Shown: positions 1 to 64,000 of the stretch, piece after piece
How positions within the stretch are numbered: the first letter of the stretch is position 1
Layout: each line of letters begins with the position of its first letter
Assembly (NCBI RefSeq): GCF_023078355.1
Contig: NZ_CP095552.1
Span: 4,092,001 to 4,156,000 of the forward strand
Length of the DNA: 64,000 nt
DNA from: Gordonia hongkongensis
GTDB taxonomy: Bacteria > Actinomycetota > Actinomycetes > Mycobacteriales > Mycobacteriaceae
Direction of reading: 5' to 3'
Notes under the pieces: model-generated
Told to the model about the DNA's origin: nothing
Databases searched by the model: none
What the model saw: the letters and a program-made list of their open reading frames with translations, nothing else
Made by a program: the position numbers and the translations under genes

Positions 1-86
1 TGAAGCTCACCGATCGCATCCCGTTCGGGCTGGTCCACCGAACACCCACGTGGTCGCAGGAACTCACCTACGAGCCGACGGCCTGA
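1..86 (+). CDS. 3' end of a truncated upstream gene, function unknown
   Basis: An open frame enters from the left edge, with codons starting at base 3, and stops at TGA 84-86. Only 27 residues are visible and they end in ELTYEPTA. The stop lies 10 bases before the start of the monooxygenase gene on the same strand, so it may be the upstream member of that operon. The fragment is too short to assign to a family. Confidence 0.35.
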   Translation, partial: KLTDRIPFGLVHRTPTWSQELTYEPTA

Positions 87-96
87 GGCGGCGGTG

Positions 97-1590
97 ATGC
101 ACACCTCGGTGGCCATCATCGGAGCCGGATTCGCCGGTATCGGCGCGGCGATCCGTCTCCGGGAGCACGGAATCGACGACCTCGCGATCTTCGAACGCGA
201 CGACCGGGTCGGCGGCACGTGGCGCGACAACACCTATCCGGGTGCCGCGTGCGACATCCCGTCGCGCCTGTACTCCTACAGCTTCGCGCCCAACCCGGAC
301 TGGTCGCACACCTACTCGCGCAGTGCCGAGATCCTCGACTACATCCGGTCGATGGTCGACGACTCCGGGATCGGACCGCACATCCGGTTCGGCCACACGG
401 TGACCGGGATGGAGTACAACGCCGACGACGGTCTGTGGACCATCACCTTCGACGAAGGGCACGAACCGGTACGGGCGCGCGCCGTCGTCCTGGCCTCGGG
501 TCCGCTCGCGAACGCCTCCTTCCCCGACATCCCCGGCATCGAGGACTACGAGGGGCACAAGATCCACAGCGCACGTTGGGATCACGACTACGACTTCACC
601 GGCAAGAAGGTCGCTGTCGTGGGCACCGGGGCGAGCGCGGTCCAGATCGTGCCGGAGCTGGTCGAGACCGCCGCGTCGGTGAAGGTCTTCCAGCGCACGC
701 CCGGCTGGGTCCTGCCCCGCGCGAACGTGCGGACCCGTGCGACGACCAAGCGGCTCTATCGGGCGGTGCCCGGCACCCAGCGACTGGCGCGTTCACTCTG
801 GTTCTGGGGTCACGAGACGGTGGCGCTGGGCGTCGTCTGGAACACTCCCCTGACCCGCGTCGTCGAGGCGGTCAGCAAAATGCACCTGCGGTCACAGGTC
901 GACGACCCGTGGCTGCGCCGGCAGCTCACCCCCGACTTCGCCGCGGGATGCAAACGACTGCTCATGACCAGTGACTACTACCCCGCGCTCCAGCGACCGA
1001 ACTGCACACTGGTGACCTGGCCGATCGCCCGCATCGCCGAACGCGGCATCCGCACCGTCGAAGGTGTTGAGCACCAGTTCGATTGCATCGTGTTCGCGAC
1101 CGGGTTCGACGTGTCCAAGACCGGGACGCCGATCCCGATCACCGGCCTCGACGGCCGCGACCTCGCGTCCGAGTGGGGCCGGGGCGCGTTCGCGTACCGC
1201 AGCGTCGCCGTGTCCGGCTATCCCAATCTGTTCTTCACGTTCGGACCCAACTCCGGCCCGGGCCACAGCTCCGCGCTGGTCTACATGGAGGCCCAGATCG
1301 ACTACATCACCGAAGCGGTCACCCAGCTGCTCGAGAACGACTGGAAGGCTCTCGACGTGCGCGCCGAGGCGCAGGAGCGATACAACCAGGACATCCAGTG
1401 TCGACTGACCTCGACCACCTGGAACTCCGGATGCCAGAGCTGGTACCTGACCGACGACGGGTTCAACGCGACGATGTACCCCGGCTTCGCGACCCAGTAC
1501 GTCAATCAGCTGCGCCGCGTCGAACTGCGCGACTACCGGATCCTCGTTCACCGGGACGCTCGGACTCCGGCCACCGCAGCGTTACAGTGA
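97..1590 (+). CDS. Baeyer-Villiger-type flavin monooxygenase
   Basis: Predicted FAD- and NADPH-dependent monooxygenase of about 497 residues, which would insert oxygen next to a ketone or oxidise a soft heteroatom. The first dinucleotide fold is GAGFAGIG at residues 9-16. The Baeyer-Villiger fingerprint appears as YEGHKIHSARW near residue 151, with Tyr in place of the usual Phe. The second fold is GTGASA near residue 175. ATG 97 is preferred; GTG 94 is equally in frame and adds one residue. A purine-rich GAGGCGG lies just upstream. The MerR gene follows after four bases, so the two are probably co-transcribed. The substrate cannot be read from sequence; steroid or alicyclic ketones are possible. 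Confidence 0.85.
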   Translation: MHTSVAIIGAGFAGIGAAIRLREHGIDDLAIFERDDRVGGTWRDNTYPGAACDIPSRLYSYSFAPNPDWSHTYSRSAEILDYIRSMVDDSGIGPHIRFGHTVTGMEYNADDGLWTITFDEGHEPVRARAVVLASGPLANASFPDIPGIEDYEGHKIHSARWDHDYDFTGKKVAVVGTGASAVQIVPELVETAASVKVFQRTPGWVLPRANVRTRATTKRLYRAVPGTQRLARSLWFWGHETVALGVVWNTPLTRVVEAVSKMHLRSQVDDPWLRRQLTPDFAAGCKRLLMTSDYYPALQRPNCTLVTWPIARIAERGIRTVEGVEHQFDCIVFATGFDVSKTGTPIPITGLDGRDLASEWGRGAFAYRSVAVSGYPNLFFTFGPNSGPGHSSALVYMEAQIDYITEAVTQLLENDWKALDVRAEAQERYNQDIQCRLTSTTWNSGCQSWYLTDDGFNATMYPGFATQYVNQLRRVELRDYRILVHRDARTPATAALQ

Positions 1591-1594
1591 GGGG

Positions 1595-2410
1595 ATGACC
1601 GAGTACCGGATCGACGACCTGGCGCGCGTGTCCGGAACCACGACCCGGAACATCCGCGGCTATCAGGAACGCGGGCTGCTCCCCCAGCCGCTGCGGCGCG
1701 GACGCGTCGCGATCTACACCGAGAAGCACCTGCGTAACCTCCGGGCCATCAACAAACTGCTCGGGAGCGGGTTCACCCTCAAGCACATCGCCACCTTCAT
1801 GACGAATCCCGGCGCTCGCATCGGGGATGCGTTGGAGCTCAACGAGATCCTCGACGAGCATTGGTCGAGCACGTCACGCCCGGAGATCACCCGCGACGAG
1901 CTCGACGAGCGATTCGGTCCGCTGGACGATGCCCAGGTCGCGGCTCTCGTGCGAGCCGGTGTGATCTCGGAGACCCCGCGCGATGGGGTGTACGAGGCCA
2001 TCGACCCGCGCATCATCGGAAACCTGGCGAGGCTCGTGCGACGGGGCGTGCAGATCACCGCGCTGGCAGATGTCCACGAACGGTTCACCGCAAAGATCAA
2101 CGAGGCCGCCGAGATCCTGCTCGCTGCCGCGCATGACGAGGTGGACCGACGCAAGGGCCCGGGCTGGCTGCCGGAGAACGACGACGACGTCGCCTGGGCG
2201 GTGAACCTCCTGGGGATGATGCGCCGCGTCGGAACCGAGAACGCCCACGCCGCACTCGACCGCGCCCTCGACACGGCGCTGGACCGGGAACTCTCGGCCC
2301 ACCAGAGCGCCGTCGACGAGCGCGCGGACGCCGACGCGCCGCAGCCCGGCCGGGAATCCGTCGAGCCCTCAGCCGGACCCGTTGTGCCGCTTCGGCAGAA
2401 CGACCAATGA
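1595..2410 (+). CDS. MerR-family transcriptional regulator
   Basis: A 271-residue protein. Residues 3-70 form a winged helix-turn-helix of the MerR type (YRIDDLARVSG, then IRGYQERGLLP and a GRVAIYTEKHL wing). The long C-terminal part resembles effector domains of large actinobacterial MerR proteins and has no cysteine cluster, which argues against a metal sensor. It follows the monooxygenase by four bases and probably controls that operon; this is inferred from position only. The last 42 bases overlap the 3' end of the convergent membrane-protein gene. Confidence 0.85.
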   Translation: MTEYRIDDLARVSGTTTRNIRGYQERGLLPQPLRRGRVAIYTEKHLRNLRAINKLLGSGFTLKHIATFMTNPGARIGDALELNEILDEHWSSTSRPEITRDELDERFGPLDDAQVAALVRAGVISETPRDGVYEAIDPRIIGNLARLVRRGVQITALADVHERFTAKINEAAEILLAAAHDEVDRRKGPGWLPENDDDVAWAVNLLGMMRRVGTENAHAALDRALDTALDRELSAHQSAVDERADADAPQPGRESVEPSAGPVVPLRQNDQ

Positions 2411-3025
2411 GGCGAGGAAGAAGCAGATCGCTCCCACGAACGTACCGACCGTCGCGGCCACCGCGTCGGCGGTGACGCCACCCTTGGTCACGAATGCTCC
2501 GACGGCCGACACCCCGAATGCGACACACCCGATCCAGTTGATCAGCACCGACCACCAGTCGCGATCGCGGAGATCCCACCGGCGTCCGGTTGCGCGGGTG
2601 TAGCCGGCGAAGGCGACCGCGCCACTGATGAGGAAGGCGATGGACCCGCCCGCGTCCGGGGTCCAGACCAGGTGCCGGTCGCCCCAGATCGTATGCGCGA
2701 CCAGGGCTCCCGTGGTCGACACGTTGAACAGGATCGTACCCACCGATTGCGTGGCTGCTGTGAGCCATTCGGCACGGATGACCGAACCGGGCACCGACGA
2801 CCGCAGTTCGGCCACGGTACCGCTGCGGATCAGCTGGATGAATCCGGCGGCGGTGAAGAACCAGGCGCCGACGAAGTAGCAGCTGTTGGCGAACCCGGCG
2901 CCCATCACATGTGCCAGCCCGGGGGCCGACCCCAGCGCGAACAGCGCCGACCCGATCATGAACCCCCAGCACTGCTTGGGCAGCGTCGGGGTTAGAAACG
3001 CATGTGTGCGGTCATGCGGTGACAT
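2369..3025 (-). CDS. Multi-pass membrane protein, possibly YrhK-like
   Basis: A 218-residue hydrophobic protein with about five to six predicted membrane segments, for example GFMIGSALFALGS, CYFVGAWFFTAAGF and AFLISGAVAFAG. The N-terminal half resembles the YrhK domain as I remember it, but this is not certain. The start at 3025 lies 14 bases inside the end of the upstream flavin-split-barrel gene, which suggests translational coupling. It is the last gene of the mftE-mftF-mftG strand and might be the tail of that transcript. An in-frame extension to 3118 exists but runs against the coding frame of the neighbour and looks non-coding. Confidence 0.6.
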   Translation of the reverse strand: MSPHDRTHAFLTPTLPKQCWGFMIGSALFALGSAPGLAHVMGAGFANSCYFVGAWFFTAAGFIQLIRSGTVAELRSSVPGSVIRAEWLTAATQSVGTILFNVSTTGALVAHTIWGDRHLVWTPDAGGSIAFLISGAVAFAGYTRATGRRWDLRDRDWWSVLINWIGCVAFGVSAVGAFVTKGGVTADAVAATVGTFVGAICFFLASLVVLPKRHNGSG

Positions 3026-3443
3026 CAAGGCTCGCGACGACCTTGCTCGGCTCGATCCAGATCCCCAGCTCGCCGGGGACCCCGTTGCGGGCTCCGAACT
3101 CCTCGGCCCGCTCGGCACCCATGTATCGCGCCCCGCACATCGTCGCGATGCGACGCACCTCGTCGAGGTCGTCGGTGACCCGCGCGATGCCTTGCACCTG
3201 CACGAAACCGAACGGCGGTGCGGGCAGGTCGACCGCCATCACGACACGTGGATCACGCAACAGCGCACGGCCTTTGGCAGTCGTGGCCCCGGTGTTGAAC
3301 GCGATCCGGTCGCCGTCGAGGACGAACCACACCGGGACGACGAGCGGTCGACCGTCGGCGGCGGTGTATCCGAGGTGTCCGGTCTTCGTGCCGCTGGTGA
3401 GGAATTCGCGGATGGCCGGGTCGGACAGCGTGGGCGCAGACAT
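3012..3443 (-). CDS. Flavin-split-barrel (PPOX-class) oxidoreductase
   Basis: A 143-residue protein of the pyridoxamine-phosphate-oxidase-like split barrel family, of the type found in actinobacterial F420- or FMN-binding proteins. Visible landmarks are GHLGYTAADGRPLVVPVWF, then DRIAFNTGATTAKGRALLRDP and a C-terminal GIWIEPSKVV, which is the order expected for the family. The start is ATG 3443, with a weak purine-rich site before it. It begins 56 bases after mftG ends on the same strand, so it may be co-transcribed with the mycofactocin maturation genes. Cofactor and substrate are not determined. Confidence 0.75.
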   Translation of the reverse strand: MSAPTLSDPAIREFLTSGTKTGHLGYTAADGRPLVVPVWFVLDGDRIAFNTGATTAKGRALLRDPRVVMAVDLPAPPFGFVQVQGIARVTDDLDEVRRIATMCGARYMGAERAEEFGARNGVPGELGIWIEPSKVVASLDVTA

Positions 3444-3499
3444 GCCTCTCACCCTAGAGAGACCCGGCCGCAACCGCGAGGTGTTCGGACCCGACCGCC

Positions 3500-4840
3500 T
3501 CACCGTTGCGCGAGGACATCACCGATCCGGCACGCCATCATCATGATCGTCGCGTGTGGGCCACTGCGCCCGCTGGTGGGCAGAATGGACCCGTCGACGA
3601 TCCGGAGTCCGCGAACCCCGTACACCCCGCCGAGCCAATCGGTCCGGACGCCCATCGGCATCGTCCCCCACGCGTGCTGGGAGAACCCCGCCCGATCGGC
3701 GATCCGCACGCTCCCCGGAACGACGACGTCGGCGAACTCGGGCGCGCGCAGCATCTCCACGACCTCCGCGGCCGCCGTCCGCAGCGCGACGGCGGTGGCC
3801 GGGTCGGGCTCGTCGAACGCCAGCCGTACAGCGACGCCGTCGGCGACGATCCGAACCGCTGAATGCCTCATCGCGGTCACCTCGACGATCGGACCCCAGG
3901 CGCGCAGGCCGCGTATGTACGAGGCAAAATCATCTCGGTAACAGCGAATTTCGATACCGCTGTCGGTGTGCACCACCGTCGGCAACACCATGCCCGGCCC
4001 CGCCGGTGTCCGCCTGGCGTACGACACCGCCAGGCCTCGATGCTCCCCGGCACCCAGCGAACGGGCATCCGCACGACCCCCGATGTCGAGTGCGGGCAAC
4101 TCCGAACGCAACAGGATCCCCGCGGTACCGAGGGTGCCCGCGGCGAGGATCACCTCGCCCGCGCCGACCGTGAGCGAGCCCGCGTGCACGCCCGTCACCG
4201 TCGTACCCCCGGCCGACGCCACACGGTCCACTGTGCAACCGGTCACGACCCGGAGGTTGGGTCGCGACAGCGCCGGGACGAGGTACGCGTCGGCCGCCGA
4301 GCGGCGCGCGAGCCCGCTCCGATTGATCGGCACCCGGTTGAGCCCGACCACCGGCCACCGCAGCGCGAGCGGACGGACCGGTACCCGCGCCGTCCAGTAG
4401 CGCTCGAAAGCGGTTCCGGCGTCGCCGAGTTCGTCGTCGGCGACGGGTTCGACACCCATGGTGCCGCCGGGCGCGTCCAGTTCGTTGTACGCATCGGCGA
4501 TGGCGTCAAGCCCCCACCCGGCCGGCCACGTTCCGAAGTCGTCGCGATGCCACCTGAGGAAGTACCCGCCGTTCACCGCCGACGAACCGCCGAGAGCCGA
4601 CCCGCGGGCCGCCGACACCCCGAGGTTCGTGTCGTGGCGGACCGCATGCGGGGCGGCGTCGTCGATCGGTAGCCGAGACAGCTCGAGGTCCGCGGGGGTC
4701 GGCAGGCCTCCCGGACCGCGTTCCAGCAGCACGACCGTACGGTCGGGGTTCCGCGAGAGCCGCTCGGCGAGCACGCATCCGGCGCTGCCGGCGCCGACGA
4801 TGACGACGTCGGCGGTGAGCGACCGGTCGGTCGTCGTCAT
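3500..4840 (-). CDS. mftG: MftG, GMC-family mycofactocin-associated dehydrogenase
   Basis: A 446-residue glucose-methanol-choline oxidoreductase. The N-terminus has the FAD-binding GAGSAGCVLAERLS; ALGGSSAVNGGYFLRWH is the second GMC signature; the C-terminus has VDGSILPTSGRSGPHATIM. In mycobacteria MftG is linked to re-oxidation of reduced mycofactocin and transfer of electrons to the respiratory chain. The ATG overlaps the mftF stop codon as ATGA (4837-4840), which marks tight coupling. The position downstream of mftE and mftF supports the assignment over other GMC enzymes. Confidence 0.9.
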   Translation of the reverse strand: MTTTDRSLTADVVIVGAGSAGCVLAERLSRNPDRTVVLLERGPGGLPTPADLELSRLPIDDAAPHAVRHDTNLGVSAARGSALGGSSAVNGGYFLRWHRDDFGTWPAGWGLDAIADAYNELDAPGGTMGVEPVADDELGDAGTAFERYWTARVPVRPLALRWPVVGLNRVPINRSGLARRSAADAYLVPALSRPNLRVVTGCTVDRVASAGGTTVTGVHAGSLTVGAGEVILAAGTLGTAGILLRSELPALDIGGRADARSLGAGEHRGLAVSYARRTPAGPGMVLPTVVHTDSGIEIRCYRDDFASYIRGLRAWGPIVEVTAMRHSAVRIVADGVAVRLAFDEPDPATAVALRTAAAEVVEMLRAPEFADVVVPGSVRIADRAGFSQHAWGTMPMGVRTDWLGGVYGVRGLRIVDGSILPTSGRSGPHATIMMMACRIGDVLAQR

Positions 4841-6366
4841 CGAGAGATGACCGGGCGCAACGCTTCCGGGTCTCGGTGGGTGATGACGCCTTGCCACAGG
4901 CCCGCACCGTAGGCCAGGTCGTCGAGCCGGTGCATGAGGATGTAGCGCAGCGGGCCGAGCGTGGGCGGACTGGTCGGATCGGCGAGCAGATCCCGGACCC
5001 AGGACACCACCCCCTCGACGATCGCCACCTGCACGGCGAGGGTGCGGAAACGCTTGGACACGAGGGCGAGCAACACCGCCACCGGCCAATAGTGACGGCA
5101 GATGGCGTCAGCGGCCTGTAGCAGTCCGAACCCGGCCGCTCGTCCGGTCATCTGCGCCGACACCAGCGGGGCCGACGGCAGGTCGCCCAGTCGCCGCCGC
5201 ATCCGAACCGCCAGATGGGTGAGGATGATCATCGCCAGGGCGGCACCGAACCGCGTCCGCGACAGCAACGCCACCACCGCGGCGGCCATCGGAACCGACA
5301 TCTTCATCGGCGCCGCCCGGTCACCGTGCCGGGAGGCCAGGTGTGCGGCGCCGGTGCCGTAGAAACAGCGACGCGAGAGCACCGAGCGCAGGTCAGCGCG
5401 GTGCTCATGGGCCACACGAGCCACCGGGTCGTAACGGATCCGCCACCCCTCCGCGTGCATCCGCCAGCACGCGTCGACATCCTCGGCCACCCGCAGCGAC
5501 TCGTCGAAACCGCAGAAAGCGCTGCGCCGCACCACCATCGCGGCGCTGGGCACATACGGGGTCCGGGTCGAGGGCGCCACCGCGGACTCCTCGGGTCCCA
5601 TGTCCAGGGAGGACCACCCGTTCTCGTACCGCTCGGCCAGCGATGACGCCACCGCCGCGTCGGACTGCAATCCGACGATGCGCGGCGCGACGAGCCCGAC
5701 CGTGGGGTCGGAGAAGTGCGTCAGCAGGATGGTGAGCCAATCCGGGTCGGGCACGACGTCGGAGTCGAGGAATGCGACGAAGTCGGTCGTCGCGGCCTCC
5801 GCCCCCGCGTTGCGCGCCGCGGACGGACCACGGTTGTCGTCGAAGCGCAGGACCCGCGCCGTGGGCCGGTCCGCCACGATCGGGGTCGCGGAGCCGTCGT
5901 CCACGACGATGACCGTCAGCCCGTCGAGGGCGTCGAGCAGGCGATCGATGCCAGCCTGGTTGTCCCGGACCGGGACGACCACGGTCACGTCCTGCGGCTG
6001 CGGCCCGAACATGGGCCGGGGATTGGCGATCCCCGCGTCCAGCAGTGCGCGCGCCAGTCGTCGGGTTACGTTGTCGCACACCTCGATCCGACCGTCCTCG
6101 GAGGTCATCCCGAGTGCGGTGTCGGACATGCGCAGCAGCCGCGTCGGCGAACCGCCGACCAGATACCGGAAGTCGCCCGCCTTGGCACAGCGCAGGTCGA
6201 TCTGCACCTGGAAGCCGTCGGGCAGATCGGTGCGCGGCCCCGGAGTCGCGTCGGCGTCCGAGTGCGCTCCGGGTTCGACGGACTCCGAGTCGTCCCGGGC
6301 GGAGGCGTCGTCCGCGTCCTGGTTCCCGGCCCAGCGTCGTGGGGCCGAGTCGTCGAGGGCCGTCAT
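4837..6366 (-). CDS. mftF: MftF, mycofactocin glycosyltransferase
   Basis: A 509-residue family 2 glycosyltransferase that decorates premycofactocin with an oligoglucose chain. The first 45 residues are acidic and low in complexity. Residues 51-120 match the MftF-specific N-terminal domain (GFQVQIDLRC, then FRYLVGG). The GT-A domain starts near residue 127 with VTVVVPVRDN, followed by VIVVDDGS and the metal-binding FLDSDVVPDPDW. The C-terminal third is hydrophobic and may attach to the membrane. The start at 6366 overlaps the mftE stop as ATGA. A longer in-frame extension to 7047 runs through mftE in another frame and is not real. Confidence 0.93.
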   Translation of the reverse strand: MTALDDSAPRRWAGNQDADDASARDDSESVEPGAHSDADATPGPRTDLPDGFQVQIDLRCAKAGDFRYLVGGSPTRLLRMSDTALGMTSEDGRIEVCDNVTRRLARALLDAGIANPRPMFGPQPQDVTVVVPVRDNQAGIDRLLDALDGLTVIVVDDGSATPIVADRPTARVLRFDDNRGPSAARNAGAEAATTDFVAFLDSDVVPDPDWLTILLTHFSDPTVGLVAPRIVGLQSDAAVASSLAERYENGWSSLDMGPEESAVAPSTRTPYVPSAAMVVRRSAFCGFDESLRVAEDVDACWRMHAEGWRIRYDPVARVAHEHRADLRSVLSRRCFYGTGAAHLASRHGDRAAPMKMSVPMAAAVVALLSRTRFGAALAMIILTHLAVRMRRRLGDLPSAPLVSAQMTGRAAGFGLLQAADAICRHYWPVAVLLALVSKRFRTLAVQVAIVEGVVSWVRDLLADPTSPPTLGPLRYILMHRLDDLAYGAGLWQGVITHRDPEALRPVISR

Positions 6367-7073
6367 CCCAGGCGCCCCAGATCGTCGATCTGCCACGACT
6401 CCAGGGCGGCCCACAGGCGGTCGGTCACCCCGTCGACCAGACCCGCCCCCGTCTCGGCGCTCGCGCCCTCCGGGTCGCCGAGGACACCGTTGGGACTCAC
6501 GGCGGCGACACCGCCCGACCGCATCGCCCCCATCAGCGCCCCCACCGGCTCCCGGTTGCCCGTCACGGCACGGTCGGGATCCACGACGGACGGCGAAACA
6601 TGCAGCAGCACAGATGTTTCGGTGAATCCCGCGTGGGCGTCGGCGCCGTCGAAAGCGCACGGGAACCAGGCGACGTCCCGGCCCTCGTAGCGGAGTCGGG
6701 TCACCGCCTCGATCAGCGTCCGGGTGTTCCCGCCGTGTCCGTTGACGAACACCACGCGCGCCGCCCATCGGCACGCACTGCGGCCGTACTCGACGAGGAG
6801 GCCGCGCAACGCCTCGTGCCCGATCGAGATGGTCCCGGCGAAGCCCTCGTGTTCGCCGCTGGCGCCGTAGTTCAGGTCCGGTGCGCACAGGAGTCCGGAG
6901 GCCTTCGATCGTCCGCAGACGCGCTCGGCGATCGCCGCCGCGATACGCGTGTCGGTGTCGAGCGGGAGGTGGGGCCCGTGCTGCTCGACCGAACCGAGGG
7001 GCACCAGCAGGGTGATCACCTGCCCATCGAGGTCTGGCCAGTTGCACTGCCCCAACGCCGATGGCACCGTCAT
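6363..7073 (-). CDS. mftE: MftE, creatininase-family mycofactocin peptidase
   Basis: A 236-residue metallopeptidase of the creatininase family. MftE cleaves the modified C-terminal Val-Tyr dipeptide from the MftA precursor. Metal-binding landmarks are PLGSVEQHGPHLPLDTDT near the N-terminus and VNGHGGNTRTL in the middle. The start ATG 7073 gives MTVPSALGQ, close to family length. It heads an mftE-mftF-mftG block joined by ATGA overlaps. Unlike the order I recall in mycobacteria, mftE does not follow mftD directly: an SDR gene and the oppositely oriented racemase gene lie between them, so mftEFG needs its own promoter in 7074-7253. Confidence 0.93.
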   Translation of the reverse strand: MTVPSALGQCNWPDLDGQVITLLVPLGSVEQHGPHLPLDTDTRIAAAIAERVCGRSKASGLLCAPDLNYGASGEHEGFAGTISIGHEALRGLLVEYGRSACRWAARVVFVNGHGGNTRTLIEAVTRLRYEGRDVAWFPCAFDGADAHAGFTETSVLLHVSPSVVDPDRAVTGNREPVGALMGAMRSGGVAAVSPNGVLGDPEGASAETGAGLVDGVTDRLWAALESWQIDDLGRLG

Positions 7074-7253
7074 TCGACCAATGCTAGCGATGGGGCCTGC
7101 GAGTGTGTCGGTCTCGCCCGAAAAACGGAGCGAAAAACGCGTCCAGATGTCGCGAACCACCACTCTGACGAGCGTTCGATCGGTTGTGGAATGCTGAGAG
7201 CATCCAGTGATACCTGACACAGTGCGCGAACAACGATCGGGAGGACGACACCC

Positions 7254-8366
7254 ATGAGCAGTGCCACACCACACGACAGCGGCAAGCCCGGCCCACTGAG
7301 CTCGATCCGGGTCATCGAGTTCGCCGGTATCGGCCCCGGTCCGCATGCCGCCATGCTGCTGGCCGATCTCGGCGCCGACGTCGTGCGCGTTCAGCGTCCG
7401 GGGTCGCTGCCCAAGCCCGGCCGCAACGCCGATGCTCTGCTCCGCGGCCGACGCGTCGTCGAGGCCAATCTCAAGGACGACAACGACCGGGAGACCATTC
7501 TCGGCCTCGTCGCCAAGGCCGATGTGATCCTCGAGGGTTTCCGTCCCGGCGTGATGGAACGGCTCGGACTCGGACCCGACGACCTCGAGAAGGTCAATCC
7601 CGGCCTCGTCTACGGGCGCATGACCGGCTGGGGACAGGACGGACCCCGTGCCAACCTCGCCGGCCACGACATCAACTACATCTCGCTCACGGGCATGCTG
7701 CACGCCATCGGACGCAAGGACGATCGTCCCGTGCCCCCGCTCAACCTGGCCGGTGACTTCGGCGGCGGTTCGATGTTCCTCGTCGTCGGTGTGCTCGCGG
7801 CACTGCTCGAGCGCGGGGTGTCCGGCCGGGGACAGGTCGTCGACGCGGCCATGGTCGACGGCGCTTCCGTTCTGGGACAGATGATGTGGGCGTTCCGCGG
7901 CACCGGACTGTGGAGCGACACCCGGGGTGTGAACATGCTCGACACCGGCGCTCCGTACTACGAGGTCTACGAGACCTCCGACGGCAAGTACATGGCGGTC
8001 GGCGCGATCGAGCCGCAGTTCTACGCCGAGCTGCTCAAGGGCCTCGAACTCACCGACGCCGACCTGCCGGACCAGAACGACATCGCCCAGTGGGGGAAGC
8101 TGAAGGAGATCTTCACCGAGACCTTCAAGTCGCGTACCCGCGACGAATGGGCCGCGGTCTTCGAGGGCACCGACGCCTGCACCTCGCCGGTCCTCACCTT
8201 CGCCGAGGCACCCGCCGACGCCCACATGGCCGCCCGCGCCAACCTCGTCGACATCGACGGCGTGACCCAGGCCCAGGTGGCACCGCGCTTCTCGCGCACC
8301 AAGCCGGAGACCCCCACGGGCCCGACCACCGAGGCGACCGATCCGTCGACGCTCTGGGCCGACTGA
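7254..8366 (+). CDS. mcr: Alpha-methylacyl-CoA racemase (class III CoA-transferase fold)
   Basis: A 370-residue CoA-transferase family III protein. It would racemise the 2-methyl centre of branched acyl-CoA esters such as pristanoyl-CoA or the sterol side chain, which must be 2S for beta-oxidation. His138 (AGHDIN), Asp168 (AGDFGGG) and Glu253 (AIEPQFY) sit at a constant +12 offset from the catalytic His126, Asp156 and Glu241 of M. tuberculosis MCR as I recall them, strong support for racemase rather than CoA-transferase activity. GGGAGGACG precedes the ATG. It diverges from mftE across 180 bases and ends in a hairpin at 8375-8405. Confidence 0.9.
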
Positions 8367-8374
8367 GGGTCCCG

Positions 8375-8405
8375 CCACCGCTTCTCCGTGCGGGAGAAGC
8401 GGTGG
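8375..8405 (+). terminator. Hairpin terminator after mcr
   Basis: CCACCGCTTCTCC (8375-8387) pairs perfectly with GGAGAAGCGGTGG (8393-8405) around a 5-base loop. It starts 9 bases after the mcr stop codon. There is no T tract, as is common in GC-rich actinobacteria. Confidence 0.65.
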
Positions 8406-8406
8406 T

Positions 8407-8596
8407 GACCCGCCCATTGCTCCCCGAGGTTCCAGGAGCGGTCGGACCCGCCCATTGCTCCCCGAGGTGCGAGGAGCGAAAGCCGCCGGGCCGAGCAAGC
8501 GACGAAGGAGCGCGTCGAGGTCGACGAGCCACGAAGGGCGACAACTCACGTCGCCCTTCGTGGCTCGCTTCGCTCGCACCTCAGGGAGCAGATGAA
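8407..8596. repeat. Intergenic repeat family A, first cluster
   Basis: This gene-free stretch between the convergent mcr and SDR genes holds a perfect 24-base direct repeat at 8407-8430 and 8445-8468 (core ATTGCTCCCCGAGGT). It continues into GTGCGAGGAGCG, a perfect hairpin of GAGCCACGAAGGG type at 8526-8566, and finally CTCGCACCTCAGGGAGCAG. The same words recur at 15.07, 23.6, 52.9 and 61.5 kb. Confidence 0.75.
8526..8566. terminator. Bidirectional 17-bp hairpin between convergent genes
   Basis: GAGCCACGAAGGGCGAC (8526-8542) pairs without mismatch with GTCGCCCTTCGTGGCTC (8550-8566) across a 7-base loop. It lies between mcr on the plus strand and the SDR gene on the minus strand, so it can form in both transcripts. 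Confidence 0.6.
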
Positions 8597-8644
8597 TCGG
8601 CCACTCGCCCTCGAACGCAGGGGTTCTTTCGCGGCCGCGCGGCG

Positions 8645-9457
8645 TCAGACCTTCGAATGCCCCATGTCGATCTGGAACTCGGCCGCGGTGATCCCCTTGG
8701 CACTGTCGGACGCGAGGTAGAGGACGGCGTCGGAGATCTCGTCGAGCGCGGCGACCGGATGGTAGTCGAGGATCGACGTGAAATGCGGTTTGACCCAGGG
8801 GATTCCGAAGATCCGGTGGGCCTCGGTGTCAGCCACACCCATCGGGGTGTCGACCGCGTACGGGTGCACGCTGTTCACCCGGATGCGGTGATGCCCGAGC
8901 TCTTTGGCGGTCGTCTGCGTCAGTCCGACGAGGCCGTACTTCGACGCCGAGTACGACGCCTGCATCGGCATCGCCTTCAGGCCCGCAACCGAGCTGATCA
9001 CGGTGATCGAGCCGCCGTTGGCCGCTTCGAGCATCGCCGGGATGGTGGCCTTCAGCGTCTTCCACGCACCGACGAGGTTGATGTCGACGACGTCGGTGAA
9101 CTGTTCTTCACTGAGCTCCCAGACCTTGCCCCAGGTCAGCACGCCGGCGTTGGCGACCACGTGGTCGAGCCGGCCGAACTGCTCGACGGCGTCGGCCACG
9201 AGCTGCTGCTGGAAGGCGAGGTCCCGGGTGTCACCCTGTCGCACAAGGATCTTCCCACCGACGCCCTCGACGAGACGGATCGTCTCGGCTAGGTCGTCGG
9301 CGGTGGCCGCGGGGTAGGTCGCATGGTCGATGATCGGACCCGCGATGTCCAGGCCGACGATCGCGGCCCCCTCACGAGCGAACCGGATCGCGTGGTTGCG
9401 ACCTTGACCCCGGGCGATGCCGGTGATGTAGACGACCTTGCCGTCGAACTGTCCCAT
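8645..9457 (-). CDS. Mycofactocin-coupled short-chain dehydrogenase
   Basis: A 270-residue classical SDR. It has the nucleotide motif GIARGQGRNHA near the N-terminus, VANAGV and the catalytic YSASK. An extra loop before the usual DVT region (YPAATADDLAETIRLVEGVGGKI) is the hallmark of the SDR subfamily that keeps its nicotinamide cofactor bound and hands electrons to mycofactocin. It follows mftD on the same strand, as an SDR does in the M. tuberculosis locus (Rv0687 in my recollection). The start at 9457 lies only 8 bases from a KstR-type operator, so the transcript may have almost no leader. The substrate is unknown; a sterol or terpenoid alcohol would fit the operator. Confidence 0.88.
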   Translation of the reverse strand: MGQFDGKVVYITGIARGQGRNHAIRFAREGAAIVGLDIAGPIIDHATYPAATADDLAETIRLVEGVGGKILVRQGDTRDLAFQQQLVADAVEQFGRLDHVVANAGVLTWGKVWELSEEQFTDVVDINLVGAWKTLKATIPAMLEAANGGSITVISSVAGLKAMPMQASYSASKYGLVGLTQTTAKELGHHRIRVNSVHPYAVDTPMGVADTEAHRIFGIPWVKPHFTSILDYHPVAALDEISDAVLYLASDSAKGITAAEFQIDMGHSKV

Positions 9458-9458
9458 G

Positions 9459-9486
9459 GCAGAACTGTAACACGTTCTAGTTCTGC
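9459..9486. promoter_or_regulatory. KstR-type operator inside a 28-bp dyad before the MFT-coupled SDR
   Basis: TGTAACACGTTCTA at 9466-9479 fits the KstR consensus TNNAACNNGTTNNA. It is embedded in a larger dyad whose outer arms GCAGAACT (9459-9466) and AGTTCTGC (9479-9486) are perfectly complementary. The site ends immediately before the SDR start codon at 9457. Confidence 0.65.
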
Positions 9487-9532
9487 TTCCCCAGGGTTCG
9501 CGGGCACATCCCCAGCGTCATCTGAGGACGGG

Positions 9533-10732
9533 TCAGATGCTCCCGAACGAGCGGGTGAAACCGTCGGGAACGACGAGGTCGGCGGCCGACAGCTCGTGCA
9601 CGCTCTTGTGCCCGAGACCCATCAGCACACCGTCGAGCCCCATGCGCAGGAGATCCAGCACGTTCTCCACACCGGCCTGGCCGTTGGCCGCGAGACCCCA
9701 GAGGTACGCACGGCCGATCATGACCGCGCGGGCCCCGAGCGCCAACGCCTTGGCCACATCGCTGCCGCGTCGGATACCACCGTCGAGCAGGACCTCGATG
9801 TCGTTGCCCACGGCCGTCGCGATGTCGGGGAGAAGGCGGATCGTGGCGGGGGTGCCGTCGAGGTTGTTGCCACCGTGGTTGGACACCGACAGTGCGGTTG
9901 CGCCGATGTCCACCGCACGCTTGGCATCGTCGAGGCGGGTGATGCCCTTGACCATGAACGGCCCATCCCACTGCTCGCGCAACCACTTCAGGTCTTCCCA
10001 GGTGGGCGGCGGGGTGCTCATCCACGAGCCGTAGGCGCCGAAGAACGTCGGTCCCGGCACCCCCTGCGGTGTGAGGTTGGGTGCGGTCAGGTCGGGGATG
10101 TTGATCTTTCCGCCCTTGACCCAGTCGAGTGCGTACCGCGGCTTGACCGCGATCTCCGGCCCCAGGCGCAGCAGCGCCTTGAGGTTGACCTTCTCGGGGA
10201 TCTCGGGGCTGCCCCAGTCGCGCCCGACGTTGAAGACCCAGTCGGTGGTGACGATGAGACCTTTCGCACCGGCCGCCTTGGCGCGCTCGGCTCGGGCGAG
10301 GATCTCGTCGCGGCTGCCCAGCCAGTAGATCTGGAAGTGGACCTTGTCGTTGACGGCGGTGACCTCTTCGACCGCGTGCGAGGCGAAGCTCGACAGTCCC
10401 ATCGCGGTGCCACGGGCGGCCGCCGCGCGGGCCACGGCCACCTCACCGTCCGGGTCGACGGCCTGCACACCCGTCGGCGAGATCATCACCGGGAACGAGA
10501 TCTCCTCTCCCATCACCGTTGTCGTCATCTCGCGGTCGGACTGCGCACCGACGACGTGCGGCGCCCAGCCCAGTTCGGAGAACGCGCGGACGTTGTCGTC
10601 GACGGTGACACCGGCCTGCGTACCGGCGACCAGCGACGAGTACACCGATTTGGGCAGCCGCTTCTTGGCCCGGCGCTGCGCCTCGGTGACGGTCTCGAAC
10701 CAGGGATTTCGGGCCCAGGGGTTGGCAGACAT
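9533..10732 (-). CDS. mftD: MftD, FMN-dependent premycofactocin synthase
   Basis: A 399-residue member of the FMN-dependent alpha-hydroxy-acid dehydrogenase family. MftD oxidatively deaminates the peptide-derived lactam to give the redox-active dione of premycofactocin. Landmarks are FPVMISPTGVQAV, the flavin-site VTTDW, MVKGI, and the catalytic SNHGGNNLDG followed by LLDGGIRRGSDV and MIGRAYLWG. ATG 10732 is chosen because AGTAGGAAG sits 4-5 bases upstream; ATG 10747 and 10759 are in-frame alternatives. MftC ends 102 bases upstream on the same strand. It corresponds to the gene once annotated lldD1 in M. tuberculosis. Confidence 0.93.
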   Translation of the reverse strand: MSANPWARNPWFETVTEAQRRAKKRLPKSVYSSLVAGTQAGVTVDDNVRAFSELGWAPHVVGAQSDREMTTTVMGEEISFPVMISPTGVQAVDPDGEVAVARAAAARGTAMGLSSFASHAVEEVTAVNDKVHFQIYWLGSRDEILARAERAKAAGAKGLIVTTDWVFNVGRDWGSPEIPEKVNLKALLRLGPEIAVKPRYALDWVKGGKINIPDLTAPNLTPQGVPGPTFFGAYGSWMSTPPPTWEDLKWLREQWDGPFMVKGITRLDDAKRAVDIGATALSVSNHGGNNLDGTPATIRLLPDIATAVGNDIEVLLDGGIRRGSDVAKALALGARAVMIGRAYLWGLAANGQAGVENVLDLLRMGLDGVLMGLGHKSVHELSAADLVVPDGFTRSFGSI

Positions 10733-10834
10733 GTTCTTCCTACTCATTGATCCATCCATGGAGACCGGTTGGCTCTCATGGAGACGGGGCGCCGGTTCCG
10801 ACGACGGCGCGCCCCGTGGTGTACCGCGGGCGAT

Positions 10835-12130
10835 CTACCGCGCGGCGGGGGTGAACCCGGCGAGCGGGTTCTCGTCACAGGACTTGGTGGGACGCGAGGC
10901 CACCGGGCTCAGGTCGCCGTCGGGCCGCCGGGTCATCAGGGTCAGCGGCGTGCCGCGTGAATGGTCCTTGTTGGCGGTCGGTTTCGTGCGGTCGCCGGCG
11001 AGGAGCTCCTCACCGTAACCCTGCACGCACTCCGGGTCCGGGCCGGCGAGCGGGAGGCCGGTGAAGAACTTCGCGGCCATGCACCCGCCGCGGCAGGCGT
11101 CGAAATGCGCGCACTTCGTGCAGGCGCCGGCATTCTGCGGTTCGCGCAATTCGGTGAACAGGTCCGACCGCTGCCAGATCTCCTGGAATCCGCCGTCGGA
11201 CAGGATGTTCCCGGCGAGGAAGTTCTCGTGGATCGCGAACGGGCATGCGTACACGTCGCCGACCGGGTCGATGAGGCAGACCACGCGTCCCGCACCACAC
11301 AGATTGAGGCCGGGGAGGCCGCCGCCGGAATCGGAACCGAACGCCGACAGATGGAAGAACGAGTCACCCGTCAGCACTCGATCACCGTGTGCGACAAGCC
11401 AGTCGTAGAGTTCGCGCTGCTGGTGCGGCAACGGATGCAGGTCATCCCACACGTCGGCACCCCGGCCGGAGGGGCGCAACCGGGTGATGCGCAGCGTGGC
11501 GTTGTAGCGGTCGGCGAGCGCCTTGAACTCGTCGAGTTGCGCGACGTTCTGTCGTGTCATGACGACGCTGATCTTGGCGTCGGCGAAACCCGCCTCTGCC
11601 AGGTTCTCCAGCGCACGGACGGCCATGTCGAACGAACCCGGACCGCGGACCGCGTCGTTGACCTCCGCGGTGGCACCGTCCAGCGAGATCTGGACGTCGA
11701 CATAATCCGACGCCGCGAGTCTCGCGGCCACCTTCTTGTCGATGCGCAGGCCGTTGGTGGAGAACTTCACCCCCACCTGATGGCTGGTGGCGTAGTCGAC
11801 GAGCTCCCAGAAGTCCGGGCGAACGGTAGGTTCGCCGCCGCCGATGTTGACGTAGAAGACCTGCATCCGCTGCAGCTCGTCGATGATCGCCTTGCACTGT
11901 TCGGTGGACAGCTCGCGGGGATCGCGTTTGCCCGACGACGACAGACAGTGCACGCACGCGAGGTTGCACGCATAGGTCAGTTCCCAGGTGAGGCAGATGG
12001 GCGCGTCGAGACCCTTCTCGAACTGGTCGACGAGCCGGCCGACCTTCGGCACCTCGCCTGCGGTGGGCGCGGGCGCCCGGAGTGCACTCGCGAATTCGGT
12101 TGCTGTGGGCGGCATCTCGATGGTCGTCAT
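10835..12130 (-). CDS. mftC: MftC, radical SAM mycofactocin peptide maturase
   Basis: A 431-residue radical SAM/SPASM enzyme. It oxidatively decarboxylates the C-terminal Tyr of MftA and then links it to the preceding Val. The radical SAM cluster ligands are Cys55, Cys59 and Cys62 (ACNLACVHC). C-terminal SPASM cysteines appear in CGAGRVVC, YACPF and CTKCAHFDACRGGC for the auxiliary clusters. ATG 12130 follows AAGGA; the in-frame ATG at 12190 is less likely. The roughly 30 residues before RLVDQFEKGLDAP and the basic C-terminal tail are longer than in the mycobacterial protein. MftB ends 73 bases upstream. Confidence 0.95.
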   Translation of the reverse strand: MTTIEMPPTATEFASALRAPAPTAGEVPKVGRLVDQFEKGLDAPICLTWELTYACNLACVHCLSSSGKRDPRELSTEQCKAIIDELQRMQVFYVNIGGGEPTVRPDFWELVDYATSHQVGVKFSTNGLRIDKKVAARLAASDYVDVQISLDGATAEVNDAVRGPGSFDMAVRALENLAEAGFADAKISVVMTRQNVAQLDEFKALADRYNATLRITRLRPSGRGADVWDDLHPLPHQQRELYDWLVAHGDRVLTGDSFFHLSAFGSDSGGGLPGLNLCGAGRVVCLIDPVGDVYACPFAIHENFLAGNILSDGGFQEIWQRSDLFTELREPQNAGACTKCAHFDACRGGCMAAKFFTGLPLAGPDPECVQGYGEELLAGDRTKPTANKDHSRGTPLTLMTRRPDGDLSPVASRPTKSCDENPLAGFTPAAR

Positions 12131-12203
12131 CGTTGAGGTCCTTGCATTCGGGGCTGGCGGTTCGGAACTGGGACGTCCGGGCCGGGACATCGGGCCTGAT
12201 CGC

Positions 12204-12554
12204 TCAGGAGCGGGGCACGATCATGCCGCTGTCGGCGAGCGCGGTGAGCGCCTGCAGGTACAGGGGACGTTGGGCGGGCGAGATCCCGGCGGCGAGGAGG
12301 GCGGCCTCCGCCGAGTCGTGGTCGGCGAGCGATAGCACGATGCCGACGACGGTGAGGTTCTTGAGGAACGACAGCTTGCGCGTACCGAAGTGGTACAGCA
12401 GCGCGCCGAACGGTTCCGGCCGCAGAGCGACCTTCGGATTGAGCCGCCACGGCTCGAGCGTGTCGAAACCGGGCGCCTCGGCTGGGGTGTCGAACCGGAC
12501 CCCGGCGACCGCGGAACGGTCGCCGGAGGTCGGATTCGATGTCGGGGCTGACAT
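12204..12554 (-). CDS. mftB: MftB, mycofactocin precursor-binding chaperone
   Basis: A 116-residue RiPP recognition element protein that binds the MftA leader and presents the core to MftC. The family signature region is LNPKVALRPEPFGALLYHFGTRKLSFL. The ATG at 12554 shares its A with the TGA of mftA (TGATG), so the two are translationally coupled. An in-frame extension to 12668 overlaps mftA in another frame and is rejected. Confidence 0.93.
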   Translation of the reverse strand: MSAPTSNPTSGDRSAVAGVRFDTPAEAPGFDTLEPWRLNPKVALRPEPFGALLYHFGTRKLSFLKNLTVVGIVLSLADHDSAEAALLAAGISPAQRPLYLQALTALADSGMIVPRS

Positions 12555-12661
12555 CAGTAGACCCCGCACATCCCGTCGATCGAGACCTCTTCGACGAGTG
12601 ACTCGGCGAGGAGTTCGGTGTCGTTCGAGCTGTGACTGGTCGCAGCGGACTGATCTGCCAT
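12554..12661 (-). CDS. mftA: MftA, mycofactocin precursor peptide
   Basis: A 35-residue peptide, too short for ordinary ORF calling. The acidic helical leader ([13 protein letters not shown]) is followed by the invariant core DGMCGVY at the C-terminus. MftC modifies the final Val-Tyr and MftE releases it to become the cofactor. AGGAGG at 12670-12675, eight bases before the ATG, is the strongest ribosome site in the locus, fitting a precursor needed in bulk. The stop overlaps the mftB start by one base. It is the first gene of the mft operon and diverges from mftR. Confidence 0.96.
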
Positions 12662-12688
12662 GATCCATACCTCCTGGTTGGTGGGTTA

Positions 12689-12702
12689 GTGATGTGGATC
12701 AC
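12689..12702. promoter_or_regulatory. Inverted repeat in the mftA-mftR divergent promoter
   Basis: GTGAT-N4-ATCAC is perfectly symmetrical and lies in the 158-base gap between mftA and mftR, 27 bases before the mftA start codon. Its position makes it a candidate MftR operator. The arms are only five bases long. Confidence 0.35.
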
Positions 12703-12819
12703 GACAGACTTTAGTGGCACTCGGTGCAGAAATCCAGCGTTTGCGAGCGAACTGCCCGAATGGCCAGGTGGACGGTTCTGCCGATCCGAACGACACCGGT
12801 CCCATAGGCTGAGGTCCCG

Positions 12820-13437
12820 ATGACCACGAAGATGCGCGGTGACGAGCCCGCACGTACCCCGCCGGGCCGGCGCCCCATCACGTCGCGTGCGCAGATCAGC
12901 GCACTCGCGATCCGCCTCTTCACCACCCAGGGCTTCGAGGACACCAGCGTCGACGACATCGCCGAGGCGGCCGGGATAGCCCGGCGCACACTGTTCCGGT
13001 ACTACTCGTCGAAGAACGAGATCCCGTGGGGCGAGTTCGACGACCATCTCCGCGAACTACGCACCCTCCTCGCCGGCATCCCGCGCGAGACGCCGATGGC
13101 ACAGGCCCTCGTCGACGCCCTCGTCTCGTTCAACCGGGTGCCCGCCGAGGAACTCGACAACCATCGCCGACGTATGTCCCTCCTCCTCGGGGTGCCTGCG
13201 CTGCAGGCACATTCGATGATCGTCTATGCCGACTGGCGTCAGGTCATCGCCGAGTTCTGCGCGACCCGGCTGGGCGTCGATGTCCGCGATCACCTGCCGC
13301 AGACCATCGGCTGGCTGTGTCTCGGTGCCGCCCTCGCCGCGTACGAGAAATGGCTCGACGACCCCGATGCCGACCTGGAGACGCTCATCGAGTCCGGCGC
13401 GCGCACCGTGGCCGACGGCGTGGCGGCCCTGGCGTGA
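12820..13437 (+). CDS. mftR: MftR, TetR-family regulator of mycofactocin genes
   Basis: A 205-residue TetR protein. The N-terminal helix-turn-helix spans roughly residues 20-65, from ALAIRLFTTQGFEDTSVDDIAEAAGIA to RTLFRYYSSKNEI. The C-terminal domain contains the conserved GVPALQAHSMIVYADWR and GWLCLGAALAAYEKWL. Mycobacterial MftR represses the mft operon and is released by long-chain acyl-CoAs. It diverges from mftA across 158 bases, the standard arrangement for this locus. Confidence 0.92.
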   Translation: MTTKMRGDEPARTPPGRRPITSRAQISALAIRLFTTQGFEDTSVDDIAEAAGIARRTLFRYYSSKNEIPWGEFDDHLRELRTLLAGIPRETPMAQALVDALVSFNRVPAEELDNHRRRMSLLLGVPALQAHSMIVYADWRQVIAEFCATRLGVDVRDHLPQTIGWLCLGAALAAYEKWLDDPDADLETLIESGARTVADGVAALA

Positions 13438-13511
13438 CTACGCTGGCAACGGCCGCACGGGATCGACCGCAAGCCCCTCGTGGGAACACCGGTCGTTGCG
13501 CTAGGCTGAAG

Positions 13512-13525
13512 TAGAACGTGTTCTA
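13512..13525. promoter_or_regulatory. KstR operator upstream of kshB
   Basis: TAGAACGTGTTCTA matches the KstR consensus TNNAACNNGTTNNA at every fixed position and has perfect 6-base arms. It lies 43 bases before the kshB start codon. KstR is the TetR repressor of early sterol catabolism, which fits the identity of the gene. Confidence 0.85.
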
Positions 13526-13568
13526 ATTTGGGCCGGGGTGCCGGTCCTCGACGGCGGAGACTGCGCAC

Positions 13569-14627
13569 ATGTCTGACCTGACCCCTCACGGTTCACGCAG
13601 CGTGATCCTCACGGTGTCCGAGGTGATCGACGAGACGGCCGAGGCCAAGTCCATCGCCTTCGAGGTACCCGAGGCCTCGCCGAAGCCGTTCACCGATTAC
13701 AAACCGGGGCAGTTCCTCACGCTACGGATTCCGAGCGAGCAGACCGGCTCAGTCGCGCGCTGCTACTCCCTCGCGTCGTCGCCGTTCACCGACCCGCGGC
13801 CCAAGGTGACCGTGAAGCGCACCGCCGACGGCTACGGATCCAACTGGGTGTGCGACAACCTCTCCCCCGGCACCCAGGTCGAGGTGCTGCCGCCGTCGGG
13901 CGTGTTCACCCCGAAGTCCTATGACACCCCATTGCTGCTCATCGCGGCGGGCAGCGGTGTCACGCCGGTGATGTCGATCCTCAAGGCGGCCCTCGAGAAG
14001 GGCGGCGCACCGATCGTCTTCTTCTATGCCAACCGGGACGTCGCCGACGTGATCTTCGCCGCCGAACTCCGAGAACTCCTGGCCGCCCACCCGGATCGGC
14101 TCACCCTCGTCCACTGGCTCGAATCACTCCAGGGTCTGCCGAGTGCGGCCGCTCTGGCAACGGCTTTCGCGCCCTACGCGACGTCGCACGTCGCCTACAT
14201 GTGCGGACCGGGCCCGTTCATGGATGCCGTCCACAAGGGTCTGTCGGACGCGAACTTCCCGCACCACAACGTCCACACCGAGGTCTACAACTCGCTGTCC
14301 GGCGACCCGTTCGCCGACGTCGAACTCGGCGAGGTGAGTGAGGAGGAGCAGGCGGGTGCCGCCACCGTCGAGGTGGAGCTCGACGGTGAGACCCACACCC
14401 TGACCTGGCCTCGCTCACGAACTCTCGTCGACATCATGCTCGCCGCCGGACTCGATGCGCCGTATTCCTGCCAGGAGGGTGAGTGCGGTTCGTGCGCCTG
14501 CACTCTCACCGAGGGCAGCGTCGACATGGACAACGCCGGCGCGCTCGACCCCGAGGACATCGAGGACGGGTACATCCTCGGCTGTCAGGCGCATCCGACA
14601 TCGGACACGCTGAAGATCGAATTCTGA
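13569..14627 (+). CDS. kshB: KshB, reductase of 3-ketosteroid 9-alpha-hydroxylase
   Basis: A 352-residue reductase that passes electrons from NAD(P)H to the Rieske oxygenase KshA, which opens the steroid ring system together with KstD. The N-terminal ferredoxin-reductase domain has RCYSLASSP for FAD and LIAAGSGVTPVMSIL plus YMCGPGPFM for the nicotinamide cofactor. The C-terminal plant-type 2Fe-2S domain has CQEGECGSCAC and a distal ILGCQ cysteine. The upstream KstR box strongly supports the steroid role over generic phenol-hydroxylase reductases of the same architecture. No kshA is present in the window. Confidence 0.88.
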   Translation: MSDLTPHGSRSVILTVSEVIDETAEAKSIAFEVPEASPKPFTDYKPGQFLTLRIPSEQTGSVARCYSLASSPFTDPRPKVTVKRTADGYGSNWVCDNLSPGTQVEVLPPSGVFTPKSYDTPLLLIAAGSGVTPVMSILKAALEKGGAPIVFFYANRDVADVIFAAELRELLAAHPDRLTLVHWLESLQGLPSAAALATAFAPYATSHVAYMCGPGPFMDAVHKGLSDANFPHHNVHTEVYNSLSGDPFADVELGEVSEEEQAGAATVEVELDGETHTLTWPRSRTLVDIMLAAGLDAPYSCQEGECGSCACTLTEGSVDMDNAGALDPEDIEDGYILGCQAHPTSDTLKIEF

Positions 14628-14679
14628 GAGAGTGGTTCGAGTTCGTACAGTCACCGGTCCATCGAAGGAGAACGACGAC

Positions 14680-15069
14680 GTGAGCACCATCCGCGGTTCC
14701 CGGCTCGACCCCGTCCAGCTCGCCCGTGGCCTCGCCGCGATGCTCATCAGCATCGGAGTGCTCCACTTCGTGGCACCCAAACCGTTCGACGAGATCATCC
14801 CGGAGGAGATCCCCGGCGACCCCCGCACCCTGACCTACGCTTCCGGTGTTGCCGAGATCGGTTTGGGCGCGGCACTTCTCGCTCCGAAGACCCGACGCGC
14901 CGCCGGCGCGGCGTCCGTGCTGCTGTTCCTCGCCGTCTATCCCGCCAACATCAACATGGTCCGGCTGTGGTGGGACCGGCCGCTGCCCTACAAGATCGTC
15001 ACCCTGGCCCGGTTGCCGTTCCAGTTCCCGATGATCTGGGCCGCCGCGAAGGTCGCACGCGAGGGCTGA
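14680..15069 (+). CDS. DoxX-like small membrane protein
   Basis: A 129-residue protein with four hydrophobic segments: GLAAMLISIGVLHFV, GVAEIGLGAALLA, AGAASVLLFLAVYP and a weaker C-terminal one ending IWAAAKVA. This size and layout resemble the DoxX/MauE-like membrane family. GTG 14680 is preferred because AAGGAG stands 10 bases upstream; an in-frame GTG at 14632 has no such site. It follows kshB by 52 bases and may share the KstR-controlled transcript. The function is unknown. Confidence 0.7.
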   Translation: MSTIRGSRLDPVQLARGLAAMLISIGVLHFVAPKPFDEIIPEEIPGDPRTLTYASGVAEIGLGAALLAPKTRRAAGAASVLLFLAVYPANINMVRLWWDRPLPYKIVTLARLPFQFPMIWAAAKVAREG

Positions 15070-15114
15070 CCCTTCGAGGCTCGTCGCTAACGCTCCTCAC
15101 ACCTCAGGGAGCAG
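15070..15114. repeat. Intergenic repeat family A, single copy
   Basis: CCCTTCGAGGCTCGTCGC followed by CGCTCCTCACACCTCAGGG and AGCAG matches the family A words at 61.5 kb. It lies between convergent genes, the DoxX-like gene on the plus strand and the AlkD-like gene on the minus strand. Confidence 0.7.
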
Positions 15115-15155
15115 AAAGCGCAGCGGCGCCATCGGATTCGAGAGCACGGAGCCGG

Positions 15156-15887
15156 TCAACGGAGGGCGCGGTAGTGGGCACGCTCCTCCGGGGTCCGGTG
15201 CTCGAGCGCGTATGACAGTGCGGTGCGGCCCATCCGGGCAGCGTTGTCGTCCAGGTAGCCGAGCAGGACGGTCTCGTCGACTCGTTTGCCGACCTCCCGC
15301 AGCATCCAGCCGAATGCCTTCTGGATGAGATCCCGTCGGTCGTCGCGGACGAGCGGCGCCACCGCGAGCAGTGCCGCCGGGTCGCCGTGCTTGATGAAGG
15401 CGAAGGTCGCGATCACCCCCACCCGGCGCCGCCACAGATCATCGTCCCGTGCGTGTTGCAGGACGAGATCGAGTTCGCCGCTGCGCCGGCAGTATTCGCC
15501 GAGGATAGGATCGGCGGACGAGTCGACGAGATCCCAGTTGTTCACCCGGCCGCGGCGCACCGCGTCGAGGTAGAGGTCGACCCAGCCCTTGCCGTCGCCG
15601 CCGCGGCGTAGCTCGCGTTCGAACTCCTCACGCAGGAGGAACAATGCGATCAGGCGATGCTCGTGGATCGGTGAGTCGAGCAACTCGACGACCTGATCCG
15701 GCGCGATGCCGCGGAACCCCTTCGCGAGCTTCCGTTGTACCGGTACACGGATTCCGAGGAATTCATCGCCCTCCCCGTATCCCCCCGGTCGGGCCTGGAA
15801 GAACGCGGCCTGGCCGAGCGCGAGTTCCGGGTCGGCCACCACGGCTGCCGCATCACGCACCCGCGCAGCGGTGGGCGTATCCGTCAT
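15156..15887 (-). CDS. AlkD-like DNA alkylation repair glycosylase
   Basis: A 243-residue all-helical, HEAT-like protein of the AlkC/AlkD family, which excises positively charged N3- and N7-alkylpurines without base flipping. Family residues are seen in NNWDLVDSSA (Trp and catalytic Asp) and QKAFGWMLREVGKR (second Trp). The start is ATG 15887. The flavoprotein gene ends 7 bases upstream on the same strand, so the two are probably co-transcribed, an uninformative pairing. Confidence 0.85.
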   Translation of the reverse strand: MTDTPTAARVRDAAAVVADPELALGQAAFFQARPGGYGEGDEFLGIRVPVQRKLAKGFRGIAPDQVVELLDSPIHEHRLIALFLLREEFERELRRGGDGKGWVDLYLDAVRRGRVNNWDLVDSSADPILGEYCRRSGELDLVLQHARDDDLWRRRVGVIATFAFIKHGDPAALLAVAPLVRDDRRDLIQKAFGWMLREVGKRVDETVLLGYLDDNAARMGRTALSYALEHRTPEERAHYRALR

Positions 15888-15894
15888 TGCGTCA

Positions 15895-17088
15895 CTACAG
15901 CAGATCCGCCACGGGCGTGGGGGTCTGCAGCTTCGGCCGGGTCTTCATCACGGCACCCACCTTGCCGGCGCCCACCACGCCGGTGAGCACGCCGTCCCGG
16001 CTGTAGTACGCGACGAACTTCTTGCCGTCGTCGTCGACGACGTGGACCTCGTCATCGGCGCGCGGAGAGCCGAGTACCTGGATCTTGACGTCGAACTGGT
16101 CGCTCCAGAAATACGCGACCGACGCGGTGACCGCGTCGCCACCGGTGATCTGGTGCGCGACGACCGAGGCCTGCTCGACCGTGTGGTTCCAGTGCTCGAC
16201 GCGTTTCGGCCTCCCGTCCTCGTCGAGCCAGTTCGCCACGTCGCCGAGTGCGAAGACGTTCTCGGCGCTGGTGTGTCCGGTTGCATCACAGGCGATCCCA
16301 CCCCCGACCTCGCGCGCGGCGAGTTCGATGCCCGAACCGTCCAGATACCCGGTCACCGGGGTCGAACCGATACCGACGACGACGATGTCGGCGGGCAGGG
16401 TGGTGCCGTCGGTGAGTTCGACCGCGCTGACCCGCCCGTCGGACACGTCGATCTTCGCGACCCCGACCCCGGTCCGCAGATCGATGCCGTTGGCCACGTG
16501 CAACCGCGACACCAGGGCTCCGATCCGCTCCCCCAGCGCCACGGCGAGCGGCGTCGGAGCCGGTTCGACGAGGCTGACCGCCAGTCCGCGGGCCGAGAGG
16601 CCGGCCGCCACCTCGCATCCGATGAAGCCGGCGCCGATGACGACTCCGGTGCTCGCGGAATCGATCTCGCCACGCAGCGCCACCGCGTCGTCGTAGGTGC
16701 GGAGCACGTGCGCGCCACGGACGTTCTCTGCGAGACCGGGAAACGGCCGCGGATCGAGCCCGGTCGCCAGTACGAGGGTGTCGTAGGCGACGGTGGCGCC
16801 GGAGGCCAGTGTGATCGTCCGGTCCGTCGGTGACACCGCGGTCACCGCTTCACCGAGTCGCAGCGTGATGTCGGAGTCCTCGTAGAACTCCGCGGGTTTG
16901 AGATCGACGCGGTCGTCCTTGCCCAGCAGCACCGACTTCGACAGCGGCGGACGGTCGTACGGCGGATACGCTTCGGCTCCGACGAGGGTGATCGGATCGG
17001 TGAAGCCGTTGTTCCGCAGGTTCTCCGCGACCCGGATCCCGCCGAGTCCGGCCCCGACTATCACCACACCCGCGCTCGATGCACTCAT
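15895..17088 (-). CDS. FAD-dependent ferredoxin/rubredoxin-type reductase
   Basis: A 397-residue NAD(P)H-dependent flavoprotein of the family that reduces ferredoxins for P450s and Rieske oxygenases. It has an N-terminal FAD fold (VIVGAGLGGIRVAENLR), the YDRPPLSK loop, an internal NAD(P)H fold (GVVIGAGFIGCEVAAGLS) and the distal FAD motif NVFALGDVANW. ATG 17088 is preferred to 17124 because AGGGGA precedes it. It could serve the P450 and ferredoxin at 56-59 kb. A homologue sits near the mycofactocin locus in M. tuberculosis (Rv0688 in my recollection). Confidence 0.85.
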   Translation of the reverse strand: MSASSAGVVIVGAGLGGIRVAENLRNNGFTDPITLVGAEAYPPYDRPPLSKSVLLGKDDRVDLKPAEFYEDSDITLRLGEAVTAVSPTDRTITLASGATVAYDTLVLATGLDPRPFPGLAENVRGAHVLRTYDDAVALRGEIDSASTGVVIGAGFIGCEVAAGLSARGLAVSLVEPAPTPLAVALGERIGALVSRLHVANGIDLRTGVGVAKIDVSDGRVSAVELTDGTTLPADIVVVGIGSTPVTGYLDGSGIELAAREVGGGIACDATGHTSAENVFALGDVANWLDEDGRPKRVEHWNHTVEQASVVAHQITGGDAVTASVAYFWSDQFDVKIQVLGSPRADDEVHVVDDDGKKFVAYYSRDGVLTGVVGAGKVGAVMKTRPKLQTPTPVADLL

Positions 17089-17175
17089 CTCTGGTCCCCT
17101 TTTCGTCATCCCACCCGCGAGCACCCGTCTGCGCCGGCGGTCGCGCGGACCGCCCGGGGGCGGGCATCTCGTGTC

Positions 17176-17748
17176 TCAACGGGTCACGTCGCCGACCGGT
17201 TGCAGGTCGGACAGCAGCCAATTCCCGTCGACCTTACGCATAAGTGCCCACCGGGCGATAGAGGTCGTCTCGGCCGGTGGACGGCTCGCGGCACCCGGTG
17301 CCGGTGAACCGGACCCGGCTGTCACCCGCTGGTCGGCGAAGACGAGCACCCGGGCGCGTTCCGAGTCGCCCTCCTGCAGTCCGGCACCGACGACCTCGCC
17401 GGTCACCGACAACGCTGATGCACGGACGCCGGGAATCACGACGTCGGTGCCGCGGTTCCGGTACTCCAGGCGTAGCGGGTCGGTCAGCAACGCGTCGGTC
17501 GCCTGCCGCCGGTCGGCGGGGTCGTCGGGCGAATAGGTCAGAAGCGCACTCACGGCAGCCGCAGCCGCGCTGAGGATCTCGCTGCGTTGCGCCTCGGTCG
17601 GGTCGGGATCGGGGCGCAGGGTCGCGGCGCCCGCGATCGCCGCGACCACCAGGGATACCGCCGATGCGGCGATGAGAAGCCGCATGCGGATGCGTTGGGT
17701 TCGGGTCGGCCGTGCCGGTAGCAGGACCCGGTCGTCGGCGGCGGTCAT
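17176..17748 (-). CDS. Mce-associated membrane protein, copy 4
   Basis: A 190-residue protein with a short basic cytoplasmic N-terminus, one membrane segment (LLIAASAVSLVVAAIAGAA) and an extracytoplasmic domain ending WALMRKVDGNWLLSDLQPV. This is the NTF2-like layout of Mce-associated (Mam) proteins, which stabilise Mce lipid transporters. The start overlaps the previous gene as ATGA (17745-17748). It is the last of four such genes. Confidence 0.72.
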   Translation of the reverse strand: MTAADDRVLLPARPTRTQRIRMRLLIAASAVSLVVAAIAGAATLRPDPDPTEAQRSEILSAAAAAVSALLTYSPDDPADRRQATDALLTDPLRLEYRNRGTDVVIPGVRASALSVTGEVVGAGLQEGDSERARVLVFADQRVTAGSGSPAPGAASRPPAETTSIARWALMRKVDGNWLLSDLQPVGDVTR

Positions 17749-18383
17749 GGACGCCTCGCCTCGGCGATCTTCCAGCCGCCGTCGGTGCGCGTCATGGTGA
17801 TCAGCGCCGTGATCCGCTCTCCGGTGGTGTCGATCTCCGAACCGTCCCCCGACCCGCCCAGGAGCGCCGGGTTCGTCGCGTCGGCGACGACGAGCACGTC
17901 CACGCTTCCACCGATGTCGTCGGACGACGGATCGGTGACGAGCCCGGCCGAGATCACTTGCCCGACACTCGAACCCCGTTGCCCGCCCACCTCTGTCACC
18001 AGTGCCTCCCGGGCGGCGTCGATCCGTTTCAGCTGCGGTCCGGTGCTCACCTCCGCCACGCGTACCACGTAGCCTTCGGGGTCGGCCGGGTCGGCGGTCA
18101 GCATGACGGTGACGGCGCCGCGGGCGGATGCGAGCACGTCGTCCTGCAACTCGGTCGCCGCCTGCTGGCCGCGGATCTGCCAGGCAAGAAAGCCGGCGAC
18201 GCCAACGAGGACGACCACCGCGATCGCTGCTCCGACGAGAGTCCGGCGCACCGTCTGTGTCCGGCGTGCCGCACGCGCCCGGAGCGCCGGCGCGGCGACG
18301 ATCCGGGCGGTGCGCGCCCGTCGGGTCGCCGCGTCGACCCGGGCGCGGGCGAGTTCGATTTGCGTGGTGATGTTCTCGGTCAT
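17745..18383 (-). CDS. Mce-associated membrane protein, copy 3
   Basis: A 212-residue protein. It has an arginine-rich N-terminal region, one membrane helix (TLVGAAIAVVVLVGVAGFLAW) and an outer domain with ARGAVTVMLTADP and a terminal MTRTDGGWKIAEARRP. The layout matches the other three copies, but sequence identity between them looks low by eye. It is separated by 28 bases from copy 2. Confidence 0.7.
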   Translation of the reverse strand: MTENITTQIELARARVDAATRRARTARIVAAPALRARAARRTQTVRRTLVGAAIAVVVLVGVAGFLAWQIRGQQAATELQDDVLASARGAVTVMLTADPADPEGYVVRVAEVSTGPQLKRIDAAREALVTEVGGQRGSSVGQVISAGLVTDPSSDDIGGSVDVLVVADATNPALLGGSGDGSEIDTTGERITALITMTRTDGGWKIAEARRP

Positions 18384-18411
18384 CGCCGCACCCGCAGATT
18401 CCTTTGGACGC

Positions 18412-18951
18412 TCATCCGATCACATCCGCCGCCGCGAGGAGCCATGTGTCGTCCGACCGCGCGTAGCGGGCCAGGACCGTGCGTTGAACGGTCGTCGCCG
18501 GCCCCGCGGCCGGACGTACTGTCACCACGACACGCAGCAGCGCCTCCCCCTCCGCGGCGTCGACCGCGACGATGCTGACGACCTCGGGGCGCCAGGTCAC
18601 CGACGACGTCCCCTCGGGCGGGGGCCGATCGAGCTGGGCCCCGTAGCTGTCGGTGAACTCGTCGGCGACCCGCTCCCGCGCCAGCGTCCGGTCCTGCTGC
18701 CAGCGGTACGCATCGACCGAGAACACGTCCGCGACGATCGTTCCCGCCTGTGCTCGCAACTGGTCTCGGCTCTCCGCGACGTCGGAGCCGGTACGGTGCG
18801 AGTTCCACAGGGCGAGCACCACGACGAGCGTCGCGACCAGGACAACCGCCGCGATCGCGAGGCGGATGGCGGCACCTCGCACCCCGATGGGCCGGGTCGT
18901 TCCGCGTCCCGGGACCGGCTCGACGCCCGGGGTGTGAGTCGGTGGCGTCAT
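18412..18951 (-). CDS. Mce-associated membrane protein, copy 2
   Basis: A 179-residue protein with one membrane segment (LAIAAVVLVATLVVVLAL) after a proline-rich cytoplasmic tail. The outer domain contains AGTIVADVFSVDAYRWQQD and ends LARYARSDDTWLLAAADVIG. The WLL-type ending recurs in copies 2 and 4 and is typical of Mam proteins. The start overlaps copy 1 by ATGA. Confidence 0.7.
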   Translation of the reverse strand: MTPPTHTPGVEPVPGRGTTRPIGVRGAAIRLAIAAVVLVATLVVVLALWNSHRTGSDVAESRDQLRAQAGTIVADVFSVDAYRWQQDRTLARERVADEFTDSYGAQLDRPPPEGTSSVTWRPEVVSIVAVDAAEGEALLRVVVTVRPAAGPATTVQRTVLARYARSDDTWLLAAADVIG

Positions 18952-19559
18952 GGAAGGTACTGCACCGCACTCAGTTTCAGCGTGTCGTCGGCCGGTGTGA
19001 TGAGCACCCGCAACCGGAATCTGCGCGCCCAGTCGCCGGTCTCGGCCGGCGCCGCCCCAGCGGTGAAGACGACGGTGGCCGCGACGAGGACCGTGGCGGT
19101 GTCGCCGGTCCGGACGGAGATCCCCGTGCCGTCGACGGAGGACTGCGCGACGGTGCCGTTGGCCCGGATGAATTCGGTGTAGCTGTCGGCGGATTGGGCG
19201 AACTCGTCGTAGAAGGTGCCGGTGGCGCCGGCCAGGATGCGCTGGGCGCGCCGATCGTCTCGGCTGTTCGGGGCGATGAGCACCGCAACCCGGTCGGCCG
19301 CCGCGGACTGGAGTTCGGCATCGGAGTACCGCTCACGGTCTCGCTGCCACGCGGTCACCGCCACCCCCGCGAGCACGAGCGCGACGACGAGGACCACGAC
19401 CGCGACGACCCAGCGGAGCCGCGACAGGCGCCGACGGAGTCCGGCCTCGACCTCGAGGGCGTGCAGATCGTCCAGTGCCTCGCGCAGCTCGCGTCTCGCG
19501 GCCCGGTCGGCGGACACCTCCTGCGCCCCCGACCGAGCACCCATGCCGTCCCTCTTCAC
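18948..19559 (-). CDS. Mce-associated membrane protein, copy 1
   Basis: A 203-residue protein. Residues 15-45 form an acidic, possibly coiled segment (RRELREALDDLHALEVEAGL), followed by a membrane helix rich in Val and Leu and an outer domain ending RVLITPADDTLKLSAVQYLP. ATG 19559 overlaps the stop of the upstream SDR as ATGA, so the five genes form one translationally linked run. No YrbE or Mce subunit is present here, so this is an orphan Mam set. Confidence 0.72.
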   Translation of the reverse strand: MKRDGMGARSGAQEVSADRAARRELREALDDLHALEVEAGLRRRLSRLRWVVAVVVLVVALVLAGVAVTAWQRDRERYSDAELQSAAADRVAVLIAPNSRDDRRAQRILAGATGTFYDEFAQSADSYTEFIRANGTVAQSSVDGTGISVRTGDTATVLVAATVVFTAGAAPAETGDWARRFRLRVLITPADDTLKLSAVQYLP

Positions 19560-20485
19560 GACGACAGGGGCGTGCTCTCCTGGGGCTGCGTCAGACTGTC
19601 GCCCGGCGCCCGGGTGTCGATCTTCTCACCGCGGATCCGGCTGGAATATGCCGCGCGCGCCTGCTGGTCGGGGCTCAGGAAGATCGAGTCCAGCTTGGTC
19701 AACCGGCGCGACCACCGCTTCATCGCCTGCGGGAACAACGCGCCCGACTCCGCCCACCGCATCGACCGGGGCGCGTAGACGCGGACCACCGGCCGCGCGA
19801 TCGTCTGCACGACGATCGACGCCACCTCGCCGGGCTCGACGGTCTGGATGAACTTGTTGGTCTGCAGGCCGGAGATCAGGGCGGTTCGCGTGAACGTGGG
19901 GAGTACCGCGCTGACGGCGACGCCCTGCGGCTCCAGCTCGGCGCCCAGCGCCTCGGAGAACTCGATGACGGCTGCCTTGGCGCCGTTGTAGATGGTGAGG
20001 CCGGGGGTGGGTATGCGCCCGGCCGTCGATGCGATGTTCACGATGTGGCCGGCCCGCCGGGGCGCCATCCGGCGGGCCGCCTCCTGGCATCCGATGATCA
20101 CGCCCAGGACGTCGATCTCGTACGTCCGGCGGATGATCGTGTCGTCGTAGGAGAGGAACGGTCCGACCGGCATGATCCCGGCGTTGTTCACGAGCACGTC
20201 GATCGGTCCGAGCCGGTTTTCGACCTCGGTCAGGAACGCATCGAAGGACTCGCGTTTGGTCACGTCCACCTCGATGCCCTCGCAACCGAGGTCGGCGGCG
20301 GCCTTGCCCACCGCCTCGGAATCCACATCACCGATCGCGACCCTGGCCCCCGCCTCGGACAGCTGGGTCGCGGTCTCGAATCCGATGCCACGCGCGCCGC
20401 CGGTGATGACCACGACCTTGTCCCGTAGCGCGGCGCGGATCGCGTCGTGGTCGGGTGTGCGGGACAGCTTGTCACGCAGACTCAT
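19556..20485 (-). CDS. Short-chain dehydrogenase heading the Mam operon
   Basis: A 309-residue SDR with ITGGARGIG, NNAGIM and catalytic YNGAK. The roughly 40-residue C-terminal extension (SRRLTKLDSIFLSPDQQARAAY) is longer than in classical SDRs. It is translationally coupled to four Mce-associated genes, suggesting that its substrate is a lipid or sterol handled by an Mce system. The SDR lacks the MFT-type extra loop. A TetR gene ends 75 bases upstream on the same strand. Confidence 0.82.
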   Translation of the reverse strand: MSLRDKLSRTPDHDAIRAALRDKVVVITGGARGIGFETATQLSEAGARVAIGDVDSEAVGKAAADLGCEGIEVDVTKRESFDAFLTEVENRLGPIDVLVNNAGIMPVGPFLSYDDTIIRRTYEIDVLGVIIGCQEAARRMAPRRAGHIVNIASTAGRIPTPGLTIYNGAKAAVIEFSEALGAELEPQGVAVSAVLPTFTRTALISGLQTNKFIQTVEPGEVASIVVQTIARPVVRVYAPRSMRWAESGALFPQAMKRWSRRLTKLDSIFLSPDQQARAAYSSRIRGEKIDTRAPGDSLTQPQESTPLSS

Positions 20486-20560
20486 TGGATCTCCTTCGGT
20501 GGATGCGGACTTCAGACGAGAGGAACGGGGCCGGCGTGGCCCGTCATCTCCGGTGGGGTT

Positions 20561-21193
20561 TCACCAGATCATCGGTGCGAGGAACTTGGCGGCGAAATCC
20601 CGAACGCGCTGGGGTTCGTTGCGAGCAGGGTCCGACGGCGGCGTCTCCAGCAGTGAGATCACCAGTCGCACATGGATCTCGACGGCTTCCAGCAGATCCT
20701 CGACGGGCATCTGCGCACCCTCGTCGCGGAGTGTGGCCGCGACCCGGTCGGTGACCATGTCGATGAACAACGATGTCATCGTCGCCGTGACGCTCTTGAT
20801 CTCGGAGTCGGTGAGGACGATCCGGCTCAGCAGCGGATCGGAGGTGACCCACTCGGCGCCGACGGCGAACGCCTCCACCAGCGCGGCCTTGGGTCCGAGC
20901 CCCTTCACCGAGGCCTCGAGTTTCTGCATGCCCGTCTCGTAGGCGTCGTTGGCCACCGCGTAGAGCAGCGCATCCTTGTTCGGAAAGCGCCGGTACAAGG
21001 TGCTGCGGCTCACTCCAGCCCGCGCGGCGACCTCGTCGATGTTCGCGCGTCGGACACCGACCTCGGCGAACTCCGCCCCGGCAGCCGCGAGGATCGCGGC
21101 TTCCTGGTCGGCCGGGCTGGCGGTGTTGCGGACCTTACGCGTCGAGGTCCGATTCCTGCTGTCGGCCTTGGTTCCGGTGCCTGCCACGGTCAT
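20561..21193 (-). CDS. TetR-family regulator upstream of the SDR-Mam operon
   Basis: A 210-residue TetR protein. After a basic, disordered N-terminus the helix-turn-helix runs ILAAAGAEFAEVGVRRANIDEVAARAGVSRSTLYRRFPNKDALL. The ligand domain is of the large all-helical type. It is on the same strand as the SDR-Mam genes and may repress them. The start overlaps the stop of a small upstream ORF as ATGA. Confidence 0.85.
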   Translation of the reverse strand: MTVAGTGTKADSRNRTSTRKVRNTASPADQEAAILAAAGAEFAEVGVRRANIDEVAARAGVSRSTLYRRFPNKDALLYAVANDAYETGMQKLEASVKGLGPKAALVEAFAVGAEWVTSDPLLSRIVLTDSEIKSVTATMTSLFIDMVTDRVAATLRDEGAQMPVEDLLEAVEIHVRLVISLLETPPSDPARNEPQRVRDFAAKFLAPMIW

Positions 21194-21423
21194 CGCCGCC
21201 CACGGGTGGCGGGCAGCGAGTCCTCGGGTGCCGACCAGTGGTTTTCGTGCAGCCGGCGATGTCTGATCTCCGTGATCTCCATCTGGTCAAAATACAGCCC
21301 GGCGGTCCGGTGTCCGCGGACACCGCGACCCCGGCCGACGTGCAACGGGGTTCCGTCGCGGTCGGGAGACGGGACGCCGACCGAATCGACTGCTGCCGGC
21401 ACTGTCGCCAGAACCGAGGCCAT
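21190..21423 (-). CDS. Small protein coupled to the TetR gene, unknown
   Basis: A possible 77-residue protein. Support is positional: GGGAGGGAG precedes ATG 21423 and the stop overlaps the TetR start as ATGA. The sequence (for example TAGLYFDQMEITEIRHRRLHENHW) has no certain family; it faintly recalls the start of MaoC-like hydratases and could be a remnant. It might also be an artefact of the high GC content. Confidence 0.4.
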   Translation of the reverse strand: MASVLATVPAAVDSVGVPSPDRDGTPLHVGRGRGVRGHRTAGLYFDQMEITEIRHRRLHENHWSAPEDSLPATRGRR

Positions 21424-21523
21424 GATCGTCTCCCTCCCGCAACGGCCGCCCCGGGTACGGACGGTCGGCATGTGACCCACATCGCATGATAGACCACGTT
21501 GAGACAGATCGGAAAATGCGTTC

Positions 21524-22536
21524 CTATCCTCGCCCGCGACCCGTGGGCGACCCGTCCATCGTCAGCAGGCGGTGACACCGCCGCAGACGCTCGCGCCACC
21601 AGTACTGACGCTCTTCTTCGACCGCGGGTTCCCGCACGTCGACCGCGGCGTCGGGGCCGAACCATCGCGTTCCCACCGCGCCGTCGACCATCTGGAACGA
21701 CGCGGCGACATCCGCGGCGAGCAACGACCCGGTGCCCAGCCCGCACGCAAGCTCCAGGCGCGGTAGCGCGGCCGCGGCAGCCACGCCGGCGGCCATCCCG
21801 ATCGCGCTGTCGAGGGCACTCGAGACCACGATGTCGAGTCCCAGGTTCTCGGCGAGCTGGAGGGTTGCGCGCATGCCGCCGAGCGGCGCGACCTTGACCA
21901 CCGCCACGTCAGCGGCGTCGGCCGCGACGACACGGTACGGGTCCTCGGCCTTCCTGATGGATTCGTCGGCCGCGATCGGCACCTCGACCGCCCGACGCAC
22001 GGCCGCCAGTTCTTCGACTGTGCGACAGGGCTGTTCGGCATACTCGACCTCACCGATGGCGCGCAGGGCGGCGATGGCCTCGTCTACGGTCCAGCCGCCG
22101 TTCGCATCGATGCGCACCCTGCCGATGAGCTCCCGCGTCGCCGCGACCCGGGCGACGTCGTCGTCGAGGGTCTGCCCGGGTTCGGCGACCTTGACCTTCG
22201 CGGTTCCCGCGCCGGGGTATCGCTGCAGCAATGCGTCGACCTCGTCGGCGGGGATGGCGGGCACGGTCGCGTTGACCGGGACGGTGTCGCGGACCGCGGC
22301 GGGAGGGCCGACCCAGGCGGCCTCGATGCCGGCCCGCAGCCACGAGGCCGCCTCCGGGTCGTCGTACTCGACGAACGGACCGAACTCCCCCAGCCCGCCG
22401 GCCCCGCGAAGACCATCGTCTCGCGCGTGGTCAGGCCACGGAATCTCGTACGCATCGGCAGCCGAACCGCGACAGCGGAAGCGAGGACGTCCTCGACGTC
22501 GGGAAGGACCCAGTCCGGTTGCCTGCCCCGCATCAT
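21524..22536 (-). pseudogene. menC: menC, o-succinylbenzoate synthase, with a one-base frameshift
   Basis: Enolase-superfamily enzyme of menaquinone synthesis. The N-terminus (VLPDVEDVLASAVAV, then LPMRTRFRGLTTRET and AGPAGWG) is read in one frame from ATG 22536. EFGPFVEYDDPEAASW and all later motifs are read in another frame down to 21524. Those motifs are TAKVKVAE, RIDANGGW, YAEQPC, IAADES and VAVVKVAPLGG, all catalytic positions intact. The switch falls in a run of five C at 22387-22391 on the plus strand; six would restore WGEFGPF. Because menaquinone is needed for respiration, a sequencing error or phase variation is more likely than a dead gene unless a second copy exists. GGGAGGACGG precedes the start. 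Confidence 0.82.
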
Positions 22537-22573
22537 CCGTCCTCCCTCTCCGCCTACAGATCACCCCGCGTCG

Positions 22574-22601
22574 TTGGAACAACCTTCCAAGTTTGTTCCA
22601 A
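22574..22601. promoter_or_regulatory. 28-bp operator-like inverted repeat before the MpaB-type gene
   Basis: TTGGAACAA (22574-22582) and TTGTTCCAA (22593-22601) are perfect inverted copies separated by 10 bases. The site lies in the 84-base gap between menC and the divergent oxygenase gene, 20 bases before the latter's ATG, so a bound repressor would block it. The arms suit a TetR dimer. Confidence 0.6.
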
Positions 22602-22620
22602 GTGCGATATTCTCGCCGCC

Positions 22621-23556
22621 ATGTCAGTCAACCAGGGATTCGACGCCGGTATCCGCGAGGCAGAGCCGATGATCGTCGACGACACTCCGGACACCGCGGG
22701 CGAGATCGCCTCGCCACGTCTGGGCGCCGACTCGCTCGTGTGGAAGTTCTACGGCGACAACCGCGGACTGCTGGGCTTCCAGCGTCTGGCCGGCACCGAG
22801 AACTGCATCGAACAACTCGGCCAGGCCGTGCTCGATCACTCGATCATCTTCAGCGACTTCCTCGGCCGGGCCAAGCGGACCGGCCCCCCGGTCATGCGGA
22901 CCGTGTACAGCACCGAGCCGGAGAAGTGGGGGCGCACGGTGCGCGACTTCCACCGCGACATCAAGGGCACCATCAGCGACGGATCGCGGTACCACGCACT
23001 CAATCCGGAGTTGTTCTACTGGGCGCACGCGACGTTCGTCGACCAGGTTCTCTACATCACCGACACCTTCATCCGACGCCTGAGTTACGCCGAGAAGGTC
23101 CAGATCTTCGAGGAGAGCAAGGTCTGGTATCAGCTCTACGGGGTGAGCGATCGCGGGCAGCCGCAGACCTACGAGGAGTTCGTCCAGTACTGGGACGACA
23201 TGCTCGACCGGTTCGTGCCGCACAAGACGATCGTCTACGCCACCGGCTACATCCGGCAGGGGCTCCCCCGCCCCAAGAAGATCCCCGCGCCCGTGTGGAA
23301 GATCCTGTCGCTTCCGTTGAACGCCTTCATCCGCACCGTTGTCGTCGGAACGCTGCCCCAGCAGATGCGTGACGTGTGCGACCTCGAGTGGAACGACAGG
23401 CGCGAGAAGAACTTCCAACGGTTCGCCGCCCTCATGCGGGCTGCCAACCCGTTGATCAACCGCCTGCCGCTCAAGTACCTCTACGTCCCCTGGGCCTACG
23501 ACGCATGGCGCAAGGTCGGGATCGACCCGCGACCGCTGCACAACAAGCCCGCCTGA
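22621..23556 (+). CDS. MpaB-type oxygenase (DUF2236, latex-clearing-protein fold)
   Basis: A 311-residue protein of the ER-bound oxygenase MpaB/latex-clearing-protein superfamily, haem b proteins that cleave or oxidise hydrophobic substrates. Conserved-looking segments are KFYGDNRGLLGFQRL, RTVRDFHRDIKGTISDG, RYHALNPELFYWAHATFVDQVLY and VWYQLYGV. ATG 22621 is chosen, since upstream in-frame codons fall inside the operator. No signal peptide is visible, so it is probably cytoplasmic, unlike secreted Lcp. The substrate is unknown. Confidence 0.75.
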   Translation: MSVNQGFDAGIREAEPMIVDDTPDTAGEIASPRLGADSLVWKFYGDNRGLLGFQRLAGTENCIEQLGQAVLDHSIIFSDFLGRAKRTGPPVMRTVYSTEPEKWGRTVRDFHRDIKGTISDGSRYHALNPELFYWAHATFVDQVLYITDTFIRRLSYAEKVQIFEESKVWYQLYGVSDRGQPQTYEEFVQYWDDMLDRFVPHKTIVYATGYIRQGLPRPKKIPAPVWKILSLPLNAFIRTVVVGTLPQQMRDVCDLEWNDRREKNFQRFAALMRAANPLINRLPLKYLYVPWAYDAWRKVGIDPRPLHNKPA

Positions 23557-23576
23557 CCCGCTCCGCTCTCTGAGCT

Positions 23577-23720
23577 GAGGAGCACCATCCCCCGCCCCCG
23601 GAGGAGCACCATCCCGCCCCGGACAAGCGCGATCCCCCGCTCCCTGAGGAGCACCATCCCGCCCCGGAGGAGCACCATCCCGCCCCGGACGAGCGCCATC
23701 CCCCGCTCCCTGAGGAGCGA
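23577..23720. repeat. Tandem GC-rich repeat after the MpaB-type gene
   Basis: The word GAGGAGCACCATCCC begins at 23577, 23601, 23646 and 23667. The 45-base segments 23601-23645 and 23667-23711 differ at two positions and are separated by a 21-base partial copy. It runs directly into the nested palindrome at 23708-23808. No gene is seen in 23557-23881. Confidence 0.7.
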
Positions 23721-23808
23721 GCTTGCGAGCGTCACGAAGGGTCTTGGTGACATTCGTGGCAGACCCTTCGTGACGCGCCCTCCGCAAGCTCCGGGCGCTC
23801 CTCAGGGA
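23708..23808. terminator. 101-bp nested palindrome between convergent genes (family A)
   Basis: Three pairs of perfect arms are nested. CCCTGAGGAGCG (23708-23719) pairs with 23797-23808. AGCTTGCG (23720-23727) pairs with 23783-23790. CGTCACGAAGGGTCT (23730-23744) pairs with 23761-23775 around a 16-base loop. It separates the MpaB-type gene from the hydrolase gene transcribed towards it. Confidence 0.65.
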
Positions 23809-23881
23809 GCAGTGGTGGGCCAATGGTTTCGCGGTTCTCTCGGATCAGGAACCAGCGAGCCGGAGATGACGCCGGCAGGCG

Positions 23882-24628
23882 TCAGTGCCCGAGGAACCCG
23901 TCGACGTGGGTGACGAACTCCTCGGCGCGGTCGCGGTGAACGCTGTGCCCCGCCTCGATGGTGACGAACCGCGAGTTCGGCAGGGCGTCGCTGAGGGTCC
24001 GCAGGTGGCGCGGCGGCAGGAAGCTCTTCTCGCCACCGGAGATGACCATGGCGGTGGCCTGCACATCCGGCAGCTCCGACCACCAGTGCGGCGCGCAGAC
24101 GTCGAATTCGGCGACGATCTGGTCGCCCATCCGGCCGTCGTAGCGGATGACCGGAAAGGGGTTGCGCGCGAGCGCGATCAGCCCACGAATCTGCTCGCCC
24201 AGGGTGGCGCGCATGGCGATGCCCTCGGACAGATCGGCCTCGTCGCGGGGCATCGGCGGCACCTCTTCGAGCACCAGGCGTCGGATCCTCGTCGGCTCAC
24301 GCATGGCCAATCGCAGCGCGGTGTGGGCACCGAGCGAATGGCCGACCACGTCGGCGACCGCGATCCCGAGGGTGTCGAGGACATAGGCCAGGTCGTCGCG
24401 GAAGTCGTCGAGCCGGTAGACCTCACGGGCCCGGCCGCTCCGCCCGTGTCCACGGAGGTCCACGCTGATCACCGCACGCCCGCGGGCGCGGAGTGCCGTC
24501 GCGAGCCGGCGCCAGGTCGAATGGTCCGATGCCATCCCGTGCACGAGGACGACCGGTACGCCCCGGTCGGCCTCCCCCGCGATCCGGACCGCGAGGTCGG
24601 GGTCGCCGCTTCGACGCAGAACACGCAT
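23882..24628 (-). CDS. Alpha/beta hydrolase
   Basis: A 248-residue alpha/beta-hydrolase. The oxyanion region is VVLVHGMASDHSTW, the strand-5 nucleophile elbow is VVGHSLGAH, and the terminal histidine is IEAGHSVHRDR, giving a complete Ser-Asp-His arrangement. A lid region lies between. ATG 24628 gives a protein that begins just before the first strand; an in-frame start at 24676 would add 16 residues without family support. The substrate is unknown. Confidence 0.82.
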   Translation of the reverse strand: MRVLRRSGDPDLAVRIAGEADRGVPVVLVHGMASDHSTWRRLATALRARGRAVISVDLRGHGRSGRAREVYRLDDFRDDLAYVLDTLGIAVADVVGHSLGAHTALRLAMREPTRIRRLVLEEVPPMPRDEADLSEGIAMRATLGEQIRGLIALARNPFPVIRYDGRMGDQIVAEFDVCAPHWWSELPDVQATAMVISGGEKSFLPPRHLRTLSDALPNSRFVTIEAGHSVHRDRAEEFVTHVDGFLGH

Positions 24629-24713
24629 GACCGTCAGCTTACGAACGTCGGCCGTGCGGGCGCCGTCACACTCCACCCGGCCGTCCGCGCAGACCGCACC
24701 TCACCGGTCGTCG

Positions 24714-25685
24714 TCACCGGTCGCGGAACCAGCCGCTGTTCTTGGCGCGCCACACCATGTCCTCCCAATACCCCCAGGCGTGTGTCCCGACGGACGGAAA
24801 GTCCGTCGTGACCGGGATGCCCTGCAACGCGGCCGCGACTTCGAACGACCGGGTCTGCGCGAGCGACACCACCTCCAGCGGTGTGCCCTTGACCGAGGCC
24901 ACGGCGTCGGCGTTGTGCGGACCCCACGTCGCCGAACCGGACCCGATGCGGATCTTCATCCCCCGCATCCGCGGCAGCTGGACGAGTGCATCGTTGCGCG
25001 TCCACCGGTCACTCCAGGGCGGTCCCCACATGGCGTCCGCGCTGAACGGACCGACCCCCGCCCCGACACCGGCGTCGATCAACGCGAGCCGAACGGCCTC
25101 TCGCATCGTGGGCGCGGAGAGGTTCAGGTAGCCGGACATCGAGAAGACGTGCGAGATGCGCTTGCGGTGGTACGCCCCGTAGACCATCGCCGCGTTACCG
25201 CCCATGGAGATGCCCATGATCGCGTATTTGCCCAGCGGGCCGACGGCGAGTCCGCGCGCGTCGAGTTCGCGCACGATGGTGTCGAGTCGGCACGTCCACC
25301 GATAGCGGTATCCGACCTTGTTGGCCGGGCTCGCCGCTTCCCAATCGGTGTAGAAGCTCGCGAGACCTCCGACCGGTTGGATCACGTTGACGCCGGAGTC
25401 GGCGATGCGGTGGACACGCGTGTCGCGACGCCAGCCACTGATGTCACCGGTCGCGCGAAGACCGTCGAGAGCGATGACGGTTTTGCTGTTGCCCCACCGG
25501 GTCCAGGTGTCGACCGGGGTGCTCGGCATGCCGCAGCCGGACACGTGGAACCTGCCGAACGCGGCCGACGCGGACGCGTTACCCGACCCGATGGTGACCA
25601 CGCCGACCACCGCGAGGAGCGCGAGGGCGAACGCGAGGGCTCGACGTCGGCGGGCAAGCCGACGCGGCCGTAGTGAAAGCTGCAC
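24714..25685 (-). CDS. Secreted antigen-85-type mycolyltransferase/esterase
   Basis: A 323-residue exported alpha/beta-hydrolase. The signal peptide has arginines (RPRRLARRRR), a hydrophobic core (ALAFALALLAVVGVVTIGSG) and a likely cut near ASASA. The nucleophile elbow is MGISMGGNAA and the late His lies in GTHAWGYWEDM, as in antigen 85 proteins that transfer mycolates to trehalose and arabinogalactan. A pair of cysteines (SGCGM and WTCRL) may form the family disulphide. It marks the host as a mycolic-acid bacterium. The upstream 25686-25836 shows no gene. Confidence 0.85.
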   Translation of the reverse strand: MQLSLRPRRLARRRRALAFALALLAVVGVVTIGSGNASASAAFGRFHVSGCGMPSTPVDTWTRWGNSKTVIALDGLRATGDISGWRRDTRVHRIADSGVNVIQPVGGLASFYTDWEAASPANKVGYRYRWTCRLDTIVRELDARGLAVGPLGKYAIMGISMGGNAAMVYGAYHRKRISHVFSMSGYLNLSAPTMREAVRLALIDAGVGAGVGPFSADAMWGPPWSDRWTRNDALVQLPRMRGMKIRIGSGSATWGPHNADAVASVKGTPLEVVSLAQTRSFEVAAALQGIPVTTDFPSVGTHAWGYWEDMVWRAKNSGWFRDR

Positions 25686-25836
25686 CGACGAACTGTAATT
25701 CGATGACGATCAGCAATGCCACGGCTGTGACCCTAGGGCATCGACATCGATATCGAGTGGTGACCAGAGTGACTACAGTGAATCAAGTGGCGTATGTGGC
25801 AGAGGATTTACCTTGTTACAGACCATCCACGCATCC

Positions 25837-26730
25837 TCAGAGATCGTCGACGATGCGCTGACGCGCCCGCGCGTACTCCTCCTCGGTGACCGCGCCGGTG
25901 CGGCGCAGTTCGTCCAGCGACGCGAGCCGTTCGGCCGGCGAACGGCCCGGGTCACCACCCCGGCCCGACCCGCCACCGGCCTTGGTGAACGACGGGGGGT
26001 CCATTCGAGACGAGCTCGCCGAATCCGCCCGGACTCCCGCCCAGCCGCGCACGACCTCCATGACCTCCGCTCGGGCCGCGGGATTGGACCGCAGATCGAT
26101 CACGCCACTGCCCGCCACCCCGTGACGCCCCAGGATCTGCAGGATCTCGCCCAGCGGTTCCGCCTGACCGGTGAGATCGTAGGTCCGGCCGTCCTCTTCG
26201 GAGGTGAACCTGGCCGGCACCGAACCGGCGAGCAAAGCGGTTGCCTGCCAGTCGATCTCGAAGTCCTGAGACTCGGGATCGACCATCACGGCCAACCGAC
26301 GGGCGTGAAGCAGCGGCTGCTGGTAATGCGGCACGACCTTCCTCGTCGACACCTCGAACGGAGCGAGTCCCTCGGCGTGGATCCGGAGCCCGAGCTTCAT
26401 CAGCGGCTGGTCGTTGATCTCGACATTCGTCTGACCGATCGAGGTGATCTCGGCGATGCCGAACACTCCGGCGGCGCGCAGGCGTTCCAGCTTGGCGCCA
26501 CCCCGATAGTTGAACCACGCGATGGCAACGCCGAGAACGATATCCAGCACGGTGATGCCGATCCCGGTCCACAGCATCCACTCCGTGTCGGGTGCATCGA
26601 TCACGAAGTAGGCGACGAGGAAGATCGGACCGACGATCCCGCACAGCATGACAAACGCGAAAGTGCCCACGGCACTCCACACATGGGCAGGAACACGTGG
26701 CCCGGTCCCCGACTCTCCGAACATGGTCAT
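25837..26730 (-). CDS. Membrane protein with C-terminal SHOCT domain
   Basis: A 297-residue protein. Two membrane segments near the N-terminus (SAVGTFAFVMLCGIVGPIFL and WTGIGITVLDIVLGVAIAW) are followed by a cytoplasmic beta-rich region. After a Gly/Ser/Pro linker comes a SHOCT motif (RLASLDELRRTGAVTEEEYARARQRIVDDL, residues about 265-297), a short oligomerisation element. The start could be 26730 or ATG 26724. Role unknown; such proteins are common in actinobacteria. Confidence 0.78.
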   Translation of the reverse strand: MTMFGESGTGPRVPAHVWSAVGTFAFVMLCGIVGPIFLVAYFVIDAPDTEWMLWTGIGITVLDIVLGVAIAWFNYRGGAKLERLRAAGVFGIAEITSIGQTNVEINDQPLMKLGLRIHAEGLAPFEVSTRKVVPHYQQPLLHARRLAVMVDPESQDFEIDWQATALLAGSVPARFTSEEDGRTYDLTGQAEPLGEILQILGRHGVAGSGVIDLRSNPAARAEVMEVVRGWAGVRADSASSSRMDPPSFTKAGGGSGRGGDPGRSPAERLASLDELRRTGAVTEEEYARARQRIVDDL

Positions 26731-26962
26731 GCGCGAACTCTATGCGCGGACCTGCGGCGACGGAAGTTCGAAGGCCGAGGCGTCCCACCTTGGAACGACA
26801 TGGAAGCGCCACCGTTCGCAGTCGGCGCCGGATACGAGTAGTTCGCCGCACTTTCCCGGGTCAAAGTTGCCTGATCTGCGGTTTCGGCACGACCCGGAGA
26901 GTCTCGGTGGCACACTCTGCGCTCAGATGAGCACGCCGAGGCTCACCACCGAGAGGTTCCCC

Positions 26963-27820
26963 ATGGACGACACCCGCTCGCATCGGTTCACCCGGCTCCT
27001 CTCGACGATGGCCGTCACCGCCGCCATCGTCGCGAGCTCCGCCCTGAGTGGAGGCGGGGTCGCCTCGGCCGCACCACCGACGCCGACCCAATAACTCTGC
27101 GGCCAGAGCACCGACGATCCTGCCACCGATAAGTCCCTGCTTCTCTGGGGAAAGGTGAAGGGCACCAAGCCCGGTCAGATCGGCGACAACATCGACGTCA
27201 TTCAGCCGGGTCCCCAGTACCAGCCGAACCCGAAGTACGTGAAGTACTACGCAATCCGTCGAGGTGGTGACCACAAAGGTCACAACGATGACTTCCTGCT
27301 CCTACCCACCAACCGGATCAGGGGCATCGAATGCCCCTATCTGTACAACGGTTCCGAGTTGAACCTGTGGAGCGCGGCGTGGCTGCAGGCGGGCAAATTG
27401 GTCGCCAAGAATCCCACTCGACCGATTGCGATAGGGGTGAACTCCGCCACGGCGCGCTCGCAAAACCAGCTGCACATCCATCTGGCGCAGGTGAATCCCA
27501 CCACGCTGGCCGACCTGAGGGCGATCCCCAACCCGGAGACGCATCTGGACAACTGGACGAAGACCGACGTCGTCTTGAGGGTCAACAAGACCAAATCGAA
27601 GATCCCCCGGCACTTCCGCGTCGTCAAGTACACCGGCGGTCTGCCCGATCTGTTTCGTGTCCTGAAACGTCAGCTGCCCGCCACCGAGGACATGGCGGAC
27701 CAATCGATCGGCGTGGTCGATGCCGGCCAGCCCAACACCTACTTCGTCCTCACCAGCAATCCGAAACTGGGTGGTGCCGGGACGGGACTGATGGACATGA
27801 TCTACGGCTGGGGCGTCTGA
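26963..27820 (+). pseudogene. cdh: CDP-diacylglycerol pyrophosphatase (Cdh-like) with in-frame stop
   Basis: ATG 26963, after GAGAGG, opens a signal peptide (RFTRLLSTMAVTAAIVASSA, cut near ASAAP) that ends at TAA 27092-27094. The same frame then continues without shift through LCGQSTDDPATDK, LLLWGKVKG, LLPTNRIRGIECP and the HIT-like SQNQLHIHL to TGA 27820. These motifs are diagnostic of Cdh, which hydrolyses CDP-diacylglycerol to phosphatidate and CMP. A single base change creates the stop directly after the signal peptide, so the mature enzyme cannot be made without read-through or a sequencing error. GTG 27155 inside the domain has no proper ribosome site. The catalytic region is otherwise well preserved, suggesting a recent lesion. 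Confidence 0.8.
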
Positions 27821-27841
27821 CCCTCGGCAGGATCAACGACA

Positions 27842-27875
27842 AAGGCGCCCGGCCACTTTCGTGACCGGGCGCCTT
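27842..27875. terminator. Bidirectional terminator between cdh and tuf
   Basis: AAGGCGCCCGG (27842-27852) pairs with CCGGGCGCCTT (27865-27875) over a 12-base loop. It lies between convergent genes and gives a short T run in the tuf direction. A small GTGAGTCA tandem follows on the right. Confidence 0.8.
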
Positions 27876-27906
27876 CGACTCAGTGAGTCAGTGAGTCAGA
27901 ACGAGA

Positions 27907-29097
27907 TCACTTGGTGATCTTGGTGACTCGACCCGCACCGACGGTGCGGCCACCCTCGCGGATGGCGAAACGCAGGCCCTCGTCCATGGCGACCGGCTGG
28001 ATGAGCTTGACGCTCATCTCGGTGTTGTCGCCCGGCATGACCATCTCGGTGCCCTCGGGGAGGGTCACGACGCCGGTCACGTCCGTGGTACGGAAGTAGA
28101 ACTGCGGACGGTAGTTGTTGAAGAACGGGGTGTGACGGCCGCCCTCGTCCTTGGACAGGATGTACGCCTGGCCCTCGAACTCGGTGTGCGGGGTCGTGGT
28201 GCCCGGCTTCACGATGACCTGACCGCGCTCGACGTCCTCACGCTTGAGGCCGCGGAGCAGCAGACCGGCGTTGTCGCCTGCCTGTGCCGAATCGAGGAGC
28301 TTGTGGAACATCTCGATACCGGTGACGGTGGTCTTGGTGCTCTTCTCGCGGATGCCGACGATCTCGACTTCCTCGTTCACGTTGACCTCGCCGCGCTCCA
28401 CACGACCGGTGACCACGGTGCCGCGGCCGGTGATGGTGAAAACGTCCTCGACGGGCATGAGGAACGGCTTCTCGGTCTCGCGGACCGGGTCCGGGATCGA
28501 CTCGTCGACGGCAGCCATGAGCTCTTCGACCGACTTGGTCCACTCGGGGTCACCCTCGAGGGCCTTGAGAGCCGAGACCTTGACGACCGGGGCTTCCTCG
28601 TCGAACTCCTGGGCGGCCAGCAGTTCGCGGACCTCCATCTCGACGAGCTCGATGATCTCGTCGTCGTCGACCATGTCGGCCTTGTTCAGGGCGACCAGGA
28701 TGTAGGGCACACCGACCTGGCGGGCCAGCAGCACGTGCTCGCGGGTCTGCGGCATCGGGCCGTCGGTGGCGGCGACCACGAGGATCGCGCCGTCCATCTG
28801 GGCAGCACCGGTGATCATGTTCTTGATGTAGTCGGCGTGACCGGGGGCGTCGACGTGGGCGTAGTGACGCTTCTCGGTCTCGTACTCGACGTGCGAGATG
28901 TTGATCGTGATACCGCGAGCTTTTTCCTCGGGAGCCTTGTCGATCTGATCGAACGCGAAGCTCTTGTTGAGGTCCGGGTACTTGTCGTGCAGCACCTTGG
29001 TGATGGCCGCGGTCAGCGTGGTCTTGCCGTGGTCGACGTGACCGATGGTGCCGATGTTCACGTGCGGCTTGGTCCGCTCGAACTTCGCCTTCGCCAC
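27907..29097 (-). CDS. tuf: Elongation factor Tu
   Basis: A 396-residue GTPase that delivers aminoacyl-tRNA to the ribosome. G motifs are [21 protein letters not shown] and SALKAL; domains 2 and 3 are complete through the terminal GRVTKITK. The start is GTG 29097, after AGGAGG. It is the last gene of the str operon, 105 bases after fusA. A small CTGGG/CCCAG hairpin lies in that gap. Confidence 0.98.
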
Positions 29098-29202
29098 TTG
29101 ATTGTCCTCCTGGACTTGTTGCTCTACTGGGCGGATCCCAGCAGGGGTTTTCTTCTTACGTTGGTGCGCAGAACTGGTCGGCGCATGTCGCTAGGACCGG
29201 AT

Positions 29203-31308
29203 TTACTCGCCGGTGGCCTTCGCGATGATTTCCTTCGACACGTTCGCGGGAACCTCCGCGTACGAATCGAACACCATGGAGTAGTTTGCCCGGCCCTGGG
29301 TCTTCGACCGGAGGTCTCCGATGTAGCCGAACATCTCCGACAGCGGCACCTGTGCCTTCACGACACGCGCACCACTGCGCTCCTCCATGGCCTGGATCTG
29401 GCCACGGCGGGAGTTCAGGTCGCCGATCACGTCACCCATGTAGTCCTCGGGAGTCGTGACCTCGACGGCCATCAGGGGCTCGAGGATGACCGGACCGGCC
29501 ATCCGCGCAGCTTCCTTCAGGGCCTGCGAGCCGGCGATCTTGAACGCCATCTCCGAGGAGTCGACGTCGTGGTACTGACCGTCGAGCAGGGTGACCTTCA
29601 GGTTCACCAGCGGGTATCCGGCGAGGACACCGTACTGCATGGCGTCCTGGGCACCGGCGTCCACCGACGGGATGTACTCGCGCGGGACGCGGCCACCGGT
29701 GACGGCGTTGGCGAACTCGTAGGTCGCACCGTCCTCGGCGTCCACCAGGGGCTCGAGCTTGATGATGACCTTCGCGAACTGGCCCGATCCACCGGTCTGC
29801 TTCTTGTGGGTGAACTCGTGCTTCTCGACCGTCTTGCGGATGGTCTCGCGGTAGGCCACCTGCGGCTTGCCGACGTTGGCCTCGACCTTGAACTCGCGCT
29901 TCATGCGGTCGACGAGGATGTCGAGGTGGAGCTCGCCCATACCGCCGATGACGGTCTGGCCGGTCTCCTCGTCGAGCTGGACCGAGAAGGTCGGATCCTC
30001 TTCGGCGAGCTTCTGGATCGCGGTGCCCAGCTTCTCCTGGTCGGACTTGGTCTTCGGCTCGATCGAGACGTTGATGACCGGGTCCGGGAAGCTCATGGAC
30101 TCGAGCACGATCGGCGACGCCGAATCGCACAGGGTGTCACCGGTGGTGGTGTCCTTGAGACCGATCATCGCGTAGATGTGGCCCGCGGTGGCGTCCTCGA
30201 CCGGGTTCTCCTTGTTGGCATGCATCTGGAAGAGCTTGCCGACGCGCTCCTTCTTGCCCTTGGTCGCGTTGAGCACCTGGGTGCCGGCGTTGATCTTGCC
30301 GGAGTACACGCGCACGAAGGTGAGCTTGCCGAAGAACGGGTGAGCCGCGATCTTGAACGCGAGAGCCGAGAACGGCTCGTCCGCGGACGGCTTGCGCGAG
30401 AGGATCTCCTCCTCGTCGCCCACGGCGTGACCCTCGACCGACGGCACGTCCAGCGGGGACGGCAGGTAGTCGATGATCGCGTCGAGCATGGGCTGCACGC
30501 CCTTGTTCTTGAACGCCGAGCCACAGATCACCGGGTAGAACTCACGGGCGATCGTGAGCTTGCGGATCGCGCCCTTGATCTCCTCGGTGGTCAGCTCTTC
30601 GCCGCCGAAGTACTTCTCGAGCAGTGCCTCGTCGGTCTCGGCGACCGTCTCGAGGAGCTTCTCGCGGTACTCCGCAGCCTGGTCGACCAGATCGGCGGGG
30701 ATCTCCTCGATGGTCGGCGCAGCGCCGATCTCGACGGTTCCGCGCCAGGTGATCGCCTTCTGCTCGATGAGGTCGACGACGCCGTCGAAGTTGTCCTCGG
30801 CGCCGATCGGCAGCTGCAGGACCAGCGGCTTGGCGCCGAGGCGCTCCTCGATGGTGCGCACGGTGAAGAAGAAGTCCGCACCGAGCTTGTCCATCTTGTT
30901 GACGAAGCAGATACGCGGGACGTCGTACTTCTCCGCCTGACGCCAGACCTGCTCGGACTGCGGCTCGACGCCTTCCTTGCCGTCGAACACGGCGACCGCG
31001 CCGTCGAGCACGCGGAGGCTGCGCTCCACCTCGACGGTGAAGTCGACGTGGCCGGGGGTGTCGATGATGTTGATCTGGTTCTTGTTCCAGAAACACGTCA
31101 CCGCCGCGGAGGTGATGGTGATCCCCCGCTCCTTCTCCTGCTCCATCCAGTCGGTGGTCGAGGCACCGTCGTGGGTTTCACCGATCTTGTAGTTCACACC
31201 GGTGTAGAAGAGGATTCGCTCGGTGGCGGTGGTCTTGCCGGCATCGATGTGGGCCATGATGCCGATGTTGCGAACCTTGTTCAGGTCGCTGAGCACTTCC
31301 TGTGCCAC
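29203..31308 (-). CDS. fusA: Elongation factor G
   Basis: A 701-residue translocase GTPase. It has [23 protein letters not shown] and NKMDKLGAD in domain I, then domains II-V to the C-terminus. The start is GTG 31308. Its position between rpsG and tuf is the standard str operon order. No frame disruption is seen. Confidence 0.98.
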
Positions 31309-31352
31309 TTAATCGCCTCGCATTTTCGCTAGAGGTGTTGGGTCTGAGGTGG

Positions 31353-31392
31353 AACCGTCCGCGGCGTCGGGTTCCCGACGCCGCGGACGGTT
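31353..31392. terminator. 19-bp perfect hairpin between rpsG and fusA
   Basis: The arms 31353-31371 and 31374-31392 are fully complementary (AACCGTCCGCGG and CCGCGGACGGTT at the ends) with only two unpaired central bases in the strict alignment. It lies 5 bases beyond the rpsG stop within the str operon. It could attenuate, process or protect the transcript rather than end it, since no T run follows on the transcribed strand. Confidence 0.6.
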
Positions 31393-31396
31393 GGTG

Positions 31397-31867
31397 TCAC
31401 CAGCGGTAGTGCGCGAACGCCCGGTTGGCCTCGGCCATCTTGTGGGTGTCCTCGCGGCGCTTCACCGAAGCACCGAGACCGTTGGACGCGTCCAGCAACT
31501 CGTTGGCGAGACGCTCGACCATGGTCTTCTCACGACGCTGGCGGCTGAAGCTGACGAGCCAGCGGAGCGCGAGGGTGTTGGCGCGGTTCGGCTTGACCTC
31601 GATCGGCACCTGGTAGGTGGCACCACCGACGCGGCGGCTCTTCACCTCGAGGGTGGGCTTCACGTTGTCGAGAGCGCGCTTGAGGGTGACGACCGGATCG
31701 GTGCCGGTCTTGTCGCGAGCCTGCTCGAGGGCGCCGTAGACGATGCGCTCGGCGGTCGACTTCTTGCCGTCCAGCAGGATCTTGTTGACCAGCTGGGTGA
31801 CCAGCGGCGAACCGTAGACGGGATCGTTGATGAGGGGGCGCTTGGGAGCGGGTCCTTTACGTGGCAT
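31397..31867 (-). CDS. rpsG: 30S ribosomal protein S7
   Basis: A 156-residue primary 16S rRNA-binding protein that starts 3'-domain assembly. It begins [11 protein letters not shown] and includes [16 protein letters not shown] and [17 protein letters not shown], all characteristic. The length is exactly the family norm. It follows rpsL by 6 bases. Confidence 0.98.
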
Positions 31868-31873
31868 GACTTA

Positions 31874-32245
31874 TCAGTTCCCCTTCTTGGCGCCGTAGCG
31901 GCTGCGAGCCTGCTTGCGGTCCTTGACACCCTGGGTGTCGAGCGAGCCGCGGATGATCTTGTAGCGCACACCCGGGAGGTCCTTCACACGACCGCCGCGG
32001 ACGAGCACCATCGAGTGCTCCTGCAGGTTGTGGCCTTCGCCGGGGATGTAGGCGGTGACCTCGACCGAGCTGGTCAGGCGCACACGGGCGACCTTGCGCA
32101 GCGCCGAGTTCGGCTTCTTGGGGGTGGTGGTGTAGACGCGGGTGCACACGCCACGACGCTGCGGGCTTCCCTTGAGGGCCGCGGTCTTGGTCTTGGCAGC
32201 CTTGTCGTGACGGCCCTTGCGGACCAGCTGATTGATGGTTGGCAC
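31874..32245 (-). CDS. rpsL: 30S ribosomal protein S12
   Basis: A 123-residue decoding-centre protein. The start is GTG 32245, giving [14 protein letters not shown] as residues 2-15; the longer in-frame ORF to 32335 is not used. Lys43 (TPKKPNS) and Lys88 (GRVKDLPG), the classic streptomycin-resistance positions, are both the sensitive wild type. GAGGAAC precedes the start. It is the first gene of the str operon. Confidence 0.97.
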
Positions 32246-32695
32246 TAGGTGTTCGTTCCTCTTTGTCATCGGTTGTGGTTGGTGCTCCGGGCAAGCACGA
32301 AGTGGCTCGCAGGCCTGTTTTCGCGGCTTCCACAACTCGCCCCACCAGCACGTATGTGCTGGTCAGTACATTTTCGCTACCCCGAGGTCGGGCGTGTCAT
32401 ACACTCGACAGCGGATTCGCCTGTCAGCCCCTCTGCCGGCCGTACCCCGAGATGCTCGGCGGCTCGAGAGCCGTAGGGCAGGCATGCGGACTGGCCCAGC
32501 ATGGGCCGGGCACCGACGATCCACTCTACCGATCGGGTTTACACAGGTCAAAAAACGGATCCTGCACGCAACCGGCAGGTGAACGGGTCGTGCACGATCG
32601 GGTCCGGGTCACGCTCGTGCTCGGCGTGCCCCTCTCACTTCTACACCGTGAAACCGCATGCGTCGAGGGCGCGAACCGCGGGTGCGACCATTCCG
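32246..32695 (-). promoter_or_regulatory. 450-base leader/promoter region of the str operon
   Basis: No credible gene is seen here. On the minus strand CTGACA (32422-32427) and TGTATG (32398-32403) are spaced by 18 bases and could be -35 and -10 elements. Downstream, ACCAGCAC-GTAT-GTGCTGGT at 32344-32363 forms an 8-bp hairpin within the likely leader. The length suggests a long leader or several start sites. Confidence 0.4.
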
Positions 32696-33469
32696 TCATC
32701 CGCGCTGCACGGGTCGCCTGAGCTGCTCGATCACGGGTGCGGACGGGCTCTCGGGGTCGCGCGGTCGCCGCGTCGGCGAGGACTGGCCGCCGAACCACCG
32801 ATCGACGATCGTCGCCTGCCGTTCCACCTCGCCCCGGCGCGGCATGTGGTGGTTCTCACCGACATCGCGCACGCCGTACACGTCCTCGCCCAGTTCGTAC
32901 CGGGCCTGGTCGCCCAGCGCATCGGCGAGGAACCCGGCAGGGGAACGGGCAGCGGCGATCTGCCAGGCGTGGACCAGTTCGTGGATGAGCAGCTGACCCG
33001 GCACCGGATATGCCCTGGTCCCCGGCCCCAGGGTCGCGTCGAGGTGCGACCCGAGATTGCAGAGGATGCGTCCGTCGACCGCTGGCACCGTGAATGCGCG
33101 CCCGCCCCGACCGGCGAGATCGGTGAGGACGACGTCATCGAGCCACGCCGCGTCCCCGAAGACCGCCACGCCCACGCTTCGCTCGGCCGGGGTCAACCCG
33201 CGATGACGCACGCGGCGGCGGATGACGTTCGACGTGACGAGGCCCGCGACCAGCACGACGACGAACCCGAGCGGGCCGAGCCAGATCGTCACCGGCACCA
33301 GGTGCACCGCGAGGAGCACACCTGCCGTGGCCGCCGGGGCGTCGCCGAGTCGTCCCGCCCCGAGTCGGCGGGCGACGGAGAGCACCGTGCCGAGCAGGCG
33401 CCCGTAGGCCCGGGCGGCCGCGATGACCGAACGGCGCAGGCGCGTCGTGGACGCCGGGCGGGGCATCAT
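32696..33469 (-). CDS. Membrane-associated zinc-metallopeptidase-like protein
   Basis: A 257-residue protein. It has two adjacent hydrophobic segments (ATAGVLLAVHLVPVTIWL and LGFVVVLVAGLVTS) and a C-terminal domain with LLIHELVHAWQ, an HExxH-type zinc site. The segment DGRILCNLGSHLDATLGPGTRAYPV precedes it, and DALGDQARYELGEDVYG follows. It resembles DUF4157-like peptidase remnants, but no family is certain. The start overlaps the xth stop as ATGA (33466-33469), so it is co-translated with exonuclease III. Confidence 0.65.
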   Translation of the reverse strand: MMPRPASTTRLRRSVIAAARAYGRLLGTVLSVARRLGAGRLGDAPAATAGVLLAVHLVPVTIWLGPLGFVVVLVAGLVTSNVIRRRVRHRGLTPAERSVGVAVFGDAAWLDDVVLTDLAGRGGRAFTVPAVDGRILCNLGSHLDATLGPGTRAYPVPGQLLIHELVHAWQIAAARSPAGFLADALGDQARYELGEDVYGVRDVGENHHMPRRGEVERQATIVDRWFGGQSSPTRRPRDPESPSAPVIEQLRRPVQRG

Positions 33470-34341
33470 TCCGGCGTCTGCGGCAGTTTCACCTTCGTCG
33501 CACCGGGTTTCGCCGGATTCGACGGCGGCGGGACCACCGGTCCGATGTCGCCATCGGGAGCCTCGTCGAGGTCGACGATGACCGGCGCGTGGTCACTCGG
33601 CTTGCTGCCCTTGCGTGCTTTCCGGTCGATCCAGGCGGCCGCGAGGCGATCGGCAGCGGACGCTCCGGCGAGGATCAGGTCGATGCGCATCCCGAGGTCT
33701 TTGTGGAACATGCCGGCGCGGTAGTCCCAGTAGCTGAACACACGCTCGTTCGGCCACCGGTCCCGGACGACGTCGCGCAGGCCCATCGATTCGAAGGTGG
33801 CCAGCGCGGCCCGTTCCGCCGGGGTGACGTGGGTGTGTCCCACATACGCGGCGGGGTCGAACAGGTCGGCGTCGGCCGGTGCGATGTTCATGTCGCCGCA
33901 CAGGAGTGTCGTGGTCGGGTCCTCCACGGCGCGGGCCAGCGCCGCGAGCCACTCGAGTTTGTAGGTGTAGTGGTCCGAGTCCGGGGTTCGGCCGTTCGGC
34001 ACGTACAGCGAGTGGATCCGGAGTCCGCCGCACACCGCCGACACCGCCCGCGCCTCGAGAGTCGACGGGTCGGGGTATCCGGGCATGCCGTCGAATCCGA
34101 TCCGGACGTCGTCGAGTCCGACCCGCGACAACAGCGCCACCCCGTTCCACTGCCCCTGTCCGGCGTGCGCGACCTCGTATCCGCGCTCGGCGAGATCAGT
34201 GCCGAGTGACTCGTCGAACGCGGCGTCGGAGAGTTTGGTCTCCTGCAGGCACACCACGTCGGGTCGGCGCTCGTCGAGCCAGGGCAACAGGCGCGGGATG
34301 CGCTGCTTCACGGAGTTCACGTTCCAGGTCGCCACGCGCAT
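33466..34341 (-). CDS. xth: Exodeoxyribonuclease III (AP endonuclease)
   Basis: A 291-residue EEP-fold nuclease for base-excision repair at abasic sites. Motifs are TWNVNSVKQR, CLQETKL, SLYVPNGR, LCGDMNIAP, FSYWDYRAGMF, RIDLIL and the catalytic KPSDHAPVIVDL. ATG 34341 gives the usual MRVATWN start; upstream in-frame codons to 34695 have no family support. The C-terminal 30 residues are a Pro-rich tail. Confidence 0.93.
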   Translation of the reverse strand: MRVATWNVNSVKQRIPRLLPWLDERRPDVVCLQETKLSDAAFDESLGTDLAERGYEVAHAGQGQWNGVALLSRVGLDDVRIGFDGMPGYPDPSTLEARAVSAVCGGLRIHSLYVPNGRTPDSDHYTYKLEWLAALARAVEDPTTTLLCGDMNIAPADADLFDPAAYVGHTHVTPAERAALATFESMGLRDVVRDRWPNERVFSYWDYRAGMFHKDLGMRIDLILAGASAADRLAAAWIDRKARKGSKPSDHAPVIVDLDEAPDGDIGPVVPPPSNPAKPGATKVKLPQTPE

Positions 34342-34411
34342 GCGACCACGGTAGTACCCCGCCATCGGGGCCCGGCCACCGCCGATCGCGGACCCGGCCT
34401 TTCGTTCCACG

Positions 34412-36067
34412 GTGACGTGTGTCACGTTGGTGGGTATCGACACGTTGCACCGCACCTCCGATTCGTCGCCCCGACGGCCCGTCATCGAGTCGTCGTGGCG
34501 TCGGTCGGAGCTGTCCGGGGTCCGCCCCGAGGACCGGACGCCGACGCAGGTCCAGGACATCGCTGCCGCCGACCCGCTGCTCGACGCCGCCCGCCCGGTC
34601 CTCGATGACGCCGCCGCCCGACTCGCCGACACCGATGTCTCGCTGCTGCTCGTCGACCACGAGTGCCGGATGGTGACGCGGGTGGCGTTCGGCACGACCG
34701 TGGAGCGCCGTCTCGACGCGATCGGCGCCTCGCCGGGCGTGCCGTTCGGCGAGGACGTCGTCGGGACGACAGCCCTCGGTACCCCGGCGGAGACCCGGGG
34801 CGGGATCGTCGTGAACAGCTCCGAGCACTACCTGGACCAGTTCAAGTCGATCAGTTGCTTCGGACAGCCGATCATCCATCCCGCGACCCGCAGGCTGGCC
34901 GGGATCATCTGCATGTCCGAGATCGCCGATCGCATCAACCCCTTGGCGATCCCGGTCGTCAACGGGATCGTCGTCGACATCGCCGACCGCCTGCTGGACC
35001 GGTCGCGAGCGCACCAGCGATGCGTCCTCGACGCGTTCCAGCGCGCCGCACCGCGTCGCGACCTCGCCGTCGCGGCCATCGGCGACGACCTCCAGCTCAC
35101 GAATGCCCTTGCCGCCGAACTGCTCTCCCCCACCGACATCGGCGCGATGCGGATCGTCGCGACCGATCCCGCACTGCGCGCGACGGTGCTGCCGCTGACC
35201 CTGGTGTCGGGCGCCGAGGTCGAGGTCGCCGTCGAACCCGTGCCGGGCGCCTGCGGCGCGGCGCTGTTCCGCTTCCGGCCGGTCAGCGAGCCGCCGCCGA
35301 GGCGGTCCGCGCCACCGACCGCCCCGTCCCGCACCAGCGTCGCGATCACCGGCGAACCGGGGACCGGACGCAGCACCCACGCCGCTGCGCTCGCCGCCGA
35401 AGCCGATTCGCCACCGGTGATCGTCGATGTCGCCGACGAGATCATCAGCGGTCGTCGCCCCGACATCCCCGCGTTCGTCGGACGCGCCCGGTCGATGAGC
35501 ACGACCCTGGTGATCGACGGCGTCGATCTCCTCGACGCGCAGTCGGTCGCCCTACTCGGGCGCGTGGCGGTGTCGAGCTCGCCGGAGTCGCCGCTGATCG
35601 TCGTCGGCGGGCCGCGCGACCAGGCGAGTCCGGGAGTCGCCGCACTCCTCGCCCGGTGCGCCACACGGGTCGATCTCGCTCCACTACGTCATCGGACCTC
35701 GGAGCTGGCGTCGATCGCGAGCAGCGCACTGACCGACATCGACCCGGAGCTCACGCTGTCCGGACTGGCGACGGACGCCCTGCTGTGCGACGACTGGCCC
35801 GGGAACCTCACCGAGCTCAACTCGGTGCTCCGGCAGGCCGCCCTGGCGTGCCGAGCGCGCGCCGCGCGGGTCGTCGAACCCGCCGACCTGCCACCCGCCT
35901 ATCGGACGACCAGCCGGGCCGCGCACCTGTCCGGCCGGGAACAGGCCGAGCGCACCGCGATCGTCGAGGCGCTGGACCGCGCCCGCGGCAACAAGGTGCA
36001 TGCCGCAAGGGATCTCGGCATCAGCCGGACGACGCTGTACTCGCGGATGCGCGCACTGGACATCTGA
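34412..36067 (+). CDS. AcoR-like GAF/Fis-type activator with degenerate AAA+ domain
   Basis: A protein of up to 551 residues. The N-terminal VIESSWRRSELSGV and GAF-like domain (GVPFGEDVVGTTALGTPAETRGGIVV, then HPATRRLAGIICMSEIAD) match acetoin/alcohol catabolism activators. A central Walker A (GEPGTGRST) and TLVIDGVDLLD are present, but the GAFTGA loop that contacts sigma-54 is missing and the domain is short. The C-terminus is a Fis helix-turn-helix (NKVHAARDLGISRTTLYSRMRAL). It probably activates the aldehyde and alcohol dehydrogenase genes at 37.4-40.1 kb. GTG 34412 lies inside a GTGAC-N4-GTCAC dyad, so a later start such as GTG 34430 is possible. Confidence 0.8.
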   Translation: MTCVTLVGIDTLHRTSDSSPRRPVIESSWRRSELSGVRPEDRTPTQVQDIAAADPLLDAARPVLDDAAARLADTDVSLLLVDHECRMVTRVAFGTTVERRLDAIGASPGVPFGEDVVGTTALGTPAETRGGIVVNSSEHYLDQFKSISCFGQPIIHPATRRLAGIICMSEIADRINPLAIPVVNGIVVDIADRLLDRSRAHQRCVLDAFQRAAPRRDLAVAAIGDDLQLTNALAAELLSPTDIGAMRIVATDPALRATVLPLTLVSGAEVEVAVEPVPGACGAALFRFRPVSEPPPRRSAPPTAPSRTSVAITGEPGTGRSTHAAALAAEADSPPVIVDVADEIISGRRPDIPAFVGRARSMSTTLVIDGVDLLDAQSVALLGRVAVSSSPESPLIVVGGPRDQASPGVAALLARCATRVDLAPLRHRTSELASIASSALTDIDPELTLSGLATDALLCDDWPGNLTELNSVLRQAALACRARAARVVEPADLPPAYRTTSRAAHLSGREQAERTAIVEALDRARGNKVHAARDLGISRTTLYSRMRALDI

Positions 36068-36075
36068 GCGCGCGG

Positions 36076-37194
36076 TTACTCCGGCACCGCGGTGCGGGGC
36101 ACCGGGTCCCGCAGCGTCTGCCGTGCGAGCGCCGCGATGAGGTCGGTCCGGGTCACGATGCCGACCAGGGTGTGCCCCTCCAACACCGGGACCGCGTCGC
36201 ATCCGCTCTCGGCGAGCAGCGGCAACAGCGCCCCGACCGGCGTGCCCGGGGTCGCGACGGCCGGTTCCGCCGACATCACGTCCGCGGCGCACAACTCGAC
36301 GTCGTTCGAACGCATCAACCGCCGCACGAGATGGATCTGGAACACCACACCGACGAACATGCCGTCGTTTGCGGTCACCGGCAGCGAGGTGAAGCCGTAC
36401 TCGTCGAAGAGGACGGCGACGTCTCGCAGCGGCGTCTCGGGGTTCACGGTCACCAGGTCTCGGGACATCACGTCCGTCGCGGCGAGCGGGCCCGCGCGAT
36501 GACCGGCAGCCTGCAGTTCGGCGGCCCCGATCAGTCGCGCGAGGTCGGCGACACCGAGGTTGAGCGACTGCTCGTACCGGTCGAGGATGCCGGTCAGTTC
36601 GTCCTCGTCCAGACCCAGCCGCGCCGCCGGCGGGGGCGCCGCGTCGAACCGGCGATACGGATAACGCCGTCCGGTCAACCGGGCGTACCCGGCGGCGAGG
36701 ACCACCAGCAGGAGTGTGCCCGCGAGGACGGGTGCGAGGACGAACCGGAACCCCAGCGACTGGATCGTCTCCGGACTGAGCGCGGCTGTCATCGCCACCG
36801 CGCCGGCAGGCGGATGGACCGCGTGGCACCCGATCATCAGGGCCACGGACAGACCGACCGCGAGCGCCACCCGGAGCGCGGGCTGGCCGATGGTGAGGGT
36901 GGTCGCCACCCCCACGACCGCCGACACCGCGTTGCCGACGGTCGCGGGCCACGGCTGCGCCAACGGACTGTTCGGCGCGGCGAAGACGAGCACGGCGGTC
37001 GCCCCGAACGGCGCGATCAGGAAGAGTCCGAGCCGCAGGTCGACCCCCGACGCGGCGAGCACCAGACCGACGAGTCCGAGCGCCACCCCGGCCCCTGCTC
37101 CCGCCCGGAGGGCCTCACGGATCGAGATACCCCCGGTCACCGGGCCGAGGCCACGCAGGGCGGCGCCGACCCTGCCCGCTGGGCGCACGTTCAC
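36076..37194 (-). CDS. HPP-family membrane protein with two CBS domains
   Basis: A 372-residue protein. The N-terminal HPP domain has four membrane helices and the signature HAVHPPAGAVAM, with LFLIAPFGATAVLVFAAP before it. A cytoplasmic pair of CBS domains follows (DVMSRDLVTVNPETPLRDVAVLF and DVMSAEPAVATPGTPVGALL), which would bind adenine nucleotides. Family members are linked to nitrite or anion transport, but the role here is unknown. It converges with the activator gene, with 8 bases between the stops. Confidence 0.85.
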   Translation of the reverse strand: MNVRPAGRVGAALRGLGPVTGGISIREALRAGAGAGVALGLVGLVLAASGVDLRLGLFLIAPFGATAVLVFAAPNSPLAQPWPATVGNAVSAVVGVATTLTIGQPALRVALAVGLSVALMIGCHAVHPPAGAVAMTAALSPETIQSLGFRFVLAPVLAGTLLLVVLAAGYARLTGRRYPYRRFDAAPPPAARLGLDEDELTGILDRYEQSLNLGVADLARLIGAAELQAAGHRAGPLAATDVMSRDLVTVNPETPLRDVAVLFDEYGFTSLPVTANDGMFVGVVFQIHLVRRLMRSNDVELCAADVMSAEPAVATPGTPVGALLPLLAESGCDAVPVLEGHTLVGIVTRTDLIAALARQTLRDPVPRTAVPE

Positions 37195-37282
37195 TCTGCT
37201 CCTCCGAAGGTCCCTGACTTGTCCGGCGTCTCACGGTAGCCACGCGGTGACGGCCGGTCGCCGCGACCCCTGTACAGCCCAG

Positions 37283-37301
37283 GTGTTCAGTTTCTGGACA
37301 C
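37283..37301. promoter_or_regulatory. Candidate activator site before the aldehyde dehydrogenase
   Basis: GTGTTCAG and CTGGACAC flank TTT, giving 7 of 8 symmetric pairs with the TGT/ACA ends typical of Fis-type activator sites. It lies about 100 bases before the chosen start of the aldehyde dehydrogenase gene, in the position expected for activation. Confidence 0.5.
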
Positions 37302-37403
37302 GGCGACACGTCGGAACGGTGAGAGAAATAAGTCAGGTCGAATATGACCGAGATCACTCCACCGACCACATCACCGCCGGCACCACGCCGACCAGGAGGC
37401 CCC

Positions 37404-38906
37404 ATGACCGCCGTCGTTCCCGACACCGCCCTGCATGAGCGCGTTCGCGATTTCATCTCCGCCGACCGTCCGATGCTGATCGGCGGCGAGTGGGTGTGGT
37501 CGGCCTCGGGCCGCACCTTCGAGACCATCGATCCCGCGACGGCGCGTCCGCTCACCTCGGTCGCCCACGGCGACGCGGCCGACATCGATCGCGCGGTCCG
37601 CGCCGCGCGCCAGGCCTTCGACGACGGCCCGTGGACCCGGATGAAGCCGAATGAACGCGAACGCCTGCTCTGGCGGGTCGGCGACATCCTCACCGAACGC
37701 GCCGAGGAGTTCGGCCAGCTGGAGGCGCTCGACAACGGCAAGGCGGCCACCATCGCCGCCGCGGTCGACACCAACTGGTCGGCCGACATCTTCCGCTACA
37801 ACGCGGGCCTCGCCACCAAGATCACCGGGTCGACGGTCGACGTCTCGATGCCGTTCGTGCCCGGCGGCGAGTTCCACGCGTACACCCTGCGCGAGCCGGT
37901 CGGAGTCTGCGGCCTGATCGTGCCGTGGAACTTCCCGCTCCTGATGGCCGCGTTCAAGCTGGCCCCCGCATTGGCGGCCGGCAACACCGTCATCCTCAAG
38001 CCGGCCGAACAGACCCCGCTGACGGCCCTGCTCCTCGGCGAGGTGTTCCAAGAGGCCGGCTTCCCACCGGGCGTGGTCAACATCGTCACCGGTTACGGCG
38101 AGGCCGGCGCGGCGCTCGCCGCGCACGACGACGTCGACAAGATCGCGTTCACCGGCTCGACGGAGGTCGGCAAGAAGATCGTCGACGCCGCGAAGGGCAA
38201 CCTCAAGAAGGTGTCGCTGGAACTCGGCGGCAAGAGCCCCAACATCGTCTTCGCCGACGCCGACTTCGAGAAGGCGGTCGCCGGGTCGGTCGCGGCCTGG
38301 ATGTTCAACCACGGACAGTGCTGTGTCGCCGGAACACGTCTCTTCGTCGAGCGGCCGATCTTCGACGACTTCACCGCGGCCGTCGCGGAGGCGGCCTCGC
38401 AGGCCAAGATCGGACCCGGCCTCGACCCGTCGACCGAACTCGGACCGCTGGTCAGCCAAGAGCAGTTCGATCGCGTCTCGGGATACCTGGCAGCGGGCCT
38501 CGCCGACGGCGCACGGGCGCTGACGGGCGGAAAGCGTTGGGGCGACGAGGGATTCTTCATCGAACCGACCGTCTTCGTCGACGTCGACCCGAGTTTCTCT
38601 ATCGTGCAGGAGGAGATCTTCGGTCCCGTCGTCGCCGCCATGCCCTTCGATGCCGACACCGGGGTCGCGGCCGCGGCCAACGACTCCATCTACGGTCTCG
38701 CAGCAGGCATCTGGACCACGGATCTGTCCAAGGCGCACCGGACAGCTCGACAGATCAAGGCCGGCTCGGTCTGGGTGAACCAGTACAACGGCTTCGACAC
38801 CGCCATGCCGTTCGGCGGTTACAAGCAGTCGGGATGGGGGCGCGAACTCGGCTCGTCGGCCATCGAGCTCTACACCCAGACCAAGGCCGTCAACATCTCG
38901 CTCTGA
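37404..38906 (+). CDS. Aldehyde dehydrogenase
   Basis: A 500-residue NAD-dependent aldehyde dehydrogenase. Motifs are VPWNFPLLMA, FTGSTEVGKKI, the general base in LELGGKSPN, the catalytic Cys in FNHGQCCVAGTR and QEEIFGPV. ATG 37404 is favoured because AGGAGG lies four bases upstream; ATG 37344 would add a Pro-rich tail. The alcohol dehydrogenase gene follows after 40 bases, so the pair would oxidise a primary alcohol through the aldehyde to the acid. Confidence 0.9.
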   Translation: MTAVVPDTALHERVRDFISADRPMLIGGEWVWSASGRTFETIDPATARPLTSVAHGDAADIDRAVRAARQAFDDGPWTRMKPNERERLLWRVGDILTERAEEFGQLEALDNGKAATIAAAVDTNWSADIFRYNAGLATKITGSTVDVSMPFVPGGEFHAYTLREPVGVCGLIVPWNFPLLMAAFKLAPALAAGNTVILKPAEQTPLTALLLGEVFQEAGFPPGVVNIVTGYGEAGAALAAHDDVDKIAFTGSTEVGKKIVDAAKGNLKKVSLELGGKSPNIVFADADFEKAVAGSVAAWMFNHGQCCVAGTRLFVERPIFDDFTAAVAEAASQAKIGPGLDPSTELGPLVSQEQFDRVSGYLAAGLADGARALTGGKRWGDEGFFIEPTVFVDVDPSFSIVQEEIFGPVVAAMPFDADTGVAAAANDSIYGLAAGIWTTDLSKAHRTARQIKAGSVWVNQYNGFDTAMPFGGYKQSGWGRELGSSAIELYTQTKAVNISL

Positions 38907-38946
38907 CCCCCATCCGCCCTCGAGTACACCCAAGGAGCACGATTTC

Positions 38947-40065
38947 ATGTCTCTCACCACCAAGGCAGCTGTCCTCACCGGACCCGGAAAGCCGTTCGAG
39001 ATCGTCGAACTCGACCTCGACGAGCCCCGCGAAGGCGAAGTGCTGATCAAGTACACCGCGGCCGGCCTGTGCCACTCCGACCTTCACCTGACCGACGGCG
39101 ACCTCCCGCCCCGCTATCCCATCGTGGGCGGCCACGAGGGTTCGGGGATCATCGAGGCGGTCGGCCCGGGCGTCACCAAGGTCAAGCCCGGCGACCACGT
39201 GGTCTGCAGCTTCATCCCGAACTGCGGCACCTGCCGCTACTGCTCCACCGGCCGGCAGAACCTCTGCGACATGGGCGCCACCATCCTCGAGGGATCGATG
39301 CCCGATGGCACATTCCGATTCCACGGTGGCGGTGACGATTTCGGAGCCATGTGCATGCTCGGCACGTTCGCCGAACGCGCGACGATCTCGCAGCACTCGG
39401 TCGTCAAGGTCGACGAGTGGTTGCCGCTCGACAAGGCAGTGCTCGTCGGTTGCGGCGTGCCCTCGGGCTGGGGCACCTCGGTGTACGCGGGCGGCGTACG
39501 TGCCGGCGACACCGTGGTGATCTACGGCATCGGCGGCCTGGGCATCAACGCGGTGCAGGGCGCGGTGTCGGCCGGGGCCAAATACGTCGTGGTGGTCGAC
39601 CCGGTCGCGCTCAAGCGCGACACGGCGCTCAAATTCGGTGCAACACATGCCTTCGCCGACGCCGCCGAGGCCGCGGAGAAGGTCAACGAACTGACCTGGG
39701 GGCAGGGTGCCGACCAGGCCCTCATCCTCGTCGGCACGGTCGACGCGGAGGTCGTGGCCAACGCGACCGCCGTCGTGGGCAAGGGCGGGACGGTCGTCAT
39801 CACCGGTCTTGCCGATCCGACGAAGCTGACCGTGCAGGTCTCCGGAACCGATCTGACCCTGAACCAGAAAACCATCAAGGGCAGTCTGTTCGGCTCGGCC
39901 AATCCGCAGTACGACATCGTCAAACTGCTGCGCCTGTACGACGCGGGGCAGCTCAAGCTCGACGAACTGGTCACGCAGACCTACACCCTCGACCAGGTCA
40001 ACGAGGGCTACCAGGATCTGCGGGACGGCAAGAACATCCGCGGGGTCATCATCCACGCGGAGTGA
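38947..40065 (+). CDS. NDMA-type, mycofactocin-dependent alcohol dehydrogenase
   Basis: A 372-residue zinc alcohol dehydrogenase. Catalytic zinc ligands lie in LCHSDLH and GGHEGSG; structural zinc cysteines are in CGTCRYCSTGRQNLC. The NAD fold is YGIGGLGINAVQGAVSAGA. HYD-type PQYDIVKLLRLYDAGQLKLDELVTQ and the QVNEGYQDLRDGKNIRGVI ending closely resemble the M. tuberculosis protein I recall as Rv0761c. That subfamily keeps NAD bound and, in vivo, passes electrons to mycofactocin, with nitrosodimethylaniline as artificial acceptor. AGGAGC precedes the ATG. A 13-bp hairpin ends the operon. Confidence 0.88.
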   Translation: MSLTTKAAVLTGPGKPFEIVELDLDEPREGEVLIKYTAAGLCHSDLHLTDGDLPPRYPIVGGHEGSGIIEAVGPGVTKVKPGDHVVCSFIPNCGTCRYCSTGRQNLCDMGATILEGSMPDGTFRFHGGGDDFGAMCMLGTFAERATISQHSVVKVDEWLPLDKAVLVGCGVPSGWGTSVYAGGVRAGDTVVIYGIGGLGINAVQGAVSAGAKYVVVVDPVALKRDTALKFGATHAFADAAEAAEKVNELTWGQGADQALILVGTVDAEVVANATAVVGKGGTVVITGLADPTKLTVQVSGTDLTLNQKTIKGSLFGSANPQYDIVKLLRLYDAGQLKLDELVTQTYTLDQVNEGYQDLRDGKNIRGVIIHAE

Positions 40066-40074
40066 ATACCCGGT

Positions 40075-40111
40075 CGGTTCGCCCGAGGTGCCGTCTCCCT
40101 CGGGCGAACCG
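40075..40111 (+). terminator. Terminator hairpin after the alcohol dehydrogenase
   Basis: CGGTTCGCCCGAG (40075-40087) pairs perfectly with CTCGGGCGAACCG (40099-40111) across 11 bases. It starts nine bases after the stop codon. Confidence 0.75.
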
Positions 40112-40174
40112 GCCACCCACGTCGCCGGGCGGACTTCCCGGTCCGCGCCCGCACGAGGTGCTTGAATCACACAT

Positions 40175-40813
40175 GTGACCGTGACCTGGTGGATACGTCT
40201 GCTCCGCATCGCCTTTGCCGCCCTGGGCGTCACCGCGCTCGTGTATCAGGCGGTGCTGCGCTACGGCGACGCCGGCTTCACGCTCGCGAACTTCTTCAGC
40301 TACTTCACGGTGCTGAGCAATATCTTCGCCGCGCTCATCCTGCTCGTCGGCGGACTGCTGGCCCCGGCAAGCCCGGCCTGGGAGTGGTGCCGCGGGGCGG
40401 CGACCACCTGCATGGTCATCACCGGGATCGTCTATGCGCTTCTGCTGCAGGGCATCGACGTCGATGTCACCTACGCCTGGGTGAACGACGTGCTGCATCG
40501 CGTCATCCCGCTGGTGATGCTCCTGGACTGGATCGTGGTGCGCGCCCGGCGACTCCCCGAGCGGGCGTGGCTGTCCTGGCTGACGATCCCGCTCGTGTAC
40601 GGCGTCTACACCTTGATCCGCGGGCCGTTCGCGGACTGGTATCCCTACCCGTTCATCGATCCGCGCGGGCAGGGTTATCTGTCGATGACGATCTCGCTCA
40701 TGGTCGTGTTCGTCGGCATGGCCTTCATGTCGTTCGGCGTCTACTGGGTCGGCACCCGCGGTCGGCGACCCGATGCGCCGGAACCCGGACACCCCGCCGC
40801 CGAACGCGGTTAG
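40175..40813 (+). CDS. Pr6Pr-family membrane protein
   Basis: A 212-residue protein with about six membrane helices. Landmarks are NFFSYFTVLSNIFAALIL near the N-terminus, DVLHRVIPLVMLLDWIV in the middle and WYPYPFIDPRGQGY before the last helix, which match the Pr6Pr family of actinobacterial membrane proteins. The start is GTG 40175. The stop codon overlaps that of the convergent TetR gene (TTAG at 40810-40813). Function unknown. Confidence 0.8.
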   Translation: MTVTWWIRLLRIAFAALGVTALVYQAVLRYGDAGFTLANFFSYFTVLSNIFAALILLVGGLLAPASPAWEWCRGAATTCMVITGIVYALLLQGIDVDVTYAWVNDVLHRVIPLVMLLDWIVVRARRLPERAWLSWLTIPLVYGVYTLIRGPFADWYPYPFIDPRGQGYLSMTISLMVVFVGMAFMSFGVYWVGTRGRRPDAPEPGHPAAERG

Positions 40814-41463
40814 TCCGCGTCCGGCGGGTCCGCGGGCGCGCTCCCGAACGCCGCGACGAGCTGCGCCGACCAGGTGTCGACGACCAGCGCACGCCGGGCG
40901 GAGTCATCGGACAGCGTGTCCGCCAGGCCGAGTCCGCGCGCCATGTCCAGAGTCGCCTGCACCAGCCGGTAACCGGTCTCGTCGTCCGGGGCCACCCCCA
41001 TCGCGGCCATCGTCCGCTGATGGGCCGCGCGGGCGAACTTCGCTTCGAGTGGCAGGATGAGCCGCCGCAGCGCCGGGTCGGACGCGGCGGCGGCCCAGAC
41101 CTGGAGTGCTGCCTTGAATTCGGTGCCGGTGTAGACGTCGACGGCCCGCTGGACGGCGCGGATGACCCGGTCCGGGGTCACTTCGTCGGCCGCCTCCGGC
41201 GATGCGTGCGCATCCCCGACGGCAGCGCGGGTCATGTCCTCGAAGACCTGCTCGAGTGCCGCGGTGATGAGGGCTTCGCGCGTCGGGAAGTGATGTTGCG
41301 CCGCACCGCGGGACACGCCGGCACGTTCGGCGACCGCGGCCACGGTCGCGGCGGCCCAGCCGTCCGCGGCCAGCGCGTCGACCGTGGACCGCAACAGGCG
41401 CTCGCGGGTCAACCGCGAGCGTTCCTGTTGCGGAGAGCGGGTGTTCGCCGACGACGTGGTCAC
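40810..41463 (-). CDS. TetR-family regulator of the acyl-CoA dehydrogenase operon
   Basis: A 217-residue TetR protein. The helix-turn-helix runs LLRSTVDALAADGWAAATVAAVAERAGVSRGAAQHHFPTREALI. The start is GTG 41463, six bases after GAGG and eight bases after the acyl-CoA dehydrogenase stop; a far longer in-frame ORF to 42540 is antisense-like read-through and is rejected. It is the last gene of a four-gene run and probably regulates it through the palindrome at 44806-44823. Confidence 0.85.
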   Translation of the reverse strand: MTTSSANTRSPQQERSRLTRERLLRSTVDALAADGWAAATVAAVAERAGVSRGAAQHHFPTREALITAALEQVFEDMTRAAVGDAHASPEAADEVTPDRVIRAVQRAVDVYTGTEFKAALQVWAAAASDPALRRLILPLEAKFARAAHQRTMAAMGVAPDDETGYRLVQATLDMARGLGLADTLSDDSARRALVVDTWSAQLVAAFGSAPADPPDAD

Positions 41464-41471
41464 CGCGAGCC

Positions 41472-42644
41472 TCAGTAGGACTTCGGCAGCCCGAGGCTGG
41501 TCTGCGCGACGAAGTTGAGGATCATCTCCCGGCTCACCGGGGCGATGCGGGCGATCCGGGCGAGGCTCAGCATCGGCGCCAGTCCGTACTCGGTGGTCAG
41601 ACCGTTGCCGCCCAGGGAGTGCACGGCCTGGTCGACGACCTTCACACAGGCCTCCGCGGCCGCGTACTTCGCCATGTTGGCCGGCTCGGCGGCGCCCCAG
41701 TCGTCGCCGGCGTCGTAGAGGGTCGCGGCCTTCTGCATCATCAGCTTGGCCATCTCGAGCTCGACCTTGCCCTGGGCGAGCGGGTGCGCGATCGCCTGGT
41801 GCGCACCGATCGGCGTCTTCCACACCGTGCGCTCCTTCACGTACGACACCGCCTTGTCGAGCGCGAACCGGCCCATCCCGACGGCCGACGCCGCGGCCAT
41901 GATGCGTTCCGGATTGAGCCCGGCGAACAGTTGACTCAGGGCAGCGTCCTCGGAGCCGACGAGCGCGTCGGCGGGCAATCGCACATCGTCGAGGAAGAGC
42001 TGGAACTGCTTCTCGGGGTTCTGCAGTTCCATGTCGATCATCGTGTACGAGAAGTTCTCGGAGTCGGTGGGGACGATGAAGAGCGCGGGCTTGAGGTTGC
42101 CGGTCTTCGCGTCTTCGGTGCGGGCGACGATCAACACGGCCTGCGCCTGGTCGACGCCGGAGATGTAGACCTTCTGGCCGGTGAGCAACCAGTCCGAGCC
42201 GTCCCGACGGGCCGTGGTGGTGATCTGGTGGGAATTGGAGCCGGCATCGGGTTCGGTGATACCGAATGCCATCGTGATCGACCCGTCGGCGAGACCCGGC
42301 AGCCACCGCTGCTTCTGCTCGTCGGTGCCGAAACGCGCGATGACGTTGCCGCAGATGGCCGGTGAGACGACGAGCATCAGCAGTCCGGTGCCCGACGCGG
42401 CGATCTCCTCCATCACGATGGCGAGCTCGTACATACCGGCACCGCCGCCGCCGTACTCCTCGGGGAGATTGACCCCGATGAAGCCGAGCTTGCCCGCCTC
42501 GGCCCACAACTCGTCGGTCTTGCGGCCGGTGCGCGCGCACTCACGGAAGTACTCCTGTCCGTACTTCGCGGCGAGTCCGGCGACCGCCGCGCGCAGCTCG
42601 GCGCGTTCGGTGGTCTCCACGAACGGATTGGTGTCCACGGTCAT
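41472..42644 (-). CDS. Acyl-CoA dehydrogenase 2
   Basis: A 390-residue FAD-dependent dehydrogenase introducing the first double bond in acyl-CoA beta-oxidation. It has FGITEPDAGSNSHQITTTA for flavin and substrate contact, RIMAAASAVGMGRFALDKAV, and LGGNGLTTEYGLAPMLSLARI near the end. The position of the catalytic Glu is not obvious. It is probably co-transcribed with the dehydrogenase 60 bases upstream and the TetR gene downstream. A branched-chain substrate of the Atu/Liu type is possible. Confidence 0.88.
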   Translation of the reverse strand: MTVDTNPFVETTERAELRAAVAGLAAKYGQEYFRECARTGRKTDELWAEAGKLGFIGVNLPEEYGGGGAGMYELAIVMEEIAASGTGLLMLVVSPAICGNVIARFGTDEQKQRWLPGLADGSITMAFGITEPDAGSNSHQITTTARRDGSDWLLTGQKVYISGVDQAQAVLIVARTEDAKTGNLKPALFIVPTDSENFSYTMIDMELQNPEKQFQLFLDDVRLPADALVGSEDAALSQLFAGLNPERIMAAASAVGMGRFALDKAVSYVKERTVWKTPIGAHQAIAHPLAQGKVELEMAKLMMQKAATLYDAGDDWGAAEPANMAKYAAAEACVKVVDQAVHSLGGNGLTTEYGLAPMLSLARIARIAPVSREMILNFVAQTSLGLPKSY

Positions 42645-42704
42645 GTCGATGCTCCCTGTCTCGGTCTTCGATGTGGTTCGGCGGCGGACGGTTTCGGCGG
42701 CCGG

Positions 42705-43865
42705 TCAGGCCTGGTAACCGAGCCGTTTGGCGGCCAGTCCGTTGAGGATCTCGGTGGTGCCGCCACCGATCCCGATGATGCGCATGTCGCGGTATTGCCG
42801 TTCGACCTCGGTGCCGGTCATGTAACCGAGGCCGCCGTGCAGCTGAACGGCTTTGTTGGCCACCCACTCCCCCGCCTCGACCGCGGTGTTCTTGGCGAAG
42901 CACACCTCGGCGATGAGGTCGTCGGTGGAGCTGACCTTCCGTTCGACGAGGGCCCGCGTGTAGGTGCGGGCGATGTCGATGCGGCGCGCCATCTCGATCA
43001 GCGTGTCCTGCACCGACTGCCGGGCGATGATCGGTTTGCCGAAGGTCTCACGGTCGCGCGCCCACTGCAGGGTGAGATCGAGGCAGCGTTGCGCACTGGC
43101 GTACGCCTGCACCGCCAGACCGGACCGTTCGGTGACGAAAGCAGTTGCTATCTGCGCGAATCCGGAGTTCTCGGGCCCGACCAGGTTGGTGACCGGCACC
43201 CGCGCATCGACGAAGGACAGTTCCGCGGTGTCGGAACTGCGCCACCCCATCTTGTCCAGCTTCCGCGTGACCTCGAAGCCGGGTGTGCCCTTTTCGACGA
43301 CGAGCAGTGAGACGCCCGCGGCTCCCGGTCCTCCGGTGCGGACGGCGACGACGACGAAGTCGGCGCGGACCGCGGAGGTGATGTAGGTCTTGGAACCGTT
43401 GACGACGTAGTGGTCCCCGTCGCGCTCGGCCTTCGTCGTCAGGTGGCCGACGTCGCTTCCGCCGCCGGGTTCGGTGATCGCCAGGCTCCCGATCTTCTCG
43501 CCCGCGAGCGTGGGCCGCACCCACCGGTCGATCTGGTCGGGGTCGCCGGCGGCGATCAGGTGCGGCAGGGCGATGCCGTGGGTGAACAGCGACGCGAAGA
43601 CGCCACCGGCCGCGCCGGCGTAGTGGAGTTCCTCGCCGAGGATCGTGCTGTCGATCAGATCACCGCCGGAGCCACCCACCTCCTCGGGGACCCCGAGCCC
43701 GAACAGACCCAGTTTGGCCGCCTCGATGTGCAGTTCACGGGGGATGGCACCCTCGCGCTCCCAGTCGTCCTGGAACGGGAGGATGTGTTTGTCGACGAAT
43801 CGGCGCACGGTGGAACGCAGTTCGAGGCGTTCGGGTGTCTCCCAGATCGGACTGGCGATGGGCAT
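42705..43865 (-). CDS. Acyl-CoA dehydrogenase 1
   Basis: A 386-residue acyl-CoA dehydrogenase. Motifs are LAITEPGGGSDVGHLTTKA, the FAD-binding RRSVQD-like RQSVQDTLIEMARRIDIAR, AVQLHGGLGYMTGTEVERQYRDMRIIGIGGGTTEIL. ATG 43865 follows AGGAGA. An in-frame extension to 44618 crosses the next gene in the wrong frame. It works alongside its neighbour, either on successive substrates or as a heteromer. Confidence 0.9.
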   Translation of the reverse strand: MPIASPIWETPERLELRSTVRRFVDKHILPFQDDWEREGAIPRELHIEAAKLGLFGLGVPEEVGGSGGDLIDSTILGEELHYAGAAGGVFASLFTHGIALPHLIAAGDPDQIDRWVRPTLAGEKIGSLAITEPGGGSDVGHLTTKAERDGDHYVVNGSKTYITSAVRADFVVVAVRTGGPGAAGVSLLVVEKGTPGFEVTRKLDKMGWRSSDTAELSFVDARVPVTNLVGPENSGFAQIATAFVTERSGLAVQAYASAQRCLDLTLQWARDRETFGKPIIARQSVQDTLIEMARRIDIARTYTRALVERKVSSTDDLIAEVCFAKNTAVEAGEWVANKAVQLHGGLGYMTGTEVERQYRDMRIIGIGGGTTEILNGLAAKRLGYQA

Positions 43866-43975
43866 CGTGTTCTCCTGTCGGACTGCGTGCGACTGCGTGC
43901 TGCTGCGATCGGACGATTCGGCGGCGTCTGGGGGGCGGTGGACGTCAGCGGCGGACGGTGAGGACGACGGGCGTC

Positions 43976-44776
43976 TCAGCTCGCCCGCGGTTCGCGACCC
44001 GGCCCGGGTGGGCCTGCGAAACACTGTGCGATACCCGACCATTCGACCGCGTCGGGTCCGATGAGCTCGAGTGCGAGGTCGGCGAGTGCGCGTCGCTGGG
44101 TCACCAGGAAGCAGAAGTCGAGGGCCGGCCCGCGCACGCTGTTCGACGCGTCGTCCGGGCCCCAGGTCCAGATCTCGCCCGACGGCGCGGTGAGCGCGTA
44201 GTGGAACGGCTCGGCCGGCGGGGTGCGGCCGTTGACGATGTAGGCGAAGTCGCGTGTGCGGACGCCGATGTGGGCGACGCTGCGGATCCGATCGGTCGGC
44301 ACGACGGGAACACCGAGGGCGTCGGCGACATCGAGGCCGTGTGCCCATGTCTCCATCAGGCGCGCGGTCGCCATCGACGCCGCGGACATCGGTGGCCCGA
44401 ACCACGGGATCTTGACGCCGGCCGGCACCTCGCGCAGCGCGTCGGCGAGACGGTCGCGGGCCGCCCGCCACCCGGCCAGGATCTCGTCGGCCGGCGCGGC
44501 GGAACCCGCTTCGGCGGCGTCGTCGACGTAGGTCGCCACGCTGCTCGCCGCCTCGGAGAGCAGTGCGCCGAACCGGTCCGGGTCGGTGGCCGCGATCGCC
44601 GCCACCTCGTCGGTCCACGCCAGATGCGCGATCTGGTGCGCGATCGTCCAGCCCGGCGCCGGCGTCGGGGTGGCCCAGCCCGCATCGTCGAGACCCGCGA
44701 CGAGCGCGTCGAGCTGCGCGGCTTCGGCTTCGAGGTCGGCGACGACGCCGATCACGGCTGCTTGTCCCTCAGGCAT
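43976..44776 (-). CDS. TIGR03084/DinB-like maleylpyruvate-isomerase-fold protein
   Basis: A 266-residue protein. The N-terminal four-helix DinB-like domain has [37 protein letters not shown], with His positions suited to metal binding, and a second half with [12 protein letters not shown] and [15 protein letters not shown]. This is the architecture of the actinobacterial TIGR03084 family as I recall it; its thiol-linked function is unproven. ATG 44776 is 30 bases from the palindromic operator, making this the first gene of the acyl-CoA dehydrogenase operon. Confidence 0.78.
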
Positions 44777-44805
44777 GCGATCACCCTCACACACGGCCTC
44801 AGAAG

Positions 44806-44823
44806 AATCAAGCGCGCTTGATT
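44806..44823. promoter_or_regulatory. 18-bp perfect palindrome, likely TetR operator
   Basis: AATCAAGCGCGCTTGATT is a perfect palindrome, 30 bases before the start of the TIGR03084-like gene and just upstream of a T-rich stretch. The TetR encoded at the end of this operon is the obvious candidate ligand. Confidence 0.72.
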
Positions 44824-44862
44824 GTTTTTCCCGCAGGGACGACCCGGCGCCTTCACCGCCGG

Positions 44863-45052
44863 TGGTTGAGCCGGCACCGAGCGGAGCGAGGCGCCGAGTC
44901 GAAGCCACTCGGCGACCTGCCCCCACCGCTGGTTGAGCCGGCACCGAGCGGAGCGAGGCGCCGAGTCGAAGCCACTCGGCGACCCGAGCCCCACCGCTGG
45001 TTGAGCCGGCACCGAGCGGAGCGAGGCGCCGAGTCGAAGCCACTCGGCGACC
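44863..45052. repeat. Repeat family B, three tandem 55-bp copies
   Basis: Copies at 44863-44917, 44930-44984 and 44998-45052 start TGGTTGAGCC and end CACTCGGCGACC, with 12-13-base spacers, and look identical. Each contains CCGAGT-N7-ACTCGG, a small hairpin. A further copy lies at 52732-52786. No gene is seen in 44777-45137 apart from these repeats and the operator. Confidence 0.88.
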
Positions 45053-45137
45053 CGGGCACAAGAGGTGACCTCGACCGACGCGGCAACCTCGCCACGCCCG
45101 ATAGACGCTGCTCGGCCGGCTGACGACCCAACTGCGG

Positions 45138-46049
45138 TCAGCGGTAGTGGATGTCGACCGTGGCTCGGCTCAGCAGGATGTCGTCGTAGGAGGTCATCGT
45201 CGCCTCGAAGGACGAGATGCGGCGGCCGAGTTTGATCGGCGTCACCTCGACCACCACTTCACTGCCGTCGACAGCAGGTGAACGGTAGAAACCGATCGCC
45301 ATGTCCCCGATCGAGTACTCCTGCCCGGCCCCGGCATGCAGATGCCCGGCGAACGATGCCGCCTGGCCGGCGATGGTGGCGATGACGCCGCCGTGCATGG
45401 TGCCGAACATGTTGCCCATCCACGGTTCGGTGGCGCTGCGAAAGCGGATGCCGGACTCGCGGTCGGTGGTGCCGTCGATCACCTCGACGCGGCCGTTGAG
45501 CATGTCGGTGAGCGGGCCGGGTTCCCGCATCTTCGACGCGATCTCCTCGACCACGGCCCGCCCGGACAGCGCGGCGGGTATGGGCTCGGGCAGGACGGAC
45601 CCGTCATCGTCGCTGCATCGCGGTGTCGCGAGACCGATCTCGGCGGACGGGGTGGCGCCGGTCGGGGCACGGCCGACCCGGACGTTGCGCGCGGTCCCGA
45701 CGCAGCACAGGTCCCCGGTACCGGTGCGGATCTCGACCGACGTCGAGCCCCAGGCGTCGTCGTGCATGACCACCTCGGCCCGTGCGGCGACCAGGTCGCC
45801 CACTTCTGCGCGGCCGTGCGTGGACATCGTCAGGCGTGCCTGGAGGGTCGCCGCGGCGGGGTCGTCGTGGATGCGATGGAACGGGATACCACCGCAGTGA
45901 TCGAACAGCACGGCGAGCGCCGGCAGCTCGATCACGCCCCGATGGTCGGCGAACCGCGGGCACAGCCGCTGCGAGGCCCGCACCCCCGACTCCGACACCG
46001 AGATGCCGCCGAGGTGGAACGCGGACAGGGGATCGTGCGGCTGGCTCAT
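45138..46049 (-). CDS. Double-hotdog PaaI-type acyl-CoA thioesterase
   Basis: A 303-residue protein with two hotdog domains. The second has the PaaI-like [18 protein letters not shown] and ends TVDIHYR; the first has [18 protein letters not shown], which replaces the HGG motif with HCGG. It would hydrolyse acyl- or aryl-CoA esters. ATG 46049 begins [15 protein letters not shown]. It lies upstream of the acyl-CoA dehydrogenase operon but is separated from it by the repeat array. Confidence 0.78.
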
Positions 46050-46152
46050 GAAATCTCTTGTATCAGCGATGTACCGCCGATCTCACAGTGGAGAGTCCAA
46101 TCTCACTCCCGTAGTGTGGGTGCGTACGTGTCCAGAGTGACGGGAGAGACAG

Positions 46153-46614
46153 ATGCGACGCACAACTGTGGCGACGATCGGGGCGATTGCGGCAGTGGGA
46201 GCGTTCGGCGTAGGAGCAGGCACCGCCTCCGCCGCACCCGCGGAACGACCCCTCAGCGTGGAGCAGGTCCCCAACGCCGGCGTCACCGTCGGCGCCAGCG
46301 GCATCACGGGCGGTTTCGTGGCGGGCATCCTCGCCTCGGCCACCGAACCCGGGGTCACGCTGATCACGCTCAACACGACGCCCACCGAGTCCTGCGCCAC
46401 CAACCTGAAGGATGCGCGCGTCGGGATCACCTGGAAGAACACCTCCACCGGGGCGTCCGGCGACGAGGTCTTCGCCGCATGTGCGGACGGACGTCCGTCC
46501 GACGGGGTCGCCGTTGCGACCGGAGCGGGATCGGTCGAGTTCACCACGACGATCCTCGGCCAGGGCGACCAGACCTTCACGGTCGTCCCGGGCAGCGGAT
46601 CGTTCACGCGCTGA
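46153..46614 (+). CDS. Small secreted protein
   Basis: A 153-residue protein. The signal peptide is MRRTTVATIGAIAAVGAFG and is followed by an Ala-rich cleavage site (ASAAPA). The mature part of about 125 residues is Thr/Gly rich with two cysteines (TESCATN and FAACADG) that may pair. GGGAGAGACAG precedes the ATG. No family is recognised; similar small exported beta-rich proteins are common in mycolic-acid bacteria. Confidence 0.75.
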   Translation: MRRTTVATIGAIAAVGAFGVGAGTASAAPAERPLSVEQVPNAGVTVGASGITGGFVAGILASATEPGVTLITLNTTPTESCATNLKDARVGITWKNTSTGASGDEVFAACADGRPSDGVAVATGAGSVEFTTTILGQGDQTFTVVPGSGSFTR

Positions 46615-46668
46615 CGCCGAGCCGACCACAACCCACTCTTCGCTGAGGCGCGGGAGGTCCACGACGGA

Positions 46669-46734
46669 CCGGCAGACCTCAACTCGACCGGCAGACCTCG
46701 ATCGAAGTCTGCCGGTCGTGTTGAGGTCTGCCGG
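46669..46734. terminator. 66-bp near-perfect palindrome after the secreted-protein gene
   Basis: The arms 46669-46696 and 46707-46734 pair at 27 of 28 positions around a 10-base loop. Each arm contains a duplicated CCGGCAGAC word. It starts 54 bases after the secreted-protein stop and could end that transcript before the fadD17-like promoter. Confidence 0.65.
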
Positions 46735-46796
46735 TTGCCCAGCCCACGCCCTCAGGCACGCCAGTAGACAATCTCGCAAATCTGTATACACGTGCG

Positions 46797-46810
46797 GTGA
46801 ACACGTTCTA
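46797..46810. promoter_or_regulatory. Near-consensus KstR site before the fadD17-like gene
   Basis: GTGAACACGTTCTA fits TNNAACNNGTTNNA except for the first base. It ends 10 bases before the ATG of the fadD17-like gene, whose homologue is a KstR target in mycobacteria. Confidence 0.6.
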
Positions 46811-46820
46811 GATTTGCCGC

Positions 46821-48410
46821 ATGGCCGAGACAGTCACCCAGCTCCTGCAGGCACGCGCCGACGACGACAACCTCGCGATCACCTACGAGGGTCGGCAATG
46901 GACGTGGCGCGAGTACATTCGCGACGCCGAACGCGCCGCGTCGGCGATTCTCGGCATCGCCGACACCGAGCGCCCGCTGCATGTGGGTGTGCTGCTCGGG
47001 AACACGCCGGACATGCTGATCGCCCTGGCCGCCGGCGCGCTGGGCGGTTACGTGACGGCGGGGATCAACAACACTCGCCGCGGTGAGGGTCTGGCGGCCG
47101 ACATCGTGCGCGCGGACTGTCAGATCCTGCTCACCGACGCCGAGCACCGCCCTCTCCTCGATGGCTTGGAGCTACCGGGCGTGACGGTGCTGGACACCTC
47201 TACTCCGCAGTGGGCCGAGATGCTCTCCGGCGCCGCGGAGTTGACCCCGCATTCGGTACCCGGGGCGATGGACACGTTCATGCTGATCTTCACCTCGGGG
47301 ACCAGTGGAAACCCCAAGCCGGTCCAGTTCGCGCACATGATGATGCCGTTCGCGGGTCCGGTGCTCGCCGACAAATACGACATCGGCCCCGGCGACGTCT
47401 GCTACCTGTCGATGCCCCTGTTCCACAGTGCCGCGCTCATGGGGGGTTACTGCGTCGCACTGTGCGGCGGTGCCGCGATCGCGCCCGCCAAGTTCTCCGC
47501 CTCGACCTTCCTGGCCGACATCCGCCGCTACAACGCGACGTACATGAACTACGTGGGCAAACCGCTCGCCTACATCCTGGCCACCGAGGAGAGGCCCGAC
47601 GACGCCGACAATCCGCTCCGGGTGGCGTTCGGCAACGAGGCCACCGACCGCGACATCGACGATTTCTCGCGCCGGTTCGGTTGCACCGTCTGGGACGGCT
47701 TCGGTTCCACCGAGCTGGCGATCATCATCACCCGTGAGCCCGGCACGCCGCACGGTTCGATCGGCAAGGGTTTCCCGAACGTCGCCGTGTACAACTCGTC
47801 GACGCTGACCGAATGCCCGCGTGCCGAATTCGACTCCAGCGGAGCGCTTATCAATGCCGACGACGCGATCGGCGAGCTGGTGAACATCGAGGGCGGCGGG
47901 ATGTTCATGGGCTACTACAACGATTCCGACGCCACCAGCGAGCGTCTCCGCCACGGGATGTACTGGTCGGGCGACCTCGCGTACAAGGACGCCGACGACT
48001 GGATCTACCTCGCCGGCCGGACCGGCGACTGGATGCGCGTCGACGGCGAGAACCTCGCCGCCGGACCGATCGAACGGGTGCTGTTGCGCGTTCCCGAGAT
48101 CAATCGCGTTGCCGTGTATGCCGTTCCGGACGACCACGTCGGCGATGCGGTGATGGCCGCCGTTGTCCTGCAGGACGGCGTCGAGCTGACCCCGGAGTCC
48201 TTCGCCGAACAGCTTGCCGCACAGGCCGACCTGTCGCCGAAAGCGTGGCCGACGTATGTCCGGATCGAGGACGACCTGCCCACGACCGCAACGAACAAGA
48301 TCCTCAAGCGCACCCTGAAATCCGAGGGAGCCGTCCCCGGCACGGGCACACTCTGGGTGCGCGAGCCGCGGTCCCGCGTGTATCGACAAGCCGTCGCCGC
48401 ACAGGCATGA
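46821..48410 (+). CDS. fadD17: FadD17-like acyl-CoA synthetase
   Basis: A 529-residue ANL-superfamily ligase that activates carboxylates, probably of a degraded sterol side chain, to CoA thioesters. The AMP-binding loop is LIFTSGTSGNPKPV; later motifs are DGFGSTE, YWSGDLAYKD and GRTGDWMRVDGENL, with the catalytic Lys near TNKILKRTL. HVGVLLGNTPDML and FSASTFLADIRRYNATYMNYVGKPLAYILAT closely match M. tuberculosis FadD17 as I remember it. The KstR-like site supports the assignment. It ends in an ATGA overlap with the flavoprotein gene. Confidence 0.8.
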   Translation: MAETVTQLLQARADDDNLAITYEGRQWTWREYIRDAERAASAILGIADTERPLHVGVLLGNTPDMLIALAAGALGGYVTAGINNTRRGEGLAADIVRADCQILLTDAEHRPLLDGLELPGVTVLDTSTPQWAEMLSGAAELTPHSVPGAMDTFMLIFTSGTSGNPKPVQFAHMMMPFAGPVLADKYDIGPGDVCYLSMPLFHSAALMGGYCVALCGGAAIAPAKFSASTFLADIRRYNATYMNYVGKPLAYILATEERPDDADNPLRVAFGNEATDRDIDDFSRRFGCTVWDGFGSTELAIIITREPGTPHGSIGKGFPNVAVYNSSTLTECPRAEFDSSGALINADDAIGELVNIEGGGMFMGYYNDSDATSERLRHGMYWSGDLAYKDADDWIYLAGRTGDWMRVDGENLAAGPIERVLLRVPEINRVAVYAVPDDHVGDAVMAAVVLQDGVELTPESFAEQLAAQADLSPKAWPTYVRIEDDLPTTATNKILKRTLKSEGAVPGTGTLWVREPRSRVYRQAVAAQA

Positions 48411-49540
48411 CCTCGACCGCGGCCACCATACCGACACCGGAATCCGTCCCTCAGCAAACGCTTCCGGAGATCGGCTACTACGCACTCTCGCGCCATCCGG
48501 TCGATCCCGCCGAACTCGCCGACGAAGCGGGGCTCGCCGACCGCGCGGGCTTCGGTGCCGCCTTCGTCTCCGAGCGGTTCAACGTGAAGGACGCGGCCGT
48601 ACTCGCGGGCGGTCTCGCGGCGGCGAGTCGCCGGATGGGCGTCGCCACGGCCGCGACCAACCACAACACCCGTCACCCCATCATCACCGCGTCCATGGCC
48701 GCCACGTTGTCGACCATGACGGATGGTCGCTTCGCGCTCGGCCTCGGTCGTGGATTCGCCGCACAGTGGCAGGTTCTCGGGGTTCCCGATGTCACGAGCG
48801 CCCAGCTCACCGACGCCGCCTCGGTGTTGCGCACCCTTTGGCGCGGCGAGATGATCCTGGGCCACGACGGCCCGCTCGGCACCTACGACTACCTCAACCT
48901 CGGTGTCGCGGTTCCACCGGTCCCCATCCTGCTCGTGACGATGTCGCCCAACACCTTACGTCTTGCCGGGCGCATCGCCGACGGTGTCGTCCTGCACACG
49001 TTCTTCTCCGACGAGGCCACCATCGCCGCGGTCGAGACCGTCCGGGCGGCGGCCGCCGAGGCCGGTCGGGACCCCGCTTCGGTGCGCATCTGGTCGGTAC
49101 TGGCCACCGTGCCCGACCATCTCGATGATGACGACCGGTTGCGACGTCTGTACGGCCGGCTCGCGACCTATCTCCAGGGGTATCCGGACGTCCTGATGCG
49201 TGCCAACGGATGGCGTGGGGATGATCTCGAACGAATCAGAGACAGTCCGGCTTTCGCCGGCGCCCGCGGACCCATCGACGCCACCGCCACGGCCGACGAA
49301 CTGGCCCGGCTCGCCGAGGTCATCCCGGCGTCGTGGGTCGCCGACAGCGCGGTCGGCAGTGCCGAACAGTGCGCGGCCGCCGTGGCGCGCCAGTTCGACC
49401 TGGGAGTCGACTCGGTCATCATGCACGGCGCCGCGCCGTCGGAACTGTTGTCGGTGCTGACGGCGTACCGGTCGATACGACCCGCCTTGCCGGCTCTGCC
49501 AGTGAACCCGGGTTCGGTTGCGGGACCACCGGTTCAGTGA
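48407..49540 (+). CDS. LLM-class flavin/F420-dependent oxidoreductase
   Basis: A 377-residue luciferase-like TIM-barrel enzyme. It shows GIGYYALSRHPVDP-type N-terminus (as EIGYYALSRHP), AAFVSERFNVKDAAVL, TNHNTRHPIITASMAATLSTMTDGRFALGLGRGF and PNTLRLAGRIADGVVLHTF. The last pattern suits F420-dependent members of the actinobacterial TIGR03857-like group. The start overlaps the fadD17-like stop, indicating a shared transcript and probably the same sterol or lipid pathway. Confidence 0.82.
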   Translation: MTSTAATIPTPESVPQQTLPEIGYYALSRHPVDPAELADEAGLADRAGFGAAFVSERFNVKDAAVLAGGLAAASRRMGVATAATNHNTRHPIITASMAATLSTMTDGRFALGLGRGFAAQWQVLGVPDVTSAQLTDAASVLRTLWRGEMILGHDGPLGTYDYLNLGVAVPPVPILLVTMSPNTLRLAGRIADGVVLHTFFSDEATIAAVETVRAAAAEAGRDPASVRIWSVLATVPDHLDDDDRLRRLYGRLATYLQGYPDVLMRANGWRGDDLERIRDSPAFAGARGPIDATATADELARLAEVIPASWVADSAVGSAEQCAAAVARQFDLGVDSVIMHGAAPSELLSVLTAYRSIRPALPALPVNPGSVAGPPVQ

Positions 49541-49543
49541 CCG

Positions 49544-50407
49544 TCAGTCGGGCACGCCGGGTGGCACCGAGTTCAGCAACGCGCCCGCCTCGACCCGGAG
49601 CTGTTGACCGGTCACGTACCGGGCAGCATCGGACACCAGGTAGAGGACCGCCTCGGTGACATCCTCCGGCGCGAGCAGGTCCACCGGCATCGCGTGCAAC
49701 GACGCGAAGACGTCCTTGACGTCGTCGTAGACCGGCTTCTCGAGATCGGGTCGGAACAGCCGGTAGAGTTCGTCGTGATGCACCATCGCGGTGTCGACGT
49801 TGCCGGGATGAATCGCGTTGACGCGAATACCTTTCGGCGCCAGGTGCCGGGCGAGGTCGTTGACGAGTCGCGCCACCGCTCGTTTCGAGTGGCCGTAACC
49901 GCCTGCACCCGGCCCGGCCTGCGCGGACTCGAACGACGGCATGAACGCGGCCATCGAACCGATGCAGACGATCGATGCACCCGCTTCGAGGTGCGGCAGA
50001 GACAACTCGAGGGTGTTGATCACCCCACCGAGATTCACCGACACCGTGTTCAGCCAGGTGACCGAGGGACTCTCGGGCCCGAGCGGGCTGATACCGGCGT
50101 TGGCCACGACGATGTCGAGTCTGCCGAACTGCGCCACCGCGTCGTCGATCGCGGCCTGCAGGGCGTCCCGGCTGCGGACGTCGGCGATCTTCGCGATCAC
50201 CCGACTGTCCGTCGCGTCGACCATCTTCGCGGTCTGCTGCAGGTCGTCCGGGGTACTCATCGCGTAATTGACCGTCGTGATCTGATCGCAGATGTCGACG
50301 GCGATGATGTCGGCACCCTGCTCGGCCATCCGCACGGCGTGGCTGCGTCCCTGGCCCCGTGCCGCGCCCGTCACGAGTGCGACCTTCCCGTCGAGTCTGG
50401 TACTCAC
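49544..50407 (-). CDS. Mycofactocin-type short-chain dehydrogenase
   Basis: A 287-residue SDR with VTGAARGQGRSHAVRMAEQGA, the extra loop ICDQITTVNYAMSTPDDLQQTAKMV, VANAGIS and catalytic YGHSK. GARGQGRSHA plus the added TPDDL-type loop is the signature of SDRs that need mycofactocin as external electron acceptor. The start is GTG 50407, five bases after AGGAGAG. It is convergent with the flavoprotein gene, with only three bases between stops, and divergent from the kinase-like gene. The substrate is unknown. Confidence 0.87.
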   Translation of the reverse strand: MSTRLDGKVALVTGAARGQGRSHAVRMAEQGADIIAVDICDQITTVNYAMSTPDDLQQTAKMVDATDSRVIAKIADVRSRDALQAAIDDAVAQFGRLDIVVANAGISPLGPESPSVTWLNTVSVNLGGVINTLELSLPHLEAGASIVCIGSMAAFMPSFESAQAGPGAGGYGHSKRAVARLVNDLARHLAPKGIRVNAIHPGNVDTAMVHHDELYRLFRPDLEKPVYDDVKDVFASLHAMPVDLLAPEDVTEAVLYLVSDAARYVTGQQLRVEAGALLNSVPPGVPD

Positions 50408-50564
50408 TCGCGCTCTCCTCGTCCCGGCGACCGCGAATCGGGTCGCCGTATGTCCGCGCAGCCTAGCCGACGGCCATCCTTCGTGTGGCGGAATGGATTT
50501 GCTGATCGCGAGGTCGCCCTGCGCGGCCGGACCCGCACCGCTGCACACCGCCGCGCCGGTTCCC

Positions 50565-50578
50565 TGGACACCAGTCCA
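50565..50578. promoter_or_regulatory. Inverted repeat in the SDR/kinase divergent promoter
   Basis: TGGAC-ACCA-GTCCA is perfectly symmetrical and lies between the divergent SDR and phosphotransferase genes. The related word GTCCAG occurs twice before the aldA-like gene at 60019-60036. The arms are short. Confidence 0.4.
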
Positions 50579-50663
50579 ATTCCTCGGTAGTGTCCGATCA
50601 GCAGCCTGGGTGAGCCCGGTCACATCGGCCCGGCCCGCGCAGCTCGATCGAAAGGGCGTGCCC

Positions 50664-51710
50664 GTGCCGGACACCGTCGGAATCCCGACTTGCATAGACG
50701 AACTCACCCCGACGTGGTTGACCTCATTCCTCCGCTCTCACGGTCACGACGTCAGCGTAGAGTCGGTCGGTGCCGAACCGGTGGGAACCGGGCAGATGGC
50801 GGGTTCCTATCGCCTCCACCTCGCGCACGACAGCCCAGCGACGTTGCCCGACACCATGATCGCGAAGCTCGCGACCGGCTCACCGGACCAGCGCGAGTTC
50901 GGATCGGGGGTGTTCCGCAACGAGGTGCGCTTCTACCGCGACCTCGCCGGGTCGTTCACGGTGCCGATGCCAGACTGCTTCGCCGCGACCATCTCCGACC
51001 GCGGCACCGAGTTCGTACTCCTGCTGGAGGACATGGGCGCGGCCGTGCAGGGCGATCAGATCGCCGGCTGCACACCCGCGCAGGCCGAGGCGGTAGCCGT
51101 GGCGACTGCCGGTCTGCACGCTCCCCGGTGGAACGATCCGACCCTGCTGGCCGAGATGCCGTTGCCCACCGACGCCGACCGGGAAGTGATGGAGTCGATC
51201 CTCGCGCCGATGGCCGAGGTCTATCGCGAGCGCTTCTCCCCTATCGGTCCGTCATCGGCAGCGGTCGATTGGCTCGTCCGTGAGGCCGGCCACTGGCTGG
51301 TCGCCCCGCTGGACAATGCCACCCTGATCCACGGCGATCTCCGGGTCGACAACGTCCTGTTCGGCCCGTCCGGTGAGGTCACGGTGATCGACTGGCAGAC
51401 GATCACCACCGGTAACCCGCTGCGCGACATCGCCTTCCTGCTGAGTACCAGTCTGACCACCGCCGACCGGCGCCGGCACGAGCGCGGCATCGTCGCCTCG
51501 TATCATCGGGCGCTGGTCACCGCGGGCGTCGGCGACTACACGCTCGACGACTGCTGGGACGACTACGTCGGCAACCTGATCCAGGCGCCGCTGATCATCG
51601 TGTTCGGCTCCGCTGCTGCACAACCCACCGAGCGCGGCAATGCGATGTTCGATGCGATGCTGTCCCGCAGCGCAGCCGCGATCGACGATCTCGCACCCGG
51701 AGGGTTGTGA
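50664..51710 (+). CDS. Aminoglycoside-phosphotransferase-fold kinase
   Basis: A 348-residue protein of the APH/choline-kinase fold. Catalytic and metal-binding motifs are LIHGDLRVDNVLF and VIDWQ, and the N-lobe includes TMIAKLATG. In mycolic-acid bacteria such proteins often sit in lipid or sterol clusters, and antibiotic resistance should not be assumed. GTG 50664 is placed at good distance from AAAGGG; GTG 50658 is too close and upstream ones run into the promoter. The epimerase gene follows after three bases. Confidence 0.8.
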   Translation: MPDTVGIPTCIDELTPTWLTSFLRSHGHDVSVESVGAEPVGTGQMAGSYRLHLAHDSPATLPDTMIAKLATGSPDQREFGSGVFRNEVRFYRDLAGSFTVPMPDCFAATISDRGTEFVLLLEDMGAAVQGDQIAGCTPAQAEAVAVATAGLHAPRWNDPTLLAEMPLPTDADREVMESILAPMAEVYRERFSPIGPSSAAVDWLVREAGHWLVAPLDNATLIHGDLRVDNVLFGPSGEVTVIDWQTITTGNPLRDIAFLLSTSLTTADRRRHERGIVASYHRALVTAGVGDYTLDDCWDDYVGNLIQAPLIIVFGSAAAQPTERGNAMFDAMLSRSAAAIDDLAPGGL

Positions 51711-51713
51711 ACC

Positions 51714-52712
51714 GTGCCGTCACTGGTTATCGGGGGCAACGGGTTTCTCGGTTCTCATCTCGTTCGGCAGCTCGTGGACGCGGGCGTGGAGGTGCGGGTG
51801 TTCACCCGGCCCACGAGTGACCTCCGGACCCTGGCCGGTCTCGGCGTCGATCACGTGACGGGCGAACTCTTCGACGCCGACGCCGTCGCGCGGGCGATGA
51901 CCGGTTGCGACGTGGTGTTCCACTGCGCGGTCGACACGCGCGCGTGGTTGCGCGATCCGGCACCGCTGTACCGGACGAACGTCGAGGCCCTGCGTTCGGT
52001 GCTGGACGTCGCAGCCCGGATGCCACTGCGGAAGTTCGTGTTCACCAGCACCGCGGCGACCATCGGGCGGGTGAACAGCCGTCGGGCGACGGAGGACGAT
52101 GTGTTCAACTGGGCCGCGCGGGCTCCCGCCTATGTGCGCAGTCGCGTGGCCGCCGAGGACCTGGTGCTGCGTCGAGCGCAGGACGACGCGGTACCCGCCG
52201 TCGCGATGTGCGTCGCCAACACCTACGGACCCGGCGACTGGCAACCAACTCCCCACGGCGCATTCGTTGCCGGTGCGGCGCTGGGCAAGTTACCGTTCAC
52301 CGTCCGCGGCTGTCGCGCCGAGTCGGTCGGCATCGACGACGCCGCGCAGGCGCTGCTCCTCGCGGCGGACCGCGGCGAGGTCGGCGAACGCTACATCGTC
52401 TCCGAGCGGTCCATCGACACCGGTGAGATCGTGGCCATCGCCGCCGCGACCGCGGATCGTCAGCCCCCGCGCGTCGTTCTCAACCGCGCTGCGCTGTACA
52501 CCTTCGGGGCGGTGGGTTCCGCCCGTGGGGCGCTGACGCGCAAGCCGGTGCAGTTGACGATCCCCTCGGTCCGGTTGATGCACTTCATGTCCGAGATGGA
52601 CCACGGCAAGGCCGAACGCGACCTCGGATGGCATCCACGTCCGGTGACCGAGGCCATCGCCGACGGTGCCCGCTTCTGGCTCGAACGACGCGCCGCCCGC
52701 CGCGCTGGTTGA
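51714..52712 (+). CDS. NAD-dependent epimerase/3-beta-HSD-like dehydrogenase
   Basis: A 332-residue extended SDR. The NAD fold is VIGGNGFLGSHLVRQLVDAG; FHCAVDTRAWLRDPAPLYRTNVEALRSVLD and FTSTAATIG follow. The active-site motif reads YVRSR where extended SDRs normally have YxxxK, so Lys is replaced by Arg; a similar replacement occurs in the M. tuberculosis homologue I recall (Rv0139), so it seems a subfamily trait. The start is GTG 51714. It probably acts on a hydroxylated lipid or sterol with the kinase-like protein. Confidence 0.78.
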   Translation: MPSLVIGGNGFLGSHLVRQLVDAGVEVRVFTRPTSDLRTLAGLGVDHVTGELFDADAVARAMTGCDVVFHCAVDTRAWLRDPAPLYRTNVEALRSVLDVAARMPLRKFVFTSTAATIGRVNSRRATEDDVFNWAARAPAYVRSRVAAEDLVLRRAQDDAVPAVAMCVANTYGPGDWQPTPHGAFVAGAALGKLPFTVRGCRAESVGIDDAAQALLLAADRGEVGERYIVSERSIDTGEIVAIAAATADRQPPRVVLNRAALYTFGAVGSARGALTRKPVQLTIPSVRLMHFMSEMDHGKAERDLGWHPRPVTEAIADGARFWLERRAARRAG

Positions 52713-52786
52713 GCCGACACCACCACCTCGCTGGTTGAGCCGGCACCGAGCGAAGCGAGGCGCCGAGTCGAAGCCACTTGGTGACC
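52706..52786. repeat. Repeat family B, one full and one partial copy
   Basis: A partial unit starts at 52706 within the 3' end of the epimerase gene. The full 55-bp copy at 52732-52786 differs from the 45-kb copies at a few bases, for example GCGAAGCG for GCGGAGCG and a changed end. It continues towards repeat family A at 52857. Confidence 0.8.
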
Positions 52787-52856
52787 TCGACGAGCTCGGT
52801 CAGCGGGCGAGTCAACCCGCCCTGCTCCCCAATCCCCAAGAACCGCAAAAGCACTG

Positions 52857-52990
52857 GTCTCTGAGGTGCGAGGAGCGATAGCGACGAGCCACGAAGGGCC
52901 TGGTGGGGCACCTTGCGAGCCCTTCGTGGCTCGCTTCGCTCGCACCTCAGGGAGCAGAGGGGTGGCCCTCCGCAAGCTCCGCACGCTTCT
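52857..52990. repeat. Repeat family A with 14-bp hairpin between convergent genes
   Basis: GAGCCACGAAGGGC (52886-52899) pairs with GCCCTTCGTGGCTC (52919-52932). Flanking words CTGAGGTGCGAGGAGCG and CTCGCACCTCAGGGAGCAG extend the dyad. It lies between the epimerase gene and the SDR gene, which converge. No gene is seen in 52713-53014. Confidence 0.75.
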
Positions 52991-53014
52991 CAGGGAGGAC
53001 GAACGCGATCGATC

Positions 53015-53923
53015 TCAGGGACCGGAAGGCCCGGCCAGGATGCCGGCGAGTTCGTCGAGGCTGTAGGGCGAGGTGCCCTTGTGATCGCGGTAAGCGACGA
53101 AACTCGCCTGCTGCGACTCGAACCGGCCGATGAATCCACCGGCAGCGCTGAAGATCTCGCCGGTGATGTGCTCGGCCGCGTCACTGGCCAGGAACACGTA
53201 CAGCGGGGCGACGTACTCGGGCGGGGCGGGATCGAGCGCCGCGTCGCGCGTGGGGTCGTCGAGGATTCCGCGACGATGGAGTCCTTCGATGTGGGCGACG
53301 TAGTCGTCGCCGGAGGACAACCTCGACTTCGCTCCCGGCATCACCACGTTGACGCGTACGTGATGATCCCGGAGGTCCGCGGCCGCGGCGAGGGCGAGTG
53401 CGTTGACGCCGCCCTTCGCCGCGGGATAGCCGCTGCCACCGAACATTCCGAGCGAGGCCGCCGAACCCGTGAGCACGACCGACCCCGATCCTTGTTCGAC
53501 GAACACCCTCCCCGCGGCCTGTAGGAGATGGAAGGCGCTCATCAGGTGGGCGTCGATCTGCTCGCGGAACTCGTCGGAAGCGATCGTCAGCACCGTCGAA
53601 CCGGGAGGTTCGGCGATGCCGGCGCAGTTGATGGCGATGTCGAGGGCACCGAACTCCGCCAGCGCCGCCTCGACCATCGCCTGCGCCACTCCGTCGTCAC
53701 CCGCGGACCCGCGAACGCCCACGGCATATCCGCCGCCGCCGCGGATCTCGGCGACGGTGTCGTCGACGGCCTGTCCGTCGCGACCGTTGACGACGACCGA
53801 GACTCCCTGTCCGGCCAGCGCATACGAGACGGCCAGTCCGATACCGCGGGTCGCGCCTGCGACAACGGCGACCCGGCCCCCCAGTCCCGCGCCGCCAGGT
53901 GACCAACCGCCGCCCGACGTCAC
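53015..53923 (-). CDS. Short-chain dehydrogenase, last gene of the CYP51 operon
   Basis: A 302-residue SDR. It has VAGATRGIG, NCAGIAEP, catalytic YPAAK and a long C-terminal tail (ESQQASFVAYRDHKGTSPYSLDEL) as in the multifunctional-enzyme-type or 17-beta-HSD4-like subfamily. The start overlaps the stop of the 422-residue unknown protein as ATGA. It probably oxidises or reduces a hydroxyl produced by the P450s upstream; this is inferred from the operon. Confidence 0.82.
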   Translation of the reverse strand: MTSGGGWSPGGAGLGGRVAVVAGATRGIGLAVSYALAGQGVSVVVNGRDGQAVDDTVAEIRGGGGYAVGVRGSAGDDGVAQAMVEAALAEFGALDIAINCAGIAEPPGSTVLTIASDEFREQIDAHLMSAFHLLQAAGRVFVEQGSGSVVLTGSAASLGMFGGSGYPAAKGGVNALALAAAADLRDHHVRVNVVMPGAKSRLSSGDDYVAHIEGLHRRGILDDPTRDAALDPAPPEYVAPLYVFLASDAAEHITGEIFSAAGGFIGRFESQQASFVAYRDHKGTSPYSLDELAGILAGPSGP

Positions 53924-55188
53924 GCCGAGCTGCCCACCGGCGTGATCGGGATCGACCGCCCGCGGTCGACGAATTCGAAACTCGCGCCCCCGCTGAAGCG
54001 TGCGACGGCCACCTCACCGTACTCCTTCTGCGGCGTGTCCGCCTTGGTGATCCGGACGACGAGATCGCCGTCGGCCTCGGTCGCGTCCGCGACGACGAGA
54101 TACGGATCGACGGCGGTCGCCGCCGCCTGCAACGGTTCGACGTGGTCGACATCGAGTATCGACGTCCAACCGCCGTCGGTCATCGCATAGGACTCCCGGG
54201 GGATTCGGACGGTGACCGTGTCCCCGTCGGCCTCTGCGGTGAGTCCCGTGTACTGGGTCGGACCGAAACACGGATGCAGTGCCAGTACCTGGGCGAGACC
54301 TGCGGCGTCGGCGGACAGATCGAGCGCGACGCGAATCCGGTCGGCAGCGAGTCCGGCGATGCCGATCAGCTGCTTGCGGAAGATCTCGGTGGTCTGCGCC
54401 TCGCTCTCGGCATACCTGCGCAGGCTGACGAGGAAGCCCAGCGACAGCAACTGGTGTTGCAGCGCAACCTCTTCGGCGACCCGCACCAGAGCCGACGTCG
54501 ACCACTCCGCGAACTGCAGATCCTCGACGAGCGGGCCGCGGTAGTCGACCCAGCCGTCGGTCTCCGTGGTGTCGATGGCCGACAGGACGAGTTGACCGGC
54601 CCTCGTCTCGAACATGTCGACCGAATCCGGTGGGAGCGGCAGCTCGTCTCGATCCGGTTCGATCGTGACCGTCCACTCACAGTGCGGCGTGCGATCGACC
54701 GGTCGACGCGGGGGGCGATGAACCGGACGGATTCGTGCGCGCCGGTTGGTCGCGATCGCCGTCGCATCGAAGGTGGGGTCCTCGATGTCGTGGCACATGG
54801 TTGTCACGTAGTCGTCGCCGAGGGGTTCGACGTCGAGCAGCGCGCCGCAGTGATCGAGCACGAACGACCCGTGGTACTCGTCGTCGATGCGGTATCGGAA
54901 GTCCATGAACTGGGGTGGCGCACCGATGTCGAGTTGCAGACACTTGAACATGTCCTCGACACCGTCGCCGTCGATACCCAGGGCCGTACGCATGCGATGC
55001 GTGTAGACCGGACTCGCGGCCATCCACTCCTCGATGGCGACCTTGCCCATCACGTCCCTGCCGAAGGCGCTGATGAGATGCGCCATGCCGCTGCGGTCGA
55101 TCATCTGACCCGACAGCAGCAGTTCCGGTACGAGCACGGCGAGCTGATCCTGACTCAGACCTTGGTAGGTCGGGGCTGTGGAAGTCAT
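53920..55188 (-). CDS. Conserved protein of unknown function in the CYP51 operon
   Basis: A 422-residue soluble protein without signal peptide or membrane helices. I do not recognise its family. The first half contains paired acidic and histidine-rich stretches (FVLDHCGALLDVEPLGDD, then YVTTMCHDIEDPTFDATA and RPVHRPPRRPVDRTPHCEW) that could bind a metal. The middle is helical (ALVRVAEEVALQHQLLSLGFLVSLRRYAESEAQ), and the C-terminus is a beta-rich domain. It is coupled downstream to an SDR and sits 6 bases after the NTF2-like gene, so a role in sterol or terpenoid turnover is likely. Confidence 0.7.
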   Translation of the reverse strand: MTSTAPTYQGLSQDQLAVLVPELLLSGQMIDRSGMAHLISAFGRDVMGKVAIEEWMAASPVYTHRMRTALGIDGDGVEDMFKCLQLDIGAPPQFMDFRYRIDDEYHGSFVLDHCGALLDVEPLGDDYVTTMCHDIEDPTFDATAIATNRRARIRPVHRPPRRPVDRTPHCEWTVTIEPDRDELPLPPDSVDMFETRAGQLVLSAIDTTETDGWVDYRGPLVEDLQFAEWSTSALVRVAEEVALQHQLLSLGFLVSLRRYAESEAQTTEIFRKQLIGIAGLAADRIRVALDLSADAAGLAQVLALHPCFGPTQYTGLTAEADGDTVTVRIPRESYAMTDGGWTSILDVDHVEPLQAAATAVDPYLVVADATEADGDLVVRITKADTPQKEYGEVAVARFSGGASFEFVDRGRSIPITPVGSSA

Positions 55189-55194
55189 GTCAGT

Positions 55195-55740
55195 TCACCA
55201 GAACGCGACCGGGGCCTTGCCGAAGTCGTACCAACCCGGCAGATCACCCGGCGCCGACTTCTCCACACGCTTGAGCATCGGCTCACTCATCGCGTTGTTC
55301 TTCATCATTTCGATGAAGAGAGCCGAGACGTTGCCGTAGTCGAAGAAGTCACGCTGCCAACGGAACTGGAAGTTTCCTCCGTACTTGAACCAGCTACCCT
55401 GGATGCCCTCGAGGGCGTAGTGGCTGCCGTCGTCGCGTGTGCCCTCGTAGATCTGCTTCCACAGTCCGATCATGTCGCCGGTCTGGTCATCGATGACCCA
55501 CGCCTGGTACGGGTACTCCCACCCCTGCAGACCCTCCATCTCCTGTCCGAGGGCGAGCTCGCGGATCTCCTCGCGGCCGACGGCCATGAAATCCTTGTTG
55601 GGGCCGTAGTTCCACCCGTAGGTGGCATCCTCGGTGTAGAAGTCGGCCAGGGGCTTCCAGTCCCCCGCCTTTTCGGCCTCGATGTTGGCGGCGAGCCACC
55701 GCTCCTTCATCTCGTCGAGTTCGGCACGGTCAAAAGACAT
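55195..55740 (-). CDS. NTF2/SnoaL-like protein in the CYP51 operon
   Basis: A 181-residue cone-shaped NTF2-fold protein by pattern: an N-terminal helix (ELDEMKERWLAANIEAEKAGDWKPLADFYTEDATYGWNYGP), then VGREEIRELALG and a curved sheet ending QFRWQRDFFDYG. Such proteins include ketosteroid isomerases and SnoaL cyclases, but the isomerase acid-base pair is not evident. ATG 55740 follows AAAGGTG at six bases; ATG 55749 is an alternative. A 54-base gap separates it from the ferredoxin gene. Confidence 0.75.
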   Translation of the reverse strand: MSFDRAELDEMKERWLAANIEAEKAGDWKPLADFYTEDATYGWNYGPNKDFMAVGREEIRELALGQEMEGLQGWEYPYQAWVIDDQTGDMIGLWKQIYEGTRDDGSHYALEGIQGSWFKYGGNFQFRWQRDFFDYGNVSALFIEMMKNNAMSEPMLKRVEKSAPGDLPGWYDFGKAPVAFW

Positions 55741-55794
55741 GTGTTTCACCTTTATTCGATCGTTCGGGTATTGCGTGGGCGACGTGGTCGGAGC

Positions 55795-55986
55795 TCAGTC
55801 CTCGATGATCCGAAGGGCCTGAGTCGGGCAGTAGTGCACGCCGGCCTCGACCTCGGCGCGCTGGGATTCGTCGGGGGTCGCGTCGAGGATCTCCACATGA
55901 TCGGTGTGCGCGGCGAAGACCTCGGGCGCCTCGAGCTCACACATCCCATGTCCCTGGCAGAGGTCCAGGTCCACCTCGACGCGCAT
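55795..55986 (-). CDS. P450-linked 3Fe-4S ferredoxin
   Basis: A 63-residue ferredoxin. The cluster motif is CQGHGMC with His where a 4Fe-4S protein has Cys, and YCP supplies the last ligand, so a 3Fe-4S cluster is expected. This is the type that donates electrons to actinobacterial P450s. The ATG shares one base with the CYP51 stop (TGATG), so it almost certainly serves CYP51, as the Rv0763c-Rv0764c pair does in M. tuberculosis. A longer frame to 56559 is antisense noise. Confidence 0.92.
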   Translation of the reverse strand: MRVEVDLDLCQGHGMCELEAPEVFAAHTDHVEILDATPDESQRAEVEAGVHYCPTQALRIIED

Positions 55987-57353
55987 CACGCGTCCTGACG
56001 CTTGCGGTAAGCGACGCGGCAGGGTTGCTGCAGCTGGACCACCATCTTCGAGTGGTCGTTGCGGTAGCTCTCCGGCGGCTGCAACATCTCGAACTCGTAG
56101 TTCTGGAAGAGCACCGAGAAGATGGCCTTCAGTTGCATGATCGCGAATTGCGCACCGACGCAACGGTGACGACCGGCGCCGAAGGGGATCCAGGTCCAGC
56201 GATTGACCAGATCCTCCTGCCGCGGTTTGTCGTAACGGTCGGGGTCGAAGGTGTCCGCCTCGGGGAAGTCCTCGGGCAGCCGGTTGGAGATCGCCGGCGA
56301 GACGGCGATCGACTGCCCGGCCTTCACCTCGAAGTCCTCGACGTGAAAGTCGTTCTGCACCACGCGCATGAGGATGATGAGCGGCGGGTGCAGCCGCAGC
56401 GCTTCTTTGAGCGCGTTCTCGAGCTGTGGCATCTGACGGGTGTGCGCAAAGGTGTATTCCGGGCGCTCGCCGGGCGGGGTCTCGCCGTAGATCTCGTCGA
56501 GCTCCTCGTACACGCGTTGCATGTAGTCGGGGTTGCGCAGCAGTTCGATGAGGGTCCACGCGGCGGTGCCCGACGTCGTGTGGTGGCCCGCGAACATCAT
56601 CGAGATGAACATGCCGGTGATGGTGTTGGCGTCGAAGCCGACCTGGACGAGGACGTCCATCAGGTCGCGATCTTCCTTGTCCTCGGTCGGATTCGCGATC
56701 CGTTCGTCCATCACGCCCTGGATGAACTCGACCAGTTCGGCCCGGGCCTCGTCGCGCTTGCGGAAGCTCTCGATGTCGGCGTTGTAGTCAACGTAGGCGA
56801 TCGGGTCCGTGCCCTTCTCGAGATCGTGGAACAGGTGGGCGATGTGCCCGTTGAGCCGCTCCCGGAACTTCCGCCCGATGAGGCACGACGACGACGTGTA
56901 GAGGGTCAGCTCGGCGAAGAAGTCCAGCAGATCGATCTCGCCCTCGTCGCCCCACTCGGCGATGATCCGTTCGACCTCGTTGGGAATGGTCACCGCGTGC
57001 TGCTTCATGTGTGCGCCCTTGAGCGCCGAGTTGTGGATCGCCTTGGATCGTTCCTCGGGACTGGTGTCGAACACGACGCCCTCGCCGAAGACCGGTGTCA
57101 TGAAAGGGTAGGCGGCGGCCTGGTCGAGGTCCTCCTCGGGGGCGCGGAAGAACTCCTCGCTCGCCGCCGATCCCGAGACGAGCACCACCTCGCGGTCGGC
57201 GAGCTGGAACATGCCGACGTCACCGCATTCCTCACGGACGCGCCAGAACAGCGAGATCGGGTCGGTGGCGAGTTCGTCGAGATGTCCGTGTTCGCCCTCG
57301 CCACCCGAGACGCGATTCGGTTGTTTCAGGCCTGATTCGGTGATGGCGGTCAT
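55986..57353 (-). CDS. cyp51: CYP51, sterol 14-alpha-demethylase-type P450
   Basis: A 455-residue cytochrome P450. The I-helix has the CYP51 signature AGHHTTSG, the K-helix has EALRLHPP and the haem loop is FGAGRHRCVGAQFA with ligand Cys398. YVDYNADIESFRKRDEAR and PVFGEGVVFD also match bacterial CYP51. The start at 57353 overlaps the SDR stop as ATGA. The bacterium probably does not make cholesterol-type sterols, so the natural substrate is open. The neighbouring genes on both strands reproduce the M. tuberculosis Rv0763c-Rv0771 order. Confidence 0.93.
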   Translation of the reverse strand: MTAITESGLKQPNRVSGGEGEHGHLDELATDPISLFWRVREECGDVGMFQLADREVVLVSGSAASEEFFRAPEEDLDQAAAYPFMTPVFGEGVVFDTSPEERSKAIHNSALKGAHMKQHAVTIPNEVERIIAEWGDEGEIDLLDFFAELTLYTSSSCLIGRKFRERLNGHIAHLFHDLEKGTDPIAYVDYNADIESFRKRDEARAELVEFIQGVMDERIANPTEDKEDRDLMDVLVQVGFDANTITGMFISMMFAGHHTTSGTAAWTLIELLRNPDYMQRVYEELDEIYGETPPGERPEYTFAHTRQMPQLENALKEALRLHPPLIILMRVVQNDFHVEDFEVKAGQSIAVSPAISNRLPEDFPEADTFDPDRYDKPRQEDLVNRWTWIPFGAGRHRCVGAQFAIMQLKAIFSVLFQNYEFEMLQPPESYRNDHSKMVVQLQQPCRVAYRKRQDA

Positions 57354-58162
57354 CCATCCGTCCCCTTCTCCTGTACTGCCTGTCGTTTCTTGTCGCTGAC
57401 CGCGCCTTCGGCCTCCACCTCGACCGACCGCATGTGCGCTCCGCGCGGCATGGTCACCATGGCCGCGACGGCCTGTGCGATGTGTTCGGGCGAGAGGAAA
57501 TTGCCGTGGCGGGCCAGACCGTGTGTGATCCAGTCGTTGAGCATGTTCTCGGTCGTCTTCGGGTCGAGGTTCATCCCCATGCCCGTGAGGGTCTGTCCGG
57601 GACGGACGACCCCGGCCCGCACACCGGTCCCCTCGAGTTCGAGCTGGATGGTCGCGACCAGTCCGTCGATACCGGACTTCGCGGCTACGTAGGCCGACGA
57701 CCACGGCCGGGGGTGGATGGCGACATCGGACCCGATGAACACGAAATCGCCTCGCGCACGGTCGATCATGCCGCCGATCACGGCGCGGTAGATACGGTAC
57801 GCGCCGGTGAGGTGGATGTTGATCTGATCGGCGAAATGATCGGTGCCGGTCTCGTAGGAGAGACCGACTGCGAGATCACCGGCGCCGGCGACGACGATCT
57901 CCAGCGGCCCCAGCGCCGCCTCGGCCTTCGCCACGCAATCCAACACCGATTGCTCGTCGGTGACGTCCAACGGTACCGCGACGGCTTCGCCGCCGGCGGC
58001 CGTGATCTTGTCGGCGAGTTCCTGTAGCTTCTCCAACCGGCGGGCGGCCAGGGCGACGGGATGGCCCGCGGCGGAGAGGAATTCGGCCGTGGCGGCGCCG
58101 ATTCCCGACGACGCGCCCGCGACGAGGACCGGTCGGCGCTCGGGATGGGGACGGAAAGCCAT
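57350..58162 (-). CDS. Short-chain dehydrogenase between CYP123 and CYP51
   Basis: A 270-residue SDR with VAGASSGIGAATAEFLSAAGH, AGAGDLAVG in place of NNAG, and catalytic YVAAKSG. Replacement of the NNAG motif by AGAG is unusual. ATG 58162 shares one base with the P450 stop upstream (TGATG), and its own stop overlaps the CYP51 start, so it is locked into the operon. It corresponds to Rv0765c in order. It may act on the alcohol or aldehyde intermediates of P450 chemistry. Confidence 0.85.
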   Translation of the reverse strand: MAFRPHPERRPVLVAGASSGIGAATAEFLSAAGHPVALAARRLEKLQELADKITAAGGEAVAVPLDVTDEQSVLDCVAKAEAALGPLEIVVAGAGDLAVGLSYETGTDHFADQINIHLTGAYRIYRAVIGGMIDRARGDFVFIGSDVAIHPRPWSSAYVAAKSGIDGLVATIQLELEGTGVRAGVVRPGQTLTGMGMNLDPKTTENMLNDWITHGLARHGNFLSPEHIAQAVAAMVTMPRGAHMRSVEVEAEGAVSDKKRQAVQEKGTDG

Positions 58163-59406
58163 CAGCGCACCGTCACCTTCACCGGGAGCTCGGCGAAGCC
58201 GCGCACGTTCACCGAGTGGACCCGTACCGCCTTGTCGGCATCGATCTCCACTGCCCGGATCGACTTGATCACTTCGGTCAGGCCGATGTTGGCCTCGAGG
58301 CGCGCGAGGTGCGCCCCGAGGCAGAAGTGGGCGCCCAGGCCGAAACTCATCAGGGACTGGGCGCAGTCGCGGCCGATCTCGTACCGGTCGGCGTCGGCGC
58401 CGAACACCTCGACGTCGCGGTTCGCCGAACCGACGAGCAGGAGTACACGGTCGCCCGCCGGGATCACGAAGTCGCCATAAGGGGCATCCTCGATCACCCG
58501 CCGCACGACGATCTGCGTCGAGTTGTCGTAGCGCAGCGTCTCCTCGGTCCAGTCCGGGACGACGACTTCCGGGTCGGCGAAGACCTTGGCGAGCTCGTCC
58601 GGATTGCGCCAGCCCCAATACAGGGCGTTGGCAAGCAGTTTGGTGGTGGTCTCGTTGCCCGCCACCACCATCAGAACCATGAACCCGACGATCTCGTCCT
58701 CGGTGAGCTTCGTCTTCTCACCGGTCTCGTCGTCGTCGATCTCGGCCGCGATGAGGGCCGAGACCAGATCCTCGCCGGGGTTCTTGCGACGGTCGGCGAT
58801 GAGCTCCGAATAGTACTTGTGCAGTTCGATGTACGCGTACACCGCCGCCTCGGGAAGGTCGAGGTCGCCGTCCTCGCGATGCAACAGCAGGTCGGACTGG
58901 TGGCGCAGCCGGGTGCGATCGGCTTCGGGCACTCCCAGCAGTTCGGACACGACGTCCATCGGGAGCAGGGCGGCGAAGTCGTGCACGAAGTCGAACTCGC
59001 CCTTGTCGAGACATCTGCTCCAATGCTGATGGGTGAGGGCGGTGATCCGGCCGGTGAGTTCGTTGACGCGGCGAGGCGTGAAGCCCTTGGAGACGAGTTT
59101 GCGGATACGCATGTGCTTGGGGTCGTCCATGGCGAGGAACGACATCGACTTGTGCGCGTCGGGACCGTACGCCGAGGGGTCCATCGACACGCCCCAGCTG
59201 TTCGAGAGTCGTTGTGTGTCACGGAATGCGGCACGGACGTCGGCGTGTCCGGCGAGGGCCCAGAAGTTCATCCCGCCGTGGTAGTAGACCGGCGCCTCCG
59301 CGCGGAGACGGGAATAGGTCGGGTAGGGATCCTCGTGGAAACCATAGGCATACGGGTCGAAGGGGAGCTCGTGCTCCATCCCCGACACCGCCGTCGTTTC
59401 GGTCAT
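58162..59406 (-). CDS. CYP123-like cytochrome P450
   Basis: A 414-residue P450. The I-helix has VAGNETTTK, the K-helix ETLRYDNSTQ and the haem loop FGLGAHFCLGAHLARLE with ligand Cys362. The position between a TetR gene and an SDR-CYP51 pair is that of M. tuberculosis cyp123. ATG 59406 shares one base with the TetR stop (TGATG). Substrate unknown; the ferredoxin two genes downstream may serve it too. Confidence 0.85.
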   Translation of the reverse strand: MTETTAVSGMEHELPFDPYAYGFHEDPYPTYSRLRAEAPVYYHGGMNFWALAGHADVRAAFRDTQRLSNSWGVSMDPSAYGPDAHKSMSFLAMDDPKHMRIRKLVSKGFTPRRVNELTGRITALTHQHWSRCLDKGEFDFVHDFAALLPMDVVSELLGVPEADRTRLRHQSDLLLHREDGDLDLPEAAVYAYIELHKYYSELIADRRKNPGEDLVSALIAAEIDDDETGEKTKLTEDEIVGFMVLMVVAGNETTTKLLANALYWGWRNPDELAKVFADPEVVVPDWTEETLRYDNSTQIVVRRVIEDAPYGDFVIPAGDRVLLLVGSANRDVEVFGADADRYEIGRDCAQSLMSFGLGAHFCLGAHLARLEANIGLTEVIKSIRAVEIDADKAVRVHSVNVRGFAELPVKVTVR

Positions 59407-59987
59407 CACTTCTCCATCAGTAGATGTGCGGCTGCGACAAGACGTTCGGAGGTCTGCTCGTAGGTCATGTGCCCCATACCGGCGTAGACCAGGCCGCCGG
59501 AGTAGATCATCTCCAGGGCGTCGAGCAGCGGGCCCGGGTTCTCCGGGTCCTCTTCGAGGGCGGCGGCGAGACGACGCCGGATGAATGCGCCGATTCGCAC
59601 GCGCAGGTGTTCGACGTCAGGGTCACTGCCCAGCAGGGCCACCGTGACCGCACCACCCAGCTGCCCCTCGCCGGCCACGACCAGCGCGACCTCCCGAAGC
59701 ACCTGCGCGACGCGCTCACTCCGCGGTGCACCGGGATCCGGTTCGAGCACCCCGGCCGAGAGGCGACGCCAGAACACCTCGGCGACGAGGTGACTCTTCG
59801 ACGAGAAGTAGGTGTAGGCGGTAGCCGGCGCGACCCCGGCGATCTTGGCCACCGACCGCACGGTCAGACCGTCGAAACCCTCGGCGTTCAGCACGTCGAC
59901 CGCGGCATCGGTGAGGCGTGTGACCGTCTCCGCCTGCTGCTGGGTCAGCCTGCGGCGGGTGGATTCCTGAGACACGGGACTGGACAT
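59406..59987 (-). CDS. TetR-family regulator of the CYP51/CYP123 region
   Basis: A 193-residue TetR protein with helix-turn-helix AAVDVLNAEGFDGLTVRSVAKIAGVAPATAYTYFSSKSHLV. ATG 59987 is chosen although no clear ribosome site is visible; GTG 59996 is an alternative, and the mRNA may be nearly leaderless. It is the first gene of the P450 operon and diverges from the aldehyde dehydrogenase operon, so one operator between them could control both. Confidence 0.85.
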   Translation of the reverse strand: MSSPVSQESTRRRLTQQQAETVTRLTDAAVDVLNAEGFDGLTVRSVAKIAGVAPATAYTYFSSKSHLVAEVFWRRLSAGVLEPDPGAPRSERVAQVLREVALVVAGEGQLGGAVTVALLGSDPDVEHLRVRIGAFIRRRLAAALEEDPENPGPLLDALEMIYSGGLVYAGMGHMTYEQTSERLVAAAHLLMEK

Positions 59988-60018
59988 GTGAGCCACGCTA
60001 CACTAGGTTTGAACGCGA

Positions 60019-60036
60019 GTCCAGACACCTGTCCAG
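60019..60036. promoter_or_regulatory. Candidate TetR site in the CYP/aldA divergent promoter
   Basis: GTCCAG occurs at 60019-60024 and 60031-60036, and between them GACA-CC-TGTC (60024-60033) forms an inverted repeat. It lies 15 bases before the aldA-like start, within the 64-base intergenic gap shared with the TetR gene. Confidence 0.45.
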
Positions 60037-60051
60037 ATGGAGTTCCAGCTC

Positions 60052-61518
60052 ATGCCTCTTCGCCCCGAATCCGCGTCGGATCTGTTGATCGACGGCAAGC
60101 TCACCCCCGGGAGCGGTGGCGTCTTCGACGTCGTCAATCCCGCGACCGAGGAGGTCATCGGGCAGGCGGCCGACGCCACCGCGGCCGACATGGATGCCGC
60201 CATCACGGCGGCGCGCACCGCCTTCGACACCACCGACTGGTCGCGCGATCACGCCTTCCGCGCTCGCTGCCTGCGTCAGCTGCGCGACGCACTGCTCGCC
60301 CACGGCGACGAGCTCCGCGAGCTCACCATCGCCGAGGTGGGATGCCCGTCGTTCCTCACCCACGGCCCGCAGTTCGAGGGACCCGTCACCGATCTGGGCT
60401 ACTTCGCCGACCTCGCCGAGAGCTATGAGTGGACTCGCGACCTCGGCACCGCGAAACCCATGGGACTGAAGAACCACCGTGAGCTGCGCTCGGAGGCGGT
60501 CGGCGTCGTCGGCGCGATCACCCCGTGGAACTTCCCGCACCAGATCAACTTCGCCAAGATCGGACCCGCCCTCGCCGCCGGGTGCACGGTGGTGCTCAAG
60601 CCCGCGCCCGACACCCCGTGGTGTGCGGCGCTCGTCGGCAAGGTGGTCGCCGAGGAGACGGACTTCCCGCCGGGCGTCCTCAACATCGTCACCTCGACCG
60701 ACCATCAGCTCGGCGCCCAGCTCAGCACCGACCCTCGCGTCGACCTGGTCTCGTTCACCGGCTCCACCGCGACGGGCAAGAAGGTGATGGCGGCCGCCTC
60801 CGAGTCGCTGAAGAAGGTGTTCCTGGAGCTGGGCGGCAAGTCGGCCTTCATCGTCCTCGACGACGCCGACATCGGATCCGCCTGCGCCATGGCCGCGTTC
60901 AACGTCGTCACCCATGCCGGCCAGGGGTGCGCGATCACGACGCGTCTCGTGGTTCCGCGCGGAAGCCTCGATGAGGCGATCACCGCCACCCGCGACGCGA
61001 TGGCCGGCCTGCCCGCCGGGGACCCGACCGACGGCGGCACCATCTGCGGACCGGTCATCTCGGCCCGGCAGCGCCAGCGCATCGAGTCCTACATCGAACT
61101 CGCCACCAGCGAGGGCGGCACCATCGAGATCGGCGGCGGCCGTCCCGCCGACAGGACCGCCGGATTCTTCGTCGAACCGACCCTGATCTCGGGTCTGGAC
61201 AACTCGGCGCGAGTGGCGCAGGAGGAGATCTTCGGCCCGGTGCTCGTGATCATCCCCCACGACGGCGACGACGACGCGATCCGCATCGCCAACGACTCGC
61301 CGTACGGGTTGTCGGGCATGGTCTACGGGACCGATGAGGACCGGATCAACAAGGTCGTCAACGGAGTTCGCACCGGGACGATGGGTGTCAACGGCGGCAT
61401 CTGGTATTCCGCCGACGTCCCGTTCGGCGGTTTCAAACAGTCGGGCATCGGCCGCGAGATGGGTGTCGCCGGTTTCGAGGAGTACCTGGAGACCAAGGCC
61501 GTCGCCCGCCCGGCGTGA
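60052..61518 (+). CDS. aldA: AldA-like aldehyde dehydrogenase
   Basis: A 488-residue aldehyde dehydrogenase. Motifs are ITPWNFPHQINFAKIGPALAAG, FTGSTATGKKV, the base in LELGGKSAF, the catalytic Cys in THAGQGCAITTR and QEEIFGPVLVI. ATG 60052 follows GGAG; ATG 60037 is in frame but gives five extra residues. The sequence closely resembles M. tuberculosis AldA (Rv0768) as I remember it. It opens an operon running to the end of the window and could oxidise aldehydes released by the divergent P450 and SDR enzymes. Confidence 0.9.
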   Translation: MPLRPESASDLLIDGKLTPGSGGVFDVVNPATEEVIGQAADATAADMDAAITAARTAFDTTDWSRDHAFRARCLRQLRDALLAHGDELRELTIAEVGCPSFLTHGPQFEGPVTDLGYFADLAESYEWTRDLGTAKPMGLKNHRELRSEAVGVVGAITPWNFPHQINFAKIGPALAAGCTVVLKPAPDTPWCAALVGKVVAEETDFPPGVLNIVTSTDHQLGAQLSTDPRVDLVSFTGSTATGKKVMAAASESLKKVFLELGGKSAFIVLDDADIGSACAMAAFNVVTHAGQGCAITTRLVVPRGSLDEAITATRDAMAGLPAGDPTDGGTICGPVISARQRQRIESYIELATSEGGTIEIGGGRPADRTAGFFVEPTLISGLDNSARVAQEEIFGPVLVIIPHDGDDDAIRIANDSPYGLSGMVYGTDEDRINKVVNGVRTGTMGVNGGIWYSADVPFGGFKQSGIGREMGVAGFEEYLETKAVARPA

Positions 61519-61534
61519 CCCTTCGAGGCTCGTC

Positions 61535-61684
61535 GCTATCGCTCCTCGCACCTCAGGGAGCAAAAGCCTCGCGCTATCGCTCCTCGCACCTCAGGGAGCA
61601 GATTTGACCGCTCCCTGAGGTGCGAGCAAACCGAGCCGTAACCCCCGCTCCCTGAGGTGCGAGCGAAGCGAGCCACGAAGGGCC
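61535..61684. repeat. Repeat family A, four-copy cluster
   Basis: Two identical 28-base direct copies lie at 61535-61562 and 61573-61600 (CTCCTCGCACCTCAGGGAGC core). Two inverted copies starting GCTCCCTGAGGTGCGAGC lie at 61610 and 61647, the last running into GAGCCACGAAGGG. The cluster sits between co-directional genes and its arms can fold over each other, possibly uncoupling the two genes. Confidence 0.8.
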
Positions 61685-61713
61685 AGCACATCATCCACAC
61701 AGAAAGCAGGACA

Positions 61714-62454
61714 ATGAGTTCCAAGCGTTTCGAGAACAAGACCATCATCGTCACCGGCGCCGCCGGCGGGATCGGCGAGGCCTATGCGCGTGCCCTCGCC
61801 GCGGAGGGCGCGAACGTCGTGGTCGCCGACCTCGCCGACGAGAAGGGCAAGCAGGTCGCGGCCGACATCGGCGGACTGTACGTCAGCACCGATGTCGCCG
61901 ACGAGGATTCGGCGAAGGCCCTGGCCGCCGCCACCGTCGACGCCCACGGTTCGATCGACGGCCTGGTGAACAACGCCGCGATCTACGGCGGGATGAAACT
62001 CGACTTCCTCATCACCGTGCCCTGGGACTACTACAAGAAGTTCATGAGCGTGAACCTCGACGGTGCACTGAACGTGACCCGGGCGGTCTACCCGCACATG
62101 ACCAACGGGGGCGGCGCCATCGTCAACCAGTCCTCGACCGCCGCATGGCTGTACAGCGGGTTCTACGGTCTGGCCAAGGTCGGCGTGAACGGCCTGACCC
62201 AGCAGCTCGCCACCGAGCTCGGCGGGCAGAACATCCGCGTCAACGCGATCGCCCCGGGCCCCATCGACACCGAGGCGACCCGGAGCACGACGCCCAAGGA
62301 GATGGTCGCCGACATCGTGAACCGGCTGCCGCTGAAGCGTTTCGGCACTCCCGAGGATCTCGTCGGAATGTGCCTGTTCCTGCTGTCCGACGAAGCCGGG
62401 TGGATCACCGGGCAGATCTTCAACGTCGACGGCGGCCAGGTCATCCGCTCATGA
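61714..62454 (+). CDS. Short-chain dehydrogenase
   Basis: A 246-residue classical SDR with VTGAAGGIGEAYARALA, NNAAIYGG, catalytic YGLAK and APGPIDTEATRST. ATG 61714 follows GCAGGA; codons further upstream fall in the repeat. The stop overlaps the next start as ATGA. It corresponds to Rv0769 in order. The substrate is unknown. Confidence 0.86.
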   Translation: MSSKRFENKTIIVTGAAGGIGEAYARALAAEGANVVVADLADEKGKQVAADIGGLYVSTDVADEDSAKALAAATVDAHGSIDGLVNNAAIYGGMKLDFLITVPWDYYKKFMSVNLDGALNVTRAVYPHMTNGGGAIVNQSSTAAWLYSGFYGLAKVGVNGLTQQLATELGGQNIRVNAIAPGPIDTEATRSTTPKEMVADIVNRLPLKRFGTPEDLVGMCLFLLSDEAGWITGQIFNVDGGQVIRS

Positions 62455-63332
62455 GCGAGTCGTCCCCCATCCGTCTGGGGTATGTCGGACTCGGCAACAT
62501 CGGTGGGCCGATGGCCGGGAGCCTGGCCGCCTGGGCCGGTGGGCTGACGGTGTTCGACCTGTCGTCCGACGCCGTCGCGAAGGTCGTCGAGAAAGGCGCC
62601 ACCGCTGCGGAATCGCTCGCCGATCTCGCCGCGTCGGCCGACATCATCGGCATCTGCGTGCTCGACGACGCGCAGGTCCGAACCGTGGTCGCGGGTCCGG
62701 ACGGCCTGCTGTCGGCAGCTCGCCCGGGCACCGTCATCACCGTCCACTCGACCATTGCGCCGGAGACCGCCGTCGAACTGGCGGATCTGTGCGCGGCGCG
62801 CGAGGTGACACTGCTCGACGCACCGATCTCCGGCGGTGCGATGGGTGCGGCGTCGGGTCGCCTCGCCATCATGGTCGGCGGACCGCGGGACGCGTACGAG
62901 AAGCTGAAGGAACCGTTCGCGCTCACCGCCGACATGCTGGTCCACGCGGGGCCCGAGGTCGGCGCGGGTACCCGGATGAAGTTGGCGCGCAACCTCCTCC
63001 ACTTCATCTCGTTCACCGCGACCACCGAGGCCGCGCGACTGGCCGAGGCGGCCGGCATCGACATCACCAAGCTCGGCAAGGTGGTCCGGCACTCCGACGC
63101 GGTGACCGGCGGGGCCGGGGCGATCATGTTGCGCGACACCACCGCTCCCGTCGAGCGCGACGATCCCTGGTACGGAATCCTCACCGGCGTCCGTACGCTG
63201 GGCGAGAAGGACCTGACGCTCGCACTCGCACTCGGTGAGGAACTCGGCGTCGACCTGCCCCTCGGGCAGCTCGCGCTGCAGAACCTGGCCACCGGGCTCG
63301 GCGTCCCCCACCTCGAAGGAGAACCAGCATGA
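62451..63332 (+). CDS. 3-hydroxyisobutyrate-dehydrogenase-like beta-hydroxyacid dehydrogenase
   Basis: A 293-residue NAD(P)-dependent enzyme. The N-terminal fold is GYVGLGNIGGPMAGSLA, the substrate-site motif DAPISGGAMGAASGRLAIMVGG, and the catalytic Lys is in GAGTRMKLARNLLHF. Translational overlaps bind it to the SDR before and the CMD-like gene after. It corresponds to Rv0770 in order. Beta-hydroxyacid oxidation is expected, but the substrate is open. Confidence 0.87.
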   Translation: MSESSPIRLGYVGLGNIGGPMAGSLAAWAGGLTVFDLSSDAVAKVVEKGATAAESLADLAASADIIGICVLDDAQVRTVVAGPDGLLSAARPGTVITVHSTIAPETAVELADLCAAREVTLLDAPISGGAMGAASGRLAIMVGGPRDAYEKLKEPFALTADMLVHAGPEVGAGTRMKLARNLLHFISFTATTEAARLAEAAGIDITKLGKVVRHSDAVTGGAGAIMLRDTTAPVERDDPWYGILTGVRTLGEKDLTLALALGEELGVDLPLGQLALQNLATGLGVPHLEGEPA

Positions 63333-63718
63333 CCCGTTCCCACATCTCCGACGACGCACCCGACGAGGCGCGCAGGCGCGGCCTCGCCAAGATGTCGGAG
63401 GTCTACGGCTGGGAGGTGAGCGACGGTCCGGGCGACTACTTCGCGCACACCGCCGACCAGGTGTTCGGCAACGTCTGGGCCCGGGAGGGTCTGTCCAACC
63501 GTGACCGCCGGCTGCTCCTGCTCGGCGCGCTCGCCGCGAGCAACAACATCGACGTCGCCGAGATCCAGGCCGGTGCCGCACTCGGGAACGGAGAGCTCAC
63601 CCCAGAGCAGCTCGAGGAGATCAGCCTCTTCCTCTGCTACTACGTAGGCTGGCCGCAGGGCACCAAGATGCACTTCATGTTCGGTGAGGTGATCAAGCAG
63701 CACCGGAAGAAGAAGTGA
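63329..63718 (+). CDS. Carboxymuconolactone-decarboxylase-family protein
   Basis: A 129-residue helical protein with VFGNVWAREGLSNRDRRLLLLGALAA and ALGNGELTPEQLEEISLFLCYYVGWPQG, the standard CMD pattern. It lacks the CxxC of AhpD-type peroxidases, so a decarboxylase/hydrolase-like role is favoured. It overlaps the genes on either side by four bases (ATGA before, GTGA after). It corresponds to Rv0771 in order. Confidence 0.85.
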   Translation: MTRSHISDDAPDEARRRGLAKMSEVYGWEVSDGPGDYFAHTADQVFGNVWAREGLSNRDRRLLLLGALAASNNIDVAEIQAGAALGNGELTPEQLEEISLFLCYYVGWPQGTKMHFMFGEVIKQHRKKK

Positions 63719-64000
63719 GTCGACTTATGCGGTTTCGAGTCCTACAGGGCGGCGACGGGTGTTCGTTGCTCAGCGCCTCTCCCCTCCCCGACCTCGCCGC
63801 GGCCGGATACACCGACATCGAGTACGCGGCGTCGGGGGTGGCCGAGAAGATCGTCGGGGACCCGCCCGCACCCGCCGCCGAGTTCACGACCCGGGTCGTC
63901 GTCCGACGCCCAGCGGAGCCCGCGACGTTCAGCGGCTGCGTTGTCGTCGAGTGGCTGAACGTCAGCAGTGGCGCCGACGCCGCCCCCGAATACTCCTATG
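63715..64000 (+). CDS. Alpha/beta-hydrolase-domain protein, 5' part only
   Basis: The frame opens at GTG 63715, overlapping the previous stop as GTGA, or at ATG 63727, and runs off the right edge after 95 residues. The visible part (YTDIEYAASGVAEKI, EFTTRVVVRRP, VVVEWLNVSSGADAAPEYSY) fits the N-terminus of the alpha/beta hydrolase domain family PF20091-like proteins, as I recall their EWLNVSGG-type motif. The catalytic residues lie beyond the window. Confidence 0.7.
   Translation, partial: MSRLMRFRVLQGGDGCSLLSASPLPDLAAAGYTDIEYAASGVAEKIVGDPPAPAAEFTTRVVVRRPAEPATFSGCVVVEWLNVSSGADAAPEYSY

Follow-up and report, generated by a model that had tools for sequence, protein, structure and literature searches.

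Does the 28-bp dyad at the start of an SDR gene in the mycofactocin (MFT) cluster of Gordonia hongkongensis hold an operator for KstR, and would it join the sterol regulon to a mycofactocin-dependent oxidation? The window, that is the whole 64,000-nucleotide stretch of DNA analysed, carries mft genes together with mftR and a KshB-like reductase (Table 1). The SDR gene sits inside the cluster, between mftD and mftE. The mft genes do not form a single operon here, since a CoA-transferase gene on the opposite strand (7254-8366) parts the SDR and mftD from mftE-mftG. Carveol-dehydrogenase-type nicotinoprotein SDRs (Haft 2017, PMC5264612; 3PGX) belong to the same TIGR03971 family as the SDR here, and 3pgx, grouped with Rv0687 in that paper, is its best PDB match and best solved relative by sequence. 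mftC was found in 61 of 62 family genomes with the SDR and 32 of 59 without it, and KstR in 62/62 and 33/59, respectively, both comparisons being among related genomes with kinship uncorrected. Assignment of the SDR as mycofactocin-coupled is well supported in silico. The window also holds a second NDMA-dependent alcohol dehydrogenase (38947-40065) and a second TIGR03971 SDR (49577-50395, 338.7 bits).

Table 1. Features of the SDR locus and of the second boxed gene, with the evidence for each
Feature	Position	Strand	Evidence or remark
mftG, GMC oxidoreductase, start approximate	3500..4840	-	TIGR04542 625.1 bits on ORF 3500-5089
mftF, glycosyltransferase, start approximate	4837..6366	-	TIGR03965 476.6 bits on ORF 4837-7047
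mftE	6363..7055	-	TIGR03964 338.1 bits, residues 509-736 of ORF 6363-8579
CoA-transferase family III gene	7254..8366	+	between SDR and mftE
Mycofactocin-coupled SDR, probable nicotinoprotein	8645..9457	-	NCBIfam TIGR03971 317.2 bits, curated cut-off 300
28-bp dyad, encloses putative operator	9459..9486	.	arms perfect; full arms in 11/58 genus genomes
Predicted -10 element TACAGT, overlaps putative operator	9464..9469	-	TANNNT at this place in 58/58 genus genomes
Putative KstR operator of SDR, sense strand TAGAACGTGTTACA	9466..9479	-	consensus fit, matrix score 26.6, genus conservation 58/58
mftD, premycofactocin synthase, start approximate	9533..10732	-	TIGR03966 703.6 bits on ORF 9533-10759
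mftC, radical SAM maturase, start approximate	10835..12130	-	TIGR03962 651.6 bits on ORF 10835-12190
mftB region, start approximate	12204..12554	-	TIGR03967 104 bits on ORF 12204-12668
mftA precursor peptide, C-terminal IDGMCGVY	12554..12661	-	direct read
MftR-operator-like sequence upstream of mftA	12713..12731	.	two mismatches to published operator
mftR, TetR-type regulator of mycofactocin	12820..13437	+	TIGR03968 278.5 bits, cut-off 224.9
Perfect KstR box TAGAACGTGTTCTA before KshB-like reductase	13512..13525	+	score 33.0, window best
KshB-like reductase	13569..14627	+	Pfam FAD_binding_6, NAD_binding_1, Fer2; PaaE model 225 bits, below cut-off 421
Degenerate KstR-like box GTGAACACGTTCTA, tentative	46797..46810	+	10 nt before CoA-ligase start; score 13.2, third-best in window
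NDMA-dependent alcohol dehydrogenase	L093:1213-2343 (G000:C1:3432715-3433842)		TIGR03989 564.8 bits, cut-off 440
KstR box of that dehydrogenase	L093:2444-2457		about 100 nt before gene

Direct reading of the dyad (GCAGAACTGTAACACGTTCTAGTTCTGC, 9459-9486) bore out its description in the initial annotation. The outer arms (9459-9466 and 9479-9486) are 8 bp each and perfectly complementary, and the dyad does end beside the SDR start codon, with a single base (9458) between it and the ATG at 9457-9455 on the minus strand. The core at 9466-9479 (TGTAACACGTTCTA) matches the 14-bp KstR palindrome TNNAACNNGTTNNA, published as TnnAACnnGTTnnA (Kendall et al. 2007, PMC1995591), so that the fit to the KstR consensus claimed earlier was also confirmed. 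This pattern occurred twice in the window against 0.16 expected per 64 kb (first-order Markov null, 100 simulations). A KstR matrix was built from 24 sites of the genome, leaving out the two window sites and the site of an NDMA-dependent alcohol dehydrogenase described below. With this matrix the site at the kshB-like gene scored 33.0, that at the dehydrogenase 30.0 and that at the SDR 26.6; the maximum in 40 simulated 64-kb windows was 15.3, and 26.6 was reached by no position in them. The emphasis placed on the 28-bp dyad as a unit did not hold. Full 8-bp arms are kept in just 11 of 58 genomes of the genus, own included, and 11 dyads with perfect 8-bp arms and a 12-bp spacer are present in the window (null mean 2.8, maximum 8, 50 simulations). 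The outer arms, rarely conserved and frequent in the window, were rejected as a functional feature, and the outer part of the dyad is probably incidental; the significant element is the 14-bp box and not the 28-bp dyad. As a separate observation, the 11 dyads are an excess over the null within the window and are perhaps terminators.

Across the 5.41-Mb genome the consensus fitted at 52 places, versus 14 for the reversed pattern; of 50 that were listed, the 48 lying outside the window were inspected. By simple gene calls, sites with a TAGAAC half were intergenic in 25 of 28 cases and those without it in 4 of 20. The TAGAAC-half sites adjoin genes for KstR, 3-ketosteroid dehydrogenase (kstD), HsaA, a steroid thiolase and FadD8, all over NCBIfam cut-offs, as well as KshA (by Pfam domain) and an HsaD-like hydrolase (below cut-off), with many other flanking genes giving no NCBIfam match at the strict thresholds applied. 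Within the window no matrix match above 5.1 was found besides the sites at the SDR, at the kshB-like gene and at 46797, the last of which falls below the null maximum and is a tentative KstR site at most. The CoA ligase that follows it (46821-48410) scored 904.6 bits with the FadD1 model and 495 bits, below cut-off, with the steroid-22-oyl-CoA synthetase model; TAGATT stands 6 nt ahead of its ATG, an arrangement matching that at the SDR site. The genome encodes one clear KstR (NF033703, 343.3 bits, cut-off 280), the next TetR protein scoring 52 bits. This bears on the idea that the box is used by another KstR-type TetR regulator and not by KstR itself: the genome holds 48 other weak matches to the KstR model, and KstR paralogues are known from environmental actinomycetes (PMC3388012), but as a single gene passes the cut-off, control by such a paralogue is very unlikely.

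The mycofactocin regulator was considered as well, the dyad then being an MftR operator through which the SDR would be co-regulated with mycofactocin synthesis. mftR lies in the same cluster and TetR regulators bind palindromes; however, a scan with the published operator, T-N2-GGCA-N5-TGCC-N2-A (PMC8728441), found no match with up to two mismatches at the dyad and did find one upstream of mftA, at a distance of 52-70 nt that is close to the placement of the MftR operator in M. smegmatis (-79 to -53; PMC8728441). Matches of that quality number 30 in the window versus 21 expected, and the support for the sequence at 12713-12731 is therefore its position alone. The SDR box, moreover, matches the sterol-gene boxes of this genome. 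An MftR operator at the dyad was rejected by pattern and is in our view highly improbable; as far as sequence patterns indicate, the SDR and the genes for the cofactor appear to answer to different switches.

Conservation of the box with the SDR was read in a set of named loci and in a set of genus genomes, which are not independent because they overlap (one contig in both). The named loci were the best 80 of at least 574 found with MftD, and among these 80 the closest MftD was that of Gordonia lacunae (98%). The SDR was present in 16 of 18 Gordonia/Williamsia-like loci (L001-L018, one labelled Kitasatospora), none being detected within L015 and L016, and a consensus box lay within about 75 bp before it in 15 of those 16, with no box at the SDR of a Williamsia locus (L017). 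Three named species (L004, L005 and L007) have an inverted SDR, and in each the box has turned with it, its position and direction with respect to the gene being unchanged. The genus search found the SDR in 58 of 59 genomes and a box upstream of it in 58/58, own included in both counts, with scores of at least 19.3; the identical TAGAACGTGTTACA was present in 55/58 and the reversed-sequence control gave 0/58. A hairpin between mftD and the SDR, serving as terminator or processing site, would fit the perfect arms and the position of the dyad 46 nt past the mftD stop but is scarcely credible, as direct reading found no T run after the dyad in the sense direction, the full arms persist in 11/58 genus genomes against 58/58 for the core, and the box stays with the inverted SDR.

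Some further features of the named loci were observed. The KshB-like gene lies close to mftR in this genome, as it does in 17 of the 18 Gordonia/Williamsia-like loci (not L016), a positional tie between the mycofactocin cluster and a sterol gene. Williamsia maris carries two mft clusters (L016 and L018) on one contig, about 26 kb apart, and in the L016 cluster the SDR, the KshB-like gene, mftR, mftE and mftF were not detected. The record titled Kitasatospora arboriphila (L014) groups with Williamsia loci by gene order and SDR tree and is possibly mislabelled or contaminated.

Beyond the genus, all 62 SDR places in a family sample of 121 genomes were read (54 genomes and 8 second copies, the latter perhaps paralogues), and a box scoring at least 13 was found at 22 of the 62. 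By genus code, the box was present throughout in g10 (7/7), g12 (1/1) and g19 (2/2), at most places in g29 (4/6) and partially in g18 (3/6), g27 (3/7) and g23 (2/5), with none at the SDR places of g4 (7), g9 (12), g15 (3), g22 (3) or g25, g26 and g31 (1 each). Missing boxes are not explained by a missing KstR, since each of the 62 family genomes with the SDR has KstR, and this patchy distribution counts against the operator reading. Three Mycobacterium loci (L057, L069 and L079) have the SDR near mft genes with the box present, and their SDRs are placed next to the Gordonia-Rhodococcus group in a tree of 53 sequences, rooted at the midpoint and with no printed support values. Going by gene order, we presume that these three SDRs correspond to Rv0687.

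The sense strand across box and start reads TAGAACGTGTTACAGTTCTGCCATG, in which the predicted -10 element TACAGT is followed by 6 nt and then the ATG; TACAGT spans the end of the box in all 58 genus genomes. GTT follows the box in 58/58 genus genomes, and in all 58 the end of the box lies no more than 113 nt from the start codon, the box-to-start spacing being 8-10 nt in 33. With start codons picked by script as those nearest to the start of the window protein, a Shine-Dalgarno-like tetramer at -20 to -5 was absent from 33/33 short-spaced starts and found in 25/25 long-spaced ones. The 33 short-spaced starts without a ribosome site imply a leaderless mRNA, which for the SDR probably starts at the ATG. 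The TGTAAC half of the box occurs in none of the 24 matrix training sites, and we infer that its double role as the -10 element has preserved this asymmetric half. By sequence, the box probably overlies a promoter of the SDR gene.

The explanation we strongly favour is that the box at 9466-9479 is a KstR operator, in front of a gene that is the Gordonia counterpart of an established member of the regulon. The operator would cover the -10 element of a promoter belonging to the SDR itself, where in the absence of sterol a KstR dimer on TAGAACGTGTTACA would block polymerase. A sterol-derived CoA thioester (the ligand of KstR is 3-oxo-4-cholestenoyl-CoA) would release KstR, and the SDR would be transcribed, probably as a leaderless mRNA from the ATG. 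With NAD bound, the SDR would then oxidise a sterol-pathway or lipid alcohol and hand the electrons to mycofactocin, whose own genes would probably be under MftR. KstR binding, mycofactocin use and the sterol-pathway role of the SDR are all things that we infer from sequence. Read-through may blunt KstR control, as the box follows mftD within what looks like an operon.

A listed box was also found near one only of the four TIGR03989 genes over cut-off in the genome, the NDMA-dependent alcohol dehydrogenase of Table 1, which adjoins a FadD5-type ligase. TIGR03989 enzymes are said to have been named as mycofactocin partners by Haft in 2011. The dehydrogenase box was present in 58 of 59 genus genomes, own included, a count that left out second dehydrogenase copies (63-64%) in G001 and G027; in the exception (L220) the contig ends just 76 nt upstream of the dehydrogenase. 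Outside the genus a box was found at 27 of the 42 dehydrogenase places read, out of 56 in all, where 1/42 reversed controls also passed 13 (maximum 18.4), and the relatives there at 63-69% may be a different paralogue. One genome (G010) keeps the dehydrogenase with its box and has neither mftC nor an SDR match at the thresholds used. Its assembly is 90% complete in 90 contigs, and as mft and the SDR are neighbours one assembly gap could explain both losses; the case either counts against a strict need of the dehydrogenase for mycofactocin or is such a gap. A search of open-licence papers found none mentioning both an NDMA-dependent alcohol dehydrogenase and cholesterol. The enzyme is listed here as a second predicted nicotinoprotein under KstR.

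We take MSMEG_1410 and Rv0687 to be orthologues. A link between KstR and this SDR is already in print at the gene level: Table 3 of Kendall 2007 (PMC1995591) has Rv0687 with motif GTTAGAACACGTTACAGTTT, the EMSA being marked not determined, and MSMEG_1410 is among four additional motif instances in that paper, lying inside an operon and tied to the KstR regulon of its Table 4. On the strength of its motif and of microarray data, the paper counts MSMEG_1410 with the KstR regulon of M. smegmatis (PMC1995591). The initial annotation had proposed that the dyad connects the sterol regulon to an MFT-dependent oxidation and did not recall an earlier description; KstR and the MFT-coupled SDR are well supported in silico, but the claim to novelty falls to the Kendall 2007 entries for Rv0687 and MSMEG_1410. 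The Gordonia gene resembles both in its KstR motif and its MFT-coupled SDR type, shares the asymmetric half GTTACAGTT with Rv0687, and as at MSMEG_1410 its motif lies inside an operon (PMC1995591). It differs from them in its setting, with mftD and mftE on either side of the SDR and a KshB-like gene nearby, in a box that overlaps what is likely a leaderless promoter, and in having had its conservation counted across 58 genomes. What is new here is this conservation, the promoter anatomy and the second KstR-boxed nicotinoprotein-type alcohol dehydrogenase.

MSMEG_1410 has been termed a probable MFT-associated nicotinoprotein (PMC6529628) and an MFT-dependent dehydrogenase needed for carveol catabolism (PMC8728441), and its deletion left growth on ethanol and on ethanol-solubilised cholesterol normal (PMC6529628). 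The mft genes were predicted to be necessary on cholesterol, an effect later traced largely to the ethanol solvent (PMC6529628); an mftD mutant of M. tuberculosis was restricted in cholesterol that had been solubilised with ethanol, for which the authors of that study point to the ethanol (PMC8406134). MftR responded in vitro to long-chain acyl-CoAs and not to cholesterol (PMC8728441). Phytosterol has been described as inducing alcohol dehydrogenase genes that carry putative KstR sites in Mycobacterium sp. VKM Ac-1817D (PMC6593523); the word mycofactocin does not occur in the main text of that paper, and the likeness to the enzymes here is by description. The main text of Haft 2017 (PMC5264612) mentions neither cholesterol, steroid nor KstR, and that of an Rv0687 knockout paper (PMC11277061) neither cholesterol nor KstR. 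Within the accessible part of the open-licence literature, no paper joining KstR, this SDR and mycofactocin was found.

The main value of these data lies in uniting two sets of published facts that were found side by side and not joined, together with the promoter anatomy and the second boxed enzyme. It is possible, though we advance it tentatively and think it somewhat doubtful, that sterol catabolism has a branch dedicated to mycofactocin and driven by KstR, in which the SDR and the NDMA-dependent alcohol dehydrogenase would oxidise sterol-derived alcohols without free NAD and electrons would pass via mycofactocin to respiration, under two keys, KstR for the enzymes and MftR for the cofactor. 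If true, such a branch would be a metabolic reason for the reported need of mft genes on cholesterol. The conservation of KstR boxes at two predicted mycofactocin enzymes suggests that a real sterol link may exist besides the ethanol effect, a link thereby made testable with ethanol-free sterol and defined steroid alcohols.
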